Below are positions 1-64,000 of a stretch of DNA of 64,000 nt, in pieces. The stretch lies in assembly GCA_024693845.1 (NCBI GenBank), contig JAILKJ010000045.1, positions 62,001 through 126,000 on the forward strand, given 5' to 3'. Under the pieces are notes generated by a model, which had not been told where the DNA came from, did no database searches, and saw only the letters and a list, made by a program, of their open reading frames with translations. This DNA is from Lachnospiraceae bacterium. Its GTDB lineage: Bacteria > Bacillota > Clostridia > Lachnospirales > Lachnospiraceae. Position 1 is the stretch's first letter. Each line of letters starts with the position of its first letter. A program made the translations under genes and the position numbers.

Positions 1-705
1 GACAGGATCGGCATGGAAGCTGAGGTGGGAGATGTACTGGAGTATCAGGGAGTACCCTATTATCAGCAGCAGATCAATGAGTGGTGCCGTACCTATGCAG
101 AAGTGTTTAACAAGATCCTGGCCCATGAGGGGTACAGCGATTCGGAAAAGGCAGTGGACGGCCACGGAAATGAAACGGATGCAGTTTTGTTTGTGGCAAA
201 TGAGGCTACCTCGGATGCACAGAGATACTTCAAGGATTCAAGAAGTGCAACATCAGGTTCGACCATCGACAGTAATTCGGACAGTTATTATTTTCTGACG
301 GCCCAGAACTTTGCCGTCAACAGTGAAATGATGGAAGACCCTCAGCTTATGGCATCTCATACCGGCAAGGGAAAAGGGGGCGAGGCATATAATATCATCA
401 AGGAACTCAACGATCTTCGGGGCAATAAGGAAAAAATGACCTTCCGCGGGTGTACGGCGGGAGAATTCCTTCAGAATATCCTATCGGATATTTCGTTGAA
501 TGCCAACAATGCCAATACCTTCCATAACAGCTATACCAATATCGGTCGCGTGATCGATACCCAGAGACTGTCCATCAGCGGAGTGGATACGGATGAGGAA
601 TCCCTGAATCTGGTGGAATACCAGCATGCTTACAATCTGGCATCCAAGATGATCCAGGTACTTACGGAGGTCTATGACAGACTGATCACCCAGACCGGTG
701 TATAA
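1..705 (+). CDS. flgK: Flagellar hook-associated protein 1 FlgK, C-terminal part (cut by window start)
   Basis: The reading frame is open from the first base, so the N-terminal part lies outside the window; 234 residues are visible. FlgK forms the first junction ring between hook and filament. The last 45 or so residues (for example NLVEYQHAYNLASKMIQV) are the conserved C-terminal D0 helix shared by FlgK and flagellins, and the NANNANTFHNSY stretch before it is typical of the FlgK coiled region. flgL follows after about 120 bp, the usual flgK-flgL order. I see no terminator between them, so they are probably cotranscribed. The family call is firm; the exact length is unknown. Confidence 0.9.
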   Translation, partial: DRIGMEAEVGDVLEYQGVPYYQQQINEWCRTYAEVFNKILAHEGYSDSEKAVDGHGNETDAVLFVANEATSDAQRYFKDSRSATSGSTIDSNSDSYYFLTAQNFAVNSEMMEDPQLMASHTGKGKGGEAYNIIKELNDLRGNKEKMTFRGCTAGEFLQNILSDISLNANNANTFHNSYTNIGRVIDTQRLSISGVDTDEESLNLVEYQHAYNLASKMIQVLTEVYDRLITQTGV

Positions 706-825
706 TGCCGTGAAAGTTAGCAAAAGAAATCACCGATAACGACAGAAGGCTGTAAAGAAAGTAAGCAAAAAAGCCGAAATATAAGGAAATAGCCCGATTC
801 GGGCACTGAGGAAAGGGATGTATAT

Positions 826-2358
826 ATGAGAATCACGAATAAGATCATTTCCAATAATTCGGTGACCAATATCAATAATAATAAGGTGCTGGAGGATAAG
901 CTGAACACTCAGCTGGCAACCGGCTCTAAGGTGACAAGACCTTCAGATGATCCTGTTGTTGCGATCCGCGCCCTGAGACTTCGCACCAACTTAAGTCAGG
1001 TGAACCAGTATTACACCAAGAATATCCCGGATGCCAATTCCTGGCTGGATGTAACGGAAAGTGCCATCAATACGGTGCTTAGTATCGTGGAGGATATGCA
1101 GGCCAACTGTACCAAGGGTTCTGTCGGTTTTGATACCACGGAAGACAGGGATAAGGTGTTGCAGAATCTCAAGGCACTTCAGGAAGAAGTTTACGCCACC
1201 GGTGATGCGGATTATGCGGGAAGGTTTGTATTTGCAGGCTATCGTACCAACACTTCCGTAACTTTCGGTAAAGCGTTGACAAATAAGCCCTACAGCATCA
1301 CGGAGCAGGTGGACAGAAGCGTTATTGATGAGATCACACATGTGGATGTGGACAAGCTGGATGAGCTGACCGAGTATAATGCGGATACAACAATCACAAC
1401 CATGGAGACGGATATCTCCTCCTATAAGGTGCACAGGATCAGGCTTTCCTATGATAATGTGGATAAGGATGTGGTTCCCACGCTGCAGTATACTGATGGT
1501 AGCGGAAACCCGCAAAGCTATACACCTCAGACGGTTTCTCTGTATGATACGCCGGAACCTTACGAGCAGGCAACGGGGAATAAAGTGATCTTCGTACCCG
1601 AGACGGGAGAACTATTGCTGGGAGAGGATGCCTATCAGACCCTGATGGATACCCGAGACGATGAGAGTACGGAAGTCAATGAAGGAGAGATCCGGATCTC
1701 CTATCAGAAGAGCAACTGGGAAGCCAAGGATCTTCGGCCGGAACATTTTTTCTACTGTGAATCCACCAATGATGATGGCGTCAATGTGGTTTACAACGAG
1801 AAGTATCTGACAGGAGATAAGGATGATGATGCTAATCAATACATCTCCTACGATGTGGGCTTTAATCAGTCGGTAAGAGTCAATACCCTGGCCAAGGAGC
1901 TGTTCTCCCCTTCCATGGGAAGGGATATCGATGATATCATCCGTTCGATCGAGGATGTGGATATGATCGAGAAAAGCATCACCAGCATTAAGAATAGACT
2001 GGCAACGGAGCCTGACAACCAGGATCTGAAAGACAGATTGGCAGCTGCCGAGAAATCAAGCGTTATGCTGAATGATAAGATGCAGAAGCTGTTTGAGAAG
2101 AGCATTACCAAGATGCAGGGACATCATGATCAGGCAAATGACGCGTTGACGGAGACCGGTAACAGAAGCTCCCGGGTGGAGCTGGTATCCAATCGTCTTG
2201 CTAAGCAACAGGCCAACTTCAAGAATCTTTCCTCCGAAAATGAGGATATTGATATGGCTGAGGTAGCTGTGGATCTGTCGAGTGTGGAACTGGCTTATCA
2301 GGCAGCGTTGATGGCCACGGGTAAGATCTCGCAAACGACGCTGTTAAATTATTTGTAA
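826..2358 (+). CDS. flgL: Flagellar hook-associated protein 3 FlgL (enlarged)
   Basis: FlgL is the second hook-filament junction protein, exported by the flagellar type III system. Residues 1-140 hold the flagellin-like N-terminal domain (LEDKLNTQLATGSKVTRPSD, then the AGRFVFAGYRT motif typical of FlgL), and the last 100 or so residues the C-terminal flagellin-like helix ending SLVE-type (SSVELAYQAALMATGKIS). At 510 residues it is clearly longer than the roughly 300 usual for FlgL. The extra length lies in the middle (about residues 150-380), which is acidic and Asp-rich and is expected to form surface D2/D3-like domains. The start at 826 has AAAGGGATG-type spacing. It lies between flgK and the Maf gene. 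Confidence 0.9.
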   Translation: MRITNKIISNNSVTNINNNKVLEDKLNTQLATGSKVTRPSDDPVVAIRALRLRTNLSQVNQYYTKNIPDANSWLDVTESAINTVLSIVEDMQANCTKGSVGFDTTEDRDKVLQNLKALQEEVYATGDADYAGRFVFAGYRTNTSVTFGKALTNKPYSITEQVDRSVIDEITHVDVDKLDELTEYNADTTITTMETDISSYKVHRIRLSYDNVDKDVVPTLQYTDGSGNPQSYTPQTVSLYDTPEPYEQATGNKVIFVPETGELLLGEDAYQTLMDTRDDESTEVNEGEIRISYQKSNWEAKDLRPEHFFYCESTNDDGVNVVYNEKYLTGDKDDDANQYISYDVGFNQSVRVNTLAKELFSPSMGRDIDDIIRSIEDVDMIEKSITSIKNRLATEPDNQDLKDRLAAAEKSSVMLNDKMQKLFEKSITKMQGHHDQANDALTETGNRSSRVELVSNRLAKQQANFKNLSSENEDIDMAEVAVDLSSVELAYQAALMATGKISQTTLLNYL

Positions 2359-2426
2359 ATCATGCTGTAAGATGTTAAACATAATACAATAGTGTTAGCA
2401 GGCATTTCCGAAAGGGGATGTCTGCT

Positions 2427-4205
2427 ATGCTGTCTATGGGTATAGGGGGTAAAGTGAAACATATACTGTCAAAAAACGAAGAAGCGTTTCAGAAAAGATA
2501 CGGAATTTCATTGGAGAAGCTGACAGAAGATCAGTTAACAGAGCCTTCTGAAGATGTACGCAACAGAATCCGGATATCTTCGGAAAAGGGAGGGGATCTG
2601 TCCGGGTTGGAGACGGAAGAGATCCTGTTTGCCATGGTGCCCGGATTTGGTGATGGTTCCTTTGTTCGGAACCTGAGAGGCGCATTGCCTGTAGGGGCGG
2701 TTTTGTTTGTCTGGGAACCGGATATCAGTACATTTCTTTATGTGTGTAGTCTGGTGAATGTGAGCGACATCTTTCTGAATGAGGGAATATCGATCGTGCT
2801 GGGGCGGACGGATGAGGGCGGACCGGATCCGGAAGCAGAGCTTCGCAAGCATATCGCTTACCAGAATATTTATCATGCATCCATCATCCCGATGCCGGGA
2901 TTTGAGGATGGTTATCCGGATGAAACGGCGCAGCTTTATTCGGGATTTAAAAAGGCTATTTTTGAGCTTACGACGGATTCGGCCTCCAGAGTTTATTTCG
3001 GACAGCACAATCTGGAGTGCGAGCTACTGGCTCTGTCTCAGTTAAATGATAATTATTCGGTACTGGATCTGATGGACAGGATCCCTACCAGAGACATACC
3101 GGTGATCATTGTGGCAGCGGGGCCGTCTCTTTCTAAAAATGTAAAAGAACTGAAAGCGGTGGGGGATAAGGCGCTGTTGGTTGTTGTATCCCGTGCGGCT
3201 GAAATGGTGGTGGAAAACGGTGTCCGTCCGCACCTGACCGCGGTTGCGGATAGCCTGGTGGGCGAAGAATACCTGGCATTTGACAAAAACAGAGAACTGC
3301 TCCTTTTGATGAATACAAAAGGAGAGATGAATCAGCAAAAGAGTTATTCCGGCAAATTGATTTATGAATCGGTGAATCCGGCATTGTTCCCCGTGTCCAG
3401 GTATACAAGGTTGGTATATAATTATCCCAACGGCGGTTCTGTAGCTACGAATGCGTTCGGTCTTTTTGTGACAGCCGGGTTTAAGACGGTGATCCTGGTG
3501 GGGCAGGATCTGGCTTACAGCAACGAAGGCTTCAGTCATATAAATGGAGAACGGGAAGAGTCGTCTTCCGATCAGCTGGTGGAGGGAATTGACGGACAGA
3601 TGATCGAGACGAGAGGGGACTGGATGTTCTTCCTGAAGAATAATGAACAGATCATCAGCATGTGTCCTGAAACTACAGTCATAGACGCCACCGAAGGGGG
3701 CGCGCTGATCCACGGCAGTAAGGTGATGAAACTAAAGGATGCTGTTGAGATATATTGCAGAACAGAGTATCCGGTTGGAAAGTGGCTTTCGGACATTCCG
3801 GTAGGGACGGAAGAAGAGAAAAGGGAAATCGGGGAGATTGTGCGAAGGCATTATGAAGGGTGTACTTTAATGCGTACGTTATTGGATGAGAGTGTCCGTC
3901 TGAACCGCGTTATAGTCAAATTGTACTCCGAGGGAATGCTGGGAGATCCGGCACACGCTGATAAATGCGCTCGGTATGATGAGCTTTACAGAGAGATCCT
4001 TACCGGCGATCGTGCCCCCCTTTTGATGGAATATTGTGATGACCAGCTTCAGTTGTATCTGAAACATGCCATGGTACTGGAAGCCGACAGTGATCTGAAG
4101 AAAAAACTGGATTTTGAGTGTTCTCTGTTTGCGAATATGCAGGAGCGAAATGAAGGATTGATGGATTACCTGAAAAAGCTGTTTCCGGAGGAAAGCTTCG
4201 CATAG
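2427..4205 (+). CDS. Maf-type motility accessory / DUF115 flagellin glycosyltransferase
   Basis: This protein of about 592 residues belongs to the Maf (motility associated factor, DUF115, MptE-like) family. Members transfer nonulosonic acids such as pseudaminic or legionaminic acid onto flagellin in the cytoplasm. The diagnostic core is near residues 210-400: an IIVAAGPSLSKNVKEL loop followed by VVVSRAAEMVVENGVRPHL and a NGGSVATNAFGL segment. An ATG also occurs at 2418, but the AAAGGGG at 2411-2417 is directly adjacent to it and is correctly spaced (9 nt) for the ATG at 2427, so I prefer 2427. Its place between flgL and fliW, with PseC-like and CMP-sugar synthetase genes downstream, fits flagellin glycosylation. 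The sugar donor is inferred. Confidence 0.85.
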   Translation: MLSMGIGGKVKHILSKNEEAFQKRYGISLEKLTEDQLTEPSEDVRNRIRISSEKGGDLSGLETEEILFAMVPGFGDGSFVRNLRGALPVGAVLFVWEPDISTFLYVCSLVNVSDIFLNEGISIVLGRTDEGGPDPEAELRKHIAYQNIYHASIIPMPGFEDGYPDETAQLYSGFKKAIFELTTDSASRVYFGQHNLECELLALSQLNDNYSVLDLMDRIPTRDIPVIIVAAGPSLSKNVKELKAVGDKALLVVVSRAAEMVVENGVRPHLTAVADSLVGEEYLAFDKNRELLLLMNTKGEMNQQKSYSGKLIYESVNPALFPVSRYTRLVYNYPNGGSVATNAFGLFVTAGFKTVILVGQDLAYSNEGFSHINGEREESSSDQLVEGIDGQMIETRGDWMFFLKNNEQIISMCPETTVIDATEGGALIHGSKVMKLKDAVEIYCRTEYPVGKWLSDIPVGTEEEKREIGEIVRRHYEGCTLMRTLLDESVRLNRVIVKLYSEGMLGDPAHADKCARYDELYREILTGDRAPLLMEYCDDQLQLYLKHAMVLEADSDLKKKLDFECSLFANMQERNEGLMDYLKKLFPEESFA

Positions 4206-4377
4206 ACGATATTTTGTGGATGCTTCGGGAAAATATACTATTGATTGTATGCGAAAGACGGATCGGAGAAAAGTCTGAATATTTAAAAAAAATACTGTTA
4301 CTTTTCAGAGAATTATTGTATAATAATCATAACTATCAGTATGCATAGTGATAATAATTTGGGGAAGGGAGAACGTC

Positions 4378-4836
4378 ATGGAGGTTACAACCAGAGTATT
4401 CGGAACAGTCGATGTAGCAGAGGATAAGCTGATCCATTTCGCAGGAGGATTGGTTGGATTTCCCGATTTGGTGGATTTTGCATTGATCCATGATTCGGAA
4501 GATGAGAAGGCGAAGGGAATTCAGTGGCTGCAGTCGATCCAGGAACCCCAGTTCGCGATTCCGGTTTTGGATCCGCTATCGGTGCTTGACGGCTATAATC
4601 CGCAGATCGAAGATGAGCTGCTGAAACCGTTGGGAGAGCTTAATGGTGATAACATGCTGGTCCTGGTGACCGTTACCGTTCCCAGGGATATTGCACAGAT
4701 GAGCGTTAATCTGAGAGGGCCCATCATCATCAATACAGATAATCGCATGGCAGCTCAGGTGATCGCAGAAGGGGAAGAGTATCCCGTTAAATATCCTGTT
4801 TACGACATTCTGAAACGCCGCAAGGAGGAAGGTTGA
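4378..4836 (+). CDS. fliW: Flagellar assembly factor FliW
   Basis: FliW binds flagellin and, when released, sequesters CsrA. It thereby links flagellin secretion to translation of flagellin mRNA. The 152-residue product has the family pattern: EDKLIHFAGGLVGFPDL near residues 12-30, then a IPVLDPLSVL segment and PVKYPVYDIL near the C terminus. An upstream in-frame ATG (4348) is less likely because GGGAAGGGAG sits just before the ATG at 4378. A TATAAT hexamer at 4319-4324 could be a -10 box, but I see no good -35. The csrA gene starts 1 nt after the fliW stop, so the two partner proteins are made from one message. Confidence 0.95.
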   Translation: MEVTTRVFGTVDVAEDKLIHFAGGLVGFPDLVDFALIHDSEDEKAKGIQWLQSIQEPQFAIPVLDPLSVLDGYNPQIEDELLKPLGELNGDNMLVLVTVTVPRDIAQMSVNLRGPIIINTDNRMAAQVIAEGEEYPVKYPVYDILKRRKEEG

Positions 4837-4837
4837 T

Positions 4838-5053
4838 ATGCTGGCTTTATCTCGAAAAAAGGGAGATTCCCTCGTTATCGATAATAATATTGAGATCACT
4901 GTTCTGGAAGTAAAAGGAGAACAGGTGAAACTTGGTATCACGGCACCGAAGCACGTTCCCGTGTACCGCAAGGAAGTCTATATCCAGATCCAGGAAGCAA
5001 ACAAGGAAGCTATGCAGGCTGCTTCGCCGGAGGATCTGAAGGGACTTATGTAA
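4838..5053 (+). CDS. csrA: Carbon storage regulator CsrA (RNA-binding translational repressor)
   Basis: CsrA is a small homodimeric RNA-binding protein that blocks ribosome access at GGA-containing hairpins. The 71 residues begin MLALSRKKGDSLVIDNNI and continue with ITVLEVKGEQVKLGI, the canonical beta strands; the APKHVPVYRKEVY segment carries the RNA-contacting arginine. The Shine-Dalgarno AAGGAGG lies at the 3' end of fliW, indicating translational coupling. In Bacillus subtilis this fliW-csrA pair controls flagellin translation, and a matching candidate target is visible in the flagellin leader of this window. Length and motifs are typical. Confidence 0.97.
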   Translation: MLALSRKKGDSLVIDNNIEITVLEVKGEQVKLGITAPKHVPVYRKEVYIQIQEANKEAMQAASPEDLKGLM

Positions 5054-5061
5054 AGATGGCT

Positions 5062-5093
5062 GAAAAAGAGGTTAACTGATCTTCCTCTTTTTC
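5062..5093 (+). terminator. Terminator-like hairpin after csrA
   Basis: GAAAAAGAGG (5062-5071) pairs perfectly with CCTCTTTTTC (5084-5093) around a 12-nt loop. The T run is part of the 3' arm rather than following it, so termination may be incomplete. The hairpin overlaps the sigma-28-like promoter for flaG. Confidence 0.5.
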
Positions 5094-5099
5094 CGATAT
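5073..5099 (+). promoter_or_regulatory. Sigma-28 (SigD)-like promoter for flaG-fliD-fliS
   Basis: TAAC (5073-5076), 15 nt, then TCCGATAT (5092-5099) resembles the flagellar sigma consensus TAAA-N14-16-GCCGATAT. The same TCCGATAT hexamer-octamer recurs before the flagellin gene. The predicted start is about 55 nt upstream of flaG. Confidence 0.55.
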
Positions 5100-5160
5100 A
5101 GGTGATAGAGGATCACCGGGCACTTGTAGTTATACGCTATTTCACATGGAGGTGAGGAAA

Positions 5161-5601
5161 ATGGCAATGGAACCGTTAGGAAGCTTGATGTCTGTTCAGA
5201 TGCAGAGTATTGCGCCTGTTGAGACAGTCAAACCTGTTGTTCCGGAAGGCACGGATGCCACAGCGCATGAGATAGGTGCGCAGCTTGATGCTACTACGGT
5301 AGGTGTTGCATCCGTCCAGGAGAAGGGTGATGGTGCGGATTCTGCAAACGCACAGGGCCAGCAGAGTCAGAGCCAGCAGCCGTCCAAGGATCAACTCAAG
5401 GATGCTGTATCCCAGATGAATAAGAAGATGGAGAATTCAGAGGCTATCTTCGGGATTCATGAGGGGACAAACCGTGTCACGATCAAGATCGTTGACAAAG
5501 ACACCAAGAAAGTCATCAAGGAACTGCCGCCTGAAAAAACGCTGGACATGATCGCGAAGGTATGGGAGATGGCAGGCATCCTCGTTGACGAGAAACGTTA
5601 G
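5161..5601 (+). CDS. flaG: FlaG family flagellar protein
   Basis: FlaG family proteins are small, accompany fliD, and influence filament length. The C-terminal 60 residues carry the family signature: a DAVSQMNKKMENSEAIFGIHE helix precedes TNRVTIKIVDKDTKKVIKEL and PPEKTLDMIAKVWEMAGILV. The N-terminal half (residues 1-80) is Ala, Gln and Ser rich and probably unstructured. I place the start at 5161 because GGAGGTG (5148-5154) is spaced 6 nt from it, whereas the ATG at 5146 overlaps that site. fliD follows after 11 bp with its own AGGAGG, so the genes form one operon driven by the sigma-28-like promoter upstream. Confidence 0.87.
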   Translation: MAMEPLGSLMSVQMQSIAPVETVKPVVPEGTDATAHEIGAQLDATTVGVASVQEKGDGADSANAQGQQSQSQQPSKDQLKDAVSQMNKKMENSEAIFGIHEGTNRVTIKIVDKDTKKVIKELPPEKTLDMIAKVWEMAGILVDEKR

Positions 5602-5612
5602 GAGGTGCGTCT

Positions 5613-7199
5613 ATGCCTATCAGGATTACAGGAATGAATTCCGGGCTTGATACCGAGTCTATCATCACACAGCTCGTATCGGCTCAAAGCGTTAAGAAGG
5701 ACAGCTATACCAAGGCACAGACCAAGCTTTCCTGGAAGCAGGAAGCGTGGAAGACGCTGAACAGTAAGGTTTACAAGCTCTACACAGGAACGATCAGCAA
5801 TATGCGTTTCTCTACCAGCTATATGAAGAAGAAGACTACGGCATCTGATTCCAGTATTGCCGACGTTTCTGCTGAAGGAAATGCAGTAGACGGCGTTCAG
5901 AGCCTGAAGGTTAAGCAGGTGGCTAAATCCGGTTATCTGACCGGAGCCAAGGTAGATGATTCGGTTACATCGTCTACGACGATGGGGTCACTGATGGATC
6001 TGGGCGAAGGCGAGAGTGCCGAGATCGCCATCGGAGATCATAAGATTTCCATTACTGCAGGCACCAAGGTCAGCGATGTGATCAGTGAGTTGCAGAAGGG
6101 CGGCGTGAACGCCAGCTTCGATGAGACCAACAAGAGGATTTTTGTATCTGCCAAGAGTACCGGCGAGAAAGCTGATTTCAAGATCACGGCTGACAATGAT
6201 AAGGGACTTGTGGCCCTCTCCAAGCTTGGTTTGCTGACGGAGGATGCAGATGCTTCGGCAACGACGGATGCAAATGGAAAGCCTGTTGCAAGCGAGAGCT
6301 TCAGGCAGAAGCTTTCGGAGCTTGGTATCGGATTATCCACAGAGCAGGCTACCGGTGCTGCGACCAGGATCAAAGGTGAAAACGCCAAGATCGAACTGAA
6401 TGGCGCTGAGTTTGAGAGTGCAAGTAACAGTTTCAGCATTAACGGGCTGAATATTGTGGCAAAGAAGGCTTCTGATCAGGAGATCAACATTACTACAGCG
6501 GATGATTATGATGGTATCTATGATACGATCAAGAAATTCCTGAAGGAATATAATGAACTGGTCAATGAATTTGACAAGTTGTATAATGCCGATTCTGCCA
6601 AAGGATATGAGCCTCTGACCAGCGATGAGAAATACGCTATGTCCGACAAGGAAGTTGAGGACTGGGAGAAGAAGATCAAAGATTCCCTCTTCAGAAGAGA
6701 TGCCACCCTCGGCGAATTTAAGGATGCAATCACGGGGGCTATGAATGCGAGCTTTGAGATCGGCGGCAAGACTGTCAGCCTGGCGGATTTCGGCATCGGT
6801 ACTTTGGGATACTTCGATGCGGAAGAAAACGAGAGACATGCTCTGCATATTGACGGGGATGAGGATGATTCGTCTACTTCCATGAATGCAGATAAGCTGA
6901 AGGCGGCGATCAAGTCGGATCCGGAACAGTTGATGAGTTTCTTCCAGAAACTGTCCGCTAATCTGTATGACACCATTACCGAGAAGACCAAGGGTAACAG
7001 CCTTCGCACTACTTACAAGATTTATAACGATAAACAGTTGGAGAGCGATTATAAGAGCTACACCTCTAAGATCGCTGATGAGGAAAAGAAGCTTACGGCT
7101 CTTGAGGATAAGTGGTATAAGAAGTTTGGGGCAATGGAAACAGCACTTGCCAAACTTTCGTCCAAGACCAGCGCTCTTTCCGGACTGTTTGGAATGTAA
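5613..7199 (+). CDS. fliD: Flagellar filament capping protein FliD
   Basis: FliD (HAP2) caps the growing filament and folds flagellin monomers as they emerge. The 528-residue product starts with the typical ITGMNSGLDTESIITQLVSA and has the FliD_N coiled region (KAQTKLSWKQEAWKTLNSKV) to about residue 60. The C-terminal FliD_C domain contains IKKFLKEYNELVNEFDKLY (near residue 315) and ends in a coiled coil with LTALEDKWYKKFGAMETALAKL. The length is in the normal range. AGGAGG at the flaG stop gives the start. It is followed by a strong hairpin and then fliS, the flagellin chaperone. Confidence 0.96.
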   Translation: MPIRITGMNSGLDTESIITQLVSAQSVKKDSYTKAQTKLSWKQEAWKTLNSKVYKLYTGTISNMRFSTSYMKKKTTASDSSIADVSAEGNAVDGVQSLKVKQVAKSGYLTGAKVDDSVTSSTTMGSLMDLGEGESAEIAIGDHKISITAGTKVSDVISELQKGGVNASFDETNKRIFVSAKSTGEKADFKITADNDKGLVALSKLGLLTEDADASATTDANGKPVASESFRQKLSELGIGLSTEQATGAATRIKGENAKIELNGAEFESASNSFSINGLNIVAKKASDQEINITTADDYDGIYDTIKKFLKEYNELVNEFDKLYNADSAKGYEPLTSDEKYAMSDKEVEDWEKKIKDSLFRRDATLGEFKDAITGAMNASFEIGGKTVSLADFGIGTLGYFDAEENERHALHIDGDEDDSSTSMNADKLKAAIKSDPEQLMSFFQKLSANLYDTITEKTKGNSLRTTYKIYNDKQLESDYKSYTSKIADEEKKLTALEDKWYKKFGAMETALAKLSSKTSALSGLFGM

Positions 7200-7204
7200 A
7201 ATGC

Positions 7205-7238
7205 TATTTGCTGCGCAGAGTGATCTGCGCAGCAAATA
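7205..7238 (+). repeat. Perfect 15-bp intergenic inverted repeat between fliD and fliS
   Basis: TATTTGCTGCGCAGA (7205-7219) and its exact complement (7224-7238) flank a GTGA loop. No T tract follows, so this is not a standard intrinsic terminator. In RNA it would be a very stable hairpin that could protect or separate the fliD and fliS segments of one transcript. Confidence 0.8.
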
Positions 7239-7261
7239 AATCATACTAAAAGGAGACTGAT

Positions 7262-7642
7262 ATGCCAAATCCAAATGCGGCAGCGCAGTACGCCCAGTAT
7301 AATACCAACAAGATCATGACGGCATCTCCGGCGGAGCTCACACTGATGTTATATGAGGGCGCGATCAAGTTTTGCAATATTGCCATCATGGCCATTGAAC
7401 AGAATGATGTTCAGAAGGCAAACAACAACATTATAAAGGTACAGAAGATCATCGAGGAGTTCCGTACTACATTGGACCGAAAGTATTCCGTGGCGCAGGA
7501 TTTCGACAGGGTCTACGTGTACCTGTTGCAACGTCTTTTGGAGGCTAATATCCATAAGGATAAAGAGATCCTCGAAGAGGTGAATACGCATCTTCGTTCC
7601 ATGCGTGATACATGGAAAGAAGTAATGAAAAAAGTGAAATAA
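7262..7642 (+). CDS. fliS: Flagellar export chaperone FliS
   Basis: FliS is the cytoplasmic chaperone that binds the C-terminal helix of flagellin and prevents premature assembly. The 126-residue, all-helical product shows the typical YNTNKIMTASPAELTLMLYE start, the GAIKFCNIAIMAIEQND second helix and the conserved IEEFRTTLDRKYSVA and YVYLLQRLLEANIHKD segments. AAAAGGAG lies 7 nt upstream of the ATG. The downstream FliT/FlgN-like gene begins just 11 nt after its stop. Length and order are standard for clostridial flagellar loci. Confidence 0.96.
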   Translation: MPNPNAAAQYAQYNTNKIMTASPAELTLMLYEGAIKFCNIAIMAIEQNDVQKANNNIIKVQKIIEEFRTTLDRKYSVAQDFDRVYVYLLQRLLEANIHKDKEILEEVNTHLRSMRDTWKEVMKKVK

Positions 7643-7653
7643 AAGGCTTGCAA

Positions 7654-8136
7654 ATGGACGGAAATTATATTAATATTATGATAGAATCTCTCCAAAATAA
7701 AATAGCTGTTTTGGACGAGATTATCATTAAAAATGATGACCAGACGAAGATCCTGAATCAGGATGATGTGGACTGGGATTCCTTCGATCGGAATGCTGAT
7801 GAAAAGCTTGAACTGATCGAACGAATGGATAAGCTTGATGAAGGTTTTGAGAGACTTTTTGAGAAGATCAAAGAGCTCCTCGGAACAGAAGAAGGCAAGA
7901 GGGCATATGCCCGGCAGATTCGCACCATGCAGAGCCAGATCTCGATCATTACCGAGAAGAGCGTTTCCATTCAGGCAGTTGAGGCCAGGAACAAGCAGCT
8001 GGTGGAACAGAAGTTTTCCCAGAGCCATAAGCGTCTCGGTCAGTCCAGAAATACCAGCCGCGTTGCGATGGATTACTATAAGAACATGCAACAGACACAC
8101 GTTGTCACACCGGCATTTTTGGACAGTAAGAAATAA
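7654..8136 (+). CDS. FliT/FlgN-like flagellar coiled-coil protein
   Basis: This 160-residue, highly charged, helix-rich protein occupies the position normally held by fliT after fliS. It contains heptad-like stretches (ELIERMDKLDEGFERLFEKI near residue 60; RQIRTMQSQISIITEKSVSI near residue 95), consistent with a FlgN/FliT-type secretion chaperone. The C-terminal part (SRVAMDYYKNMQ) resembles the end of small clostridial flagellar proteins. An in-frame ATG at 7612 lies inside fliS and lacks a ribosome binding site, so I chose 7654. The identity is inferred mainly from position and helical character; sequence motifs alone do not prove it. Confidence 0.75.
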   Translation: MDGNYINIMIESLQNKIAVLDEIIIKNDDQTKILNQDDVDWDSFDRNADEKLELIERMDKLDEGFERLFEKIKELLGTEEGKRAYARQIRTMQSQISIITEKSVSIQAVEARNKQLVEQKFSQSHKRLGQSRNTSRVAMDYYKNMQQTHVVTPAFLDSKK

Positions 8137-8161
8137 TTTCAATTTTTTTCAATTTTGGTAT

Positions 8162-8187
8162 TAATTTATCGGACGAAGCTCCGATAT
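8162..8187 (+). promoter_or_regulatory. Sigma-28 (SigD)-like promoter for flagellin, nested in an inverted repeat
   Basis: TAAT (8162-8165), 14 nt, and TCCGATAT (8180-8187) match the flagellar sigma pattern. TATCGGA (8167-8173) and TCCGATA (8180-8186) are exact inverted repeats, so the -10 box forms one arm of a 7-bp palindrome. Transcription should start near 8194, leaving a leader of about 110 nt. Confidence 0.65.
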
Positions 8188-8260
8188 ATAATACAGATAA
8201 CAAATTAACCAGGAAAGAGAAGTGACGGGAGCGTACGGCCTGGATCCGATTTTTCCAACC

Positions 8261-8300
8261 ACTGATCGTCATGGAAGACGACAGTTAAATTCAAGGAGGA
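8261..8300 (+). promoter_or_regulatory. Candidate CsrA-binding leader of flagellin mRNA
   Basis: ACTG-A-TCGTC (8261-8270) pairs with GACGA-CAGT (8277-8285), leaving one bulged A and a hexaloop ATGGAA that displays GGA. Eleven to sixteen nt downstream the Shine-Dalgarno GGAGGA (8295-8300) offers a second GGA. A GGA in a hairpin loop plus a second GGA overlapping the ribosome binding site is the arrangement known for CsrA control of hag in Bacillus subtilis. csrA and fliW lie 3.3 kb upstream. Confidence 0.65.
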
Positions 8301-8306
8301 AATATT

Positions 8307-9122
8307 ATGGTAGTACAACACAATCTTACAGCAATGAACTCTAACAGAATGCTTGGCATCACCACCGGTACCCAGGCAAAGTCCACTGAGAAGCTTTCTT
8401 CCGGTTACAAGATCAACCGTGCAGCAGATGATGCAGCAGGTCTTGCAATTTCCGAGAAGATGCGTCGTCAGATCAGAGGTCTTACTCAGGCTTCTGCTAA
8501 CGCTCAGGATGGTATCTCCTGTGTACAGACTGCAGAAGGTGCACTGAATGAAGTACACGATATGCTGCAGAGAATGAACGAGCTGGCTGTTAAGGCTAAG
8601 AACGGCACCAACAAGACCGATGATCGTGAGTACATCGACAAGGAAGTTCAGAACCTTGTTTCCGAGATTAATCGTGTCAGCAGCACCACTACTTTCAATG
8701 AGCAGAACCTGCTGAATGGTGAGTTCTCCAGCGGCAAGAAACTCCAGGTTGGTGCAGAGGCTAGTCAGGTTATCACTTTGACGATCAGCAAGATGTCCGC
8801 ATCTGCTATCGGTATCTCCGGCGTTTCCGTTGGTACCGCTACTGGCGCAAGTGATGCCATCGCTTCCATCAAGAACGCTCTTGCATCTGTATCTAATCAG
8901 AGAGCTGAGCTTGGTGCGATTCAGAACAGACTTGAGCACACCATCAAGAACCTTGATAATGTCGTTGAGAACACGACAGCTGCAGAGAGCCAGATCCGTG
9001 ATACCGATATGGCTTCTGAGATGGTTAGATTCTCCAACAACAACATCCTTGCTCAGGCAGGACAGTCTATGTTGGCTCAGGCTAACCAGAGCAATCAGGG
9101 CGTTCTTTCCTTACTTGGCTAA
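8307..9122 (+). CDS. hag: Flagellin (filament protein)
   Basis: The product is a 271-residue flagellin, short but complete. Residues 1-140 form the N-terminal D0/D1 helices (VVQHNLTAMNSNRMLGITT, STEKLSSGYKINRAADDAAG, QDGISCVQTAEGAL), and residues 190-271 the C-terminal D1/D0 helices ending QGVLSLLG. The middle region (about 145-190) is small and rich in Ser, Thr, Ala and Gly; it contains the likely O-glycosylation sites for the neighbouring Maf and glycosyltransferase genes. Codon choice is strongly biased and unlike the AT-rich glycosylation genes that follow, as expected for an abundant protein. It has its own sigma-28-like promoter, a structured leader and a strong terminator, so it is probably monocistronic. 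Confidence 0.97.
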   Translation: MVVQHNLTAMNSNRMLGITTGTQAKSTEKLSSGYKINRAADDAAGLAISEKMRRQIRGLTQASANAQDGISCVQTAEGALNEVHDMLQRMNELAVKAKNGTNKTDDREYIDKEVQNLVSEINRVSSTTTFNEQNLLNGEFSSGKKLQVGAEASQVITLTISKMSASAIGISGVSVGTATGASDAIASIKNALASVSNQRAELGAIQNRLEHTIKNLDNVVENTTAAESQIRDTDMASEMVRFSNNNILAQAGQSMLAQANQSNQGVLSLLG

Positions 9123-9150
9123 TTCTGGTAAGAGAACAAAGCGACTACCA

Positions 9151-9183
9151 AAAGAACCGGCCTTTCGGCCGGTTCTTTTCTTG
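9151..9183 (+). terminator. Rho-independent terminator of the flagellin gene
   Basis: AAAGAACCGGCC (9151-9162) pairs perfectly with GGCCGGTTCTTT (9167-9178) around a TTTC loop and runs into a T-rich tail. This ends the flagellin transcript 15 bp before the first glycosyltransferase gene. Confidence 0.92.
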
Positions 9184-9197
9184 TTTAAGAGGGCAAT

Positions 9198-10361
9198 ATG
9201 AGAGTATTGGTGCTTCGTTTGATAAACTCCTATATCGATTATGATGTTATTGAAACCATGCGAAAACTCGGTTGCACAGTTGACGATTGTTCGGACTATG
9301 TATGGGGAGGATATGAAACGCTTTATAATGATGATAAGTTAATGACATTTCTTGAGAAAAGACTCTCGTATGTTTATGATGCGGTTTATACGACAAATTT
9401 TTTTCCTGTTGTAGCAAAAGTGTGCGCCAAAAAGGGGATCGTCTATCTTTCGTGGTATTATGATACTCCGCCGGTTATGGAATCGTTGGGTGATATGGAC
9501 TATGCGACCAACCGAATGTTCTTTTTTTGCCCTTCTGATTATGAGTATTATACAAAGCGGGGGCTTGATAACTGCTACTATCTTCCCTTGGCGGTAGACG
9601 TAGACAGACTCGAATCGGTGATAGTCAGAACCGGATTCAAGCATGATGTTTCTTTGGTTGGCAGGCTATATCATTCGATATATCCGGCGCTGAAGAATTG
9701 TTTTTCGGGGTATTATCAGGGGTTGTTGGAAGGACTGGCAGCCGTCCAGCGAAATCTCTATGATGAGTATATTGTTCCTGATCTTTTGACGGATCAGATT
9801 GTATCAGATATGCAGCGGGAATATACTCTTGGGGGAGAGAGAAAAAAGGAATTAACAAAAAACAACATTTCATTCGCTATAGCAGCATGGCTGAATTATC
9901 AGGAAAGGATCACAATTCTTGCCTTGCTGTCAAGACGTCTTCATACGGCATTATATACTTATGAGATGGAGGATGGTGAAAGGGACTTGCTTGGAGAAAC
10001 GGTATTGTGTAAACCTGTTGATTATCAAAATGAAATGCCTAATGTATTTGCTCAAAGCAAGGTGAATTTATGTCCAATCCTGCGAAATAACAGAGAAGGG
10101 GTGCCGCTGAGAGTATTAGACATCATGGGAAGCGGAGGATTCCTGCTCGCAAGCTTTCAGCCGGGATTAGAGCGGGGATTCCGAAATGGGGAGGAAATAG
10201 TAATGTATCGTTCTGTGGAAGAGGCCGTGGAACTCGCAGAGTATTATGCCAAGCATGATTCGGAGAGGGAGAGGATCGTGAACAAAGGGAAAGAAAAAAT
10301 AATGAAAGAATATAAGTATGAGTTAAGAGTGAAAATGATGTTGGAAACGGTTGATAACTAG
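9198..10361 (+). CDS. CgeB/DUF3880-like glycosyltransferase
   Basis: This 387-residue protein has a GT-B layout: an N-terminal Rossmann-like half (DUF3880-type, MRVLVLRLINSYIDYDVI) and a C-terminal glycosyltransferase half of the CgeB/Glyco_trans_1_2 type. The C-terminal signature includes DVSLVGRLYHSIYP near residue 152, QSKVNLCPILRNNREGVPLR near residue 290, and DIMGSGGFLLASFQPGLE. Three other genes of this window share the plan (19570, 21960, 25775). The G-[SC]-GGFLL block is nearly the same in the 21960 gene. The donor and acceptor are unknown; immediate proximity to flagellin suggests glycosylation of flagellin. No membrane segment or signal peptide is visible, so it acts in the cytoplasm. 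Confidence 0.82.
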   Translation: MRVLVLRLINSYIDYDVIETMRKLGCTVDDCSDYVWGGYETLYNDDKLMTFLEKRLSYVYDAVYTTNFFPVVAKVCAKKGIVYLSWYYDTPPVMESLGDMDYATNRMFFFCPSDYEYYTKRGLDNCYYLPLAVDVDRLESVIVRTGFKHDVSLVGRLYHSIYPALKNCFSGYYQGLLEGLAAVQRNLYDEYIVPDLLTDQIVSDMQREYTLGGERKKELTKNNISFAIAAWLNYQERITILALLSRRLHTALYTYEMEDGERDLLGETVLCKPVDYQNEMPNVFAQSKVNLCPILRNNREGVPLRVLDIMGSGGFLLASFQPGLERGFRNGEEIVMYRSVEEAVELAEYYAKHDSERERIVNKGKEKIMKEYKYELRVKMMLETVDN

Positions 10362-10394
10362 TAGCAGATGGTTTGAACTGGCGTAAAAATCAGG

Positions 10395-10423
10395 TTTTCA
10401 AATATTCGGCAGTGTGATAAAAT
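10395..10423 (+). promoter_or_regulatory. Putative housekeeping promoter before the small unknown gene
   Basis: TTTTCA (10395-10400), a 17-nt spacer and TAAAAT (10418-10423) form a reasonable sigma-70-type promoter 44 nt before the ATG at 10467. Confidence 0.45.
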
Positions 10424-10466
10424 AGATTATGTAATCAGTTACTGAAGTCACAGGAGGGTATGGGCT

Positions 10467-10850
10467 ATGGATGAAGTAAAGAAATTACAATATGAGGCAT
10501 TGAGAGATGGGTCGGATTACGCACTTCGACTGGTGCCTGCGATTCGTGAGATTCTTCCGGAGTTGAGGGGTGAACCGAGGGATGATACGGAAGATTTCAA
10601 GAATCAGATTTTTGAGGGTATCAATTATATAGTTGAGATTACGAATGGAACGCTTTCGCTGATCAACGAGAAAGAAGTGATACTTAACAGAGACGGTATT
10701 GAGGAAAAAATGCAGCAGCTAATCGCTTCTGTTGAAGAAAAGGATAACAATAAAGTGGCAGATGCTTTGGAAGAGGGGATACTTCCATTTGTGGAGATAT
10801 TCTATCAGGTAGCTGTCATTATACTGAAAGCAGTAGAAAAAGAGAACTGA
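10467..10850 (+). CDS. Small helical protein of unknown function
   Basis: I do not recognise this 127-residue protein. It is acidic, rich in Glu, Ile and Leu, and appears entirely helical, with no signal peptide, membrane segment or cysteine cluster. Notable pieces are DYALRLVPAIREILPELRGE near residue 16 and a C-terminal hydrophobic helix (FVEIFYQVAVIILKAVEKE). It has an AGGAGG ribosome binding site, a likely own promoter (10395-10423) and a strong terminator immediately after its stop, so it is a self-contained transcription unit between two flagellin-glycan genes. A chaperone, adaptor or regulator of flagellar export would fit its size and setting, but that is a guess. Confidence 0.75.
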   Translation: MDEVKKLQYEALRDGSDYALRLVPAIREILPELRGEPRDDTEDFKNQIFEGINYIVEITNGTLSLINEKEVILNRDGIEEKMQQLIASVEEKDNNKVADALEEGILPFVEIFYQVAVIILKAVEKEN

Positions 10851-10864
10851 TTGGTTGAATATAT

Positions 10865-10903
10865 GCAGAAGGGCGGTATGAGTACTGTCTTTCTGCTTTT
10901 TTT
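10865..10903 (+). terminator. Rho-independent terminator after the small unknown gene
   Basis: A 14-bp stem including G-T wobbles, 10865-10878 with 10883-10896 (outer part GCAGAA/TTCTGC), encloses a TGAG loop and is followed by seven T residues (10897-10903). It shows that reading from the TTG at 10851 into the next gene is not a real start. Confidence 0.85.
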
Positions 10904-10913
10904 GAGGTGTAGA

Positions 10914-12959
10914 ATGAATCTTTTAAAGCAGAGAGTGTGTGATATGTTGGTGGATGATTTATCCACTCCTGCGGAAGTGGAGACGGCGATTGCAGAGTAC
11001 GAATCGAAGTATCCTTTTGATGCCGACATATTTATTCTCAAAGGCAATTTTTTACTCCGAATGAGGGAGTACGAAGAGGCAAGAGATACTCTGAAAAAAG
11101 GATGCGAAATGTATCCGTATTACTCTGTTTTACATTATATGCTAGCAAAGATATATGAAGAGTTGAAAGAATATGATGCTATAAACTATTATAATGCCAT
11201 TAAGTATTATTATATCGCCGGTGCGTTGGATGAGACAAAATCTGACATATGGGACGAATCTTTAAATATGGCAGATAAGTTGTTACGCGAACTATCTGAT
11301 ATGATTGAAAAGAAAATAGAAAGCGGCATCGGGATTGAAGAAATCAGACGGGTAAAGTTGTTCATAGACCGAATAGCGTTGGAATCAGAAAACATGTTTG
11401 GGCGAATGGAGTTCCGTTTTAGGGGCAATAGTTCCATTATAGGTGAATGTTACCCTGATGATAAAGAAGAAGTGTTTGTCGGAGCTTATCGCTCTCGGCA
11501 TCAGCTGACAAGTGATGAAAAAGATCTGCTGAATGCATGCGGCGAGTTCCGCCGCGTGAAAGAAATGAGCAGTTATCTTGTGGAAAATGATGCAGCTTTA
11601 TTACCTGTTGCATCAAGGGAAAAAGCAAAGCTTGATTTTGTTCAGTTGGATTGCGCCAAGATAATAAAACAGTTACAAAGAGAAACGGATACGTTTTACT
11701 ATTATCGTGTCGGAAAAGGGATGCGTATACAATCTGATCAACCGCTTTTAATCGGAAAAGAGATTGCGATAAGACATGATTCGAGAAGAAAGCGAATGGT
11801 CATGAGTATTTTTGTGGATGGATTGGCACAGCAACTGCTCACGAAGGAAGGGTTTGAAAAAGTAATGCCAAATACCTACCATTTTTTCGCTGAGCAGGGA
11901 ATGGTATGCACAAATGCTTGGACGACGGGGGAATGGACGCTCCCGAGTATAGCGGGTATAATGAGCGGTCTTAGTACGCTCAAACATCAGGTTTTCCATT
12001 GTGATATTGATTATTCTATATCAAAGGATTCCGTTACGATAGCCGAGAGATTTCAAAAAGCGGGCTATTATACAACTATCCTTAACGGAAACTGGCGCAT
12101 TATTCCTGTATATGGAATGGATAGAGGGTTTGATAGCTTTCTGTATCGGCATCAGTATGCCAATTGGCGGGTTGAGCATATTATAGGAGATGCCATAGAG
12201 TATATTGAGGCATTTAAGGAAACAGATCAATATGTGTGGCTTTCTATCGGAGACCTTCATCATGTGGCAGATGAAGATTCGCTGCCTCTTTCGGTTCAAA
12301 CTCAGATGAACCTGGATATCAGACAGGACGATGAGAGCGGTCAGGGGACGTCTGTTAAGCAGGGATACAGTGATAATAAGCGCATGCAATATGAAAAGAT
12401 GATGGGATATGTAGACCGGCATCTGGGGATCCTGTATGACTACTTGAGGAGGAATTATCCGGATGACGAAATGGTGATCAGTCTGTTCTCAGACCACGGA
12501 CAGGGGTATCTGGTTCCTGAGGGATCGGAGTTTCTTTCTAAGGAAAGGACGAATGTTTCGATGATGTTCCGGGATGGCGTTCACAAAGATGCTGAAATGA
12601 ACGAGTTGCTTTCCACGTTGGATTACGGAGAGATGTTGTGTGAACTGGCAGGCGCAAGGGAATTTGATAATCCCAGGTCGGAGGGGATGCTGCCGGTTAG
12701 CCTGGGCGGAGAGAAAAGGCGATTTGCCGTTACGGAGAGCATTCATCCCCATGATCCCTACCAAATTGCTCTACGCTTTGATGATTTTACCTTCTTTTTC
12801 CGAAATCCGACAGTGGTTCAATGGGATGGCAGATTTGAATTGGCGGAATATGAGGCGTATCTGAAGGATGATAACGGAAACTTGGTGGAAGATCAAAAGC
12901 TTTGTGAGGAGTGTACGCAATACGTGTTAAATCGGATCGCGAAGTATTTGATCTATTAG
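10914..12959 (+). CDS. TPR-containing alkaline-phosphatase/sulfatase-superfamily protein
   Basis: The 681-residue product joins two parts. Residues 1-100 or so carry tetratricopeptide-like helices (DIFILKGNFLLRMREYEEAR, then DTLKKGCEMYPYYSVLHYML). Residues 295-640 form a sulfatase or phosphoethanolamine/phosphoglycerol transferase-like fold, with a metal-binding FVDGLAQQL near 300, a possible nucleophile in TTGEWTLPSIAGIMSG near 335, and the metal-ligand motif LFSDHGQGY near 526. No signal peptide or transmembrane segment is visible, so unlike most of this superfamily it should be cytoplasmic. The frame extends back to a TTG at 10851, but a terminator lies in that stretch and GAGGTG precedes the ATG at 10914. 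It may transfer or remove a phospho- or sulfo-group on a flagellin glycan; the substrate is unknown. Confidence 0.8.
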   Translation: MNLLKQRVCDMLVDDLSTPAEVETAIAEYESKYPFDADIFILKGNFLLRMREYEEARDTLKKGCEMYPYYSVLHYMLAKIYEELKEYDAINYYNAIKYYYIAGALDETKSDIWDESLNMADKLLRELSDMIEKKIESGIGIEEIRRVKLFIDRIALESENMFGRMEFRFRGNSSIIGECYPDDKEEVFVGAYRSRHQLTSDEKDLLNACGEFRRVKEMSSYLVENDAALLPVASREKAKLDFVQLDCAKIIKQLQRETDTFYYYRVGKGMRIQSDQPLLIGKEIAIRHDSRRKRMVMSIFVDGLAQQLLTKEGFEKVMPNTYHFFAEQGMVCTNAWTTGEWTLPSIAGIMSGLSTLKHQVFHCDIDYSISKDSVTIAERFQKAGYYTTILNGNWRIIPVYGMDRGFDSFLYRHQYANWRVEHIIGDAIEYIEAFKETDQYVWLSIGDLHHVADEDSLPLSVQTQMNLDIRQDDESGQGTSVKQGYSDNKRMQYEKMMGYVDRHLGILYDYLRRNYPDDEMVISLFSDHGQGYLVPEGSEFLSKERTNVSMMFRDGVHKDAEMNELLSTLDYGEMLCELAGAREFDNPRSEGMLPVSLGGEKRRFAVTESIHPHDPYQIALRFDDFTFFFRNPTVVQWDGRFELAEYEAYLKDDNGNLVEDQKLCEECTQYVLNRIAKYLIY

Positions 12960-13003
12960 AAAAAATGCAGGGTGTGAATTGACGATAGAAGTTCGGAGCA
13001 AAA

Positions 13004-14731
13004 ATGACAGCAGTAGAATTAGAGAAAATAAAACTGATCATATGGGATCTGGACGATACATTTTGGACGGGTATTCTGAGTGAAGAAGAGGTAGAGATTC
13101 CGCAAGAGCATATTGAGCTGATCCGGCATCTTACGGATTGCGGAGTTATCAATAGTATTTCCTCGAAAAATGATCCGGAACCGGTAAAAGAGATGCTGGA
13201 AAAGGCCGGCATCTGGGATCTGTTTGTCTTCAATCATATCAACTGGGAAGAAAAGGGACGTCAGATCGCAGAAAAGCTACAGGCCATGGCGCTAAGAGCG
13301 GAAAATGTGCTGTTTATCGATGACAGTGTGCGAAACAGAGAGGAAGCGTTGAGTACCAATCCGGGACTTATGACGGCCGATCCCGGGATCATCGGGGAAC
13401 TGCGGACATTATATGATGCAGTGGCTGTATCAGATGCATCACACAAAAGGCTGAAGCATTACAAAATCCTTGAAACTAAAAATGTAGTGAGAGCAGGCTT
13501 TTCTTCTGAGCAGCAGTTCTTATATGACAGTCAGATTAAAATTGCGATCGATCGTAACTGCCTGGAGCAGATCGACAGAATCACGGAGCTGGTTGCTCGG
13601 ACCAATCAGCTGAACTATACGAAGCACAGGGATGATCGGGAATACTTGATCCGATTGATCACAAATGACTGGAATGACTGCGGCTGCATCAGGGCCAGAG
13701 ATAGGTTTGGAGATTATGGAATCATCGGCTTCTTCTGCTATAATACAAGGGAAAAGTCCATGGAACATTTTCTGTTTTCATGCAGAGTATTGGGTATGGG
13801 GATCGAACAGTATGTGTATAACCTGTTAGGCTGTCCGGCATTTACCGTTGAACAGCCCGTAGCATCTGATCTGAAACAGGATCAACAGATAGACTGGATC
13901 GAAGAGGTAAAGGACGAGGAGATCCTGAGGGATAAGGAAAAGAGCAGAAGAGTACGGCTTTTGTTAAAAGGCCCCTGTGATATGGATGCGATCTATCCGT
14001 ATCTGGCGGGGGCAAATATCACTACGGAATTCAATTTTGTTAACGCCAAAGGGTTTGTTACCACAGGGCAAAACCATTCTGAGCATATTCGTGAGAGTAT
14101 GACGCTGTCTGATAAAGAAATTGAAGAGATTGGGAAAAGTGCGCCGTTTATTCTTCCGGAAGACTTTGAAACGAAGATTCTGAAGGATTCCTATCATGTA
14201 ATCTGCTATAGTCTTCAACAGGATTTTACGGCCGGGATGTATGAGAATAAGAAAAACGGTTGCAGAATATCTTTTGGGGGATTTCGTTGGGATCTGACCG
14301 ATGAAAAAAACAGAAAACGTTATATTGACGGAGAGATCCAAAATCACGGATTTACATTTACGGATGAAATCATAGACAGATTTGCGGATGAGTGGGATTT
14401 TATCGGGGGTAATTCTGTGGACAGAGTTATAGATAATCTGGATCTGATATACAAAAATGTACCCGGTAAACCGCTGATCATTTTGCTTTTGGGAAGCACG
14501 GTGCCGTATGAAGGATATGATGAAGGTACGGAAGGACTTTTAGAGATGTACCGGAATGCAAATCCTGTTATCAGAGAGTTTGCTGAAAGGCACGACCGAG
14601 TTAAAGTAATCGATCCATCAGCATATATTCATTCTAATAATGATTATCGTGATAACATCAATCATTTCAGCAGAAATGTATATTATGAAATTGCGGGAGA
14701 GATTTGTAATTTGATCAATATGTATCTGTGA
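13004..14731 (+). CDS. FkbH-like HAD-IIIC protein with C-terminal SGNH-like domain
   Basis: FkbH-like proteins load three-carbon units onto carriers or act in surface-glycan modification. Residues 10-160 form the HAD domain (motif I DLDDTFWTG, motif II-like SSKNDP, motif IV FIDDSVRNREEA). Residues 175-300 form the associated acetyltransferase-like domain, including ELVARTNQLNYT and the RVLGMGIEQYV block typical of FkbH. The C-terminal 250 residues look like an SGNH-type hydrolase or acyltransferase, with GNSVDR near 470, LLLGSTVPYEG and a final HFSRNVYYEIAG. The combination resembles acyl-transfer enzymes that decorate a sugar or polyketide. The start has GGAG 7 nt upstream. It is followed immediately by a methyltransferase gene, suggesting stepwise tailoring of a glycan. 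Confidence 0.8.
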   Translation: MTAVELEKIKLIIWDLDDTFWTGILSEEEVEIPQEHIELIRHLTDCGVINSISSKNDPEPVKEMLEKAGIWDLFVFNHINWEEKGRQIAEKLQAMALRAENVLFIDDSVRNREEALSTNPGLMTADPGIIGELRTLYDAVAVSDASHKRLKHYKILETKNVVRAGFSSEQQFLYDSQIKIAIDRNCLEQIDRITELVARTNQLNYTKHRDDREYLIRLITNDWNDCGCIRARDRFGDYGIIGFFCYNTREKSMEHFLFSCRVLGMGIEQYVYNLLGCPAFTVEQPVASDLKQDQQIDWIEEVKDEEILRDKEKSRRVRLLLKGPCDMDAIYPYLAGANITTEFNFVNAKGFVTTGQNHSEHIRESMTLSDKEIEEIGKSAPFILPEDFETKILKDSYHVICYSLQQDFTAGMYENKKNGCRISFGGFRWDLTDEKNRKRYIDGEIQNHGFTFTDEIIDRFADEWDFIGGNSVDRVIDNLDLIYKNVPGKPLIILLLGSTVPYEGYDEGTEGLLEMYRNANPVIREFAERHDRVKVIDPSAYIHSNNDYRDNINHFSRNVYYEIAGEICNLINMYL

Positions 14732-14751
14732 AACAAACAAGGAGAATAGCT

Positions 14752-16074
14752 ATGAAGATGATCATACATTGTCCGGATGATCAAAAATGTATTGAGTTTG
14801 TTTTGTCTTATTTCAGGAGTTCTTTTTCTGATTGCTTACAGGATATTATTCTCTTGGTTATGGGTGAGAATCTTGAAAGGGGAGAGCTGCTAAGGGACCA
14901 GGAGGATATACGCGTAGTCTGCTTTAAAGAAGAGGAAACCGCCGGCGCGGCACTAAATCACGTGATCAGTCATTACGGAATAACAGGGGATACCTTGGTT
15001 TTGGATGGCAGGTATATACCTCTGAAGGGGAGTATCGAGAGAATGGAAAAAGCTCTCGGCGAATGTCGTGACGCTTTTGCCGTCGGGGTGCCGCTATCGT
15101 CAGTGCTAGATGAGAAAGAGATGGCGCAAAAAAGCAATGAAGACATGGAGCAGCTATTTGCTGATTCGACGGGATATCGTCCGGCTGAGACCCTGACACT
15201 GTTTGAGGGAATGATATTGTTTTCCGGATCGGTGATTGCGGAAGAGGAGCCCTTTCATCCGGAGGCGGGAGATTTCGGGAATGCAATGTGGGAAAAATGC
15301 ATGCGGGAGTATCTGGCGCATAAACGGATGTATAAGGTTAAGGAGGCTTTTTTCCTGGAAACATCTTTTGCAAAAGGGAGTCGGAGATCCAGCGTGGATT
15401 CGCAGCTGTTTGAAAAGCAGTTCGGCATTCACTATGCTACTGTTGGCGGTAACAGGGATGTCATAGATATTGTTTCCGAAACCGCCGATCATGATCTCCC
15501 TTTGAGGATACTTGAGATCGGTTGTGATTGCGGAGGGAACCTTTTTGAACTGAAACAGATATTCAAAAATGCACAGTTATTCGGAACGGATATCAGCGAA
15601 GGGGCGTTGAAGGTGGCGGCGGAATTTGCCACTGTTAAATGGGATAATATTGAGGATCTGAAACTGGACTTCGGAGAAAATGAGTTTGACTTTATTCTGT
15701 TTGCCGATGTACTGGAACATCTGCGGGATCCGTTGAAGGTTTTGGTTTATTGCAAAAAACTTTTGGCAAATGGTGGAAGGATTGTGGCATCCATACCGAA
15801 TCTGATGAATGTTGAAGTGATGCGGATGTTATTGGACGGACATTTTACTTACGCGGAATACGGTCTGCTGGACAAGACGCATATTCATATGTTCACATAT
15901 CACGAAATTGTGAAAATGTTTGTGGATCAGGCCGGTTACTCTATTGAACGTATGTCGATGAACGGTGCGCTTAATGACGAGGATGAGGCTCTTGTGGAGA
16001 AGCTGCTGAGCCTGGGTGGTGCTGAGAAGTTTATGTATCAGGCATATCAGTATCAGGTGGTTGCAAGATTGTAG
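14752..16074 (+). CDS. SAM-dependent methyltransferase with N-terminal glycosyltransferase-like region
   Basis: Residues 245-400 contain a class I methyltransferase (Methyltransf_23 type): motif I ILEIGCDCGGNLFELKQ near 250, LFGTDISEGALKVAAEF, FDFILFADVLEHLRDPLK near 310, and GGRIVASIPNLMNVEVM. The N-terminal 190 residues resemble a degraded GT-A glycosyltransferase (GDTLVLDGRYIPLKGS near 85), but I see no clear DXD motif. A GTG at 14728 overlaps the previous stop; the ATG at 14752 has AAGGAG 7 nt upstream and is preferred. The gene is tightly coupled to the FkbH-like gene. It probably methylates a sugar or lipid-linked glycan, with the substrate unknown. Confidence 0.8.
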   Translation: MKMIIHCPDDQKCIEFVLSYFRSSFSDCLQDIILLVMGENLERGELLRDQEDIRVVCFKEEETAGAALNHVISHYGITGDTLVLDGRYIPLKGSIERMEKALGECRDAFAVGVPLSSVLDEKEMAQKSNEDMEQLFADSTGYRPAETLTLFEGMILFSGSVIAEEEPFHPEAGDFGNAMWEKCMREYLAHKRMYKVKEAFFLETSFAKGSRRSSVDSQLFEKQFGIHYATVGGNRDVIDIVSETADHDLPLRILEIGCDCGGNLFELKQIFKNAQLFGTDISEGALKVAAEFATVKWDNIEDLKLDFGENEFDFILFADVLEHLRDPLKVLVYCKKLLANGGRIVASIPNLMNVEVMRMLLDGHFTYAEYGLLDKTHIHMFTYHEIVKMFVDQAGYSIERMSMNGALNDEDEALVEKLLSLGGAEKFMYQAYQYQVVARL

Positions 16075-16099
16075 ATGGACTAAGAAGCAGAGAGGAAAC

Positions 16100-17299
16100 A
16101 TGACAATGGAAAAACCGGCAATAGAGGGTGGTAAACCTGTTCGGGAGAATAAGATCTACTACGGAAGACAGTGGATATCAGAGGAAGATATAGCTGCTGT
16201 TGTTGGGGTGCTTAAGAGCGATTATCTGACCTGCGGTCCGAAAGTGTCCGAGCTGGAAAAAAAGCTTGAAGAGATGCTGGATGTAAAGCACGCCGTGGCA
16301 GTCAGTAACGGTACGGCAGCACTTCACTGTGCCATGATGGCAGCAGGGATCGGTGAGGGCGATGAAATCATAACCACACCCCTGACATTTGCGGCAAGCG
16401 CTAACTGCGCCCTTTATTGCGGTGCCAAGGTTGTGTTTGCGGATGTCTGTGAGGATTCCTATAATATCGATCCTGCTAAGATAGAGGAATGTATCACGCC
16501 AAGGACTAAGGCGGTAGTGGCTGTAGACTTTACGGGACAGGCGGCGCAGCTGTCTGAAATCCGCGAAGTCTGTGACAGGCATGGCCTGCTGCTTGTCGAA
16601 GATGCAGCTCATTCCATAGGAACGTTATATGATGGCAAACCTGTCGGCGGGATAGCGGACATGACCTGCTTCAGCTTTCATCCCGTAAAAACCGTAACAG
16701 CGGGAGAGGGCGGTGCCATAACCACAAACGATGATGATCTGTACAGACGTCTGGTCAATGCGCATACGCACGGTATAGTTAAGAGGGCGGATCTTTTGGA
16801 AGAAAAAAATGCAGGCCCCTGGTGGTATGAGCAGCAATCCCTGGGATATAATTATCGGCTTACCGATATTCAATCTGCTCTGTTGATCAGTCAGCTGGAG
16901 AGACTGGGACAGTTCAAGGCCAGAAGACAGGAGATAGTAAAACGGTACGATGAGGCATTCGCTGATCTGTCTGAGATCATTGTGCAAAAGGAGATCGGTA
17001 AATCCGATACCTGCAGACATTTGTATATCATGCAGCTGAGAGAGGGAAGCCTGCGTTGCAGCAGAAGAGAATTTTTTAATGCGATGAGTGCAGAGGGTGT
17101 GCAATGTCAGGTGCACTATATACCGGTATACTGGTTCCCCTATTACCGGGATCAAGGTTATGCAAGAGGACTTTGTCCGGTGGCTGAGAAGATTTATCAG
17201 AATTCAATGAGTCTTCCGCTTTATCCGAAGATGAGTGATGCAGATGTGGATTCGGTGATTGCTTCTGTAAAGAAGCTGGTAGAGTATTATCGGAAATAA
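16100..17299 (+). CDS. pseC: DegT/DnrJ/EryC1 sugar aminotransferase, PseC-like
   Basis: This 399-residue PLP enzyme belongs to the DegT/DnrJ/EryC1/StrS family and most resembles PseC, which makes UDP-4-amino-4,6-dideoxy-AltNAc for pseudaminic acid. Visible motifs are VSNGTAALHCAMMAAGIGEG near residue 70, the LLVEDAAHSIG block near 165, and the PLP lysine in FSFHPVKTVTAGEGG near 196. LGYNYRLTDIQSALLISQLE near 250 is the family's active-site loop. The start at 16100 follows AGAGGAA; an upstream ATG at 16016 lies within the previous gene. Its usual partners PseB, PseG, PseH and PseI are not in the window, so they would have to be encoded elsewhere or the product is a different amino sugar. Confidence 0.85.
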   Translation: MTMEKPAIEGGKPVRENKIYYGRQWISEEDIAAVVGVLKSDYLTCGPKVSELEKKLEEMLDVKHAVAVSNGTAALHCAMMAAGIGEGDEIITTPLTFAASANCALYCGAKVVFADVCEDSYNIDPAKIEECITPRTKAVVAVDFTGQAAQLSEIREVCDRHGLLLVEDAAHSIGTLYDGKPVGGIADMTCFSFHPVKTVTAGEGGAITTNDDDLYRRLVNAHTHGIVKRADLLEEKNAGPWWYEQQSLGYNYRLTDIQSALLISQLERLGQFKARRQEIVKRYDEAFADLSEIIVQKEIGKSDTCRHLYIMQLREGSLRCSRREFFNAMSAEGVQCQVHYIPVYWFPYYRDQGYARGLCPVAEKIYQNSMSLPLYPKMSDADVDSVIASVKKLVEYYRK

Positions 17300-17307
17300 A
17301 CGGCCGG

Positions 17308-18411
17308 ATGACCGAAAGGGGTGTGGCTTTGCCGACAAAAAAAAGAATAAAAATCTGGGTTATGACCCACAGAAAATTTAATGAGCCGGCTGATCCGGCT
17401 TACGTACCGCTTCATGTCGGAAAAGCCATCGGGGAAGATCTTGGGTACATCGGAGATGATACCGGTGACCAGATATCGGCACAAAACATCTATTACGGAG
17501 AACTGACCGGCCAGTATTGGGCGGCTGAAAATGTGCATGATGCCGAATATATGGGGATCTGTCATTATCGGCGGTTCTTTTTGAATCGAAAGCATCAGAT
17601 CATGAGCGGTGATGAATATCTGGAGCTGTTAAAGGATTATGATATCCTGATACCGGAGGCGATCCGGCATCCGCAATCCTATTATGAAACCTTTGCCCAG
17701 GCGCACAATATTCAGGATCTTGACGCGACCGGACGGGCGTTGAAGGAACTTTATCCGGACGCTTTTCCCATATATCAGGGATTAGTGGAAGGGAATGAAG
17801 TGCATAGCTCCAATATGTTCGTTGCATCGTCGGAGCTGTTTAGAGAATACACAGAATGGTTATTTTCAATCTTTCGTTTAGCGGAAAAGGAAATAGACGT
17901 AAGCGGTTATGACGAGTATCACCGCAGAGTATACGGCTTTCTGTCGGAACAGCTTAACTATGTCTGGATAAAATGGAAAGGGCTGAAGTATTGCGAGATT
18001 CCCATCGGTATCACGCAAGAAAAGGCTGAAACGGTTGAGCTGAAAAAAAGACTGGCTGAGGAAGTAAGAAAAGGTGATCCGAATTGTGGCGGCAGAGCGC
18101 TTGGGATATTCAGGGAAGTGATGGGCAGAAGACCGGATGTGATGCTCGGTGCTTCAGATCTGTCAGGTGATCTGGCAGATATGTTTCGTGTGCTGTATGT
18201 TTTGGATAAAGAGCAGCAGGAAGAACCGGCAAAATGTATGCTGAGGATAACGAACGAGCTTGACCAATTGATCCTGCATTATCGTTTGGTGACAAGGATA
18301 ATCAGTTCAATGAATGGCGGAAATGCATCGACCGAAGAAATAGACTATTTGCGTGATGCTGATATTTCGAACGCGATGAAAAATCAGATTATGAATATGA
18401 TGGAGGTGTAA
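17308..18411 (+). CDS. DUF4422 family glycosyltransferase
   Basis: The roughly 365-residue protein matches DUF4422 (capsular polysaccharide glycosyltransferase family, GT-A-like). Diagnostic segments are IKIWVMTHRKFNEP at the start, ENVHDAEYMGICHYRRFFL near residue 75, and NEVHSSNMFVASSELFREY near 158, followed by FLSEQLNYVWIKWK. The last 110 residues form a charged helical extension outside the core. The start is uncertain: the ATG at 17308 has no ribosome binding site, whereas a TTG at 17329 is preceded by AAAGGGG with 7-nt spacing. It lies 8 bp after the aminotransferase gene and is probably in the same operon. Confidence 0.82.
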   Translation: MTERGVALPTKKRIKIWVMTHRKFNEPADPAYVPLHVGKAIGEDLGYIGDDTGDQISAQNIYYGELTGQYWAAENVHDAEYMGICHYRRFFLNRKHQIMSGDEYLELLKDYDILIPEAIRHPQSYYETFAQAHNIQDLDATGRALKELYPDAFPIYQGLVEGNEVHSSNMFVASSELFREYTEWLFSIFRLAEKEIDVSGYDEYHRRVYGFLSEQLNYVWIKWKGLKYCEIPIGITQEKAETVELKKRLAEEVRKGDPNCGGRALGIFREVMGRRPDVMLGASDLSGDLADMFRVLYVLDKEQQEEPAKCMLRITNELDQLILHYRLVTRIISSMNGGNASTEEIDYLRDADISNAMKNQIMNMMEV

Positions 18412-18433
18412 GAGGATGGTATAAGAAAGCGTT

Positions 18434-19339
18434 TTATTCATTCATAAAGCGGTCAATGATAGGGGCGAGTTTTTTGGCACCATTAGCATTCAGATGGTCT
18501 GAATTCAGATAGTCATCCCTGCAGAATAAATCATAGTCGTTAATATCAATAAAATGTATGGCTTGTTCGCAGTTATCTATGACGTCAAGTATTATATTGC
18601 GATAGTCTTTGTTTATATAGTTTAGGTATTCTGGAGAAAAAGGCATTATCATAACAAATATACGAATATTCATCAGATCCAATATTCTTGTGATTTTGTT
18701 GAAAAGTGAAACATTTTCGTGAAAGGTTTCTGTGTGCTTTATGTGTTTATTGTGGTGGAAAGCGAGAAATCGTGCGTCTTCGTCCCTTTCGCCGATGTTG
18801 AGCATATTCCAACCGCCGGCTTTTGTAATCTCAGGAACTGTCTCCTCGTATGACATCATCGAACCATAAAAATTCGGCTCATTATAAAAGAAGCGGTGAT
18901 AAAATGATATAAACGCAGGGTCTTTAACTGCAAGTTCGGCTTGACTTTTCATCTCATCAGTCACATCTATATGGTGCATATTTTTGAACAAGGGCCAATA
19001 TAGATCAAGGCATTTTCGCTTTGTCCCGGTTAAAGATAGATCATAAAAAAAGCTATAGTATCCCAATGTGAAAATGACATTTTGAATCTTGTGGGCATGA
19101 TCCTGATGGATCGCCCGCAGAACATGGTTGATGTCATAAAACAGATCTTGAGAGTGGATAGCAAAATTTATACTTCTACGTGATAAATACCTGCAATCAA
19201 TACCATTTACAGCATAGCTCATGCCGGTAATGATTGTGTCTGTACCACCGTAAAGGTTGTATAAGTGATGCATGCTTTCCAGATAGCAGTAATCGTAATG
19301 CTTTTTTAGTTGATCCTTGAATGTGTTGATTTGTGTCAT
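18434..19339 (-). CDS. SGNH/GDSL-like hydrolase-fold protein
   Basis: This 301-residue gene is the only minus-strand gene between 9 and 32 kb. It has weak SGNH hydrolase marks resembling the DltD/AlgX branch: a candidate nucleophile Ser41 in IITGMSYAVNG, an FTLGYYSFFYD segment near residue 90 in the block III position, and SDHLNANGAKKL near 281 in the block V position, where the catalytic His would be. No signal peptide or membrane segment is seen. The DNA is visibly AT-rich compared with the neighbouring hydrogenase and ribosomal genes. A sugar O-acyltransferase or esterase role is plausible within this glycan island but unproven. Confidence 0.7.
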   Translation of the reverse strand: MTQINTFKDQLKKHYDYCYLESMHHLYNLYGGTDTIITGMSYAVNGIDCRYLSRRSINFAIHSQDLFYDINHVLRAIHQDHAHKIQNVIFTLGYYSFFYDLSLTGTKRKCLDLYWPLFKNMHHIDVTDEMKSQAELAVKDPAFISFYHRFFYNEPNFYGSMMSYEETVPEITKAGGWNMLNIGERDEDARFLAFHHNKHIKHTETFHENVSLFNKITRILDLMNIRIFVMIMPFSPEYLNYINKDYRNIILDVIDNCEQAIHFIDINDYDLFCRDDYLNSDHLNANGAKKLAPIIDRFMNE

Positions 19340-19569
19340 AACTATCCTTTTTTATCGTAGGATATATGAATATATTTGTTGACTTCGGTGAATATAATCA
19401 TATGAATTGTCGAGTTTTTCTAAGAGCATTATATCACTGCATTAAGGAGACCGAAAGATATTAGCACGGTTCTTTTTGATGTGATGTCTTAAGAAATATA
19501 AAACTGCTATACTAAGAATGATATTTTATATAGAGCATGGTAGTAGGAATTGAAGGGAAAGAAAGCATT

Positions 19570-20751
19570 ATGCGTAGAGTGATCGTGTTCAGCAAAAGAA
19601 AGGAAATCTGTTATGATTCAATGAATTCCTTTCTTGATCGGATTTCACGAATTATGATTGGAAATGGAATTGAAGTAGTAACCTTTGATGCTGAAAATGT
19701 TGATGGATCAGAGATATTTATGTGTATCAAGAATTCGGGAGAGGTGGACTTGGCGTTTTCGCTAAATGCAGGTTGCGAACTTCAAATTAGATATAATGGT
19801 AGAAATATTTGGGATATGACGGGAATTCCATTTTATAATCTGATATTGGATTCGCCTGTTGAAAAAAATATTACAATGGCTATACAATTACATGATTATC
19901 ATGTAATCTGTTTAGACAGGAATCATGTGAGATTTCTGGAGAAGTATCGCCCTAATATTCATGCGCATTTTCTTCCGCTGGCAGGTACTGCAGATATAAA
20001 AAGAGCAGACTCCTATGAGGCTTTTAAGAATAGGAAATATGATCTTATGTTTGCGGGAACAGGATATGATATGAAAAAACTTGAAGACGAGATCATGCAG
20101 TTCCCTACTCAAATCAGAAAACTTGTGATTTCACACATAGATTATATGCTTTCGCATCGAGGTGATACGGTTGAACAGGGATTAAGGGTTGTTCTTCGTG
20201 ATATGGGAGTCAGTGATTCTGACCATGATATTTTTTTAAAATGTTTGCAGGTAACTGCTGTTACAACTATTTTTTTACGAGGTCTCTATCGCGAGGAAGT
20301 CATTAAATCCTTGCTTAAATCGGGTATACACTTTCACATTTTCGGTAATGGATGGGATGGTTTGCTGAGGCGGTATCCGGGATGTAATGTAGCTATTCAT
20401 GGACCGGTGCAGTTTGTGCAATCTATCGAGTTGTTCCGGGAAACAAAACTGAGTCTAAATGTGATGCCTTTATTTAAAGATGGTATGCACGATAGAATTC
20501 CCACATCTATGCTTAATGGTGCGGCTGTGCTTACGGATCATAGTGCATATTTGGACGAGAACCTGAAGGATTATTTGAATTTCTATGATATAGAAACACC
20601 GGAATGTGTCGGAGAAATTGCAATGGTATTATTGGATGATTTGGAAGGGATTTATGATCGGGTAGAAAAAGCATGGATTTACGCTTGGGATCATATGAGT
20701 TGGGAGTGTTATGCAGCAAAGTTAATGAAAATCATGAAGATTGAGCAATAA
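19570..20751 (+). CDS. CgeB-like glycosyltransferase
   Basis: This 393-residue protein is divergently transcribed from the SGNH gene. Its C-terminal half has the CgeB/Glyco_trans_1_2 signature: FHIFGNGWDGLLRRYPG near residue 257, ETKLSLNVMPLFKDGMHDRI near 295, and GAAVLTDHSAYLDENL. The last two blocks match those of the gene at 25775 (SKVALNVLPSFHEGAHDRI), so these two form a subgroup distinct from 9198 and 21960. The N-terminal half is a divergent Rossmann-like region. An ATG at 19537 is in frame but lacks a ribosome binding site; neither start is well supported. The DNA is AT-rich. Function in surface or flagellin glycan synthesis is inferred from context. Confidence 0.78.
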   Translation: MRRVIVFSKRKEICYDSMNSFLDRISRIMIGNGIEVVTFDAENVDGSEIFMCIKNSGEVDLAFSLNAGCELQIRYNGRNIWDMTGIPFYNLILDSPVEKNITMAIQLHDYHVICLDRNHVRFLEKYRPNIHAHFLPLAGTADIKRADSYEAFKNRKYDLMFAGTGYDMKKLEDEIMQFPTQIRKLVISHIDYMLSHRGDTVEQGLRVVLRDMGVSDSDHDIFLKCLQVTAVTTIFLRGLYREEVIKSLLKSGIHFHIFGNGWDGLLRRYPGCNVAIHGPVQFVQSIELFRETKLSLNVMPLFKDGMHDRIPTSMLNGAAVLTDHSAYLDENLKDYLNFYDIETPECVGEIAMVLLDDLEGIYDRVEKAWIYAWDHMSWECYAAKLMKIMKIEQ

Positions 20752-20938
20752 CATGCTCGGAGAACGAAAAAGGAAACGGAAAAGATATTTTTTTAAAGCA
20801 TCAATCTGCGTAATATCCTAAAAAAAAAGAGACAAGCATTTCCTGATATGATAAGATACTCCTGTAAGCAGATTTTCATATAATTCTGACACCTGTGTAT
20901 GCGGGTGTTCTATATCTATTCTGATCTTTTCTGAAATT

Positions 20939-21026
20939 CCTGCTTATATTCCAATCCAAATGAGCAGGAGTTGATACGTTTGATAGTCTGTTTCATCAGA
21001 CTCCTGCCATATAAATTTGAAAGGAG
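20939..21026 (+). promoter_or_regulatory. Leader with mutually exclusive hairpins before the Rpn-type gene
   Basis: Three complementary segments compete. CCTGCT (20939-20944) can pair with AGCAGG (20963-20968). GCAGGAGT (20964-20971) can pair with ACTCCTGC (21000-21007). AGTCTG/CAGACT (20985-20990 with 20997-21002) forms a hairpin that uses part of the last segment. CTCC at 21001-21004 is also complementary to the GGAG of the Shine-Dalgarno (21023-21026). The layout could switch ribosome access. Confidence 0.4.
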
Positions 21027-21030
21027 AAAA

Positions 21031-21927
21031 ATGATGAACAGACCAAAAGCAATTAAGAACTACGAAGAACTATGTTTCAGTGACGATTTTATGTTTGGAA
21101 AGGTGATGGAGGATCCGAAGCTTTGCAGAGAAGTGATTGAATGCCTTCTTCAAAGATCTGTAGGTGAGCTGAACGAAATTCAGACGCAGCGAGAGTTTAA
21201 GTATACATCGGACGGGAAGCCTATGTGGGTTGATGTATATACAGAGGATTCCGTCGGAAATGTATATGACGCCGAAATGCAAAACCTTAACCATAAGACT
21301 GTGGAGTATCATCAGTTGCCAAAACGAAGCAGATATTATCAGGGCGCAATAGATATTGGCTATATGAATAAAGGCAATACGTATAAAACTCTGCCGGACA
21401 GCAGCATTCTGTTTATTTGTACATTTGATCCTTTTAAGCAGAGGTTCAGTAAATACAGGTTTCGGGAAAGATGTGACGAAAACTCGGATTTATTCCTGTC
21501 AGACGGAACGGAAAAAATATTCTATAACTGTAGCTACGAAGGGGATGATATTCCTGAAGAGCTGAAGAGATTATATGAATATGTCAGAAATGGAAATGTT
21601 GTTGGGCAGCTGGCAGAACATATAGAGGCAGCAGTTAGAAAAGGCAGAAAAAACGAGCTATGGAGGACGCAATATATGAAAGAACGGGTTTTGCTGATGG
21701 ACGCTAAAGAAGAAGGCAGAGAAGAAGGCAGGGAAGAAGGCAGAGAGATGCTGCTTATTGACATGGTTTGCAAGAAGCTTCGTAAAGGCAAGAGCCCTGC
21801 ACAAATTGCCGAGGAGTTGGAAGAAGATGAGATCCGGATTACCGCTATCTGCAATGTGGCAGCGGAGTATGCACCGGACTATGATGTGGAAAAGGTGTGC
21901 GAAGAGATATTGCAGCTTGATTCATAA
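21031..21927 (+). CDS. Rpn family recombination-promoting nuclease (PD-(D/E)XK)
   Basis: The roughly 298-residue product belongs to the Rpn/YhgA (PDDEXK_2, formerly putative transposase) family, whose members are DNA endonucleases promoting recombination. Family marks are KNYEELCFSDDFMFGKVM at the N terminus, a possible catalytic core in MWVDVYTEDSVGNVYDAEMQ near residue 67, and RSRYYQGAIDIGY with the YKTLPDSSILFICTFDPF block. Near residue 230 an EEGR unit is repeated three times; such EEG repeats are common just before the C-terminal helix in this family. AAAGGAG precedes two adjacent ATG codons (21031 and 21034). No terminal inverted repeats are visible, so I do not call it an insertion sequence. 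Confidence 0.85.
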   Translation: MMNRPKAIKNYEELCFSDDFMFGKVMEDPKLCREVIECLLQRSVGELNEIQTQREFKYTSDGKPMWVDVYTEDSVGNVYDAEMQNLNHKTVEYHQLPKRSRYYQGAIDIGYMNKGNTYKTLPDSSILFICTFDPFKQRFSKYRFRERCDENSDLFLSDGTEKIFYNCSYEGDDIPEELKRLYEYVRNGNVVGQLAEHIEAAVRKGRKNELWRTQYMKERVLLMDAKEEGREEGREEGREMLLIDMVCKKLRKGKSPAQIAEELEEDEIRITAICNVAAEYAPDYDVEKVCEEILQLDS

Positions 21928-21959
21928 ACAGAAGTTTTGGCCTGGGAAGTTACGGGGAA

Positions 21960-23138
21960 ATGAAAGAAACAGATAAGATACTTTTTTTGGAATGGAAAAG
22001 CTTCGGCAATGAGCATATCATACCTATCTTTGAAAGGATGGGGTATGAGGTGGTCAGTGTGCCTTTCCTGCTGCATGATGAGGATGCCAGGATGAGTGAG
22101 AAGCTGGCGGCTGAGATCGCGAAGAAGATCCTGGAGGAAAAGCCGGTTTTCGTTTTTTCCTTCAATTACTATCCCACGGTCGCGATAGCCTGTAAGGCCT
22201 GCCGTGTGAAATATGTATCCTGGATCTATGACAGTCCGTTTGTCATGGCTTACTCTCAGACGGCGTTGTTTGAGACCAACAGGATCTTTCATTTTGACAG
22301 TACGGAGGCAAACAAGCTGCGCTCTCTCGGCGTGAAGAATGTATGGTATCTGCCGATGGGTGCAGCGGTGGAGCATTATGATAAAGTGGTGCCGACGCAG
22401 GCGGATCACAAAGCATACGACAGTGAGATCACTTTTATCGGAGCGACCTATTCCGAGAAGAAGAATCACATGTTCCGGCATCTGGAGAATCTGGATGATA
22501 ACACGCGCGGGTATGTGGATGCCCTGATGCAGGCCCAGCTTCATGTCTATGGGATGGACGTGATCGAGCCAGCGCTGACGGAGCAGGTAATGGAAAACAT
22601 CCGGAAGGTTTGCCCTGTATATGCCCAGGGCGATGGGATGGAAACCGCGGAGTGGGTGGTAGCTAACTATTTCCTTGCAAGAAAAGTGACTGCCATGGAG
22701 CGGCAGGAGTTGCTCGGGAGGCTTTCACAGAAACATCAGGTGAGGCTGTTTACACCCGAGAGGACACCGGAGCTTTCGAAGGTGCTTAACATGGGAAGCA
22801 TCGATTATTACGACAGGGCGCCTTTTGCCATGAAGTGCGCTAAGATCAACCTGAACATTTCGCTACGCAGCATCCACACGGGCATGCCGCTTAGGGCGCT
22901 GGATATTCTCGGCTGCGGGGGATTTTTGCTGACGAACTTTCAGTCCGATTTCCTGGAATACTTTGAACCCGGAAGGGATTTCGTGTATTATGAAAGCATG
23001 GAGCATGCGGCGGAGCTTGCCGATTATTATCTGGCCCATGAGGACGAGCGTCTTGAGATCGCGGCCAACGGCTATCGTAAGGTAAAAGAGCAGCTCAGCT
23101 ATCAGGCGCAGGTAGAGAAGATGTTGGAGGTTATTTAA
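21960..23138 (+). CDS. CgeB/DUF3880-like glycosyltransferase
   Basis: This 392-residue GT-B protein shares domain plan and motifs with the gene at 9198. The N-terminal DUF3880 part contains VFSFNYYPTVAIACKACRV near residue 64 and KYVSWIYDSPFV near 84. The C-terminal part contains ITFIGATYSEKKN near 161, AKINLNISLRSIHTGMPLRA near 292, LDILGCGGFLLTNFQSDF, and a final EQLSYQAQVEKML. CgeB-type enzymes glycosylate surface proteins such as spore coats or, in Clostridia, probably flagellin. Base composition is closer to the core genes than that of the 19570 gene. It is followed by a hairpin and the 23231 gene. Confidence 0.83.
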   Translation: MKETDKILFLEWKSFGNEHIIPIFERMGYEVVSVPFLLHDEDARMSEKLAAEIAKKILEEKPVFVFSFNYYPTVAIACKACRVKYVSWIYDSPFVMAYSQTALFETNRIFHFDSTEANKLRSLGVKNVWYLPMGAAVEHYDKVVPTQADHKAYDSEITFIGATYSEKKNHMFRHLENLDDNTRGYVDALMQAQLHVYGMDVIEPALTEQVMENIRKVCPVYAQGDGMETAEWVVANYFLARKVTAMERQELLGRLSQKHQVRLFTPERTPELSKVLNMGSIDYYDRAPFAMKCAKINLNISLRSIHTGMPLRALDILGCGGFLLTNFQSDFLEYFEPGRDFVYYESMEHAAELADYYLAHEDERLEIAANGYRKVKEQLSYQAQVEKMLEVI

Positions 23139-23141
23139 AAC

Positions 23142-23168
23142 AACGCCGCCCATCAAATGGGGGGCGTT
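23142..23168 (+). terminator. Possible weak terminator hairpin
   Basis: AACGCC-G-CCCAT (23142-23153) pairs with ATGGG-G-GGCGTT (23157-23168), with one internal mismatch and a three-base loop. Only a short T-containing tail follows, so termination is uncertain. Confidence 0.45.
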
Positions 23169-23230
23169 CAACTTTGAAAATTATCTGATCCTGCACAGGC
23201 GGATTTGAACTTGAAACGAGGAGAAAGCGG

Positions 23231-24778
23231 ATGACCTATCAGGATGTGGTACATGCGGCAAGACAATATGTGGAAGGAACCGGATCTGTTGAAAAAACAG
23301 ATGAGGTGTTCCGTTCCTACATGGAAAACCCGGAGAGTTATCTGAAAGAGCGGGCAGATTTGTTGGAAAAGGAACTGATGGAGCTATATGAAAAAGGTGA
23401 GCAGAGGGATTATTATTTTCTTTCTGCCATGGTTCAGATGGTAAGAAGTCCGCGTATCCATGAAAGACTGTATAGGATGCTTCTTTCAGACGAAAGTCTG
23501 TCCAAGGAAACACTATATTTTGTTTACTGTCAGATGGGACGATGGGAGTTTGTGACCCGGGAGCTGCAACTACATGAGTTTTTTGAGCTCAAGGATGATT
23601 TGTATGAGGTTATCTATCAGAAATTTAAAAATGAATTGACAAAAACCTATGACTGGATTCCGGCAAAAGAGCGGGATGAAAAACTGGTTTTTGTTCTCTC
23701 GTCGCAGGTTTTGAATTTAAATCACGGGCCGACAAAAATGCTTTTTGACAGGGCTTATGTCTTGCGGAAAAGTCTAGGAAAAGAAGTAATGATTTTTAAT
23801 ACGGCAGAACTGTTATCCCCGATTGGCGAAATTTCCTGGTTTAAGGCAACGCTGGGAAATTACTATGATGAGTTTTCGAAAGGAAAGGTCGTAGAATTTC
23901 AGGATACGAAATTTCCGTTCTTCCAGTTCCCGCAGATCACTCCGTCAATTGAAATGGCGGAAATACTCCTAGAGACGATTTGGAAAATGAAACCCTGGTG
24001 CGTTGTCACGATCGGTGGAAACAGTATTCTCAGCGATCTTTGTGCACTAGAAATACCTGTGTTGACCCTGCCCACTGTATATTCCGGAAGGGCTATTTGC
24101 AGAAGCCAGTTCCAGATGATTGGTGGAAGCGAAAAAGAACATGACAACGAGTGGTTGGGAAAGCATCATTTGACAAATGATCATTTTGTAAAGGAAGTGT
24201 TTACTTTTACGTTTAAACCTCAGAGCAATACCTATACCAGAAAAGAATTGGGCCTGCCGGAGGATGGTATGATCACAATCGCCTGCAGCGGCCGGTTGAA
24301 TGAAGAAGCCGATGAGCAGTTCATGCGTTTTGTGAAAAAGCTGGCCGAGAATGGGATCTATACTGCATTTGCAGGAGGGTTTTCCAAGCTCGCCCACTAT
24401 GCGGATACGGATCCGCTAATGAAGGAGTATTGTATCGATCTGGGCTATCAGACCGATATGATGGGTGTCTATGAGTGCTGCGATGTGTATCTGAATCCTT
24501 ATCGTTCCGGCGGAGGCTGCTCAGCTGCAGAGGCTCTTTCAAAGGGCCTGCCGGCGCTGTCCATGAACTATGGAGATGCAGGGGTCAGTGTGGGAGATGA
24601 TTTCCACTTCGCAGATTATGAAGCTATGGTGAAAGAAGCGGTTAGGTTGAAGGAAGATCCTGCGTACTACCATATGAAGAGTGAACAGGCAAAAGTAAGA
24701 GCGGCTTTGCTGACGGATAGTGCCAGAGCCTTTTCCAGTATTATGCATGCGATTGAGAAACGTGCAGCATTTCAGTAG
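23231..24778 (+). CDS. GT-B fold glycosyltransferase, possibly HMW1C/GT41-like
   Basis: The 515-residue protein has a helical N-terminal region (residues 1-145, TPR-like in character) followed by a GT-B pair of domains. The N-terminal Rossmann part includes DEKLVFVLSSQVLNLNHGPT near 155 and PWCVVTIGGNSILSDLCALE near 257. The C-terminal nucleotide-sugar part includes DGMITIACSGRLNEEADEQF near 345 and a typical donor-binding loop YLNPYRSGGGCSAAEALSKG near 420. A helical N-terminus plus GT-B resembles cytoplasmic protein glycosyltransferases such as HMW1C, though I cannot confirm that from motifs alone. GAGGAGAAAG precedes the ATG. An adhesin or flagellin acceptor is plausible. Confidence 0.75.
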   Translation: MTYQDVVHAARQYVEGTGSVEKTDEVFRSYMENPESYLKERADLLEKELMELYEKGEQRDYYFLSAMVQMVRSPRIHERLYRMLLSDESLSKETLYFVYCQMGRWEFVTRELQLHEFFELKDDLYEVIYQKFKNELTKTYDWIPAKERDEKLVFVLSSQVLNLNHGPTKMLFDRAYVLRKSLGKEVMIFNTAELLSPIGEISWFKATLGNYYDEFSKGKVVEFQDTKFPFFQFPQITPSIEMAEILLETIWKMKPWCVVTIGGNSILSDLCALEIPVLTLPTVYSGRAICRSQFQMIGGSEKEHDNEWLGKHHLTNDHFVKEVFTFTFKPQSNTYTRKELGLPEDGMITIACSGRLNEEADEQFMRFVKKLAENGIYTAFAGGFSKLAHYADTDPLMKEYCIDLGYQTDMMGVYECCDVYLNPYRSGGGCSAAEALSKGLPALSMNYGDAGVSVGDDFHFADYEAMVKEAVRLKEDPAYYHMKSEQAKVRAALLTDSARAFSSIMHAIEKRAAFQ

Positions 24779-24844
24779 AAAATGGGTGGTTACTGAACAG
24801 ACTCTATCTGAATCGAAAGGAATACCTGACATGTTATAGCGGAT

Positions 24845-24870
24845 AAAAGGCAGTCATCGTACAGCCTTTT
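24845..24870 (+). terminator. Possible terminator hairpin before the IspD/TarI-like gene
   Basis: AAAAGGC (24845-24851) pairs with GCCTTTT (24864-24870) around a 12-nt loop. The T residues are within the arm, so strength is uncertain. Confidence 0.4.
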
Positions 24871-24994
24871 GGGGTTTAGTGTAGGGAGACAAGCCTGTCA
24901 AGATATGATACAATCAGAACAAAGCGATCTTTGATCAGATAGAGAAATATATATTCGACGGACTAATACGGTTATATCGGAGGAAGAGCCATAC

Positions 24995-25711
24995 ATGAAC
25001 ATAGCAGTGATCTTTGCCGGGGGATCCGGCAGAAGGATGAATACGAAGGATAAGCCGAAGCAGTTTCTGATGGTTCACGGCAAGCCGATCATCGTGCATA
25101 CCATCGAGAAATTCCAGTATCATAAAAATATCGACGGCATTATCGTGGTGTGCATCGAGGGCTGGATCGAATACATGGAGGAGATGAAGTACCGCTACCG
25201 TCTGGACAAGATCGGGAAGATCGTTCCCGGCGGCGATTCGGGGCAGATGTCAATCTACAACGGACTGGCGGCAGCGGCCGAGGTATACGGTGAGGACGAC
25301 AACATTGTTCTGATCCATGACGGTGTAAGACCACTGATCGGAAATGATCTCATCGATGAGAATATTGAATCTGTTCGCAAGTTCGGTTCCGCCATCACCG
25401 TGAACCTTGCCAAGGAGACCGTGATCCTGGTGGACGATGAGGGAAAAGTGACGGATGTACCGAGCAGAGCCCATTCGCGGACCGCGCAGGCGCCGCAGAG
25501 CTTCTGGCTTAAGGACATTCTGAAGGTGCAGAACGAGGCCATCGCAAAAGGCATCACCGACGCAATCGACAGCTGCACGCTGATGCGGATGTTTGATAAA
25601 AATGTCTCTGTAGTGGTCGGCCCCAACTATAATATCAAGATCACGACACCGGAGGATTTCTATGTTTTCCGGGCGCTGTATGATGCGCTGGAAAACGAGC
25701 AGCTGATGTAG
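24995..25711 (+). CDS. IspD/TarI-like cytidylyltransferase
   Basis: This 238-residue enzyme belongs to the IspD/TarI nucleotidyltransferase family, which activates a phosphorylated alcohol with CTP. Motifs are AVIFAGGSGRRMNTKDKPKQ at the N terminus (nucleotide binding), HDGVRPLIGNDLID near residue 108, and RAHSRTAQAPQSFW near 157. The C-terminal ITTPEDFYVFRALYD contains the EDF element. IspD would make CDP-methylerythritol for isoprenoids; TarI would make CDP-ribitol for teichoic acid-like or glycan decoration. The location inside a surface-glycan island and the start FAGGSGRRM favour a TarI-like role, but the choice cannot be settled from sequence inspection. It precedes a CgeB-like gene by 63 bp. 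Confidence 0.83.
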   Translation: MNIAVIFAGGSGRRMNTKDKPKQFLMVHGKPIIVHTIEKFQYHKNIDGIIVVCIEGWIEYMEEMKYRYRLDKIGKIVPGGDSGQMSIYNGLAAAAEVYGEDDNIVLIHDGVRPLIGNDLIDENIESVRKFGSAITVNLAKETVILVDDEGKVTDVPSRAHSRTAQAPQSFWLKDILKVQNEAIAKGITDAIDSCTLMRMFDKNVSVVVGPNYNIKITTPEDFYVFRALYDALENEQLM

Positions 25712-25774
25712 CGGCGGGAATGCTGACGGGGACGGTCGTGATTTGCAGGACGAGAGTACGGAAGGGACCGTAGC

Positions 25775-27076
25775 ATGAACAAACCCAGGGTGATCACCTA
25801 CCACGGCGACGTGGAAACGACTTCGTATTTTATGAGCCGGATCGAAGGGCAGCTGCGCGCGGACGGATATGAGGTTTTCCCGCTTCGCTATGATGCTCGG
25901 GACGGCAGCGTAGAGGAGTGGCTTGACGGCGCAGGCGCGGGAACGGTTTTTCTGACCTTTAACTTCGCGGGGATCTACAGCAAGGATGCATATCGCGTCT
26001 TACCGCAAGGCGAAGAGCAATACGAAGAGCAATCTGAAGAGCGATCTGAAGAGGCTGCCGATATGCTGGTAGACGCATACGATCTGCAATGTGTCAATAT
26101 CATCGTGGATCATCCCTATCACTATCATGACTTTCTCTATGAACAGATCGCCCTTCGGCAGGAGCGATATCTGCAGTTTTGTATCGACAAGGGGCATGTT
26201 GTCTATATGGAGCGGTATTTTCCGGAGATCAGACTTGGCGGATTCCTCCCCAGCGGGGGCACTGCATTAGAAGCGACGGGCGATAGCGGAGTGCAGGCAG
26301 ATACACCACCGGCTGATACGTTAGCAGACACGAACTCATGGGAAAAGCGCCCCATCGACGTTTTATTCGCAGCCACCTATGTTCCGCCCGATGGGTTTTC
26401 GATCTTTATCGAAAGAAACGGACCGGAGTATGCGGCCTTCTATCATTCCATGCTGGATGAGGCCTTGGCGGATCCGGAGGCGAGACTGGAGGATATCGTA
26501 AGGCGCCGCCTGATCGAAGAGGTGGAAGAGGGGGTAACGGAGGAAGAGATCCGATTAACCCTCGGTCATATCCAGTTTTTGGATTACTATGTACGCTACC
26601 GGCGCCGCGGCGAAGTGGTTCGCAGACTGGCTGAGGCGGGGATCCCAGTGACGATCGTGGGCTCCGGCTGGGAGCATCTCTTTGAAGAAGTGCCGGAAAA
26701 CATCACGCTTCTTCCCTATTGCGACAGCGTTCAGGTGCTGGAACTGATGACAAAGAGCAAGGTGGCGCTGAATGTGCTTCCCTCGTTTCATGAAGGAGCC
26801 CATGACAGGATCTTCAATGCCATGCTCTGCGGCTGTGTCTGCGTCACGGATTCCAACGCCTATTTGGACGGGATCCTGACAAACGGAGAAAACGCGATGA
26901 TCTTTGAAACGCCGCGGGATGCTGCAGGCGCGATCAAAGCGGCGCTGGATAAGGATAACGCTTCTGCCATGAAGGGGCTGGCAGAGCGGGGAAGGCTTCT
27001 TGCGGAGGGCCACACCTGGGAGATCAGGGCAGGGCAGCTGGAGAAAGCGATGGATGAGGCGGGCATTTTTGCCTGA
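25775..27076 (+). CDS. CgeB-like glycosyltransferase with acidic insertion
   Basis: The 433-residue protein has the C-terminal CgeB/Glyco_trans_1_2 domain: VTIVGSGWEHLFEEVPEN near residue 292, then TKSKVALNVLPSFHEGAHDR, IFNAMLCGCVCVTDSNAYLD, and a final ENAMIFETPRDAAGAIKA. It is most like the gene at 19570. The N-terminal half has an unusual acidic stretch (about residues 79-95) built from an imperfectly repeated EEQ/SEE codon unit, followed by CVNIIVDHPYHYHDFLYEQ, and a Thr/Asp-rich linker near residue 170. Its GC content looks higher than that of 19570. The coding start has no strong ribosome binding site except AAGGGACC. The acceptor is unknown. Confidence 0.8.
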   Translation: MNKPRVITYHGDVETTSYFMSRIEGQLRADGYEVFPLRYDARDGSVEEWLDGAGAGTVFLTFNFAGIYSKDAYRVLPQGEEQYEEQSEERSEEAADMLVDAYDLQCVNIIVDHPYHYHDFLYEQIALRQERYLQFCIDKGHVVYMERYFPEIRLGGFLPSGGTALEATGDSGVQADTPPADTLADTNSWEKRPIDVLFAATYVPPDGFSIFIERNGPEYAAFYHSMLDEALADPEARLEDIVRRRLIEEVEEGVTEEEIRLTLGHIQFLDYYVRYRRRGEVVRRLAEAGIPVTIVGSGWEHLFEEVPENITLLPYCDSVQVLELMTKSKVALNVLPSFHEGAHDRIFNAMLCGCVCVTDSNAYLDGILTNGENAMIFETPRDAAGAIKAALDKDNASAMKGLAERGRLLAEGHTWEIRAGQLEKAMDEAGIFA

Positions 27077-27147
27077 AAAATATGATCATGAGCGGAAGAG
27101 GTTTCCGCTGTAGAATATAAACTGGGGTATGATAAGGAGGAGGTTAC

Positions 27148-27633
27148 ATGGCAAAGTTACAGGAGGGTGCTGTCCGGCTGATCAATGAGATCTGTGACAG
27201 GTACAAAAATGAAAAGACGCCGCTGATGATGATCCTGAGCGATATCCAAAATGAATACGGATATATCCCGCTTGAGGTACAGGAAGTGGTGTCGAAAAGA
27301 ACGGGGATCTCCGTTGCGGAGATATACGGAGTTGTCACCTTCTATTCGTTCTTTTCGCTGGAGCCTAAGGGGAAATACGTGATCGGGTGCTGTCTGGGAA
27401 CGGCCTGCTATGTCAAGGGTGCCCAGATCGTCATCGATCGTTTTTCCGAGCTGCTGGGGATCGGCCCGGGTCAGACCACGGCGGACGGACTGTTCACCCT
27501 GGATGCCCTGCGCTGTATCGGCGCCTGCGGTATCGCGCCCGCGGTAAGCATCAACGGCAAGGTGTATCCGAAGGTGGATGTGGAAGAGGTTGAAGGGATC
27601 ATAGACTTCTACAGGAAGGAGGCGACGGCATGA
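27148..27633 (+). CDS. hydC: Electron-bifurcating [FeFe]-hydrogenase, NuoE-like subunit HydC
   Basis: This 161-residue thioredoxin-like [2Fe-2S] protein is homologous to NuoE of complex I. The cluster cysteines are visible as CCLGTACYVKGAQ near residue 84 and CIGACGIAPAVSING near 124. It is the small subunit of trimeric HydABC, which couples H2 formation or oxidation to NAD(P)H and, in bifurcating forms, ferredoxin. The HydB ATG overlaps its stop (ATGA), showing translational coupling. It has a strong GGAGGAGG ribosome binding site. An AGCGGAA/TTCCGCT hairpin lies just upstream at about 27091-27109. Family assignment is firm; bifurcation is inferred from the trimeric layout. Confidence 0.92.
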   Translation: MAKLQEGAVRLINEICDRYKNEKTPLMMILSDIQNEYGYIPLEVQEVVSKRTGISVAEIYGVVTFYSFFSLEPKGKYVIGCCLGTACYVKGAQIVIDRFSELLGIGPGQTTADGLFTLDALRCIGACGIAPAVSINGKVYPKVDVEEVEGIIDFYRKEATA

Positions 27634-29519
27634 ATCCGATCACAACGATAGATGAGCTGGAAAAAACAACACAGCAGTGCGAGAAAAACATGGAGACCAA
27701 GCTTAGCGGCGCGGACGAAAAACGTCACATCGTTTTGTGCGGCGGTACGGGTTGTCTCTCCAATAATTCAAAAGAGATCGCGGCCAAGTTCAAAGAAATG
27801 CTGGCCAGGAAGGGACTGAACGAAAAAGCCACCATCAATCTGGCCGGGTGCTTCGGCTTCTGTTCCCAGGGTCCCTTTGTGAAGATCTATCCGGAAGATA
27901 CGCTTTACAGGCTTGTTACTGTAGATGATGTGGAAGAGATCGTGGACCGGGATATCGGAAAGGGCGAGGTGGTTGAACGCCTTCTGTATGTGGATCCGGT
28001 TTCCGGCCGGAAGGTCTCCAAGCAGGATGATATCACTTTTTATAAGAAGCAGCGCAGGATCGCGTTGCATGGCTGCGGGGTTATCAATCCCGAGAAACTG
28101 GAAGAAGCGCTGGGCTATGGCGCTTTCAAAGGTTTGAAAAAGGCCCTGTCCATGACGCCCAAGGAAGTTGCGGATCAGGTACTTCTCTCGGGACTTCGGG
28201 GAAGAGGCGGCGGCGGATTCCCTGCCGGACGCAAGTGGATGTTTGCCCTTTCTTCGGAGGGGGATGAGAAATATGTTGTTTGTAACGGAGACGAAGGCGA
28301 TCCCGGTGCGTTTATGGATCGTTCGATCCTGGAAGGCAACCCGCTTGCCGTCATTGAAGGTATGATGATCGCCGGATATGCCATCGGTGCTCATGAAGGA
28401 TATTTTTATGTTCGTGCCGAGTATCCCATCGCGGTTGAGCGTCTCAGGAAAGCCATTGCCCAGGCCAGAGAGGCTTCTCTGCTGGGGAAGAACATCCTGG
28501 GGAGCGGATTTGACTTTGACTGTCATATAAGGCTCGGTGCGGGGGCTTTTGTCTGCGGTGAGGAAACGGCTCTTCTTAACTCCATCGAGGGTAAGAGAGG
28601 TATGCCGAGACCCCGTCCGCCTTTCCCTGCCGTAAAAGGACTCTGGGGCAAGCCCACCATTGTCAACAATGTGGAAACCCTGGCTTGCGTGCCCTATATC
28701 ATGAGAGAAGGCGCTGCCGAGTTTGCAAAGGTGGGCACGGACGGCTCCAAGGGAACCAAGGTGTTTGCCCTGGGCGGAAAAGTAAATAACGTAGGTCTGG
28801 TTGAGGTACCCATGGGTACAACGCTGAGAGAGCTGATCTATGATATCGGCGGCGGTATCCCCGGCGACAAGAAATTTAAAGCCATCCAGACAGGCGGCCC
28901 TTCCGGCGGCTGTCTGACGGAAGAGTATCTTGACGAGCCCATTGACTTTGATAATCTGGTACAGAAGGGCTCCATGATGGGCTCCGGCGGTGCCATCGTT
29001 ATGGACGAAGACAACTGTATGGTGGATGTGGCCAAATTCTATATGGAATTCATCTGTGATGAATCCTGCGGAAAATGTTCACCCTGCAGAGTGGGAACCA
29101 AGAGGATCCTGGAGATCCTTACCAGGATAGTGGAAGGCCAGGGGGAGATGGAGGACCTGGATACCCTGGAAGAGCTTTCCAAGACCATCCGCAAAAACTC
29201 TCTTTGTGCGCTGGGACAGACGGCATCAAATCCGGTCAATTCCACCCTGCGGCATTTCAAAGACGAGTATATAGCACATATCGTGGAAAAGCGCTGTCCC
29301 GCCCATGTATGCAAGCATCTCAGTCAGTACAAGATCAATCCGGAGATCTGTATCGGCTGCGGTCTGTGTGCGAGAAACTGTCCGGCAGGCTGTATCTCCA
29401 GGACGGACTATATACCCGAAGGACACAAGCTCGCTTCCTTTGCCATTGATCAGGAAAAATGTGCAAAGTGCGGTCTTTGTAGGAGTAACTGCAAATTCAA
29501 TGCGATCACCAGAGACTAA
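27630..29519 (+). CDS. hydB: [FeFe]-hydrogenase, NuoF-like flavoprotein subunit HydB
   Basis: The 629-residue subunit binds FMN and NAD(P)H and carries several clusters. In order: an N-terminal thioredoxin-like [2Fe-2S] domain (CGGTGCLSNNSKE near residue 36; CFGFCSQGPFVKI near 75), the NuoF core with GLRGRGGGGFPAGRKWMF near 190 and NGDEGDPGAFMDRS near 218, and an SLBB-like region. A [4Fe-4S] site follows at ESCGKCSPCRVGTKR near 480. The C-terminal two-cluster ferredoxin domain has CIGCGLCARNCPAGCI and CAKCGLCRSNCKFNAI. This is the HydB architecture of trimeric hydrogenases, longer than NuoF of complex I. It lies between hydC and hydA. Confidence 0.95.
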   Translation: MNPITTIDELEKTTQQCEKNMETKLSGADEKRHIVLCGGTGCLSNNSKEIAAKFKEMLARKGLNEKATINLAGCFGFCSQGPFVKIYPEDTLYRLVTVDDVEEIVDRDIGKGEVVERLLYVDPVSGRKVSKQDDITFYKKQRRIALHGCGVINPEKLEEALGYGAFKGLKKALSMTPKEVADQVLLSGLRGRGGGGFPAGRKWMFALSSEGDEKYVVCNGDEGDPGAFMDRSILEGNPLAVIEGMMIAGYAIGAHEGYFYVRAEYPIAVERLRKAIAQAREASLLGKNILGSGFDFDCHIRLGAGAFVCGEETALLNSIEGKRGMPRPRPPFPAVKGLWGKPTIVNNVETLACVPYIMREGAAEFAKVGTDGSKGTKVFALGGKVNNVGLVEVPMGTTLRELIYDIGGGIPGDKKFKAIQTGGPSGGCLTEEYLDEPIDFDNLVQKGSMMGSGGAIVMDEDNCMVDVAKFYMEFICDESCGKCSPCRVGTKRILEILTRIVEGQGEMEDLDTLEELSKTIRKNSLCALGQTASNPVNSTLRHFKDEYIAHIVEKRCPAHVCKHLSQYKINPEICIGCGLCARNCPAGCISRTDYIPEGHKLASFAIDQEKCAKCGLCRSNCKFNAITRD

Positions 29520-29533
29520 GGAGGAAGCGAAGT

Positions 29534-31318
29534 ATGTCATTGATCAATATAAAAATCGAGGGTATTCCCTATCAGATAGAAGACGGACAGACCATTTTGC
29601 AGGCTGCAAAAAAATGCGGATACGAGATCCCTTCTCTTTGCTCCTTTAATAACGGAGAGTGCAGTCAGGGATCCTGCCGCGTCTGTCTTGTGGAAGTAAA
29701 AGGTGCACGCGGGCTGGTGGCAAGCTGTGTATATCCTGTTAATGACGGGATGGAGATCAGCATTTCTTCTGCGGAAGCCGTGGCTGCCAGAAGGAGAAGC
29801 GTGGAGCTTTTACTTTCGGATCACAATCAGTTCTGTCAGGCCTGTGACAAAAACGGAAAATGTGAGCTGCTTCATGTGGCCAATGTAACGGATGCCAGAT
29901 CCGGCATTTTTCCCGGTTCTCACAACAGGGTACATCTTGATGAGGTGGCACCGGGTCTTGTGCGGGATACATCCAAGTGCATTCTCTGCGGCAGATGTAT
30001 CGAAAGATGTAAAAATGCCCACGGACTTGGTATTCTGGGCTTTGAAGGCAGAGGCTTTAACACCTTTGTGGCCCCTGCCGGCGACCGCTCTTTCAGTGAC
30101 AGCCCCTGCATCCAGTGCGGTCAGTGCGTCAACGTATGTCCTACCGGCGCCCTCATGGAGCATTCCGAGATCGACAAAGTGGATCACGCTTTGCGATACG
30201 GTAAAAAGATCGTCATCGCGCAGGCGGCTCCTGCAGTACGTGCGGCCCTTGGTGAAGAGTTCGGCTACAAGATCGGAACGCCGGTTACGGGCAGGATGAT
30301 CGCGGCCATGAGAAGACTGGGCTTTGCCAGGGTATATGATGTCAATTTCGGCGCGGATCTGACCATCATGGAAGAGGGGACGGAATTACTGGGACGCCTG
30401 AAAAACGGCGGTGTTCTTCCCATGATCACCTCCTGCTCACCGGGGTGGATCAACTTTGCCGAATACAATTACGGAGATCTTTTACCCCATCTGTCATCCT
30501 GCAAGTCACCCCATCAGATGCAGGGTGCCATCCTTAAGTCCTATTGGGCGAAACAGAATGATGTGGCACCGGAGGATATCTTCGTTGTATCCGTTATGCC
30601 CTGTACGGCCAAAAAATTCGAAAGACAGAGAGAGCAGCTGAAGGTGAACGGTATTTGTGATGTGGATGCCGTGATCACCACAAGAGAACTGGCCAGGATG
30701 ATCAAGAGAGCCGGTATCATTTTTGACAGGCTTCCTGAAGAAGAGTGGGATCGGGATATCATGGGCACCTATACGGGTGCTGCCGATATATTCGGTGTGA
30801 CCGGCGGTGTAATGGAAGCTGCTCTTCGTACAGTCTATTTCAAGCTGACCGGTAAAGAAGCGGAGCCCGTAGAGTTTAAGGATGTGCGCGGACATGATGC
30901 GGGGATCAGGGAGGCATCGCTGGATATCAATGATACTACGGTCAATGTGGCCGTTGCCTCCGGTATGAAGGCTGCCAGGATCCTGCTGGATGAGATCCGG
31001 GAAGGCAGATCCAAGTATCAGTTCATTGAGATCATGGGATGCCCCGGCGGCTGTATCAACGGCGGCGGCCAGCCCTACGTCCGTGAATTTTTCCTGCCGA
31101 ATGAGGATGACGATATCCTGGAGACCTATAAGGAAAAAAGAGCGGCTGCGCTTTATTCGGAAGATGAAAGAAATACCATCAGGCAGTCTCATAACAACCC
31201 CCAGATCCGGGAACTGTATGAGAAGTTCCTGGGCGAGCCCAACAGCCATAAGTGTCACGAGCTTTTGCACACCACCTATGCGCCCAGGGAAGGCTACAAT
31301 GAGCTGAAGGATGAGTAA
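29534..31318 (+). CDS. hydA: [FeFe]-hydrogenase catalytic subunit HydA
   Basis: The 594-residue catalytic subunit holds the H-cluster. N-terminal domains are a plant-type [2Fe-2S] ferredoxin (CSFNNGECSQGSCRVCLVE near residue 35), a His-ligated [4Fe-4S] site (SDHNQFCQACDKNGKCEL near 95), and two [4Fe-4S] sites (CILCGRCIERC and CIQCGQCVNVCPTGA). The three H-cluster signatures are present: TSCSPGWINF near 300, MPCTAKKFE near 356 and MGCPGGCINGGGQP near 503. The C-terminal small-subunit-like segment ends with HKCHELLHTTYAPRE. All key cysteines look intact. Maturases HydEFG are not in the window and must be elsewhere for activity. Confidence 0.96.
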   Translation: MSLINIKIEGIPYQIEDGQTILQAAKKCGYEIPSLCSFNNGECSQGSCRVCLVEVKGARGLVASCVYPVNDGMEISISSAEAVAARRRSVELLLSDHNQFCQACDKNGKCELLHVANVTDARSGIFPGSHNRVHLDEVAPGLVRDTSKCILCGRCIERCKNAHGLGILGFEGRGFNTFVAPAGDRSFSDSPCIQCGQCVNVCPTGALMEHSEIDKVDHALRYGKKIVIAQAAPAVRAALGEEFGYKIGTPVTGRMIAAMRRLGFARVYDVNFGADLTIMEEGTELLGRLKNGGVLPMITSCSPGWINFAEYNYGDLLPHLSSCKSPHQMQGAILKSYWAKQNDVAPEDIFVVSVMPCTAKKFERQREQLKVNGICDVDAVITTRELARMIKRAGIIFDRLPEEEWDRDIMGTYTGAADIFGVTGGVMEAALRTVYFKLTGKEAEPVEFKDVRGHDAGIREASLDINDTTVNVAVASGMKAARILLDEIREGRSKYQFIEIMGCPGGCINGGGQPYVREFFLPNEDDDILETYKEKRAAALYSEDERNTIRQSHNNPQIRELYEKFLGEPNSHKCHELLHTTYAPREGYNELKDE

Positions 31319-31338
31319 AAGGAAAACAGGAGGAGAGA

Positions 31339-32364
31339 ATGGAAACGGGAGAGCTTAAGATCCTGGCCCTGATCACGGCCAGGAGCGGTTCCAAAAGTGT
31401 GAAGGATAAAAATATCCGCCCCATTGACGGAAAGCCCATGCTGGCTTATTCGGTGGAGCATGCCAAGGCATCAAAGTATATCAACCGCATCGTACTTACG
31501 ACGGACAGCGAGAAGTATGCCGAGATCGGAAAGGAGTACGGAGCCGAGGTGCCCTTCATCCGTCCGGCGGAGTATGCTACGGATTCTGCCCTGGATATCG
31601 ATGTGTTTGAGCATGCACTGGGCTTTTTGCGGGATCAGGAAGGCTACGAGCCGGACCTGGTGGTGCATCTTCGCCCCACCTATCCCTTCAGGGATGTATC
31701 AGACATTGATACCATGATAGAAAAAATGCTCACCGACGATACCATCGATGCCCTTCGCAGCGTCAAGAAAAATACCGTTGTTCCGCATAAGATGTGGTAT
31801 CTGAAGGAGGACGGACTGCTGGATCCTTTGATGAAGGATATCCCGGAGGCTTACAACATGCCCCGCCAGGTTCTTCCCGATACCTATATCCAGAACGGGA
31901 ACGTGGATCTGCTGCGTCCCCGCTGTATCTGGGAGTACCATTCCATGACGGGAAAGAAGATCATGGGATATGAGATGAAGGAAATGTACGACGTGGATAC
32001 GCCGGAGGATTTTGACCGGGTGGACAGAGTACTCCGCGCCCGCAAGGGAGGACAGCAGTTTGTCTTTGATATTGACGGCGTGATCGCTACATACCGGGAC
32101 GATCTGGCCTATGAAAAAGCCCTTCCGAATCAGAGAATGATCGATATCATCAATCAGCTGTATGACTGGGGCAACAGGATCGTTCTGTATACTGCCCGGG
32201 GATATGTGACTAAGATCGACTGGCGGCCGGTTACGGAGAAGCAGATGGAAGAGTGGGGACTGAAATACCACGAGCTTTTGTTTACCAAACCCAACGCAGA
32301 CTTCTATGTGGATGATAAGATGATGGATATTGAGTTTCTGTATCACGAGTTTTCAAAGAAGTGA
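31339..32364 (+). CDS. CMP-sugar synthetase (NeuA/PseF-like) fused to a HAD phosphatase-like domain
   Basis: Residues 1-230 form an acylneuraminate cytidylyltransferase: LALITARSGSKSVKDKNIRP with its CTP loop, LVVHLRPTYPFRDVSDIDTM near 105, and the Mg-binding YDVDTPEDFDRVD near 218. Residues 235-341 form a HAD domain with motif I FDIDGVIAT and a later FYVDDKMMDIEFL. Fusions of CMP-sialic-type synthetases to a HAD phosphatase are known in nonulosonic acid pathways. GGAGGAG precedes the ATG, and only 20 bp separate it from hydA, so it is likely cotranscribed with the hydrogenase. It would activate a nonulosonic acid for the Maf transferase, with the sugar unknown. Confidence 0.85.
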   Translation: METGELKILALITARSGSKSVKDKNIRPIDGKPMLAYSVEHAKASKYINRIVLTTDSEKYAEIGKEYGAEVPFIRPAEYATDSALDIDVFEHALGFLRDQEGYEPDLVVHLRPTYPFRDVSDIDTMIEKMLTDDTIDALRSVKKNTVVPHKMWYLKEDGLLDPLMKDIPEAYNMPRQVLPDTYIQNGNVDLLRPRCIWEYHSMTGKKIMGYEMKEMYDVDTPEDFDRVDRVLRARKGGQQFVFDIDGVIATYRDDLAYEKALPNQRMIDIINQLYDWGNRIVLYTARGYVTKIDWRPVTEKQMEEWGLKYHELLFTKPNADFYVDDKMMDIEFLYHEFSKK

Positions 32365-32393
32365 CGCAAACCGGATAAACGGAAAAAAGACAT

Positions 32394-32429
32394 GAAAAAA
32401 GCTGCTCGCATCTGCCGGGCAGCTTTTTC
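32394..32429. terminator. Bidirectional terminator between convergent genes
   Basis: GAAAAAGCTGC and GCAGCTTTTTC (within 32394-32405 and 32419-32429) form an 11-bp stem. The A tract on one side and T tract on the other let it end both the CMP-sugar synthetase transcript and the minus-strand FliD-like gene, whose stop codon it overlaps. Confidence 0.85.
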
Positions 32430-33738
32430 AGCAGTAGTTGTTGAAGAGGAAACCGCTGTAAGCGCTTGTGGTGTAGGGATCCACAAAGTTCTTACCGGGG
32501 TTCTTATAGGCTACTATCGTTTTATTTACATATTCCATAGGGTTCAGCGTGATCTGGCTGGTCTTCCGCAGCATGGAGTTTGCGAAATCCTTTACCGGTC
32601 CCATGGTTGTGGCAGCATCCTGAGAGGAGGCGGCGGATTTGAGCTTCTCGTCATCGATGTTCAGCCGCCCCTGATCATCAAAGGTAAGGCCGATGGCATC
32701 CAGATCCGAGGCGTAGTGCCTTGTCATGAAGCTGATCTGGCTGTGGAGAAGAGAACTCTTGGTGTGCTCCCCCGTAACCTTGAAGGTATTGTCCAGGAAG
32801 GAATTATAGCTGCCCACCAGAGAGTGGATGTTCTCTGCCAGGGAGTCCACGTCTCCCTTCAGACCGATCTCGGTGGCAATGCCCGGTTCAGGGGAGAGCC
32901 CCTGGAGGGTTACCTCATATTGCTTGTCTATGGTAAAAGTATTGGAGGAGGCTCTTCTCTCGATGCCATTGATCTCGAAGAGGGCATCCGAAGGCTTCTC
33001 CATAACTCTGTTCAGCCCCAGGTAATCTACGATACCGCTGCTCTGGGAGGTATTGTCATCGCTGATGGAGAAGATCAGCTCCTTTTGCTGGACGCCGGTC
33101 TGGGTGGAGGACAGCTTCAGGGAGGAATTCCCGCGGCCGTCTTCAAGGACCTGTCCTTCCACACCGATCTCCGCATTGGTGATCAGCCTGGCCAGTCTGT
33201 CCTGGATATCACGGTTGGTATCCTCCTCGCGGATCTGGAACTGGAACTCGTAGCCGATGTCATTGATGGAAAGATCAAAGGAATAAGCGGAGGGATGAAG
33301 CCCTATCACTTCTTCCGAAGCAAGGTAATTACCCACATTCTCCTGAGGGAAAGCCAGCTTGGCAACGGCGAGCTCAAAAGTGGGAGCCGTTTCCGTACCA
33401 TCATTACCGAGGTAGCGTACCGTTGCGATCTCCGGACGCGTAGAATAGGGAAGCTTGTTATCCAAAACGCTGCTTTCATCCATGTGATCCTGGGTGGAAA
33501 GAACGGCGTTCCTGAAGGAACGGGCATTCTCTTTAAGCGAAATAGCATAAGCCTTAGCTTCGTCACTGCGATCAAGGATAGCCAGAGGGGATTCTTTATT
33601 CAGTTTAACGATGGAATTATAGACTTTCTTCAGATCGTCCTTCTTATGAGCGTCGAGTGAAGAATTCGTCCTGGGTGCATACTCTGCCAGATAGTGATTA
33701 TATACCTGGTTGAGTGCATCGAAATTAACGCCTGCCAT
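32428..33738 (-). CDS. Second, divergent FliD-like flagellar cap/hook-associated protein
   Basis: This 436-residue gene shows FliD features but is not the main fliD. IGLTFDDQGRLNIDDEKLKS near residue 345 is a typical FliD_C segment, and the SSNTFTIDKQYEVTLQGLSP block near 265 matches the FliD hook-loop motif. The N terminus (MAGVNFDALNQVYNHYLAEY) lacks the usual I.G..SGLDT start, and the C terminus ends YSGFLFNNYC instead of a long coiled coil. AGAAAGGAGG precedes the start on the minus strand. I found no sigma-28-like promoter for it. It could cap a specialised filament, act as an adhesin on the filament tip, or be an export-associated FliD relative in glycosylated flagella. Confidence 0.8.
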   Translation of the reverse strand: MAGVNFDALNQVYNHYLAEYAPRTNSSLDAHKKDDLKKVYNSIVKLNKESPLAILDRSDEAKAYAISLKENARSFRNAVLSTQDHMDESSVLDNKLPYSTRPEIATVRYLGNDGTETAPTFELAVAKLAFPQENVGNYLASEEVIGLHPSAYSFDLSINDIGYEFQFQIREEDTNRDIQDRLARLITNAEIGVEGQVLEDGRGNSSLKLSSTQTGVQQKELIFSISDDNTSQSSGIVDYLGLNRVMEKPSDALFEINGIERRASSNTFTIDKQYEVTLQGLSPEPGIATEIGLKGDVDSLAENIHSLVGSYNSFLDNTFKVTGEHTKSSLLHSQISFMTRHYASDLDAIGLTFDDQGRLNIDDEKLKSAASSQDAATTMGPVKDFANSMLRKTSQITLNPMEYVNKTIVAYKNPGKNFVDPYTTSAYSGFLFNNYC

Positions 33739-33902
33739 CAGAAGCCCTCCTTTCTTCCTTGAAATTTGCCTTGTCTGTGGGACGGAATCGACATATCCGT
33801 GTCAATGTCCCGGCGTGGGCATATAAAAAATGGCGCTAAAAAGCTATTTTTATGTCTCTACACTATCATAAAACAGGGTAAAATGCAAGTGTTTTTCACG
33901 AA

Positions 33903-33926
33903 AAAACCGCTTAAAATGGCGGTTTT
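33903..33926. terminator. Terminator-like hairpin in the rpmG upstream region
   Basis: AAAACCGC (33903-33910) pairs with GCGGTTTT (33919-33926) around an 8-nt loop, with A and T tracts on the flanks. No known gene reads into it from either side in the window except distant ones, so its role is unclear. Confidence 0.5.
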
Positions 33927-34048
33927 AAAAGGTTTCATAGATATTGATACGGTTTATGTAAACGATACCACATATGGTGCATTTTTTGAAAGAAATTTCC
34001 TATGTTATAGCGAAACCGAAGCAGAGAAAAAATTTTTTATAAAAATGT

Positions 34049-34077
34049 TTGACGAACTGCGTTGCTTATGCTATTCT
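34049..34077 (+). promoter_or_regulatory. Promoter of the rpmG-secE-nusG operon
   Basis: TTGACG (34049-34054), a 17-nt spacer and TATTCT (34072-34077) form a good sigma-70-type promoter. The expected start is near 34084, about 53 nt before rpmG. Confidence 0.8.
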
Positions 34078-34089
34078 GTTTAGGCATAG

Positions 34090-34112
34090 GAGACGAGGCT
34101 GTCTCTTTTTTT
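34090..34112 (+). terminator. Small leader hairpin with T tract before rpmG
   Basis: GAGAC (34090-34094) pairs with GTCTC (34101-34105) and is followed by seven T residues (34106-34112). It sits only a few nucleotides after the predicted transcription start, so it may attenuate rpmG expression; a 5-bp stem is short. Confidence 0.4.
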
Positions 34113-34136
34113 GATGAAGAAACGGAGGAAAAACGT

Positions 34137-34286
34137 ATGCGTACCAAGATTACATTAGCTTGTACGGAGTGCAAGAACAGGAATTACAATCTGACCAAGG
34201 ATAAGAAAACGCATCCGGACAGAATGGAGACCAAGAAGTATTGTCGTTTCTGCAAGAGACATACATTGCATAAGGAAACCAAATAA
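34137..34286 (+). CDS. rpmG: 50S ribosomal protein L33
   Basis: The 49-residue product is a zinc-ribbon form of L33: the metal ligands are visible as CTEC near residue 9 and CRFC near 36. [20 protein letters not shown] is the family core. The start at 34137 follows GGAGG; the frame is open further upstream to 34062, but that part overlaps the promoter and T tract. rpmG directly before secE and nusG is standard in Firmicutes. As a C+ (zinc-containing) paralog it may have a zinc-free partner elsewhere. Confidence 0.95.
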
Positions 34287-34297
34287 GAGGTGTCGAT

Positions 34298-34492
34298 ATG
34301 GCTGAAAATGAAGAAAAGGTCGGCTTTGCGAAAGGCTTGAAGTCCGAATTTGGCAAGATTATCTGGCCGGGTAAGGAAGATCTGGCAAAACAGGCAGTTG
34401 TGGTAACGTTGATCTCTGTAGTGCTCGGCGCTGTCATAGCAGTTCTTGATGTGGTTATGCAGTATGCGATCAACCTGATCATCGGGATCTGA
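34298..34492 (+). CDS. secE: Preprotein translocase subunit SecE
   Basis: SecE is the essential clamp subunit of the SecYEG membrane channel. The 64-residue protein has the short Gram-positive form: a cytoplasmic amphipathic helix (FAKGLKSEFGKIIWPGKEDL) followed by one C-terminal transmembrane helix (VVTLISVVLGAVIAVLDVVM). The conserved Trp-Pro in KIIWPG is present. AGAGGTG precedes the ATG. It is cotranscribed with rpmG and nusG. Confidence 0.95.
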   Translation: MAENEEKVGFAKGLKSEFGKIIWPGKEDLAKQAVVVTLISVVLGAVIAVLDVVMQYAINLIIGI

Positions 34493-34532
34493 GACCTGTC
34501 ACCTGTATATGAAAATATGAAGGAGTAATAGT

Positions 34533-35072
34533 ATGTCAGATACACAAACAACAGCGGATCAGGCTAGCTGGTACGTGGTACATACCGATTCCGGATATGA
34601 GAATAAGGTAAAGGCAAATATTGAAAAGACCATTGAAAACCGAAACCTGGGCGAGAGGATCCTGGAAGTCCGCGTCCCGATGCAGGATGTGGTAGAGCTT
34701 AAGGACGGCGCTCGCAGAACGGTTTACAAGAAGATGTTTCCGGGTTATGTTCTGATCAATATGATCATGGATGACGATACCTGGTATGTCGTTCGAAACA
34801 CCAGAGGTGTGACGGGCTTCGTAGGGCCGGGATCCAAGCCGGTTCCCCTTACGGAGGCAGAGATGAAGCCCCTGGGGATCCACGTGGAGAATGTTACCGT
34901 GGACTTTGGCGAAGGCGATACCATCGCAGTCGTTGCAGGTGTCTGGAAGGATACCGTCGGTGTGGTTCAGCGTATGGACTTCGGTAAGCAGTGCGCAACC
35001 ATCAATGTAGAGATGTTCGGTCGTGAGACTCCTGTGGAGATCAGCTTCGCAGAGATCACCCGAATGAGGTAA
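34533..35072 (+). CDS. nusG: Transcription termination/antitermination factor NusG
   Basis: NusG binds RNA polymerase and links it to the ribosome. The 179-residue protein has the NGN domain, with WYVVHTDSGYENKVKANIEK at the N terminus and the MFPGYVLINMIMDDDTWYVV block near 70. TRGVTGFVGPGSKPVPL near 90 is followed by a KOW domain with EGDTIAVVAGVWKDTVG near 128. The length matches the family. AAGGAG precedes the start. It is the last gene of the rpmG-secE-nusG group and is followed by the ribosomal stalk-region genes rplK and rplA. Confidence 0.97.
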   Translation: MSDTQTTADQASWYVVHTDSGYENKVKANIEKTIENRNLGERILEVRVPMQDVVELKDGARRTVYKKMFPGYVLINMIMDDDTWYVVRNTRGVTGFVGPGSKPVPLTEAEMKPLGIHVENVTVDFGEGDTIAVVAGVWKDTVGVVQRMDFGKQCATINVEMFGRETPVEISFAEITRMR

Positions 35073-35171
35073 ACGAGCTTACGAGGGCTTATCCTCATCA
35101 GAGGAGCTCCCTCTTTAGCTGTGGGAGGACAATGTGTCCGCCACTACCACAATATATCAGGAGGTGCCAAA

Positions 35172-35597
35172 ATGGCAAAGAAAGTAGAAGGTTACATTAA
35201 GTTACAGATTCCTGCCGGCAAAGCAACACCCGCTCCCCCGGTTGGACCTGCTCTCGGTCAGCATGGTGTAAACATCGTTGACTTCACCAAGCAGTTCAAT
35301 GCACGTACTGCCGATCAGGGTGATATGATCATCCCGGTTGTCATCACCGTGTATGCGGACAGAAGCTTCAGCTTCATCACCAAGACTCCGCCTGCAGCAA
35401 TGCTTCTTAAGAAAGCATGTAAGATCCAGTCCGGTTCTGCAGTGCCCAACAAGACCAAGGTTGCTACGATCTCCAAGGCTGAGGTTCAGAAGATCGCTGA
35501 ACTGAAAATGCCGGATCTGAATGCAGCAAGCCTGGAAGCAGCAATGAGTATGATCGCAGGTACCGCAAGATCCATGGGTATCGTGGTTGAGGACTAA
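35172..35597 (+). CDS. rplK: 50S ribosomal protein L11
   Basis: L11 forms the GTPase-associated centre base with 23S rRNA. The 141-residue length is typical. Motifs are [20 protein letters not shown] near residue 6, [17 protein letters not shown] near 27, and the C-terminal rRNA-binding [19 protein letters not shown]. The start at 35172 follows AGGAGGTG; an upstream ATG at 35121 is in frame but lacks a ribosome binding site. rplA follows after 13 bp. Confidence 0.97.
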
Positions 35598-35610
35598 GGA
35601 GGAGTAGAAG

Positions 35611-36300
35611 ATGAAGCACGGAAAGAAATATAACGAGGCTGCAAAGCTGGTTGACCGTTCCCAGCTCCTTGAGCCCGCAGAAGCGGTATCTCTGGTTAAG
35701 AAGACTGCTACCGCGAAGTTTGATGAAACGGTTGAAGTACATATCCGTACAGGTTGTGACGGCCGTCATGCAGATCAGCAGATCCGTGGCGCGGTTGTTC
35801 TTCCCAACGGAACCGGTAAGACGGTACGCGTTCTGGTATTCGCTAAGGGCGATAAGATCAATGAGGCTGAGGCAGCCGGTGCCGATCATGTAGGCGGCGA
35901 GGAGCTGATCCCCAAGATCCAGAATGACGGATGGCTTGATTTCGACGTAGTAGTTGCTACTCCCGACATGATGGGCGTGGTAGGTCGTCTCGGTAAGGTG
36001 CTGGGTCCCAAAGGCCTGATGCCCAACCCCAAGGCAGGTACCGTAACCATGGACGTAGCTAAGGCTATCGCAGATATCAAAGCCGGTAAGATCGAGTACA
36101 GACTTGACAAGGCTAACATCATTCACTGCCCCATCGGCAAGGCTTCCTTCGATGAGAGCAAGCTGGTTGAGAACTTCAATGCACTGATGGAAGCTATCAA
36201 CAAGGCTAAGCCCAGCACTCTGAAGGGTCAGTACCTTCGTTCCGTAACCCTGGCAACCACCATGGGACCGGGCGTAAAGGTAAGCACCGTTAAGATCTGA
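35611..36300 (+). CDS. rplA: 50S ribosomal protein L1
   Basis: L1 forms the mobile L1 stalk next to the E site and can repress its own operon. The 229-residue protein contains the family marks [20 protein letters not shown] near residue 30, [15 protein letters not shown] near 88, and the [20 protein letters not shown] block near 130. It has AAGGAGGAG upstream. A terminator follows its stop, so the rpmG-to-rplA transcript probably ends here, before the unusual CapA-family gene. Confidence 0.97.
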
Positions 36301-36319
36301 TAAGACCATACGGAAACAG

Positions 36320-36347
36320 ACGGCAGTCCTTTTGGGCTGCCGTTTTC
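36320..36347 (+). terminator. Rho-independent terminator after rplA
   Basis: ACGGCAGTCC (36320-36329) pairs with GGGCTGCCGT (36334-36343), one T-G wobble, around a TTTT loop and runs into TTTTCGTTT. Confidence 0.85.
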
Positions 36348-36366
36348 GTTTACAGGGGAGTAAAGC

Positions 36367-37635
36367 ATGAAAAAAGCGATCATCATATTCTGCATCGTGT
36401 TCAGCCTGGTTTTCACCCTGGGATGCCTGGGTCTGTATCTCTATGCGGAAAGTGATCTTCGGAAAGGCAACAGGGAAGTTGAAAGTCTGCAGGAGGAAGA
36501 GGATCCGGGAAAAGTGTCCGCCGAAGACTCCGACGAGCTTGCCGTGATCGAAGATTCCGCTGCGAGAGAAGAGACGGAGAGACTGGAAGAAGAGGAAGCG
36601 GAAACGGATGCGGATGCGACTGAGGAAGAGCCTTCGGATCTTGAGACCATAGAGACGGATGCAGCCAAGGAACCTGTGACCATGGTCTTTACCGGGGATA
36701 TCTGTTTTCATGATCCCTTTGCCAATATGGCGTCCTACCGCCAGAGAGGCAGCGATATCGAAAAGTGCATCGACAGCTATCTGCTGACGGAGATGCGTGA
36801 GGCGGATTTTTGCGTCGTGAATAATGAATTCCCGTATTCAAACAGAGGTACGCCGGCAGCGGGCAAGACCTATACCTTCCGGAGTAAGCCGGAGAATGTG
36901 AAGATCATGAACGAGATCGGCGTCGATGTAGCTTCCGTTGCCAACAACCATGCCTTTGACCATGGGGAGGATGCTTTTCTCGATACGCTGGATATCCTGA
37001 AGGAAGCGGGGATTGCTTCCGTAGGAGGCGGTCGCAACATAGAAGAAGCTGCCGCTCCCGTGATCCTGGAAAAGGGCGGCATGAAGATCGGTATCATTGC
37101 GGCCACCCAGATCGAGCGGACGGGCTCGCCGGAAACAAGAGGCGCTACGGACACCCTGCCCGGTGTGATGCGCAGCTTTTCGGAGGCAGAACAGGCGCGT
37201 TTCCTGGAAGCGGCCAAAAGTGCACGGCAGCAGTGCGATTTCCTCATTGCCTTCGTGCATTGGGGTTCGGAGAATACCGATGTGCTGGACAGCTGGCAGA
37301 CCGGCCAGGCGGCGGCACTGGCAGAGTGCGGCGTGGATCTGATCGTCGGGGCTCATCCCCATTGCCTTCAGGGACTGGGACAGTGCGGCGGTGTTCCGGT
37401 GATCTACAGTCTGGGAAACTACTGGTTTAATTCCAAGCGGGTAGACACGGCACTTTTGAAGGTGGTCATTGAAGACGGCTCCCTGACCGGTGTTCAGATG
37501 ATCCCGGCTCTTCAGCATGACTGCCGTACCGATCATCTGGAGGGGGCTGAGAAGCAACGGATCATCGATTATCTGAATTCCATCTCCCGCGACGGCATAA
37601 GCCTTGACGCAGAGGGATATTTGGTTGGGGTGTGA
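36367..37635 (+). CDS. CapA family metallophosphatase-like protein (PgsA/CapA-like)
   Basis: The 422-residue protein has an N-terminal membrane anchor (IIIFCIVFSLVFTLGCLGLY, residues 5-24), an acidic Glu/Asp-rich linker (about 35-100), and an extracellular CapA (bacterial capsule synthesis, PGA_cap) calcineurin-like domain. Motifs in the domain are MVFTGDICFHDPFANM near 103, ADFCVVNNEFPYSN near 145, DVASVANNHAFDHGE near 185, and LIVGAHPHCLQGL near 335. Family members act in poly-gamma-glutamate or surface polymer metabolism. Its place between rplA and rplJ is unusual: these genes are normally adjacent. A terminator precedes it and the rplJ promoter lies just after it, so it may be weakly expressed by readthrough. 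Confidence 0.88.
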   Translation: MKKAIIIFCIVFSLVFTLGCLGLYLYAESDLRKGNREVESLQEEEDPGKVSAEDSDELAVIEDSAAREETERLEEEEAETDADATEEEPSDLETIETDAAKEPVTMVFTGDICFHDPFANMASYRQRGSDIEKCIDSYLLTEMREADFCVVNNEFPYSNRGTPAAGKTYTFRSKPENVKIMNEIGVDVASVANNHAFDHGEDAFLDTLDILKEAGIASVGGGRNIEEAAAPVILEKGGMKIGIIAATQIERTGSPETRGATDTLPGVMRSFSEAEQARFLEAAKSARQQCDFLIAFVHWGSENTDVLDSWQTGQAAALAECGVDLIVGAHPHCLQGLGQCGGVPVIYSLGNYWFNSKRVDTALLKVVIEDGSLTGVQMIPALQHDCRTDHLEGAEKQRIIDYLNSISRDGISLDAEGYLVGV

Positions 37636-37636
37636 A

Positions 37637-37692
37637 TGTCAAGATATATGCAGGAGTTTGTTGTGACAAACTTCTGCAGAAATATCTTGACA
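37637..37692 (+). repeat. Large composite inverted repeat overlapping the rplJ promoter -35
   Basis: TGTCAAGATAT (37637-37647) and ATATCTTGACA (37682-37692) are exact complements. Inside them, 37649-37660 and 37667-37678 form a 12-bp stem with one G-T wobble and a 6-nt loop. The 3' outer arm contains the TTGACA -35 of rplJ. It starts 2 bp after the CapA stop and lacks a T tract. Confidence 0.85.
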
Positions 37693-37716
37693 CAAGAAGT
37701 CCATCCGTGGTATGGT
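37687..37716 (+). promoter_or_regulatory. Promoter of rplJ-rplL
   Basis: TTGACA (37687-37692), 18 nt, TATGGT (37711-37716). The start is expected near 37723, giving a leader of about 190 nt that contains the L10 regulatory RNA. Confidence 0.75.
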
Positions 37717-37721
37717 AAGCA

Positions 37722-37862
37722 AGGTCGCTTAAGACCATGCCGAAGACAGCAGGTGTCCCACGGGACGTAAGAAGCAGCTTGCAGCGCCTGCCGAGGAGAT
37801 CAGGATTCGTAAGACAAAGATGTGAATGCGATTGCCTCCCTGTTTTCGGGGAGGATTTTTTT
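37722..37862 (+). ncRNA. Ribosomal protein L10 leader with attenuator
   Basis: The leader carries the conserved L10 pattern: a first hairpin GGTC/GACC (about 37732-37745), then a stem closed by GCAGG (near 37749) and CCTGC (near 37787) with inner GTCCC/GGGAC, and the CCTGCCGAGGA segment. A terminator follows: CCTCCC (37835-37840) pairs with GGGAGG (37849-37854) and is followed by a run of T. Excess L10(L12)4 binding is known to favour termination in this family. Confidence 0.85.
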
Positions 37863-37914
37863 CTATCTTTTACACTCCTATATCGGCAATCAAAATTTAT
37901 AAGGAGGTAAGAAC

Positions 37915-38490
37915 ATGGCAAAGGTTGAATTAAAGCAGCCGGTCGTTGAGGAGATTTCCGAAGCGGTCAAGGATGCCCAGTCCGTAGTCCTGGTGGATTA
38001 CAGAGGACTGACGGTTGAGCAGGATACCAGACTCCGCCGCCTGTGCCGCGAAAATGGTGTAACCTACAAGGTTTACAAGAACACCATGATGAATTTCGCG
38101 TTCAAGGGAACGGAATTTGAGTGCCTCTCCTCGCTTTTAGAGGGTCCTTCCGCAGCAGCGATTTCCAAGACTGATGCGACAGCGCCCGCCAGAGTAATGG
38201 GTAAGTTCGCCAAGGAGGCGGATAAGCTTGAGATCAAGGGCGGCGTTGTGGAAGGCGTGCAGTATGATGCAGCAGGGATCGCGAACATCGCTACCATCCC
38301 GGGAAGAGACGAGCTTCTTTCCAAACTGCTTGGCAGCATCCAGTCGCCTATCGCAAACTTCGCACGCGTTATGAACCAGCTGGCTGAGAAAGGCGGTGCC
38401 GGTGAGGCAGCAGCCGAGGCTCCCGCAGCCGAGGCAGAAGCAGAGGCTCCCGCAGCTGAGGCAGAAGCAGAAGCACCTGCAGCAGAGTAA
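37915..38490 (+). CDS. rplJ: 50S ribosomal protein L10
   Basis: L10 anchors the L7/L12 stalk dimers. The core (residues 1-165) is standard: SVVLVDYRGLTVEQDTRLRR near 22, YKVYKNTMMNFAF near 52, and IPGRDELLSKLLGSIQSPIA near 128. The C-terminal tail from residue 165 is unusual: a repeated Ala/Glu/Pro unit (EAPAAEAEA repeated about three times) that extends the protein to 191 residues. The repeat is also visible at DNA level. AAGGAGG precedes the ATG. It is regulated by the upstream leader RNA. Confidence 0.96.
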   Translation: MAKVELKQPVVEEISEAVKDAQSVVLVDYRGLTVEQDTRLRRLCRENGVTYKVYKNTMMNFAFKGTEFECLSSLLEGPSAAAISKTDATAPARVMGKFAKEADKLEIKGGVVEGVQYDAAGIANIATIPGRDELLSKLLGSIQSPIANFARVMNQLAEKGGAGEAAAEAPAAEAEAEAPAAEAEAEAPAAE

Positions 38491-38552
38491 GTACTAAGGC
38501 ATGAAACTGATTTGTTCCCCAGGGAACAGGAATTTAAACGGAGGAAAAAGAA

Positions 38553-38930
38553 ATGGCAAAGTTATCTATTGATGAGATCATCAGTGCAATCGAAGAGCTT
38601 ACCGTACTTGAGCTCAATGACCTTGTAAAGGCGTGTGAGGAGAAGTTCGGCGTATCTGCAGCAGCAGGCGTTGTTGTAGCAGCGGCAGGCGCAGCAGGCG
38701 GCGCAGCAGCTGAGGAGAAGACCGAGTTTGACGTAGAGCTTACTGAGGCAGGCGCAAACAAGGTTAAGGTTATCAAGGTAGTTCGTGAGGTAACCGGTCT
38801 TGGACTTAAGGAAGCTAAGGATACCGTTGAGGCAGCTCCCAAGGTGATCAAGGAAGGCGCTTCCAAGGAAGAGGCAGAGGACATCAAGGCTAAGCTTGAG
38901 GCTGAAGGCGCAAAGGTTACTCTGAAATAA
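38553..38930 (+). CDS. rplL: 50S ribosomal protein L7/L12
   Basis: L7/L12 forms the flexible stalk that recruits translation factors. The 125-residue protein has the N-terminal dimerisation helices ([20 protein letters not shown]), an Ala/Gly-rich hinge (about 38-55), and the C-terminal domain with [20 protein letters not shown] and the final [13 protein letters not shown]. Codon use is highly biased, as for abundant proteins. Its GGAGG ribosome binding site sits 62 bp after rplJ. A terminator follows, and instead of rpoB the next gene is a large membrane protein. Confidence 0.97.
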
Positions 38931-38958
38931 TCAGATCTTTCAAAAAGACTAACAAACG

Positions 38959-38988
38959 GAAAGTCCGGGTTTTTCCCGGGCTTTCTTT
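38959..38988 (+). terminator. Terminator after rplL
   Basis: GAAAGTCCGGG (38959-38969) pairs with CCCGGGCTTTC (38975-38985), one T-G wobble, with a T5 loop and a short T tail. Confidence 0.8.
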
Positions 38989-39011
38989 CACCCGATAACA
39001 GGCGGTAAAGT

Positions 39012-41081
39012 ATGGCCCGGACTTTTCAGAGAAAAATTCAAAAGCTCATGGGTATCCCCTATGTTCTGCTGATACTGTTTTTGACCATCGTCATCCTGTT
39101 TGGATGGATCCATCCGGACAGTTACGGCGAGCTTGAAAACGCATGGCCCTTGATAAAAAGGGTTGTGATGATGACGGCAGGCGTAGGGGTTTTTATGTGC
39201 CTTTCGGCGGCTGCTTTTCATCTGACGGATAAGCTGTCCGGGAAAAAGGCTGCCCTCTGCCTTGGCATATTATCGGTGGTGGCATTTTTCCTGCAGTTGC
39301 TTTTGATCCTCAGATATCCTCTGCAGATCTGGTGGGACAATACCAGCGTTCTGACCAGTGCCATCAGTGTGGTAACGGGGGATAGGAGCTGCTTTGATGT
39401 GATCTACTTCAATCAGGTGGGGCATCAGAACTGCTTTCTGCTCCTTACTGCGGCGCTTGTGGCTGTGGCCGGGTTTTTCGGCATCGACAGCGCCGGCTAT
39501 ACGATCTGGTTCAGTCTCATCGATCTTTTTGCGGTGGATCTGGCCATCGCCCTGACTCTGCTTACCGTCAAAAGACTTCGGGGCGCATCTTCCGCAAAGC
39601 GTCTCTGGCTGGTGATCCTGCTCTGTCCGGGCATCTATCTTTGGAGCGGTTATTACTACACCACGAATCTGTCACTTTTGTTCATAGCGGGCTGGTTTTA
39701 TCTTGTGAGTCTTGCCTGGGAGAAAAAGAGACATCCCCTGTTTTATTTCGGTCTGGGATTATTTGCGGCTTTCGGGATGCAGCTTCGGGCTACGGTGATG
39801 TTGGCAGTGATCGCCACCGTGATCGTCGCATTTTTTAAAACTCCCAAGGCACCCCTTCGGGCGGCGCTCTGCACCGCCGCCGGCATTGCTGTTATGCTTG
39901 GGCTGTTGAATCTGACCTATGAAAAAATGAACCCCGACTACAGCAAGGACGCCAGGTTCCCCGTCACCCACTGGCTGATGATGGGAGCGCAGGGCAACGG
40001 CGAGTACAGTGATGCGGATCTGGAGTTTACTTCTTCCTTTGAAACGGCGGAGGAAAAAAGTGCGGCTACGAAGGCGGAGTATATAAGACGTCTGAAGGAG
40101 GCCGGGCCCGTCGGGATCGCGGCCCTTGCTTTTCGCAAGACGACCCACAACTGGTCCTACGGGAATCACTCCTACTATCCGCTTTTCCACAGATATGACA
40201 GGCTCTCGGATCTTCTGTTTACACCGGATCATCAGATTCTGTTTTACCTGGAGCAGGTTTATCACCTGAGTCTGCTGCTTTTGGTTCTGGTCGGACTTTT
40301 GCTGAGGATGACAAAACTTTGGGGCGGCAAAAAGGACGGCGCGGAGGAGTTTGCGGTGGAAATGGAGGATGCGATCCGAATCGCACTTTTGGGCGGCTTT
40401 TGCTTTTATCTGCTCTGGGAGACCTTCCCGTATTACAGTGTTGGTTTTCTGGGAGTGCTCTGGTATCTTTCTTCCGGTGGCTGCGATCTGCTTTCGGGAG
40501 TGGTTTCGAAGCCGTCTCGTGGAAAGACGGTACCGCTGGCAGCTTTGGGTATCGCACTTGCGCTGAGCCTTCCCATCGGATATGTACTGGTCAAAACTGC
40601 GTGGCCGGTGATCACCAAACCGGTGGTGACCCAGAAAAAACTCAATACCATGCTTTCCCTTAAGGACGTGGATAAAGCTGAGCAGACTTTTGTGGCATCC
40701 AGGCCCTTTGATACCATTTCATTCTGGATCGGTAAGGGGGATCAGGGAAATCCGGCGGGGGGACGATATGAGATCGTTCTTTCCGGGCAGGAGAGCGGCG
40801 AAGTGCTCAGGGAGACTTATGATACCGAAGGGATGGCAAGGGTGGATGAATACACCAGGACCTTCCCGCGGGTGGAGTGCAAACCCGGCGAGCATTTTTC
40901 CCTGACAGTGGAAAAGCAGGGGGAGGATAACGGCAATCCCCTGACGCTGGGGGGCTACGACCTTCCGGTAGAGGCTTACATGTACGGAGAGCTGCTCTTT
41001 GACGGCCGCCTTCAGGAAAGCGAGCTGTTCTTCACCGTGACGGACGGGGGACCGGATTCGGTTATCAGGCTCTATGAGTAA
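39012..41081 (+). CDS. Polytopic membrane protein, GT-C glycosyltransferase-like
   Basis: The 689-residue protein has roughly a dozen hydrophobic helices in residues 15-525 (for example VLLILFLTIVILFGWI near 18 and LVILLCPGIYLWSGYYYTT near 203), followed by a soluble C-terminal domain of about 160 residues with beta character. It resembles GT39/PMT-like GT-C enzymes that use lipid-linked sugars, because of the large periplasm-side loop after the first helices (YPLQIWWDNTSVLTSAI) and the LWSGYYYTTN segment. I do not see a certain DXD motif in the first loop. It is placed between rplL and rpoB, which are normally adjacent. Terminator before it and rpoB promoter after it suggest readthrough expression. 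Confidence 0.75.
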   Translation: MARTFQRKIQKLMGIPYVLLILFLTIVILFGWIHPDSYGELENAWPLIKRVVMMTAGVGVFMCLSAAAFHLTDKLSGKKAALCLGILSVVAFFLQLLLILRYPLQIWWDNTSVLTSAISVVTGDRSCFDVIYFNQVGHQNCFLLLTAALVAVAGFFGIDSAGYTIWFSLIDLFAVDLAIALTLLTVKRLRGASSAKRLWLVILLCPGIYLWSGYYYTTNLSLLFIAGWFYLVSLAWEKKRHPLFYFGLGLFAAFGMQLRATVMLAVIATVIVAFFKTPKAPLRAALCTAAGIAVMLGLLNLTYEKMNPDYSKDARFPVTHWLMMGAQGNGEYSDADLEFTSSFETAEEKSAATKAEYIRRLKEAGPVGIAALAFRKTTHNWSYGNHSYYPLFHRYDRLSDLLFTPDHQILFYLEQVYHLSLLLLVLVGLLLRMTKLWGGKKDGAEEFAVEMEDAIRIALLGGFCFYLLWETFPYYSVGFLGVLWYLSSGGCDLLSGVVSKPSRGKTVPLAALGIALALSLPIGYVLVKTAWPVITKPVVTQKKLNTMLSLKDVDKAEQTFVASRPFDTISFWIGKGDQGNPAGGRYEIVLSGQESGEVLRETYDTEGMARVDEYTRTFPRVECKPGEHFSLTVEKQGEDNGNPLTLGGYDLPVEAYMYGELLFDGRLQESELFFTVTDGGPDSVIRLYE

Positions 41082-41105
41082 CAAAATAAAAAAATAAATT
41101 TGTCA

Positions 41106-41134
41106 TTGACTACAAAAAGGGCTTGTAGTACAAT
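41106..41134 (+). promoter_or_regulatory. Promoter of rpoB-rpoC with inverted repeat in the spacer
   Basis: TTGACT (41106-41111), 17 nt, TACAAT (41129-41134). ACTACAA (41109-41115) and TTGTAGT (41123-41129) are perfect inverted repeats spanning the spacer and touching both boxes. Confidence 0.8.
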
Positions 41135-41204
41135 GGATGGTGCACATTTGCGGATTATAGGAATACTATGCCCAAATGACTAAATACAGCGAGGTGAAAA
41201 GTCC

Positions 41205-44200
41205 ATGGAAAAGAACCGTATACGTCCCGTTGCTTCCGGTAAGCACATGCGTATGAGTTATTCCCGGCAAAAAGAAGTTCTGCAGATGCCCGATCTGATC
41301 GAGGTCCAGAAGAAGTCTTATAACTGGTTCCTGGAAGAAGGGCTGAAAGAGGTCTTCAGAGACATTTCTCCGATTGAGGATTACAGTGATCATCTGAGCC
41401 TTGAATTTGTAGATTATCGGCTTTGCACGGATGAGATCAAGTATTCGATCGAGAAGTGCAAAGAGCGGGATGCCACTTATTCTGCACCTCTCAGAGTAAA
41501 GGTGCGCCTTTATAACAAGGAAAAGGACGACATCGAAGAGATCGACATCTTTATGGGTGACCTTCCTTTGATGACGGAAACCGGTACTTTTGTGATCAAC
41601 GGAGCTGAGCGTGTTATCGTCAGCCAGCTGGTTCGTTCTCCGGGTATCTATTATGCGATCGCACATGATAAGCTGGGTAAGGAGCTGTATTCCTGTACGG
41701 TGATCCCCAACAGAGGTGCATGGCTGGAGTACGAAACCGACGCCAACGATGTATTTAGTGTAAGGGTTGACAGGACGAGGAAAGTCCCCGTTACTGTATT
41801 TTTGCGTGCCCTGGGAATCGGTACCAACAAGGAGATCCTGGATCTGTTCGGCGATGAGCCCAAGATCATGGCTTCCCTTGCAAAGGACCCTACGATCTCC
41901 GAGAGAAGTCCCGAGGGCAGTTATGAGGAAGGCCTGCTGGAGCTGTATCGCAAGATCCGTCCCGGCGAGCCTCTGAGCGTGGAGAGTGCCGAGAGCCTGA
42001 TCCATGCTATGTTCTTTGACCCCCGCAGATATGATCTTGCGAAGGTGGGTCGTTATAAGTTCAATAAGAAGCTGATGCTGAAGAACCGTATCCGCTTTAA
42101 GACTCTTGCTGAAGATGTGGTTTCTCCTTTCACCGGAGAGATCATCGCCACCGCGGGAACGCAGGTGGACGCAGAGCTGGCTGATACCATCCAGAACGCT
42201 GCCGTTCCTTCCGTATGGATCGAGACGGATGAGCGCAAGGTTAAGGTTCTTTCCAATATGATGGTGGATCTGACGAGCTACGTGGACTGCAATCCCAGAG
42301 ATCTGGGCATTACGGAGCTGGTTTATTTCCCTGTGCTTCAGGACATCCTGCAGGAGTATGCGGATAAGCCGGAGCAGCTTGCCGATGTTATTGCCAAGAG
42401 TGCAGGCAGCCTGATCCCCAAACACATCACCAAGGAAGATATCCTTGCTTCCATCAATTACAATATGCATCTTGAGTACGGCCTTGGTAACAAGGACGAT
42501 ATCGATCACCTCGGGAACCGTCGTATCCGTGCCGTGGGTGAGCTTCTGCAGAATCAGTACCGTGTAGGTATGACCCGTCTGGAGAGAGTTGTCCGCGAGC
42601 GTATGCAGACCCATGATGCCGAGGAGGTAACCCCTCAGTCGCTGATCAATATCAAGCCCGTACAGGCGGCAGTCAAGGAGTTCTTCGGATCTTCCCAGCT
42701 GTCCCAGTTCATGGATCAGAACAACCCGCTGGGTGAGCTGACTCACAAGAGACGTCTTTCGGCTCTTGGTCCCGGTGGTCTTTCCAGAGACCGTGCCGGA
42801 TTCGAGGTCCGCGACGTTCACTATTCCCATTACGGAAGAATGTGTCCCATTGAGACACCCGAAGGTCCCAACATCGGATTGATCAACTCCCTTGCTTCCT
42901 ATGCAAGGATCAATGAGTATGGTTTTGTGGAAGCACCTTATCGTAAGGTGGACAAGACCGATCCCGAGAATCCGGTGGTTACCGAAGAAGTGGTATACAT
43001 GACCGCGGATGAAGAGGACAATTACTATATTGCACAGGCTTCCGAGCCTTTGGATGCGGAAGGCCATTTCAAGAGAAATTCCATCTCCGGACGTTTCCGT
43101 GAGGAGACCCAGGAGTATCCCAAGAGAAAGATCGACTACATGGACGTATCGCCCAAGATGATCTTCTCCGTGGCTACGGCTCTGATCCCGTTCCTGCAGA
43201 ACGATGATGCCAACCGTGCGCTGATGGGTTCCAACATGCAGCGTCAGGCGGTGCCGCTTCTGTTTACGGAAGCTCCCGTTGTGGGAACCGGTATGGAGAC
43301 CAAGACGGCGGTTGACTCCGGTGTCTGTGTGGTTGCCAAAGAAGCAGGAACGGTGGATTCCGTATCTTCCCAGAAGATCCGTATGACTACGGACAGTGGT
43401 GAGAAGGTGGAATACACTCTGAGCAAGTTTGCCCGTTCCAACCAGTCCAACTGCTATAACCAGAAGCCCATCGTTTCCAAGGGCGACCATGTTGAGGCAG
43501 GCGAGGTGATCGCCGACGGTCCTTCCACGGAAGGCGGCGAGCTGGCACTCGGTAAGAACCCGCTGATCGGTTTCATGACCTGGGAAGGTTATAACTACGA
43601 GGATGCGGTACTGCTTTCCGAGAGACTGGTACAGGAGGATGTTTACACCTCCATCCATATTGAAGAATATGAATCCGAGTCCAGAGACACCAAGCTCGGA
43701 CCCGAAGAGATCACAAGAGATGTGCCCGGCGTCGGCGAGGATGCGTTAAAGGATCTGGACGAGCGCGGCATCATTCGTATCGGCGCAGAAGTCAGAGCCG
43801 GTGATATCCTGGTTGGTAAGGTTACACCCAAGGGCGAGACCGAGATGACCGCTGAGGAGAGACTCCTTCGTGCCATCTTCGGTGATAAGGCCAGAGAGGT
43901 AAGAGATACCTCCCTTAAGGTACCTCATGGTGAGTACGGTATCGTTGTGGATGCCAAGGTATTTACCAGAGCCAACGGTGATGAGCTTTCACCGGGTGTG
44001 AACCAGGCGGTTCGTATCTATATCGCACAGAAGAGAAAGATATCCGTAGGTGACAAGATGGCCGGTCGTCACGGTAACAAGGGTGTGGTTTCCCGCGTGC
44101 TTCCCGTAGAGGACATGCCTTATCTGCCCAACGGACGTCCTTTGGACATCGTGCTTAACCCTCTGGGCGTGCCTTCCCGTATGAATATCGGTCAGGTGCT

Positions 44201-45089
44201 TGAGATCCACCTTTCCCTGGCTGCCAAGGCACTGGGCTTCCATGTATCCACGCCCGTATTTGACGGCGCGCGTGAGGTGGACATCATGGATACTCTGGAA
44301 TTGGCAAACGACTATGTCAATCTGGAGTGGGATGAATTTAAGAAATTACACGGCGATGAGCTTCTTCCGGAAGTACTGGATTACCTGTATGAGAACAGGG
44401 ATCACAGGAAGCTTTGGAAGGGCGTGCCGATCTCCAGAGATGGTAAGGTAAGGCTGCGCGACGGCCGTACGGGTGAGTTCTTCGATTCCCCGGTTACCAT
44501 CGGACACATGCATTACCTGAAACTTCACCACCTGGTAGACGACAAGATCCACGCTCGTTCTACCGGCCCGTACTCACTGGTAACCCAGCAGCCTCTGGGC
44601 GGTAAAGCTCAGTTCGGCGGACAGCGTTTCGGTGAGATGGAGGTTTGGGCCCTGGAGGCGTACGGTGCATCCTACACCCTGCAGGAGATCCTGACCGTGA
44701 AGTCCGACGACGTAGTAGGTCGTGTTAAGACGTATGAAGCTATCATCAAGGGTGAGAACATCCCCGAGCCCGGTATCCCCGAGTCCTTCAAGGTGCTTTT
44801 GAAGGAGCTCCAGTCACTGGGTCTTGATGTCAAGGTGCTTGATGAGAACGAAAAAGAGATCGAGCTGAAGGAGAATCTGGATTATTCCACCCCCGGCAGC
44901 AATCTGCGGGATGACATGGAAGGCACGAACCGCGGCGGTTACGACGCAGCCAGAGAGTTCAGGGCAAGCGGTTCCAGCATTCAGAGATTCGATGATTCTT
45001 CCGAAGAGCTTGTGGATGACGAAGAAGATGAAGCAGACTTCGATCCGCAGGACGGCGCTGAGGAAGATTTTGACGGTGACGATTTTTGA
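41205..45089 (+). CDS. rpoB: DNA-directed RNA polymerase subunit beta
   Basis: The 1294-residue beta subunit is full length. The rifampicin region near residue 495 reads [20 protein letters not shown] followed by RLSALGPGG, with the drug-sensitive D, H and S residues at the usual positions. Other conserved blocks are [20 protein letters not shown] near 545, [15 protein letters not shown] near 945, and [20 protein letters not shown] near 1130. The C terminus ends in an acidic tail ([20 protein letters not shown]). GAGGTG precedes the ATG. It is followed 43 bp later by rpoC and has its own promoter. Confidence 0.98.
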
Positions 45090-45132
45090 TCATGCTTTTA
45101 TCAAACGACAATGAGTCGAGAGGAGAACTGCA

Positions 45133-48100
45133 ATGTCAGAAACTAGAAATGATACCTACGAACCGGTAAGCTTTGAAAAGATCAAGATCGGTCTCGCTTC
45201 ACCGGAAAAGATAAGGGAGTGGTCCCACGGCGAGGTTACCAAGCCCGAGACCATCAACTATCGTACCTTGAAGCCCGAAAGGGAAGGCCTTTTCTGTGAG
45301 AGGATCTTCGGTCCCTCCAAGGACTGGGAGTGCCACTGCGGTAAGTACAAGAAGGGCCGTTATAAAGGCGTGATCTGCGATCGATGCGGCGTTGAGGTGA
45401 CCAAGTCCAGTGTCCGCAGAGAGAGAATGGGCCATATTGAGCTGGCGGCACCCGTGTCCCACATCTGGTACTTCAAGGGAATCCCCAGCAGGATGGGTCT
45501 TTTGCTTGACCTGTCCCCCAGAGTACTTGAGAAAGTTCTGTATTTTGCATCTTATATCGTACTGGATCCCGGCGAGACGGAGCTGGAGAAAAAGCAGATC
45601 CTCTCCGAGAAGGAATTCCAGGATGCCGTTGAAAAATACGGCTACGGTTCTTTCCGCGCATCCATGGGCGCGGAAGCGGTAAAGGAGCTTCTTTCCCAGA
45701 TCGATCTGGAGGAGGATTCCAGACTGCTGAAGGAAGAACTGGTTGATGCCAACGGTCAGAAGAGAGCAAGACTCATCAAGAGACTTGAGGTGATCGAAGC
45801 TTTCCGTGAGAGCGGAAACCGTCCCGAGTGGATGATCATGGATGTGATCCCCGTGATCCCGCCCGATCTTCGTCCCATGGTACAGCTGGACGGCGGCCGT
45901 TTTGCCACCAGTGATCTGAACGATCTTTACAGAAGGATCATCAACAGAAATAACCGTCTGAACCGCCTGATGGAGCTTAAGGCTCCCGAGATCATCGTCC
46001 GCAACGAGAAGCGTATGCTTCAGGAAGCTGTGGATGCCCTGATCGACAACGGCAGAAGAGGACGTCCCGTAACGGGCCCCGGCAACAGAGCGCTGAAGTC
46101 ACTTTCCGACATGCTCAAGGGTAAGGGCGGACGTTTCCGTCAGAACCTCCTGGGTAAGCGTGTGGATTATTCCGGACGTTCCGTTATCGTAGTAGGACCC
46201 GAACTGAAGATCTATCAGTGCGGTCTTCCCAAGGAAATGGCCATCGAGCTGTTCAAGCCCTTCGTTATGAAGGAACTGGTAGGCAGAGGCATTTCCCAGA
46301 ATGTTAAAAATGCCAAGAAACTGGTTGAGAAGCTGGACGGCCAGGTTTGGGATGTGCTTGAGGACGTGATCCGCGAGCATCCCGTTATGCTGAACCGTGC
46401 TCCTACCCTTCACAGACTGGGTATCCAGGCTTTCGAGCCCATCCTTGTAGAGGGTAAGGCGATCAAGCTTCATCCGCTTGTATGTGCGGCTTTCAACGCC
46501 GACTTCGACGGTGACCAGATGGCAGTGCATCTTCCTCTTTCGGTAGAGGCGCAGGCAGAGTGCAGATTCCTTCTGCTCTCCCCCAACAACCTGCTTAAGC
46601 CTTCCGACGGTGGCCCGGTAGCAGTACCTTCCCAGGATATGGTACTTGGTATCTACTATCTGACCCAGATCCGTGTAGAGGATGAGAACGGCATTCCCAT
46701 CAAGGATGAGAACGGCATGTCCAAGAATATTGACGAAGCTGATCTTGAGCAGTATGTTAAGGGCTCCTACAAGAGTGTGAACGAAGCACTTTTGGCTTAT
46801 GAGAACGGAGTGATCAAGCTTCAGACCCCCATCCGCGTCAGACTGGAAAGAAAAGACGCTGAGGGCAATAAGAGAAGTGCGCTTGTGGTATCCACTCTGG
46901 GAAGATTTCTCTTTAATGAAATCATCCCTCAGGATCTGGGCTTCGTAGACAGGACCGTAGAGGGCAATGAGATGACCCTCGAGATCAACCATCTTGTAAA
47001 GAAGGGCGATCTGAAGAAGATCCTGGAGCGCGTCATCAACATTCACGGCGCCACTACTACAGCAGAGGTTCTGGATAAGGTAAAAGCCATCGGTTACAAG
47101 TATTCCACCAAGGCTGCCATGACCGTTTCCATTTCCGATATGACCGTGCCTTCCAGAAAGGCAGAGATGCTGGAAGAGGCACAGGGAACCGTGGATATGA
47201 TCACCACGCAGTTCAACAGAGGTCTTATCACTGAGGAAGAGCGTTACCGTACCGTAGTAGAGACCTGGGAGGAGACCGATAAGGAGCTGACCCAGGTACT
47301 GATCAACGGTCTTGATACTTACAACAACATCTTCATGATGGCAGATTCCGGAGCCCGTGGTTCCAACCAGCAGATCAAACAGCTGGCAGGTATGCGTGGT
47401 CTGATGGCAGATACCACAGGCCGTACCATTGAGCTCCCCATCAAGTCCAACTTCCGTGAAGGTCTGGATGTTATGGAGTACTTCATGTCGGCACACGGTG
47501 CCCGCAAGGGTCTGTCCGATACCGCGCTCCGTACCGCCGATTCCGGTTACCTGACCCGTCGTATGGTCGACGTATCCCAGGAGCTGATCATTCGTGAGAA
47601 GGACTGCAGCGCCGGAAGAAAAGAGATCCCCGGCATGACCGTTAAGGCGTTCATGGACGGTAAGGAGACCATCGAAGGACTTAAGGATCGTATCACCGGA
47701 CGTGTTTCCTGTGAGGAGATCCGTGATGATAAGGGCGAGATCATCGTAAAACCCAATCATATGATCACACCTACCAGAGCAAGACGCATCATCGAGCATG
47801 GTGTGAATGAAAAGGGCGAGCCTGTAACGGCGGTTAAGATCCGTACCATCCTGGGCTGCCGCTGCCACAACGGTATCTGTGCTAAGTGCTACGGTGCCAA
47901 CATGGCAACCGGCGAAGCTGTTCAGGTCGGTGAGGCAGTGGGTATCATCGCCGCACAGTCCATCGGCGAGCCCGGTACACAGCTTACCATGAGAACCTTC
48001 CATACCGGTGGTGTGGCTGGTAACAACATCACCCAGGGTCTTCCCCGTGTCGAGGAGCTTTTCGAGGCACGTAAGCCCAAGGGACTTGCCATCATTGCCG

Positions 48101-48921
48101 AGTTCGGCGGTGTGGCAACCATCAAGGATACCAAGAAGAAGCGCGAGATCATCATCAACAATGAAGAGACCGGCGAGAGCAAGGCTTACCTGATCCCTTA
48201 CGGATCCAGGATCAAGATCCTTGACGGTGCTCATCTGGAGGCCGGTGACGAGCTGACAGAGGGTTCCGTAAATCCTCACGATCTTCTGAAGATCAAGGGC
48301 ATCCGTGCCGTACAGGATTACATGATCCGCGAAGTACAGCGTGTATACCGCCTGCAGGGTGTTGATATCGCAGATAAGCATATCGAGGTTATCGTAAGAC
48401 AGATGCTCAAGAAGACCAGAGTTGAGTCTGCGGGTGATTCCGAATTCCTGCCGGGTACCATGGTGGATGTTCTGGATCTTGAGGATGTGAACGAGAAGCT
48501 CATCGAAGAGGGCAAGCAGCCTGCAGAGGGCGTACAGGTGATGCTGGGTATCACCAAAGCGGCACTGGCTACCAATTCCTTCCTGTCGGCAGCATCCTTC
48601 CAGGAAACCACGAAGGTCCTGACCGAAGCAGCCATCAAGGGCAAGGTCGATCCGCTGATCGGTCTGAAGGAGAACGTTGTCATCGGTAAGCTGATCCCTG
48701 CCGGAACCGGCATGAAGCGTTACCGTAACGTGGTACTTTCCACGGATTACAAGCTTGACGACGTCTTCACCCTTTCCGAGGAAGGCATGGAAGAGTTTGA
48801 AGCAGCTGAGGGCGCAGAGGAAGTGATCGGCGCTGAGGCAGTTGATAACGAAGCTGCAGCAGAGGCTGTTGAAGAAGCAGCAGTTGAAACGGAAGAAGCT
48901 GCAGCCGAGAGCGAAGAGTAA
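45133..48921 (+). CDS. rpoC: DNA-directed RNA polymerase subunit beta'
   Basis: The 1262-residue beta' subunit carries the catalytic NADFDGDQM metal-binding motif near residue 455, the N-terminal zinc site ([19 protein letters not shown] near 58), and the second zinc site with [13 protein letters not shown] near 910. The bridge and trigger region includes [12 protein letters not shown]-type sequence ([20 protein letters not shown] near 755). The last 45 residues are an unusual Glu/Ala-rich tail ([19 protein letters not shown]). GAGGAG precedes the ATG. A terminator lies 37 bp after the stop. Confidence 0.98.
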
Positions 48922-48958
48922 GAGAGGCAGCCAAGCCAACCAAACAGAAAGCAAAGAG

Positions 48959-48992
48959 AAAGGCCTTTTTCTGAAAAGAGAAGGCCTTTTTT
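48959..48992 (+). terminator. Rho-independent terminator after rpoC
   Basis: AAAGGCCTT (48959-48967) pairs with AAGGCCTTT (48981-48989) around a 13-nt loop and ends in a T tract. The next promoter -35 begins 2 nt later. Confidence 0.88.
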
Positions 48993-48994
48993 GC

Positions 48995-49023
48995 TTGACA
49001 AAAGGGAACGGAAAACATATACT
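48995..49023 (+). promoter_or_regulatory. Promoter of rpsL-rpsG-fusA
   Basis: TTGACA (48995-49000), 17 nt, TATACT (49018-49023) is a near-consensus promoter. The roughly 70-nt leader contains a TGCGCA...TGCGCA hairpin that may be involved in S7/S12-type feedback, though I do not recognise a known motif. Confidence 0.9.
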
Positions 49024-49102
49024 ATATGAGCGTGCCCATTTTTGCGCATTTTTTTCGTGCGCATTTATGGCTCGACTAATAAAAGAAACGAGGTGAAAAA
49101 GA

Positions 49103-49522
49103 ATGCCAACATTTAACCAGTTAGTTCGAAAGGGTCGTCAGACATCGGTTAAGAAGTCCACAGCACCTGCTCTGCAGAAGGGTTACAACTCTCTGCACAA
49201 GAAGGCTACGGACGTTCCTTCTCCCCAGAAGCGCGGAGTTTGTACCGCTGTTAAAACGGCTACGCCGAAGAAGCCGAACTCAGCTCTTCGTAAGATCGCC
49301 AGAGTTCGTCTGTCCAACGGTATCGAGGTAACCAGCTATATTCCCGGTGAAGGTCACAACCTTCAGGAGCATAGCGTTGTTCTGGTAAGGGGTGGTAGAG
49401 TAAAGGACCTGCCCGGTACCAGATATCACGTGATCCGCGGTACACTGGATACGGCAGGTGTTGCGAACCGTAAGCAGGCTCGTTCCAAATACGGCGCAAA
49501 GAGACCTAAGGCTTCCAAGTAA
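49103..49522 (+). CDS. rpsL: 30S ribosomal protein S12
   Basis: S12 lies at the decoding centre. The 139-residue protein has the [20 protein letters not shown] core near residue 50, with the streptomycin-sensitive lysine intact, and [17 protein letters not shown] near 100 with the second sensitive lysine. GAGGTG precedes the ATG. The gap to rpsG is about 145 bp, longer than usual; TTGACT at 49615-49620 could be a weak extra -35 for rpsG-fusA. Confidence 0.97.
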
Positions 49523-49668
49523 GCCGATAGTACTGCAAGAAAGTTAAAGTTATAGTGTTGGTATTCCAATTTCACATTTCCGTATGTGATAAAGTAATTT
49601 CAGCACGAACACATTGACTTGTATGTGAGTACCTGTGAATTATTTTTATGAATAAGGAGGGAAGAAAC

Positions 49669-50139
49669 GTGCCACGTAAAGGACATATTCAAAAAAGAGA
49701 CGTTTTGGCAGATCCTCTGTACAACGATAAGGTCGTTACCAAGCTGATCAACAACGTGATGCTGGACGGCAAGAAGGGCGTAGCCCAGAAGATCGTTTAC
49801 GGAGCTTTTTCCAGAGTGGAAGAGAAAGCCGGAAAGCCTGCTCTTGAAGTATTCGAGGCTGCTATGAACAACATTCAGCCTTCTTTGGAGGTTAAGGCAA
49901 GACGTATCGGCGGTGCTACCTATCAGGTGCCCATCGAGGTTCGTCCCGACCGTCGTCAGGCTCTGGGCCTTCGTTGGCTTGTCATGTTCTCACGCAAGAG
50001 ATCTGAGAAGACCATGGAAGAGCGTCTCGCTAACGAGATCCTGGATGCATCCAATAACACCGGATCTGCAGTTAAGAGAAAAGAAGATATGCACAAGATG
50101 GCAGAGTCCAACAAGGCCTTTGCTCATTACAGATTCTAA
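49669..50139 (+). CDS. rpsG: 30S ribosomal protein S7
   Basis: S7 nucleates assembly of the 30S head. The 156-residue length is exactly typical if translation begins at the GTG at 49669 ([20 protein letters not shown]), which has AAGGAGG about 9 nt upstream. The frame also opens at an ATG at 49648, but that includes the ribosome binding site. Conserved segments are [15 protein letters not shown] near 22 and [20 protein letters not shown] near 76. fusA follows 15 bp later. Confidence 0.96.
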
Positions 50140-50154
50140 AAGGAGGTAATACCT

Positions 50155-52272
50155 TTGGCTGGAAGAGAATATCCGCTTGAGCGAACCAGGAATATAGGTA
50201 TTATGGCTCATATCGATGCCGGTAAAACGACATTGACCGAGCGTATCCTGTATTATACCGGTATCAATTACAAGATCGGTGATACCCACGAAGGTACTGC
50301 TACCATGGACTGGATGGAACAGGAGCAGGAAAGAGGTATTACCATTACATCAGCGGCTACCACGTGTCATTGGACATTAGAGGAAGACGGAAAGCCGAAA
50401 GCAGGTGCACCGGAGCATCGTATCAACATCATCGACACCCCGGGACACGTTGACTTTACCGTCGAGGTTGAGCGTTCCCTGCGTGTACTGGACGGCGCTG
50501 TCGGCGTCTTCTGTGCAAAGGGCGGTGTAGAGCCTCAGTCCGAGAACGTATGGCGTCAGGCTGATACCTACAATGTACCCCGTATGGCCTTCATCAACAA
50601 GATGGACATCCTGGGCGCAAACTTCTACGGTGCGGTAGACCAGATCCGTGACCGTTTGGGTAAAAATGCGATCATCCTTCAGCTTCCTATCGGAAAAGAG
50701 GATGAATTCAAAGGCATCATCGACCTGTTCGAGATGAGAGCTTACATCTATAATGATGATAAGGGAGATGATATCTCCATCGTTGAGATCCCGGACGATA
50801 TGAAAGATGATGCAGAGCTGTATCATGGCGAGCTCGTTGAGAAGATCTGCGAGCTGGACGATGATCTGACCATGATGTATCTGGAGGGCGAAGAGCCTTC
50901 CGTAGAGCAGATGAAAGCAGCTTTGAGAAAGGCAACCTGTGAATGCACGGCTGTTCCTGTATGCTGCGGATCTGCATACCGCAACAAGGGTGTTCAGAAG
51001 CTTCTGGATGCGATCCTTGAGTTTATGCCTTCTCCTGTTGATATCCCTGCTATCAAGGGTACCGATCTGGAGGGTAACGAGATCGAGCGTCATTCCTCTG
51101 ATGAGGAGCCTTTCTCCGCACTGGCATTCAAGATCATGGCTGATCCTTTCGTAGGTAAGCTGGCATTCTTCCGTGTGTATTCCGGTACCATGAATTCCGG
51201 TTCCTACGTATTAAATGCAACAAAAGACAAGAAGGAGCGTGTAGGCCGTATCCTGCAGATGCATGCCAACAAGCGTTCCGAGCTGGATAAGGTATATTCC
51301 GGTGATATCGCAGCAGCGGTAGGTTTCAAGTTCACCACCACCGGTGATACCATCTGTGATGACCAGCATCCCGTTATCCTGGAGTCCATGGAATTCCCCG
51401 AGCCGGTTATCGAGCTGGCTATCGAGCCCAAGACCAAAGCAGGTCAGGGCAAGCTGGGTGAGGCTCTTGCCAAGCTCGCTGAGGAGGATCCTACCTTCAG
51501 GGCACACACCGATGAAGAGACGGGCCAGACCATCATCGCAGGTATGGGTGAGCTCCATCTGGAGAGCATCGTCGACAGACTTCTTCGTGAGTTTAAGGTA
51601 GAGGCAAATGTAGGTGCACCTCAGGTTGCTTATAAAGAGACCTTCACCAAGCCCATCGATCAGGAATACAAGTACGCAAAGCAGTCCGGTGGACGTGGCC
51701 AGTACGGACACTGTAAAGTTAAATTCGAGCCCATGGATCCCAATGGCGAGGAGACCTTCAAATTCGAAAGCTCCGTTGTCGGCGGTGCCATCCCCAAGGA
51801 GTACATCCCTGCGGTGGGCGAGGGTATCGAAGAGGCAGCCGGCGCAGGTATCCTTGGCGGATTCCCTGTACTCGGCGTACATGCTAACGTATACGATGGT
51901 TCCTACCATGAAGTCGACTCTTCCGAAATGGCATTCCATATCGCAGGTTCCATGGCGTTCAAGGAAGCTATGAAGAAGGCAGATCCGGTACTTCTTGAGC
52001 CCATCATGAGGGTTGAGGTTACCATGCCCGAAGAGTACATGGGAGACGTTATCGGCGATATCAACAGCCGCCGCGGACGTATCGAGGGTATGGAAGATAT
52101 CGGCGGAGGTAAGATGGTCAGGGGTTATGTTCCCCTTGCTGAAATGTTCGGCTACTCCACAGACCTTCGTTCCAGAACCCAGGGACGTGGTAACTACTCC
52201 ATGTTCTTTGAGAAGTATGAGCAGGTTCCCAAGTCTGTACAGGAAAAGGTTCTGGCAAACCAGAGCAAGTAA
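50155..52272 (+). CDS. fusA: Translation elongation factor G
   Basis: EF-G is the GTPase that moves tRNAs and mRNA through the ribosome. The 705-residue protein has the G1 motif AHIDAGKTT near residue 18, G2/G3 motifs with [14 protein letters not shown] and [17 protein letters not shown], and G4 NKMD near 145. Domain IV contains the [12 protein letters not shown] block near 505. Translation starts at TTG (50155) with AAAGGAGG spaced 8 nt. This is the last gene of the str operon before tuf restarts from its own promoter. Confidence 0.98.
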
Positions 52273-52284
52273 TGAAAAAGTTGC

Positions 52285-52313
52285 TTGAAAATTCGGTAAT
52301 TCTTTTATATAAT
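52285..52313 (+). promoter_or_regulatory. Promoter of tuf
   Basis: TTGAAA (52285-52290), 17 nt, TATAAT (52308-52313): a strong promoter just after the fusA stop, with a leader of about 85 nt before tuf. Confidence 0.85.
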
Positions 52314-52404
52314 GGGAGATAGCCGAGCGCAAAGGCGGCAAAGCGCCGGCCCTTGCACAAATAACCAATCATAAAAGAGAATTTTTTAAAGGAGGACTTT
52401 TGAA

Positions 52405-53592
52405 ATGGCAAAGGCTAAATTCGAAAGAACAAAACCGCATTGTAACATCGGTACCATCGGTCACGTAGATCATGGTAAAACTACTCTTACCGCAGCAATC
52501 ACCAAGGTTCTTGCTGAGAGAGTTGCAGGTAACACCGCTACTGATTTCGAGAATATCGATAAGGCTCCCGAAGAGAGAGAGCGTGGTATTACGATCTCTA
52601 CCGCTCACGTTGAGTATGAGACCGAGAAGAGACATTACGCACACGTTGACTGCCCGGGACATGCCGATTATGTAAAGAACATGATCACCGGTGCTGCTCA
52701 GATGGATGGCGCTATCCTCGTAGTTGCAGCTACCGACGGTGTTATGGCACAGACCAAGGAGCACATCCTTCTGTCCCGTCAGGTAGGTGTACCTTATATC
52801 ATCGTATTCATGAACAAGTGCGATATGGTTGACGATCCTGAGCTTCTTGAGCTGGTTGAGATGGAGATCACCGAGCAGCTTGAAGAGTATGATTTCAAGG
52901 ATTGCCCGATCATCCAGGGTTCCGCTCTGAAGGCTCTTGAAGATCCCTCCAGCGAGTGGGGTGACAAGATCATGGAGCTGATGGACACTGTAGATTCCTA
53001 CATTCCTGATCCTCAGCGTGATACCGACAAGCCTTTCCTTATGCCTGTCGAGGACGTATTCTCCATCACCGGTCGTGGTACCGTTGCTACCGGTAGAGTA
53101 GAGCGTGGTACTCTTCATATGTCTGATGAAGTTGAGATCATCGGTGTTAAGGAAGAGACCCAGAAGACCGTTGTAACCGGTATCGAGATGTTCCGTAAGC
53201 TTCTTGACGAGGCTCAGGCTGGTGATAACATCGGTGCTCTTCTTCGTGGTATCAACAGAACTGACATCGAAAGAGGTCAGGTTCTTGCAAAACCCGGCAG
53301 CGTTACCTGCCATAAGAAATTTACCGCTCAGGTATACGTACTGACCAAGGACGAGGGTGGACGTCATACACCTTTCTTCAACAACTATCGTCCTCAGTTC
53401 TACTTCAGAACAACCGATATTACCGGTGTCTGCAACCTGCCTGACGGAACCGAGATGTGCATGCCCGGCGATAACGTAGAGATGACCATCGAGCTCATCC
53501 ATCCGATCGCTATGGAGCAGGGACTTACCTTCGCTATCCGTGAAGGTGGCCGTACTGTAGGTTCAGGAAGAGTAGCAACGATCATCGAGTGA
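52405..53592 (+). CDS. tuf: Translation elongation factor Tu
   Basis: EF-Tu delivers aminoacyl-tRNA to the ribosome. The 395-residue protein has GHVDHGKTT near residue 19, the switch I region [39 protein letters not shown] near 82 and the NKCDMVD G4 motif near 136. The C terminus ends [23 protein letters not shown] lies upstream. Codon use is extremely biased. It has its own promoter and a very strong terminator. Confidence 0.98.
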
Positions 53593-53621
53593 TCAGCTAC
53601 AAGCCAATCGAATGTATAACA

Positions 53622-53663
53622 AACACCCCCGGGCAAGCTCGCTTGCACCCGGGGGTGTTTTTA
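53622..53663 (+). terminator. Rho-independent terminator after tuf
   Basis: AACACCCCCGGG (53622-53633) pairs with CCCGGGGGTGTT (53648-53659), with an inner AAGC/GCTT pairing in the loop, followed by a T tract. Confidence 0.95.
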
Positions 53664-53681
53664 TACATTCAGTTGGCGCCA

Positions 53682-53821
53682 GCCAACGATAGTTAGCGGA
53701 GCGGCGAAGCCGAAACGCTAACGGAGTGGCTTGTAGCGGAAGTAGGCACCGGCCAACGGAAGTTAGCGGAGCGGCGAAGCCGAAACGCTAACGGAGTGGC
53801 TTGTAGCGGAAGTAGGCACCA
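53682..53821. repeat. Two tandem 70-bp palindromic repeats
   Basis: The units 53682-53751 and 53752-53821 differ at three positions only. Each unit contains GTTAGCG and its complement CGCTAAC flanking an inner CGGC-GAA-GCCG hairpin, so each can fold a branched or two-tier stem-loop similar to REP-type elements. A further GTTGGC/GCCAAC palindrome overlaps the left end. They lie between the convergent tuf and araC genes. Confidence 0.9.
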
Positions 53822-53830
53822 GCCCCTCCT

Positions 53831-54877
53831 CTACGAATACATCTCCGTACAGATGGGCTTTGAACTCTTCTTCGGTGCTTCTCCCGCCACTGCGGCAGCC
53901 TGTTCCGGAGAGAAGGGTTTGCCTTTGGTAAAATTCTGGGATTCATTCAGGCTGCGGAACTCCGAGGGAGCATAGCCGGTAGCCTGACGGAAAGCCCGGG
54001 CGAAGGCAGCGCTGCTGGAAAAGCCGGTTTGCATGGCGATCTCCGTAACGGACAGACTTCTGTTGGTCAGAAGCTCCTGCGCAAAGGAGATACGCTTCTG
54101 GATCAGATACTGATAGAAGGTCATATCCGTAAACTGCTTAAAGATCCGCTCAAAATAGTATTTGCTGAAGCCGACATATTCGGCGACCTGATTCAGTGTA
54201 ATCTGTTCTGTGAAATGCTCTGCAATGTAGCCGCAGGCATTCAGCAACGGCAGATTATTCTCTAGTTCTTTGCCCGAAAGTTCATCCTTGGGCATCTTCA
54301 AAGATTTAGCGGCGGGAGCATTCATTCCTACCAGAGCCGTAAACTCCAGAATCTTGGCACAGATCATGGTTTCTCCGTAAAGGGGCAGATCCTCAGTGGC
54401 GTGGACGTTTTTCCCGCCGGAGTTGTCCAAAGACAGCTGTGAGGTGGAAAAATACAGATCCCGTGTCTGAAGAACCAGTTTCCACAGATTGTCATAAACA
54501 TCGGGAGGGAAATCTCCCCTGCGGATCCGGACTGCCGGAGAAAGAAGCAAAAATGCAGTATCCAGCTCGAAAATATGAAGCGGACCGAGCAGATCTGCCT
54601 GAATATAGATGCGGCTTCCGGGTGATTCGGGAAAGATCTCGTGAACAGTAGAAGGGCAGATCATAAGGATATCGCCTTTCTCCAGCGGATAATCTGTGCC
54701 GCTGCAGCGAACGCGATAGGTACCTTCCGTAATGGCAATAACCTCCACATCCGTGTGCCAGTGGGGCGGATAGTAGAGGGATTCGTGATTAATATATACT
54801 CGCACATGTCTGTTGCCACGGCGTCGGATGATCTCCTGAGGATTGCTGTTTTCCTTCATATGTCTATTATAATCCAT
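53831..54877 (-). CDS. AraC family transcriptional regulator
   Basis: The 348-residue protein has an N-terminal cupin-like sensor domain (YYPPHWHTDVEVIAITEGTY near residue 37, GDILMICPSTVHEIFP near 68) and a C-terminal double helix-turn-helix domain. The latter contains ITLNQVAEYVGFSKYYFERI near 230 and LSVTEIAMQTGFSSSAAFAR near 280, followed by the ATGYAPSEFRS end typical of AraC/XylS. A Met at residue 7 (54859) is another possible start. It diverges from the sugar ABC transporter and arabinofuranosidase genes and probably activates them in response to an arabinoside. Palindromes at 54902-54916 and 55086-55100 lie between them. Confidence 0.93.
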   Translation of the reverse strand: MDYNRHMKENSNPQEIIRRRGNRHVRVYINHESLYYPPHWHTDVEVIAITEGTYRVRCSGTDYPLEKGDILMICPSTVHEIFPESPGSRIYIQADLLGPLHIFELDTAFLLLSPAVRIRRGDFPPDVYDNLWKLVLQTRDLYFSTSQLSLDNSGGKNVHATEDLPLYGETMICAKILEFTALVGMNAPAAKSLKMPKDELSGKELENNLPLLNACGYIAEHFTEQITLNQVAEYVGFSKYYFERIFKQFTDMTFYQYLIQKRISFAQELLTNRSLSVTEIAMQTGFSSSAAFARAFRQATGYAPSEFRSLNESQNFTKGKPFSPEQAAAVAGEAPKKSSKPICTEMYS

Positions 54878-54901
54878 CTTGCGGTATTTTGCATATGCTT
54901 T

Positions 54902-54916
54902 TGGTAATATTTACCA
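54902..54916. promoter_or_regulatory. Palindromic operator candidate upstream of the AraC gene
   Basis: TGGTAA-TAT-TTACCA is a perfect 6-bp-arm palindrome 25 bp upstream of the AraC start. It is suitable as a binding site for a dimeric regulator; no identity can be assigned. Confidence 0.4.
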
Positions 54917-55085
54917 TATTATTATATATTTTTCTATCAAAAACAATAGTTTTTTGTTCGAAAGTGCAATATTTGTAAAACGATAAAGCAAGATTTTGAT
55001 AGTGGCACGGTGCAAAAAAATGTAAACTGTACAAAGAATGATACAATTATCGCGAGATAATAGTCATTTTACACAAACTGTCGAA

Positions 55086-55100
55086 CGTGCAATGTGCACG
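55086..55100. promoter_or_regulatory. Palindrome before the ABC transporter operon
   Basis: CGTGCA-ATG-TGCACG (55086-55100) is a perfect inverted repeat 31 bp before the lipoprotein start. A smaller one, TTATC-GCGA-GATAA, lies at 55047-55060. Either could be an operator or a leader hairpin. Confidence 0.4.
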
Positions 55101-55130
55101 GGAGATGATTGAGAAGGAGGAGGACATTAA

Positions 55131-56579
55131 ATGAAAATGAAAAAGGTTATGGCGGTAGCATTGAGTCTCTCAATGGCAATGTCTCTGGTAGCCTGCGGGG
55201 GGAATGCAGGTTCCGGAAGCTCTGATGCAGGCAGCTCTGATTCCGGCAGCGCAGACGCAGGAAGCTCTGATGCAGGCAGCTCTGACGCAGGATCGGAATC
55301 CGGCGGAGCAAAGCAGACAGATGGCAAAAACGTACCGGAGCTTACGACTGACGATATGACCATTACACTTTGGGATATCGCGACCGAAGAGCCGAACAAG
55401 AGCACGCAGGAAGCTGCAGTTGCCCGTTTCATGAAGGATTATCCCAACATTCACGTTGAGCAGATCCATCAGCAGAATGATAACTACAAGCAGCAGCTCG
55501 TAGTTGCCATGAGTTCCGGCAAGTGCCCGGATATGTATATCTCCTGGGGTGGCGGCCCGATGGCTGAGTATTACAAATCCGGATTTGCAGATGATATCAC
55601 AGATCTTTTCAACAAATATGATCATCCTGATTTCATTGATGCAGCAGTAGCACAGGGAACTTATGACGGTAAAGTGATCGGTATTCCTTTCGGAAGTCTT
55701 TCCGGATGTGATGTATTCTATAACAAGACAATCTTTGCTGAGAACGGCCTTGAAGTACCTGAGACACTGGATGAACTTGAAGCAGTTTGCGAGAAGTTGA
55801 AAGCAGCCGGCATTACTCCTTTCGCACTTGCTAATGCACCGAAGTGGACAGGTTCCATGTACTATATGTACCTGGTAGCTCGTCACTCCGGAAACGAAGA
55901 GTTCGATGCAGCTTATACCCAGGACGGAGGATCCTTTACTTCCGAAGCATTCCTTTTTGCAAGCGACAAGATCCAGGATTGGGTTAAGAAGGGTTACTTC
56001 CCCGACGGTGTTAACTCCCTGTCTCCCGATGATGGCCAGGACAAGCAGCTTCTCTATGACGGAAGTGCAGCTATGATGCTTCACGGTTCTTGGATGGCAG
56101 GTAGTATGGCAGCTGACAGCCAGGAATGGTATGATGAGAACATCGACGTATTCCGTTGGCCGGAAGATGCTGAAGCAAAGGCTAAAGGCGTTCCGCAGGA
56201 CGTAGAGATCGGTACCGCTATCGGTAACGCATTCAACTTCTGCAGCAAGGGCGATCAGGCTAAGCTGGAAGCTATGTATGTACTTGCAACCCAGTACTTC
56301 AACGATGATCAGTACAATAAGGAGCAGATGGAGCATCTGAATACTCCTTCCATCAAGGGTTATGATGCGCAGGTTACCGATCCTTGCATGAAGAAGATCA
56401 CCGAAGTATTCTTTAACGCTTCCAACGTTCAGCTGTGGTATGATCAGTATCTGCCCGCATCTGTAACGGAAGTACACAAAGAGAGCATGTCCGCTCTGTT
56501 CGGTCTTGAAAAAGACGGCAAGCAGATCGGTGAAGATCAGGATAAGGCAATGCAGGAAGCAATTGCTGATTCAAAATAA
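55131..56579 (+). CDS. Sugar ABC transporter substrate-binding lipoprotein
   Basis: This 482-residue protein is a family 1 extracellular solute-binding protein. The signal peptide ends in a lipobox (SLVACGG, Cys near residue 23). After it comes a low-complexity linker made of repeated GSSDAG units (about residues 25-58), which is also a DNA-level repeat. The binding domain includes MTITLWDIATEEPNKSTQEA near 80, SGKCPDMYISWGGG near 130, and LHGSWMAGSMAAD near 320. GGAGGAGG precedes the ATG. Two permease genes follow at once. The ligand is probably an arabino- or xylo-oligosaccharide, inferred from the GH51 enzyme downstream. Confidence 0.92.
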   Translation: MKMKKVMAVALSLSMAMSLVACGGNAGSGSSDAGSSDSGSADAGSSDAGSSDAGSESGGAKQTDGKNVPELTTDDMTITLWDIATEEPNKSTQEAAVARFMKDYPNIHVEQIHQQNDNYKQQLVVAMSSGKCPDMYISWGGGPMAEYYKSGFADDITDLFNKYDHPDFIDAAVAQGTYDGKVIGIPFGSLSGCDVFYNKTIFAENGLEVPETLDELEAVCEKLKAAGITPFALANAPKWTGSMYYMYLVARHSGNEEFDAAYTQDGGSFTSEAFLFASDKIQDWVKKGYFPDGVNSLSPDDGQDKQLLYDGSAAMMLHGSWMAGSMAADSQEWYDENIDVFRWPEDAEAKAKGVPQDVEIGTAIGNAFNFCSKGDQAKLEAMYVLATQYFNDDQYNKEQMEHLNTPSIKGYDAQVTDPCMKKITEVFFNASNVQLWYDQYLPASVTEVHKESMSALFGLEKDGKQIGEDQDKAMQEAIADSK

Positions 56580-56666
56580 GTAAACATTCCGCAACGTAAA
56601 AACGGCGGCTGATTCGCTGCCTGCAGGTCACGGGCCGGCAGGCAGCTTTCAGATAGAGGAGGCTGT

Positions 56667-57584
56667 ATGGCAACAAAAAACGATAATTTCAGTAGTCTGG
56701 CGAATATAAGGAAGAAGCGTATCCGTTTAGCGGCAACCGTTTTTCTGCTACCCACCTTCCTTCTTATCGCTGTTTATTTCATCTACCCGGTTATTGACAC
56801 GTTTGTGATCAGTACCTACAAATGGAACGGAATCTCAGCAGACCGTACCTTTGTGGGTATTCAGAACTGGGTAACGCTTCTCCACGATAAACTTTTCTGG
56901 TCGGCTTTCGGCAGAAACGTCATCATCATGGTATTCTCCATCATATTGCAGATTCCTTTGGGACTGTTTCTTGCTACTTTCCTGGAGCAGGGAGGCAAAA
57001 AGTACAACTTCTTAAAGGTCATTTGGTTTTTACCGTATTTGATGAGTTCTGTAGCGATCGCTTTCCTGTTTACCTATGCACTTGCTACCAACGGAGGAAT
57101 CTTTTCTTCCCTGGCCAGCCTTTTTGCAGGTAAAAAAGTGACCGTGGACCTCTTGGGCAGATCGCCCCACGCATTGTTTACCGTTATCGGCGTTATGGCT
57201 TGGCAGTACACACCGTTCTACATGGTTTATTTCCTTGCCGGCTACGGCAACATTGATCCTGCGGTTTATGAAGCAGCGATCCTTGACGGAGCAACCCGAA
57301 GACAGTACACTAGATATATTGCGATCCCGCTGCTTGGACCGATCTTCAAGACAGCATGTACCATGTCCCTGATCGGTTCACTCAAATACTTCGATCTGAT
57401 CTGGAATATGACCCAGGGCGGACCTGTCAATTCCACAGAGTTGATGGCAACTTATATGTACAAGCTGTCCTTCCAGCAGTTTAACATGGGCTATGGTTCC
57501 TGTGTGGCAGCCGGAATGTTCATCCTGATCACAGTCATCGCGCTGTTGTTCCAGAAGGTCTTTGTAGTAAAGGAGGATTATTGA
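56667..57584 (+). CDS. Sugar ABC transporter permease (MalF/UgpA-like)
   Basis: The 305-residue integral membrane protein has six predicted helices, the first at LAATVFLLPTFLLIAVYFIY near residue 21. The EAA loop that contacts the ATPase is seen near residue 200 (YEAAILDGATRRQYTRYIAI followed by PLLGPIF), typical of type I sugar importers. It is the first permease of a pair. GAGGAGG precedes the ATG. No ATPase gene is in the operon, so a shared MsmK/MsmX-type ATPase encoded elsewhere is expected, as is common in Firmicutes. Confidence 0.93.
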   Translation: MATKNDNFSSLANIRKKRIRLAATVFLLPTFLLIAVYFIYPVIDTFVISTYKWNGISADRTFVGIQNWVTLLHDKLFWSAFGRNVIIMVFSIILQIPLGLFLATFLEQGGKKYNFLKVIWFLPYLMSSVAIAFLFTYALATNGGIFSSLASLFAGKKVTVDLLGRSPHALFTVIGVMAWQYTPFYMVYFLAGYGNIDPAVYEAAILDGATRRQYTRYIAIPLLGPIFKTACTMSLIGSLKYFDLIWNMTQGGPVNSTELMATYMYKLSFQQFNMGYGSCVAAGMFILITVIALLFQKVFVVKEDY

Positions 57585-57585
57585 T

Positions 57586-58446
57586 ATGCGGGATAAAAAA
57601 GCAAAACAGGCAAAGGGGCCTAAAAAAACAAGTGTTGCCTGGACCATAGCCATCATCCTGGCTCTTTTCTGGATGATCCTTACACTGGTTCCCTTTGTAT
57701 TCATGATCCTGAACTCTTTCCGTAAGCAGTTCGATATGTTGCAGCAGGGTGTATTCCATCTTCCGGATCCCTGGTACTTCAAGAACTATACGGATGTTAT
57801 TTCCAACGGATTCTTTGGCTACTTCCTGAGAAGTATTATCGTGGTAGCGGTATCTCTGGTACTGATGCTGATCATTTCGGCATTTGCGGCTTATCCCCTC
57901 TCGAGAATGAACTTCAAGTTCCGTGAGCTGATCTATGCCGGCGTAGTAGCGATGATGTCCGTACCCATGCACGTAACTTTGATCCCGATCTTTAAGCTGA
58001 CAACGGATCTGGGAATGTACGATTCCCTGAAAGCACTGATCGGACCCTATGTGGCATTTGCACTTCCCATGTCCATCTTCGTATTGGTGGCATTTATGAA
58101 GACCATTCCAAGGGAACTGGAGGAAGCTGCCGAGATCGACGGATGTAACCGGTTCCGCAACTTCTTTACCATTATCTTACCGCTGTCCAAGCCCGGACTT
58201 GCAACGCTGGCGATCTACAACGGTGTAGCAATGTGGAATGAATTTGCATTTGCCAACACATTGATCCAGTCACCTTCAAAAAAGACCCTGCCTCTGGCAC
58301 TTGGCCAGTTCAAGGGTGAGCATGCCCTGGATATTCCTATTATCCTGTCGGTATTGACCCTTTCTGTATTACCTATGATCATTCTCTTTATCGTATTCCA
58401 GGATAAGCTGGTTAAGGGTATGATGGCAGGTGCGGTGAAAGGATAA
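57586..58446 (+). CDS. Sugar ABC transporter permease (MalG/UgpE-like)
   Basis: The 286-residue partner permease has about six helices, starting with TIAIILALFWMILTLVPFVF near residue 16. Its EAA loop is near 180 (LEEAAEIDGCNRFRNFFTII followed by LPLSKPGL), with the typical PMHVTLIPIFKLTTDLGMYD segment near 125. It begins 1 nt after the previous stop with AAGGAGG upstream, so the two are translationally coupled. It is followed 24 bp later by the interrupted beta-helix gene. Confidence 0.93.
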   Translation: MRDKKAKQAKGPKKTSVAWTIAIILALFWMILTLVPFVFMILNSFRKQFDMLQQGVFHLPDPWYFKNYTDVISNGFFGYFLRSIIVVAVSLVLMLIISAFAAYPLSRMNFKFRELIYAGVVAMMSVPMHVTLIPIFKLTTDLGMYDSLKALIGPYVAFALPMSIFVLVAFMKTIPRELEEAAEIDGCNRFRNFFTIILPLSKPGLATLAIYNGVAMWNEFAFANTLIQSPSKKTLPLALGQFKGEHALDIPIILSVLTLSVLPMIILFIVFQDKLVKGMMAGAVKG

Positions 58447-58470
58447 GTTTCACCCGGAAAGAAGGAAACT

Positions 58471-60474
58471 ATGCAAATTTTTGTGTCCAGCTCCGCGGCC
58501 AGAAATGGCTGCGGAGAGAAAGATGCCCCGTTTAAGACCATCAGTGAAGCGGCAAAGGTTGCCCGCCCCGGAGATGAAGTGCTGGTTGCCCCCGGCATTT
58601 ACAGGGAATGCGTCTGCCCCGCTCATGCGGGAACGGAAGAGGAGAGGATCATATACCGGTCCGAAACCCCTCTGGGAGCCGTTATTACGGGAGCAGAACA
58701 GATCAAAAACTGGCAACCCTTCGATGGAGATACCTGGCTGGCCAGGATCCCCAACGGTTTGTTTGGGGATTATAATCCTTACACAGAGGAGCTGGGCGGA
58801 GACTGGTATCTTGCCCTTGCGCCTCTTCATACAGGAGAAGTTTACTTAAACGGCGTATCCATGTATGAGGTGGCATCCCTTAAGGAAGTGCTGGATCCGC
58901 AGATCCTGTCCAAATCCTGGAATACGCAGCAGACACAGTACCAATGGTTCACGGAACAGGAAGACGGAGTGACGCTGATCTATGCCAATTTCCGCGGAGC
59001 AGATCCGAACAGGGAAAATGTTGAGATCAATGTAAGACGGAACTGTTTTTACCCGGATCGCAGCGGCGTGGGGTATATAACAGTCAGCGGCTTTGTCGTT
59101 AAACAGGCGGCGACCCAGTGGGCGCCCCCCACGGCATATCAGGACGGGATGATCGGCCCCCGCTGGTCAAAGGGCTGGATCATTGAAGACTGAGAGATCT
59201 CCGATTCCAAGTGCAGCGGTATTTCTCTTGGAAAATACCTGCAGCCGAAAAATGAGAATAAGTGGTCCACGGGCTTTATAAAAGACGGAGCCCAAAATGA
59301 GAGAGATGCTATTTGTTTGGCCCAGATCGAAGGCTGGACAAAGGAGAAGATCGGATCCCATATCGTGCGTCGCTGCAATATTCATGATTGCGGACAGACG
59401 GGGATCGTAGGGCATCTGGGCGGAGTCTTTTCCGTTATTGAGGATAATCATATCCACCATATCAACAACAAGCAGGATCTGACCGGCGCAGAGATCGGCG
59501 GTATCAAGATGCATGCGGCCATCGATGTGGTGTTCAGACGCAATCATATTCACCACTGCACCCGTGGCCTGTGGCTTGACTGGCAGGCGCAGGGCACCAG
59601 AGTAAGCGGCAATCTTTTCCATGACAATATGCCGCCGGACGGTACGGATGTTACCATGGAGCTGCAGGTGGGAGAGGACATTTTTGTGGAAGTATCCCAT
59701 GGCCCGACTCTGATCGATAACAATCTGCTGCTGTCGGATGTGGCTTGCAGACTGAGTACCCAGGGACTTGCATTCGTGCACAATCTCATTGCCGGGTCCT
59801 TTACCTTTGTGGGAGAAGGGGTGGACAGCGGCGGCGAGCGCTTTACCAACATGCGCTATACCCCTTATCATGTGCCCCATCGGACTGAGGTGCTGGGATT
59901 TATGTCGATCCTCCATGGGGATACGCGGTTTTACAACAATGTGTTTGTGCAGCGGCCGGTCCGCAAGCTTTTGACAGACAGCGCAAAGAAGCTGAATCTT
60001 GACAGGATCTCGGCTTTCAATTTCATCTGCGGTACAAGCCCTTACGACGGATATCCGGATGAAGAAACCTATCGCTCCCAGTTTTCCGCAGAGAGCTTTT
60101 TGAGCCGGGAAACCCGGGATAAATACTACGATCATCTGCCCATGTACTTTGGCGGAAACGTATATTGCAACGGGGCTGTGCCCTGCGACGGTGATTTTGA
60201 TGCGCAGATTGTAAAAGAGACGGTAAGTCTGTCTCTGTCGGAAGAAAAGGGCAGACCCGTTCTGAAAACGGATCTGTACGAGTATCTGCAGCCCGGAGCC
60301 GGCGGGATCATTTCCACAGCTACTCTGGGAGAAGCTTTTGAGCCGGAGCAGCGCTTTGAGGAGCCGGACGGAAGTGCCATCGTATTTGATACGGATTATC
60401 TCGGAGTGCATCGGGAGGCTTTGCCTCTGGCAGGACCCTTTGCAAAGCCGCCGGGAGATCAGGCGCTGGCATAG
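58471..60474 (+). pseudogene. Parallel beta-helix carbohydrate-active protein interrupted by one in-frame TGA
   Basis: The whole 58471-60474 region is a single frame of 668 codons, broken only by TGA at 59191-59193 (codon 241). The downstream part has no ATG or ribosome binding site near the break; its first usable codon is TTG at 59317. The protein would be a right-handed parallel beta-helix enzyme (FVSSSAARNGCGEKDAPFKT at the N terminus, DUF1565-type). Repeated coils continue after the stop (VRRCNIHDCGQTGIVGHLG, DNHIHHINNKQDLTGAEIGG). The TGA falls in a coil reading IIED-stop-EISDSKCSGIS. Aligning it with the later coil IVRRCNIHDCGQTGIV puts the stop exactly at a conserved Cys. I call it a pseudogene; selenocysteine readthrough is an alternative. 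Confidence 0.75.
59191..59243 (+). other. In-frame TGA followed by a hairpin
   Basis: TGA lies at 59191-59193. Downstream, TGCA-GC-GGTATTT (59212-59224) pairs with AAATACC-TGCA (59233-59243), leaving a 2-nt GC bulge and an 8-nt loop that contains GG. The position is roughly where a bacterial SECIS hairpin would be, but its loop does not start with G. Confidence 0.4.
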
Positions 60475-60558
60475 GAGCAAAAAAGCAATGCCGGTTGCCA
60501 AAGCAGACGTAAATTTAGAGTTACAGAAAGAAACATCATAATATACCAACCCAACCAG

Positions 60559-60599
60559 ACTTCCCATAAAGGTTTCCAAACGAAATCCTTATGGGAAGT
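60559..60599 (+). repeat. Long hairpin between the beta-helix and arabinofuranosidase genes
   Basis: ACTTCCCATAA-A-GG (60559-60572) pairs with CCTTATGGGAAGT (60587-60599) with one bulged A and a 14-nt loop. No T tract follows. It may stabilise or process the transcript before the GH51 gene. Confidence 0.7.
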
Positions 60600-60641
60600 T
60601 TCGGTTAAACACAGAAAGGAAGCTACAGAGAGGAGAAATTT

Positions 60642-62147
60642 ATGGCAAGACTCGTGATCAATGAAACAAAAAAGCTATCGGGCATCGCGCCGGAGATCTA
60701 CGGACATTTTTCCGAACATCTGGGAAGATGTATTTATGAAGGAATGTTTGTGGGTGAAGATTCGCAGATCCCCAATGAAAAAGGAATGCGCAAGGATGTG
60801 GTTGAGGCACTGAAAGAGCTGAATATCCCGGTGCTTCGCTGGCCGGGCGGCTGTTTTGCGGACGAGTATCACTGGATGGACGGCATCGGCAAAAAAGAAG
60901 ATCGTAAGAAAATGATCAATACCCATTGGGGCGGCGTGGTAGAAGATAACAGCTTCGGTACCCATGAATTTATGGAGCTGTGCAGCCAGCTGGGATGTAA
61001 AGTATACGTAAACGGAAACCTGGGCAGCGGCAGTGTCCGCGAGATGAGCGAATGGGTGGAATATATGACCTTTGAGGGCGTATCCCCCATGGCGGATCTG
61101 CGGTCTAAAAACGGCAGGGAAAAGCCCTGGAAGGTTGACTATTTTGCAGTGGGAAATGAGAACTGGGGCTGCGGAGGCAATATGCTGCCGGCATACTACG
61201 GAAATGAATACCGCAGATACCAGACCTATATCCGCCAGTTCCAGAAGGACCACAATATCTTAAAGATTGCCTGCGGACCCAACACGGATGATTATGACTG
61301 GACTGACACCGTGCTGAAAACCTGCTTTGAAAAAGTGCCCAAGGAACAGCATGGATTTATGGATTTGTTATCCCTGCACTATTATGTAGTGCCCGGTCCC
61401 TGGGAAGATAAGGGCTCGGCAACGGATTACACCGAGGCTGAGTGGTATACGACCATGAGCAAAGCTTATTATATGGAAGAACTGGTGCAGCGCCACAGCG
61501 GCATCATGGACAAATACGATCCGGAGAAGAAGATTGGTCTTGCCGTAGATGAATGGGGTTGCTGGTTCAATGTAGAGCCGGGCACCAATCCGGGATTTTT
61601 GTATCAGCAGTCCACCGTAAGAGATGCACTGGTGGCAGCGCTTACCCTGAACATCTTTAACAAACATTCTGACAGAGTGCGTATGGCCTGCGTCGCACAG
61701 ATCGTAAACGTGCTGCAGTCCGTGATCCTGACAGACGGAGAAAAAATGCTGAAAACACCTACCTATGATGTATTCCATATGTATCGTTATCATCAGGGCG
61801 CGGATCTTCTGGAAAGCTCTGTTTCCGGTTGCGATGAAGTAGGTCCGGAAGGGGAAAAAGTTCCCCGGATCACAGAGTCCGTATCCGAAAAGGACGGTAT
61901 CATCACCGTAACGGTGGGCAATCTTTCCATGACTGAAAGTGAGAACATCAATCTGCAGCTGGCAGAAAAGAAAGCCTATGAGATCGTAGAGGCAAAGATC
62001 CTGGAAAGCGGCGATGTACATGATCATAACACCTTTGAAAATCCGGATAAGGTACGGGAAAAAGAGTTTGACGGATGCCGCAAAACGGAAGAGGGATTTT
62101 CCTTTGAACTTCCCGCGGCATCGGTGATCACCCTCCGTCTGAAATAA
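60642..62147 (+). CDS. abfA: Alpha-L-arabinofuranosidase, GH51
   Basis: The 501-residue enzyme releases terminal L-arabinofuranose from arabinoxylan or arabinan oligosaccharides. No signal peptide is seen, so it acts in the cytoplasm on imported substrates. GH51 features: the [20 protein letters not shown] start, [19 protein letters not shown] near residue 65, the acid/base Glu in [12 protein letters not shown] near 172, and the nucleophile Glu in [15 protein letters not shown] near 302. Length is normal for intracellular GH51. GAGGAG precedes the ATG. Its place after the ABC transporter and beside the AraC regulator supports an arabinoside-uptake operon. Confidence 0.95.
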
Positions 62148-62288
62148 GTTCGGATCTCCCTGAAACAGGAATTTGCCCGGTTTTGCGTGATAAAAGAGAA
62201 AAAATGGGGTTGTCTCATAATAAATGTGTGATATAATGCAATCTAGTATATTTTTCATTTTTAATTATCAATAAGGGAGGAAAAGAAG

Positions 62289-63443
62289 ATGAAGAATTTA
62301 AAAAAGATTGCGGCAGTGCTTCTTGCTGCAACAATGGCTGTGTCCATGGTTGGATGCGGTAATGGCGGATCGGCCAAAGGCGGCGATGCTTCCGGAATGA
62401 AGATCGCAATGATCACAGACTACGGTGATATCACAGATCAGTCCTTCAACCAGACAACTTACGAAGCTTGTAAGGCATTTGCAGATGCTAACCAGGGTGC
62501 TGAGTTCACCTACTACAAGCCCGAAGGCGACAGCACTGCAGAGCGCGTGGCTATGATTGACAAGGCTGTAGCTGACGGATATGATGTACTGGTTATGCCC
62601 GGTTTTGCATTCGGTGAGGCCATCAAAGAGACCGCTGATATGTATCCCGATGTAAAGTTCGTAGCACTTGACGTTTCCGAGTATGATTTCGAAGGCGATG
62701 ACTCCGATTTCAACAACTCTTACAAAGACAACGTATTCTCCGCAGTATACCAGGAAGAGCTTCCCGGATACATGGCAGGATATGCTGCAGTTAAGCTTGG
62801 CTACACCAAGCTTGGTTTCCTCGGTGGTATGGCAGTTCCCGCTGTAATCCGTTATGGATACGGTTTCGTACAGGGTGCTGACGCAGCAGCTGCAGAGGAT
62901 AATGTAGATGTTGAGATCAACTATGCATACGGTAACCAGTTCTACGGTGATGCTGATATCACCGCTGCTATGGATACCTGGTATGCAGGCGGCACCGAGG
63001 TTGTATTTGCCTGCGGCGGCGGTATCTTTACTTCTGCCGGTGAAGCAGCAGCTAAGGTTCAGGGTCATGTCATCGGTGTAGACGTAGACCAGAAGGCAAC
63101 CATCGACGGTTCTGACTACGGATATGACGGAATGACCGTAACTTCCGCTGAGAAGGGTCTTACCGCAACCGTTAACACTCTTCTGAATGCGATCCGCGAC
63201 GGAAAGTGGAGCGATTATGCAGGAAAGATCGAGAACCTGGGTCTTGTATCCGATACCGATATGAGTGCAAACTACGTAGGTCTTGCACCCTCCACCAGCT
63301 GGGGTGACGGCTTTACCGAGGATGATTATAAGGCACTGGTAGCAAAGATGGTTAAGGGCGAGATCAAAGTAAGCAACGACAGCGAAGCTCCCGAACCTAC
63401 TGCAACCAAGGCAAAAGTGAACTTCCAGGGCAACATTAAATAA
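62289..63443 (+). CDS. BMP family ABC transporter substrate-binding lipoprotein
   Basis: The 384-residue protein has a lipoprotein signal (AVSMVGCGN, Cys near residue 22) and a BMP/PnrA-like domain. Members bind nucleosides or related purine compounds. Motifs are KIAMITDYGDITDQSFNQTT near 38, ADGYDVLVMPGFAFGEAIKE near 98, KLGFLGGMAVPAVIRYGYGF near 175, and GVDVDQKATIDG near 262. GGGAGG precedes the ATG. A terminator follows, but the next gene is its ATPase partner, so the system may be transcribed by readthrough or from a separate promoter. The ligand class is inferred from the family. Confidence 0.92.
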   Translation: MKNLKKIAAVLLAATMAVSMVGCGNGGSAKGGDASGMKIAMITDYGDITDQSFNQTTYEACKAFADANQGAEFTYYKPEGDSTAERVAMIDKAVADGYDVLVMPGFAFGEAIKETADMYPDVKFVALDVSEYDFEGDDSDFNNSYKDNVFSAVYQEELPGYMAGYAAVKLGYTKLGFLGGMAVPAVIRYGYGFVQGADAAAAEDNVDVEINYAYGNQFYGDADITAAMDTWYAGGTEVVFACGGGIFTSAGEAAAKVQGHVIGVDVDQKATIDGSDYGYDGMTVTSAEKGLTATVNTLLNAIRDGKWSDYAGKIENLGLVSDTDMSANYVGLAPSTSWGDGFTEDDYKALVAKMVKGEIKVSNDSEAPEPTATKAKVNFQGNIK

Positions 63444-63460
63444 TTTAACTTAAAAAAGTG

Positions 63461-63491
63461 CCGGGGACACGAAAATGTCCCCGGTTTTTTT
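63461..63491 (+). terminator. Rho-independent terminator after the BMP lipoprotein gene
   Basis: CCGGGGACA (63461-63469) pairs with TGTCCCCGG (63476-63484) around CGAAAA and is followed by seven T residues. Confidence 0.93.
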
Positions 63492-63564
63492 ATGTGTTTT
63501 TTTTGTCGGGTTTGAAGTATAATAAGGATATGTATTTTTTCTATAGAAGGGAGAGGGAACGCTT

Positions 63565-64000
63565 TTGGAAGAACGATATGCGATTGAAATGCGAAACATT
63601 ACCAAACGGTTTCCCGGTATCGTAGCAAACGACGATATCACCCTGCAGCTGAAAAAGGGTGAGATCCATGCGCTGCTGGGGGAGAACGGTGCGGGCAAAT
63701 CCACGCTGATGAGCGTGCTGTTCGGCCTGTATCAGCCGGAAGAGGGAAGCATCTACAAGGATGGAAAAGAAGTGAAAATCAACGACCCCAATGATGCCAA
63801 TGCACTGGGGATCGGTATGGTACACCAGCATTTTAAACTGGTGCAGTGCTTTTCCGTGCTGGACAACATCATTCTGGGGGTAGAGACTACCAAACACGGC
63901 ATTTTGCAAAAGCAGGTTGCCCGGGAAAAGATCATGGAGCTGTCGGAAAAATACGGCTTGAAGATCGATCCCGATGCCCTGATCGAAGATATCACCGTGG
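63565..64000 (+). CDS. BMP-type ABC transporter ATP-binding protein (cut by window end)
   Basis: The frame runs to the window edge; 145 codons are visible. The protein begins EERYAIEMRNITKRFPGIVA and has the Walker A motif GENGAGKST near residue 42 and the Q-loop MVHQHFKLV near 88. This matches the RbsA/YufO-type ATPases that carry two ABC modules and work with BMP lipoproteins in nucleoside import. Translation probably starts at TTG (63565) with GGGAGAGGG about 7 nt upstream; the first in-frame ATG is codon 9. Two permease genes are expected downstream, outside the window. Confidence 0.9.
   Translation, partial: MEERYAIEMRNITKRFPGIVANDDITLQLKKGEIHALLGENGAGKSTLMSVLFGLYQPEEGSIYKDGKEVKINDPNDANALGIGMVHQHFKLVQCFSVLDNIILGVETTKHGILQKQVAREKIMELSEKYGLKIDPDALIEDITV

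Follow-up and report, generated by a model that had tools for sequence, protein, structure and literature searches.

The flagellar locus and its regulators

The window analysed here is a stretch of 64,000 nt from a Lachnospiraceae genome, and all coordinates are based on it. It contains a late flagellar locus that comprises a flgL-like gene, a gene for an MptE/MAF-like protein, fliW, csrA, flaG, fliD, fliS, an FlgN-like gene and the flagellin gene. The features that bear on flagellin control are as follows.

4378..4836, + strand: fliW (Pfam FliW, 9.8e-37; PDB 5dmb FliW)
4838..5053, + strand: csrA, 71 aa (Pfam CsrA, 2.2e-25; PDB 5dmb/1t3o)
5140..5157, + strand: Shine-Dalgarno sequence (SD) of flaG in a CsrA-type hexaloop hairpin, UUUCAC-AUGGAG-GUGAGG, 90 nt behind csrA
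8161..8187, + strand: sigma-28-type promoter of flagellin, read from the sequence, with -35 TTAA (8161-8164), a 15-nt spacer and -10 TCCGATAT (8180-8187)
8212..8256, + strand: upstream structured element, with P1 GGAAAGA/UUUUUCC, an internal loop, P2 CGGG/CCUG and a 9-nt loop AGCGUACGG (8230-8238)
8261..8285, + strand: CsrA-type hairpin, site 1, with 5 bp, a bulged A, 4 bp and the hexaloop AUGGAA (8271-8276)
8290..8301, + strand: site 2, the flagellin SD (AAGGAGG, 8293-8299) in a weak hairpin UUC-AAGGAG-GAA with hexaloop ANGGAG
8307..9122, + strand: flagellin (hag/fliC), with its ATG at 8307 (Pfam Flagellin_N, 1e-42; Flagellin_C, 1.5e-27)

That the flagellin locus includes csrA and fliW, as a preliminary description of this DNA claimed, is borne out by the Pfam matches. 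The listed open reading frame of fliW begins with a GTG at 4348, while homology runs from the ATG at 4378. The start of csrA lies 1 nt past the fliW stop, as expected for the translational coupling of fliW and csrA reported in Bacillus subtilis (PMC6529632). A search of the genome gave a single match to csrA, which is therefore the sole copy. Residues read by position include L4, R44, I51 and N55, together with a C-terminal extension; N55 and V/I51 are FliW contacts and R44 is an RNA contact (PMC7829508), and judged by its sequence this CsrA is of the FliW type. Across 200 genomes of the family, 103 carry both FliW and flagellin, 5 flagellin only, 2 FliW only and 90 neither (p 7e-48), so that FliW is found in 103/108 flagellin-bearing genomes and in 2/92 of those without flagellin.

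From the promoter, the flagellin transcript would be expected to start near 8193-8196, giving a leader of about 110 nt. Sequence comparison shows GGTATTAA...TCCGATATA in the flagellin promoter region to be common to relatives. An inverted repeat ATCGGA...TCCGAT (8168-8185) overlaps the -10 box in the window and in the congener L118, and is absent or weaker at this position in other relatives.

The CsrA-type hairpin and the Shine-Dalgarno site

Site 1 can be read directly from the letters as ACTG (8261-8264), a bulged A (8265), TCGTC (8266-8270), the loop ATGGAA (8271-8276), GACGA (8277-8281) and CAGT (8282-8285). This agrees with the 9-bp stem, single bulge and GGA hexaloop given in the preliminary description, and the second GGA placed there within the SD is likewise found, with the two GGA starts 22 nt apart. 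The hairpin is present in the minimum-energy fold of both the short leader and the full leader. The folding energy of the short leader segment is no better than that of shuffled sequences (z -0.03), and the evidence for site 1 must therefore come from comparison with relatives. Unconstrained folding returned a leader of three hairpins in the window and in most of six relatives. A pairing of UUUUUCC (8250-8256) with GGAGGAAA that would sequester the SD was discarded, being found in the short-segment fold and gone from the fold of the whole leader. Nine ANGGAN hairpins of at least 5 bp occur in the window, of which only site 1 has an RGGAGG SD within 40 nt downstream.

For the comparison we collected flagellin leaders from family genomes, 80 named contigs and congeners, which gave 113 leaders, or 102 without near-duplicates. 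These were scanned from -60 to -20 for hexaloop hairpins that have a stem of at least 5 bp and GGA as bases 3-5 of the loop, using 200 dinucleotide shuffles as the control. An ANGGAN hexaloop hairpin of at least 5 bp is present in 64/102 non-redundant leaders, compared with a mean of 0.2 and a maximum of 2 in the 200 shuffles, and the same region of the 102 leaders holds 69 hexaloops of at least 5 bp in total, 64 of them ANGGAN. The first loop base is A in 64/64 and G3-G4-A5 is invariant, while position 2 is A, C, G or U in 34, 4, 13 and 13 leaders respectively. ANGGAN is the loop of the CsrA/RsmE NMR structures (PMC7652899). Stem covariation reaches 0.958, against 0.222 (sd 0.025) when shuffled and 0.05-0.21 with slid partners; all five loop-proximal stem pairs show double changes, and 99% of cells are paired. 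The preliminary description had hinged on conservation of the stem and GGA loop in relatives, and both are kept, as a covarying stem around an invariant A-N-GGA loop.

Close relatives illustrate the pattern. The complete leader of L118 has the same stem as the window with the loop changed to ACGGAU, and in L037 and L039 the inner stem and the bulge are unchanged, with AUG/CAU or AAUG/CAUU as the outer part. The remaining 38/102 leaders have no GGA hexaloop hairpin of at least 5 bp in the scanned region, and many of these are paralogues or belong to other leader classes. In the genome of the window itself, site 1 is lacking from the two flagellin paralogues for which the leader was read. Paralogues in Butyrivibrio (L058:3936, L063:3841, L079:3931, L086:5001 and others) form a distinct class of flagellin leader in which there are additional GGA loops, GCAGCCAUGGAAGGGACUCCG ... 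GGCAGCAGGGAAGC ... CAUGGAGG.

In the window, the stem at site 2 has just 3 bp (UUC/GAA). Flagellin SDs in the family are nearly always C-AAGGAG-G, with ANGGAG in 101/102 leaders, and the sequences flanking the SD have a mean complementarity of 3.56 bp, compared with 2.78 when flanks are permuted between leaders (maximum 3.08 of 1000 permutations). When full leaders of the window and its relatives are folded, the GGA of the SD lies inside a hexaloop in the window and in most of the others. The distance from GGA to GGA is 19-26 nt in the 64 leaders, and CsrA can bridge a separation of 10-63 nt, with an optimum above 18 nt (PMC7652899), so the second GGA overlaps the SD at a bridging distance both in the window (22 nt) and in the family.

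A structured element upstream of the hairpin

Between the promoter and site 1 lies a further element of two coaxial helices capped by a 9-nt loop, N2-CGUACG-R. The sequence AGCGUACGR about 75 nt before the flagellin start is common to relatives, and an ungapped alignment (A1) of 29 leaders was collected by the CGUACG hexamer, in 26 of which the element lies 73-84 nt ahead of the start codon. Covariation in these 29 leaders is 0.675, compared with 0.225 (sd 0.029) when shuffled and 0.09-0.20 in slid registers, and all 10 pairs of the two helices show double changes. P2 averages 3.0 bp against 0.5 in shuffled flanks (maximum 1.1), and P1 7.1 against 3.7 (maximum 4.4). The hexamer is self-complementary and invariant in all 29 loops, an invariance that is partly due to selection because the leaders were collected by it; loop position 9 is always a purine. 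Matches to a covariance model (R1), which were collected without use of the hexamer, have CGUACG in nearly every flagellin leader found, and a UGUACG variant occurs among them in one probable chance match only. As the loop is constrained and the sequence of the stem is free, something appears to recognise the loop.

R1 has a single match in the genome of the window (E 5e-8). Among 299 family genomes, most of the 30 matches fetched (E down to 1e-3) lie directly before flagellin starts, and a small remainder is truncated at contig ends or chance-like. Outside Lachnospiraceae R1 gave weak matches, none of them upstream of flagellins, which we take as chance; the element was thus found in Lachnospiraceae flagellin leaders only. 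A CsrA hairpin of at least 4 bp follows the element in 29/29 leaders. On the non-redundant set, with at least 5 bp, the hairpin is found in 26/28 leaders with the element and in 39/74 without it. Neither the element nor the leader has an Rfam match at the gathering score, Termite-flg, an Rfam family suspected from its flagellar-sounding name, does not match the leader, and text searching with the loop sequence returned nothing on bacterial leaders that could be connected. A leader with this linked upstream element is a variant without description in the papers and libraries searched.

A proposed CsrA switch

We consider it highly probable (about 90%) that the leader is a dual-site translational repressor switch for CsrA, of the FliW-CsrA-flagellin type, to which the upstream element is added as a module. 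The basis for this lies in the sequence, the covarying structure, the spacing, the presence of csrA and fliW, and the co-occurrence of the parts; CsrA binding, repression and antagonism by FliW are inferred from the B. subtilis and Campylobacter jejuni systems. A CsrA dimer would bind the ANGGAN hexaloop at 8271-8276 and bridge 22 nt to the ANGGAG site containing the SD, and the bridged CsrA would keep ribosomes off the flagellin mRNA. FliW, encoded next to csrA, would bind and inactivate CsrA unless flagellin in the cytoplasm occupies it, and the export of flagellin would in this way switch on flagellin translation. The CGUACG-loop element at 8212-8256, an additional folded module of the leader, would in some manner act together with the CsrA hairpin. 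That site 1 is instead a hairpin for mRNA stability or ribosome stand-by, with an incidental GGA and no role for CsrA, is very improbable: strong leader hairpins are known commonly to stabilise abundant mRNAs and the site 1 stems are GC-rich, but A-N-G-G-A is kept in the loop on a freely varying stem, the second GGA keeps its spacing of 19-26 nt, and nearly all flagellin-bearing genomes sampled have FliW.

What the upstream element contributes to such a switch can be read in several ways. It may be bound by a protein conserved in Lachnospiraceae, or by a trans-acting RNA, that tunes the access of CsrA or the stability of the mRNA, a reading to which we give a little less than an even chance. 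The invariant loop on freely varying stems would suit such a partner, as would the co-occurrence with the CsrA hairpin (29/29, at least 4 bp). We regard a protein or RNA partner as at least as likely as dimerisation of two flagellin mRNAs through kissing of their CGUACG loops, which on present evidence seems unlikely. The layout of the loop is that of retroviral dimer-initiation loops, where a self-complementary hexamer is preceded by two nucleotides and followed by one purine. The invariant self-complementary CGUACG in 29 leaders, followed in each by a purine at loop position 9, is consistent with a kissing contact, and with one copy of the element per genome the partner may be the element itself. 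Against this, the chance of a conserved hexamer being palindromic is 1 in 64, some leaders carry other loops (GCCAGCR in Butyrivibrio), and no clear replacement palindromes were found in other clades, although a contact that serves dimerisation only would be expected to change there in a compensated way.

Loops of GGGCCC, CCUAGG and GCGCGC do occur in a few other leaders, in elements that are not clearly homologous. The GGGCCC and CCUAGG loops (L048, L070, L105, L111, L114) seemed promising but were not counted as replacements, since three of the genomes hold a separate flagellin copy with a CGUACG element, and in several of the other leaders the frame is of another type, TAATA...TTATTATAA, which may lie at a promoter. 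In canonical Butyrivibrio leaders the 7-nt loop GCCAGCR is conserved on a varying stem.

It is quite unlikely that the element is a mere 5' stability hairpin with a loop conserved by descent, as might be suggested by its place near the 5' end of the transcript and by the unrelated 5' hairpins of many other leader classes, because all 10 pairs have compensatory changes while the six loop bases are fixed, and descent alone would not spare the loop where the stems have diverged. Slightly less probable still is the wider proposal that Lachnospiraceae flagellin mRNAs dimerise or cluster through the kissing loop in a manner coupled to CsrA/FliW control; if true, one CsrA dimer could bridge two mRNAs, for example, or flagellin synthesis could be co-localised.

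Comparison with known systems

One of the known leaders nearest to the present one is that of B. subtilis hag, under CsrA-FliW control (Yakhnin 2007; Mukherjee 2011, 2016, as relayed in PMC7652899 and PMC8523840). As hag is portrayed in those articles, the two leaders agree in a pair of CsrA sites, here predicted ones, of which the first lies upstream and the second covers the SD, and both organisms have a FliW-type CsrA; in both, fliW and csrA are adjacent and apparently translationally coupled. The match to the two-site hag design proposed in the preliminary description gains support from the 22-nt spacing, the single-copy, probably FliW-type CsrA and the fliW gene in the locus. The present leader differs from hag, which is compared here by its description in the same articles, in the extra covarying CGUACG-loop element and in the conserved CsrA-type hairpin at the SD of flaG.

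C. jejuni flaA likewise has a pair of neighbouring ANGGA hexaloops, of which the second covers the ribosome-binding site, and the spacing of the two leaders is 21-22 nt, the flaA GGA-GGA distance being 21 nt (PMC4894983). Compensatory changes are common to both, as is the flaG leader as a further target, here a predicted one (PMC4894983; Dugar 2016). C. jejuni belongs to a different phylum, and its flaA leader of 45 nt is too short for the upstream element. In Clostridioides difficile, a member of a different family, fliC has two predicted sites, TGACAAGGATGT and CTAAGGAGGG, and control of flagellin by csrA/fliW was shown genetically; no upstream element is described there (PMC8523840). The CsrA switch in the window would therefore be of a known kind, as in B. 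subtilis hag and C. jejuni flaA, and the comparisons indicate that the FliW-CsrA flagellin checkpoint of Bacillus and Campylobacter may extend throughout one of the major motile families of Clostridia in gut and rumen. The upstream element is a new, strongly covarying structured RNA that Rfam does not list, and as it was never seen here without a CsrA hairpin (at least 4 bp) it provides a defined new part for testing.

Other predicted CsrA targets and proposed sponge RNAs

The hairpin at the flaG SD is conserved, with an AYGGAG loop on a UCAC/GUGA-type stem kept in 14/16 distinct flaG upstream regions found, and binding of CsrA to flaG is known from C. jejuni (PMC4894983). A second model (R2), of hairpin plus SD, was built from 44 flagellin leaders. 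In the genome of the window it ranks the flagellin leader best at 45.3 bits, 17 bits ahead, a match that arises by construction because this leader is in the model. The second match (C9:51751, L246; 28.2 bits, E 1e-6) is the leader of a DUF6033 gene, in which UUGAA-ACGGAA-UUCAA is followed by CUAC-AAGGAG-GUAG with a GGA distance of 21 nt, behind a sigma-28-like promoter. On these sequence features flagellin, flaG and the DUF6033 gene are predicted CsrA targets.

The TwoAYGGAY RNA (RF01731), a proposed CsrA sponge of Clostridia (PMC4333381), resembles the leader in its ANGGAN-type loops and its occurrence in flagellated Lachnospiraceae, but is a separate RNA family and is absent from the genome of the window. 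It occurs in 34/200 family genomes, many with at least 13 dispersed copies, and of these carriers 33/34 have flagellin and 31/34 FliW. A joint action of FliW and sponge RNAs on CsrA is raised as a question in PMC7652899, and the co-occurrence of TwoAYGGAY with FliW makes Lachnospiraceae a family in which their joint action can be tested. In L016 a TwoAYGGAY RNA lies just behind a flagellin gene (2490-2654).

Two further features of the window were noted. An open reading frame of 436 aa on the - strand (32428-33738) has a FliD-type likeness by eye; its neighbours are non-flagellar genes, and the main fliD lies elsewhere. The segment 37722-37870 is an ordinary ribosomal protein L10 leader (RF00557, 63.7 bits).
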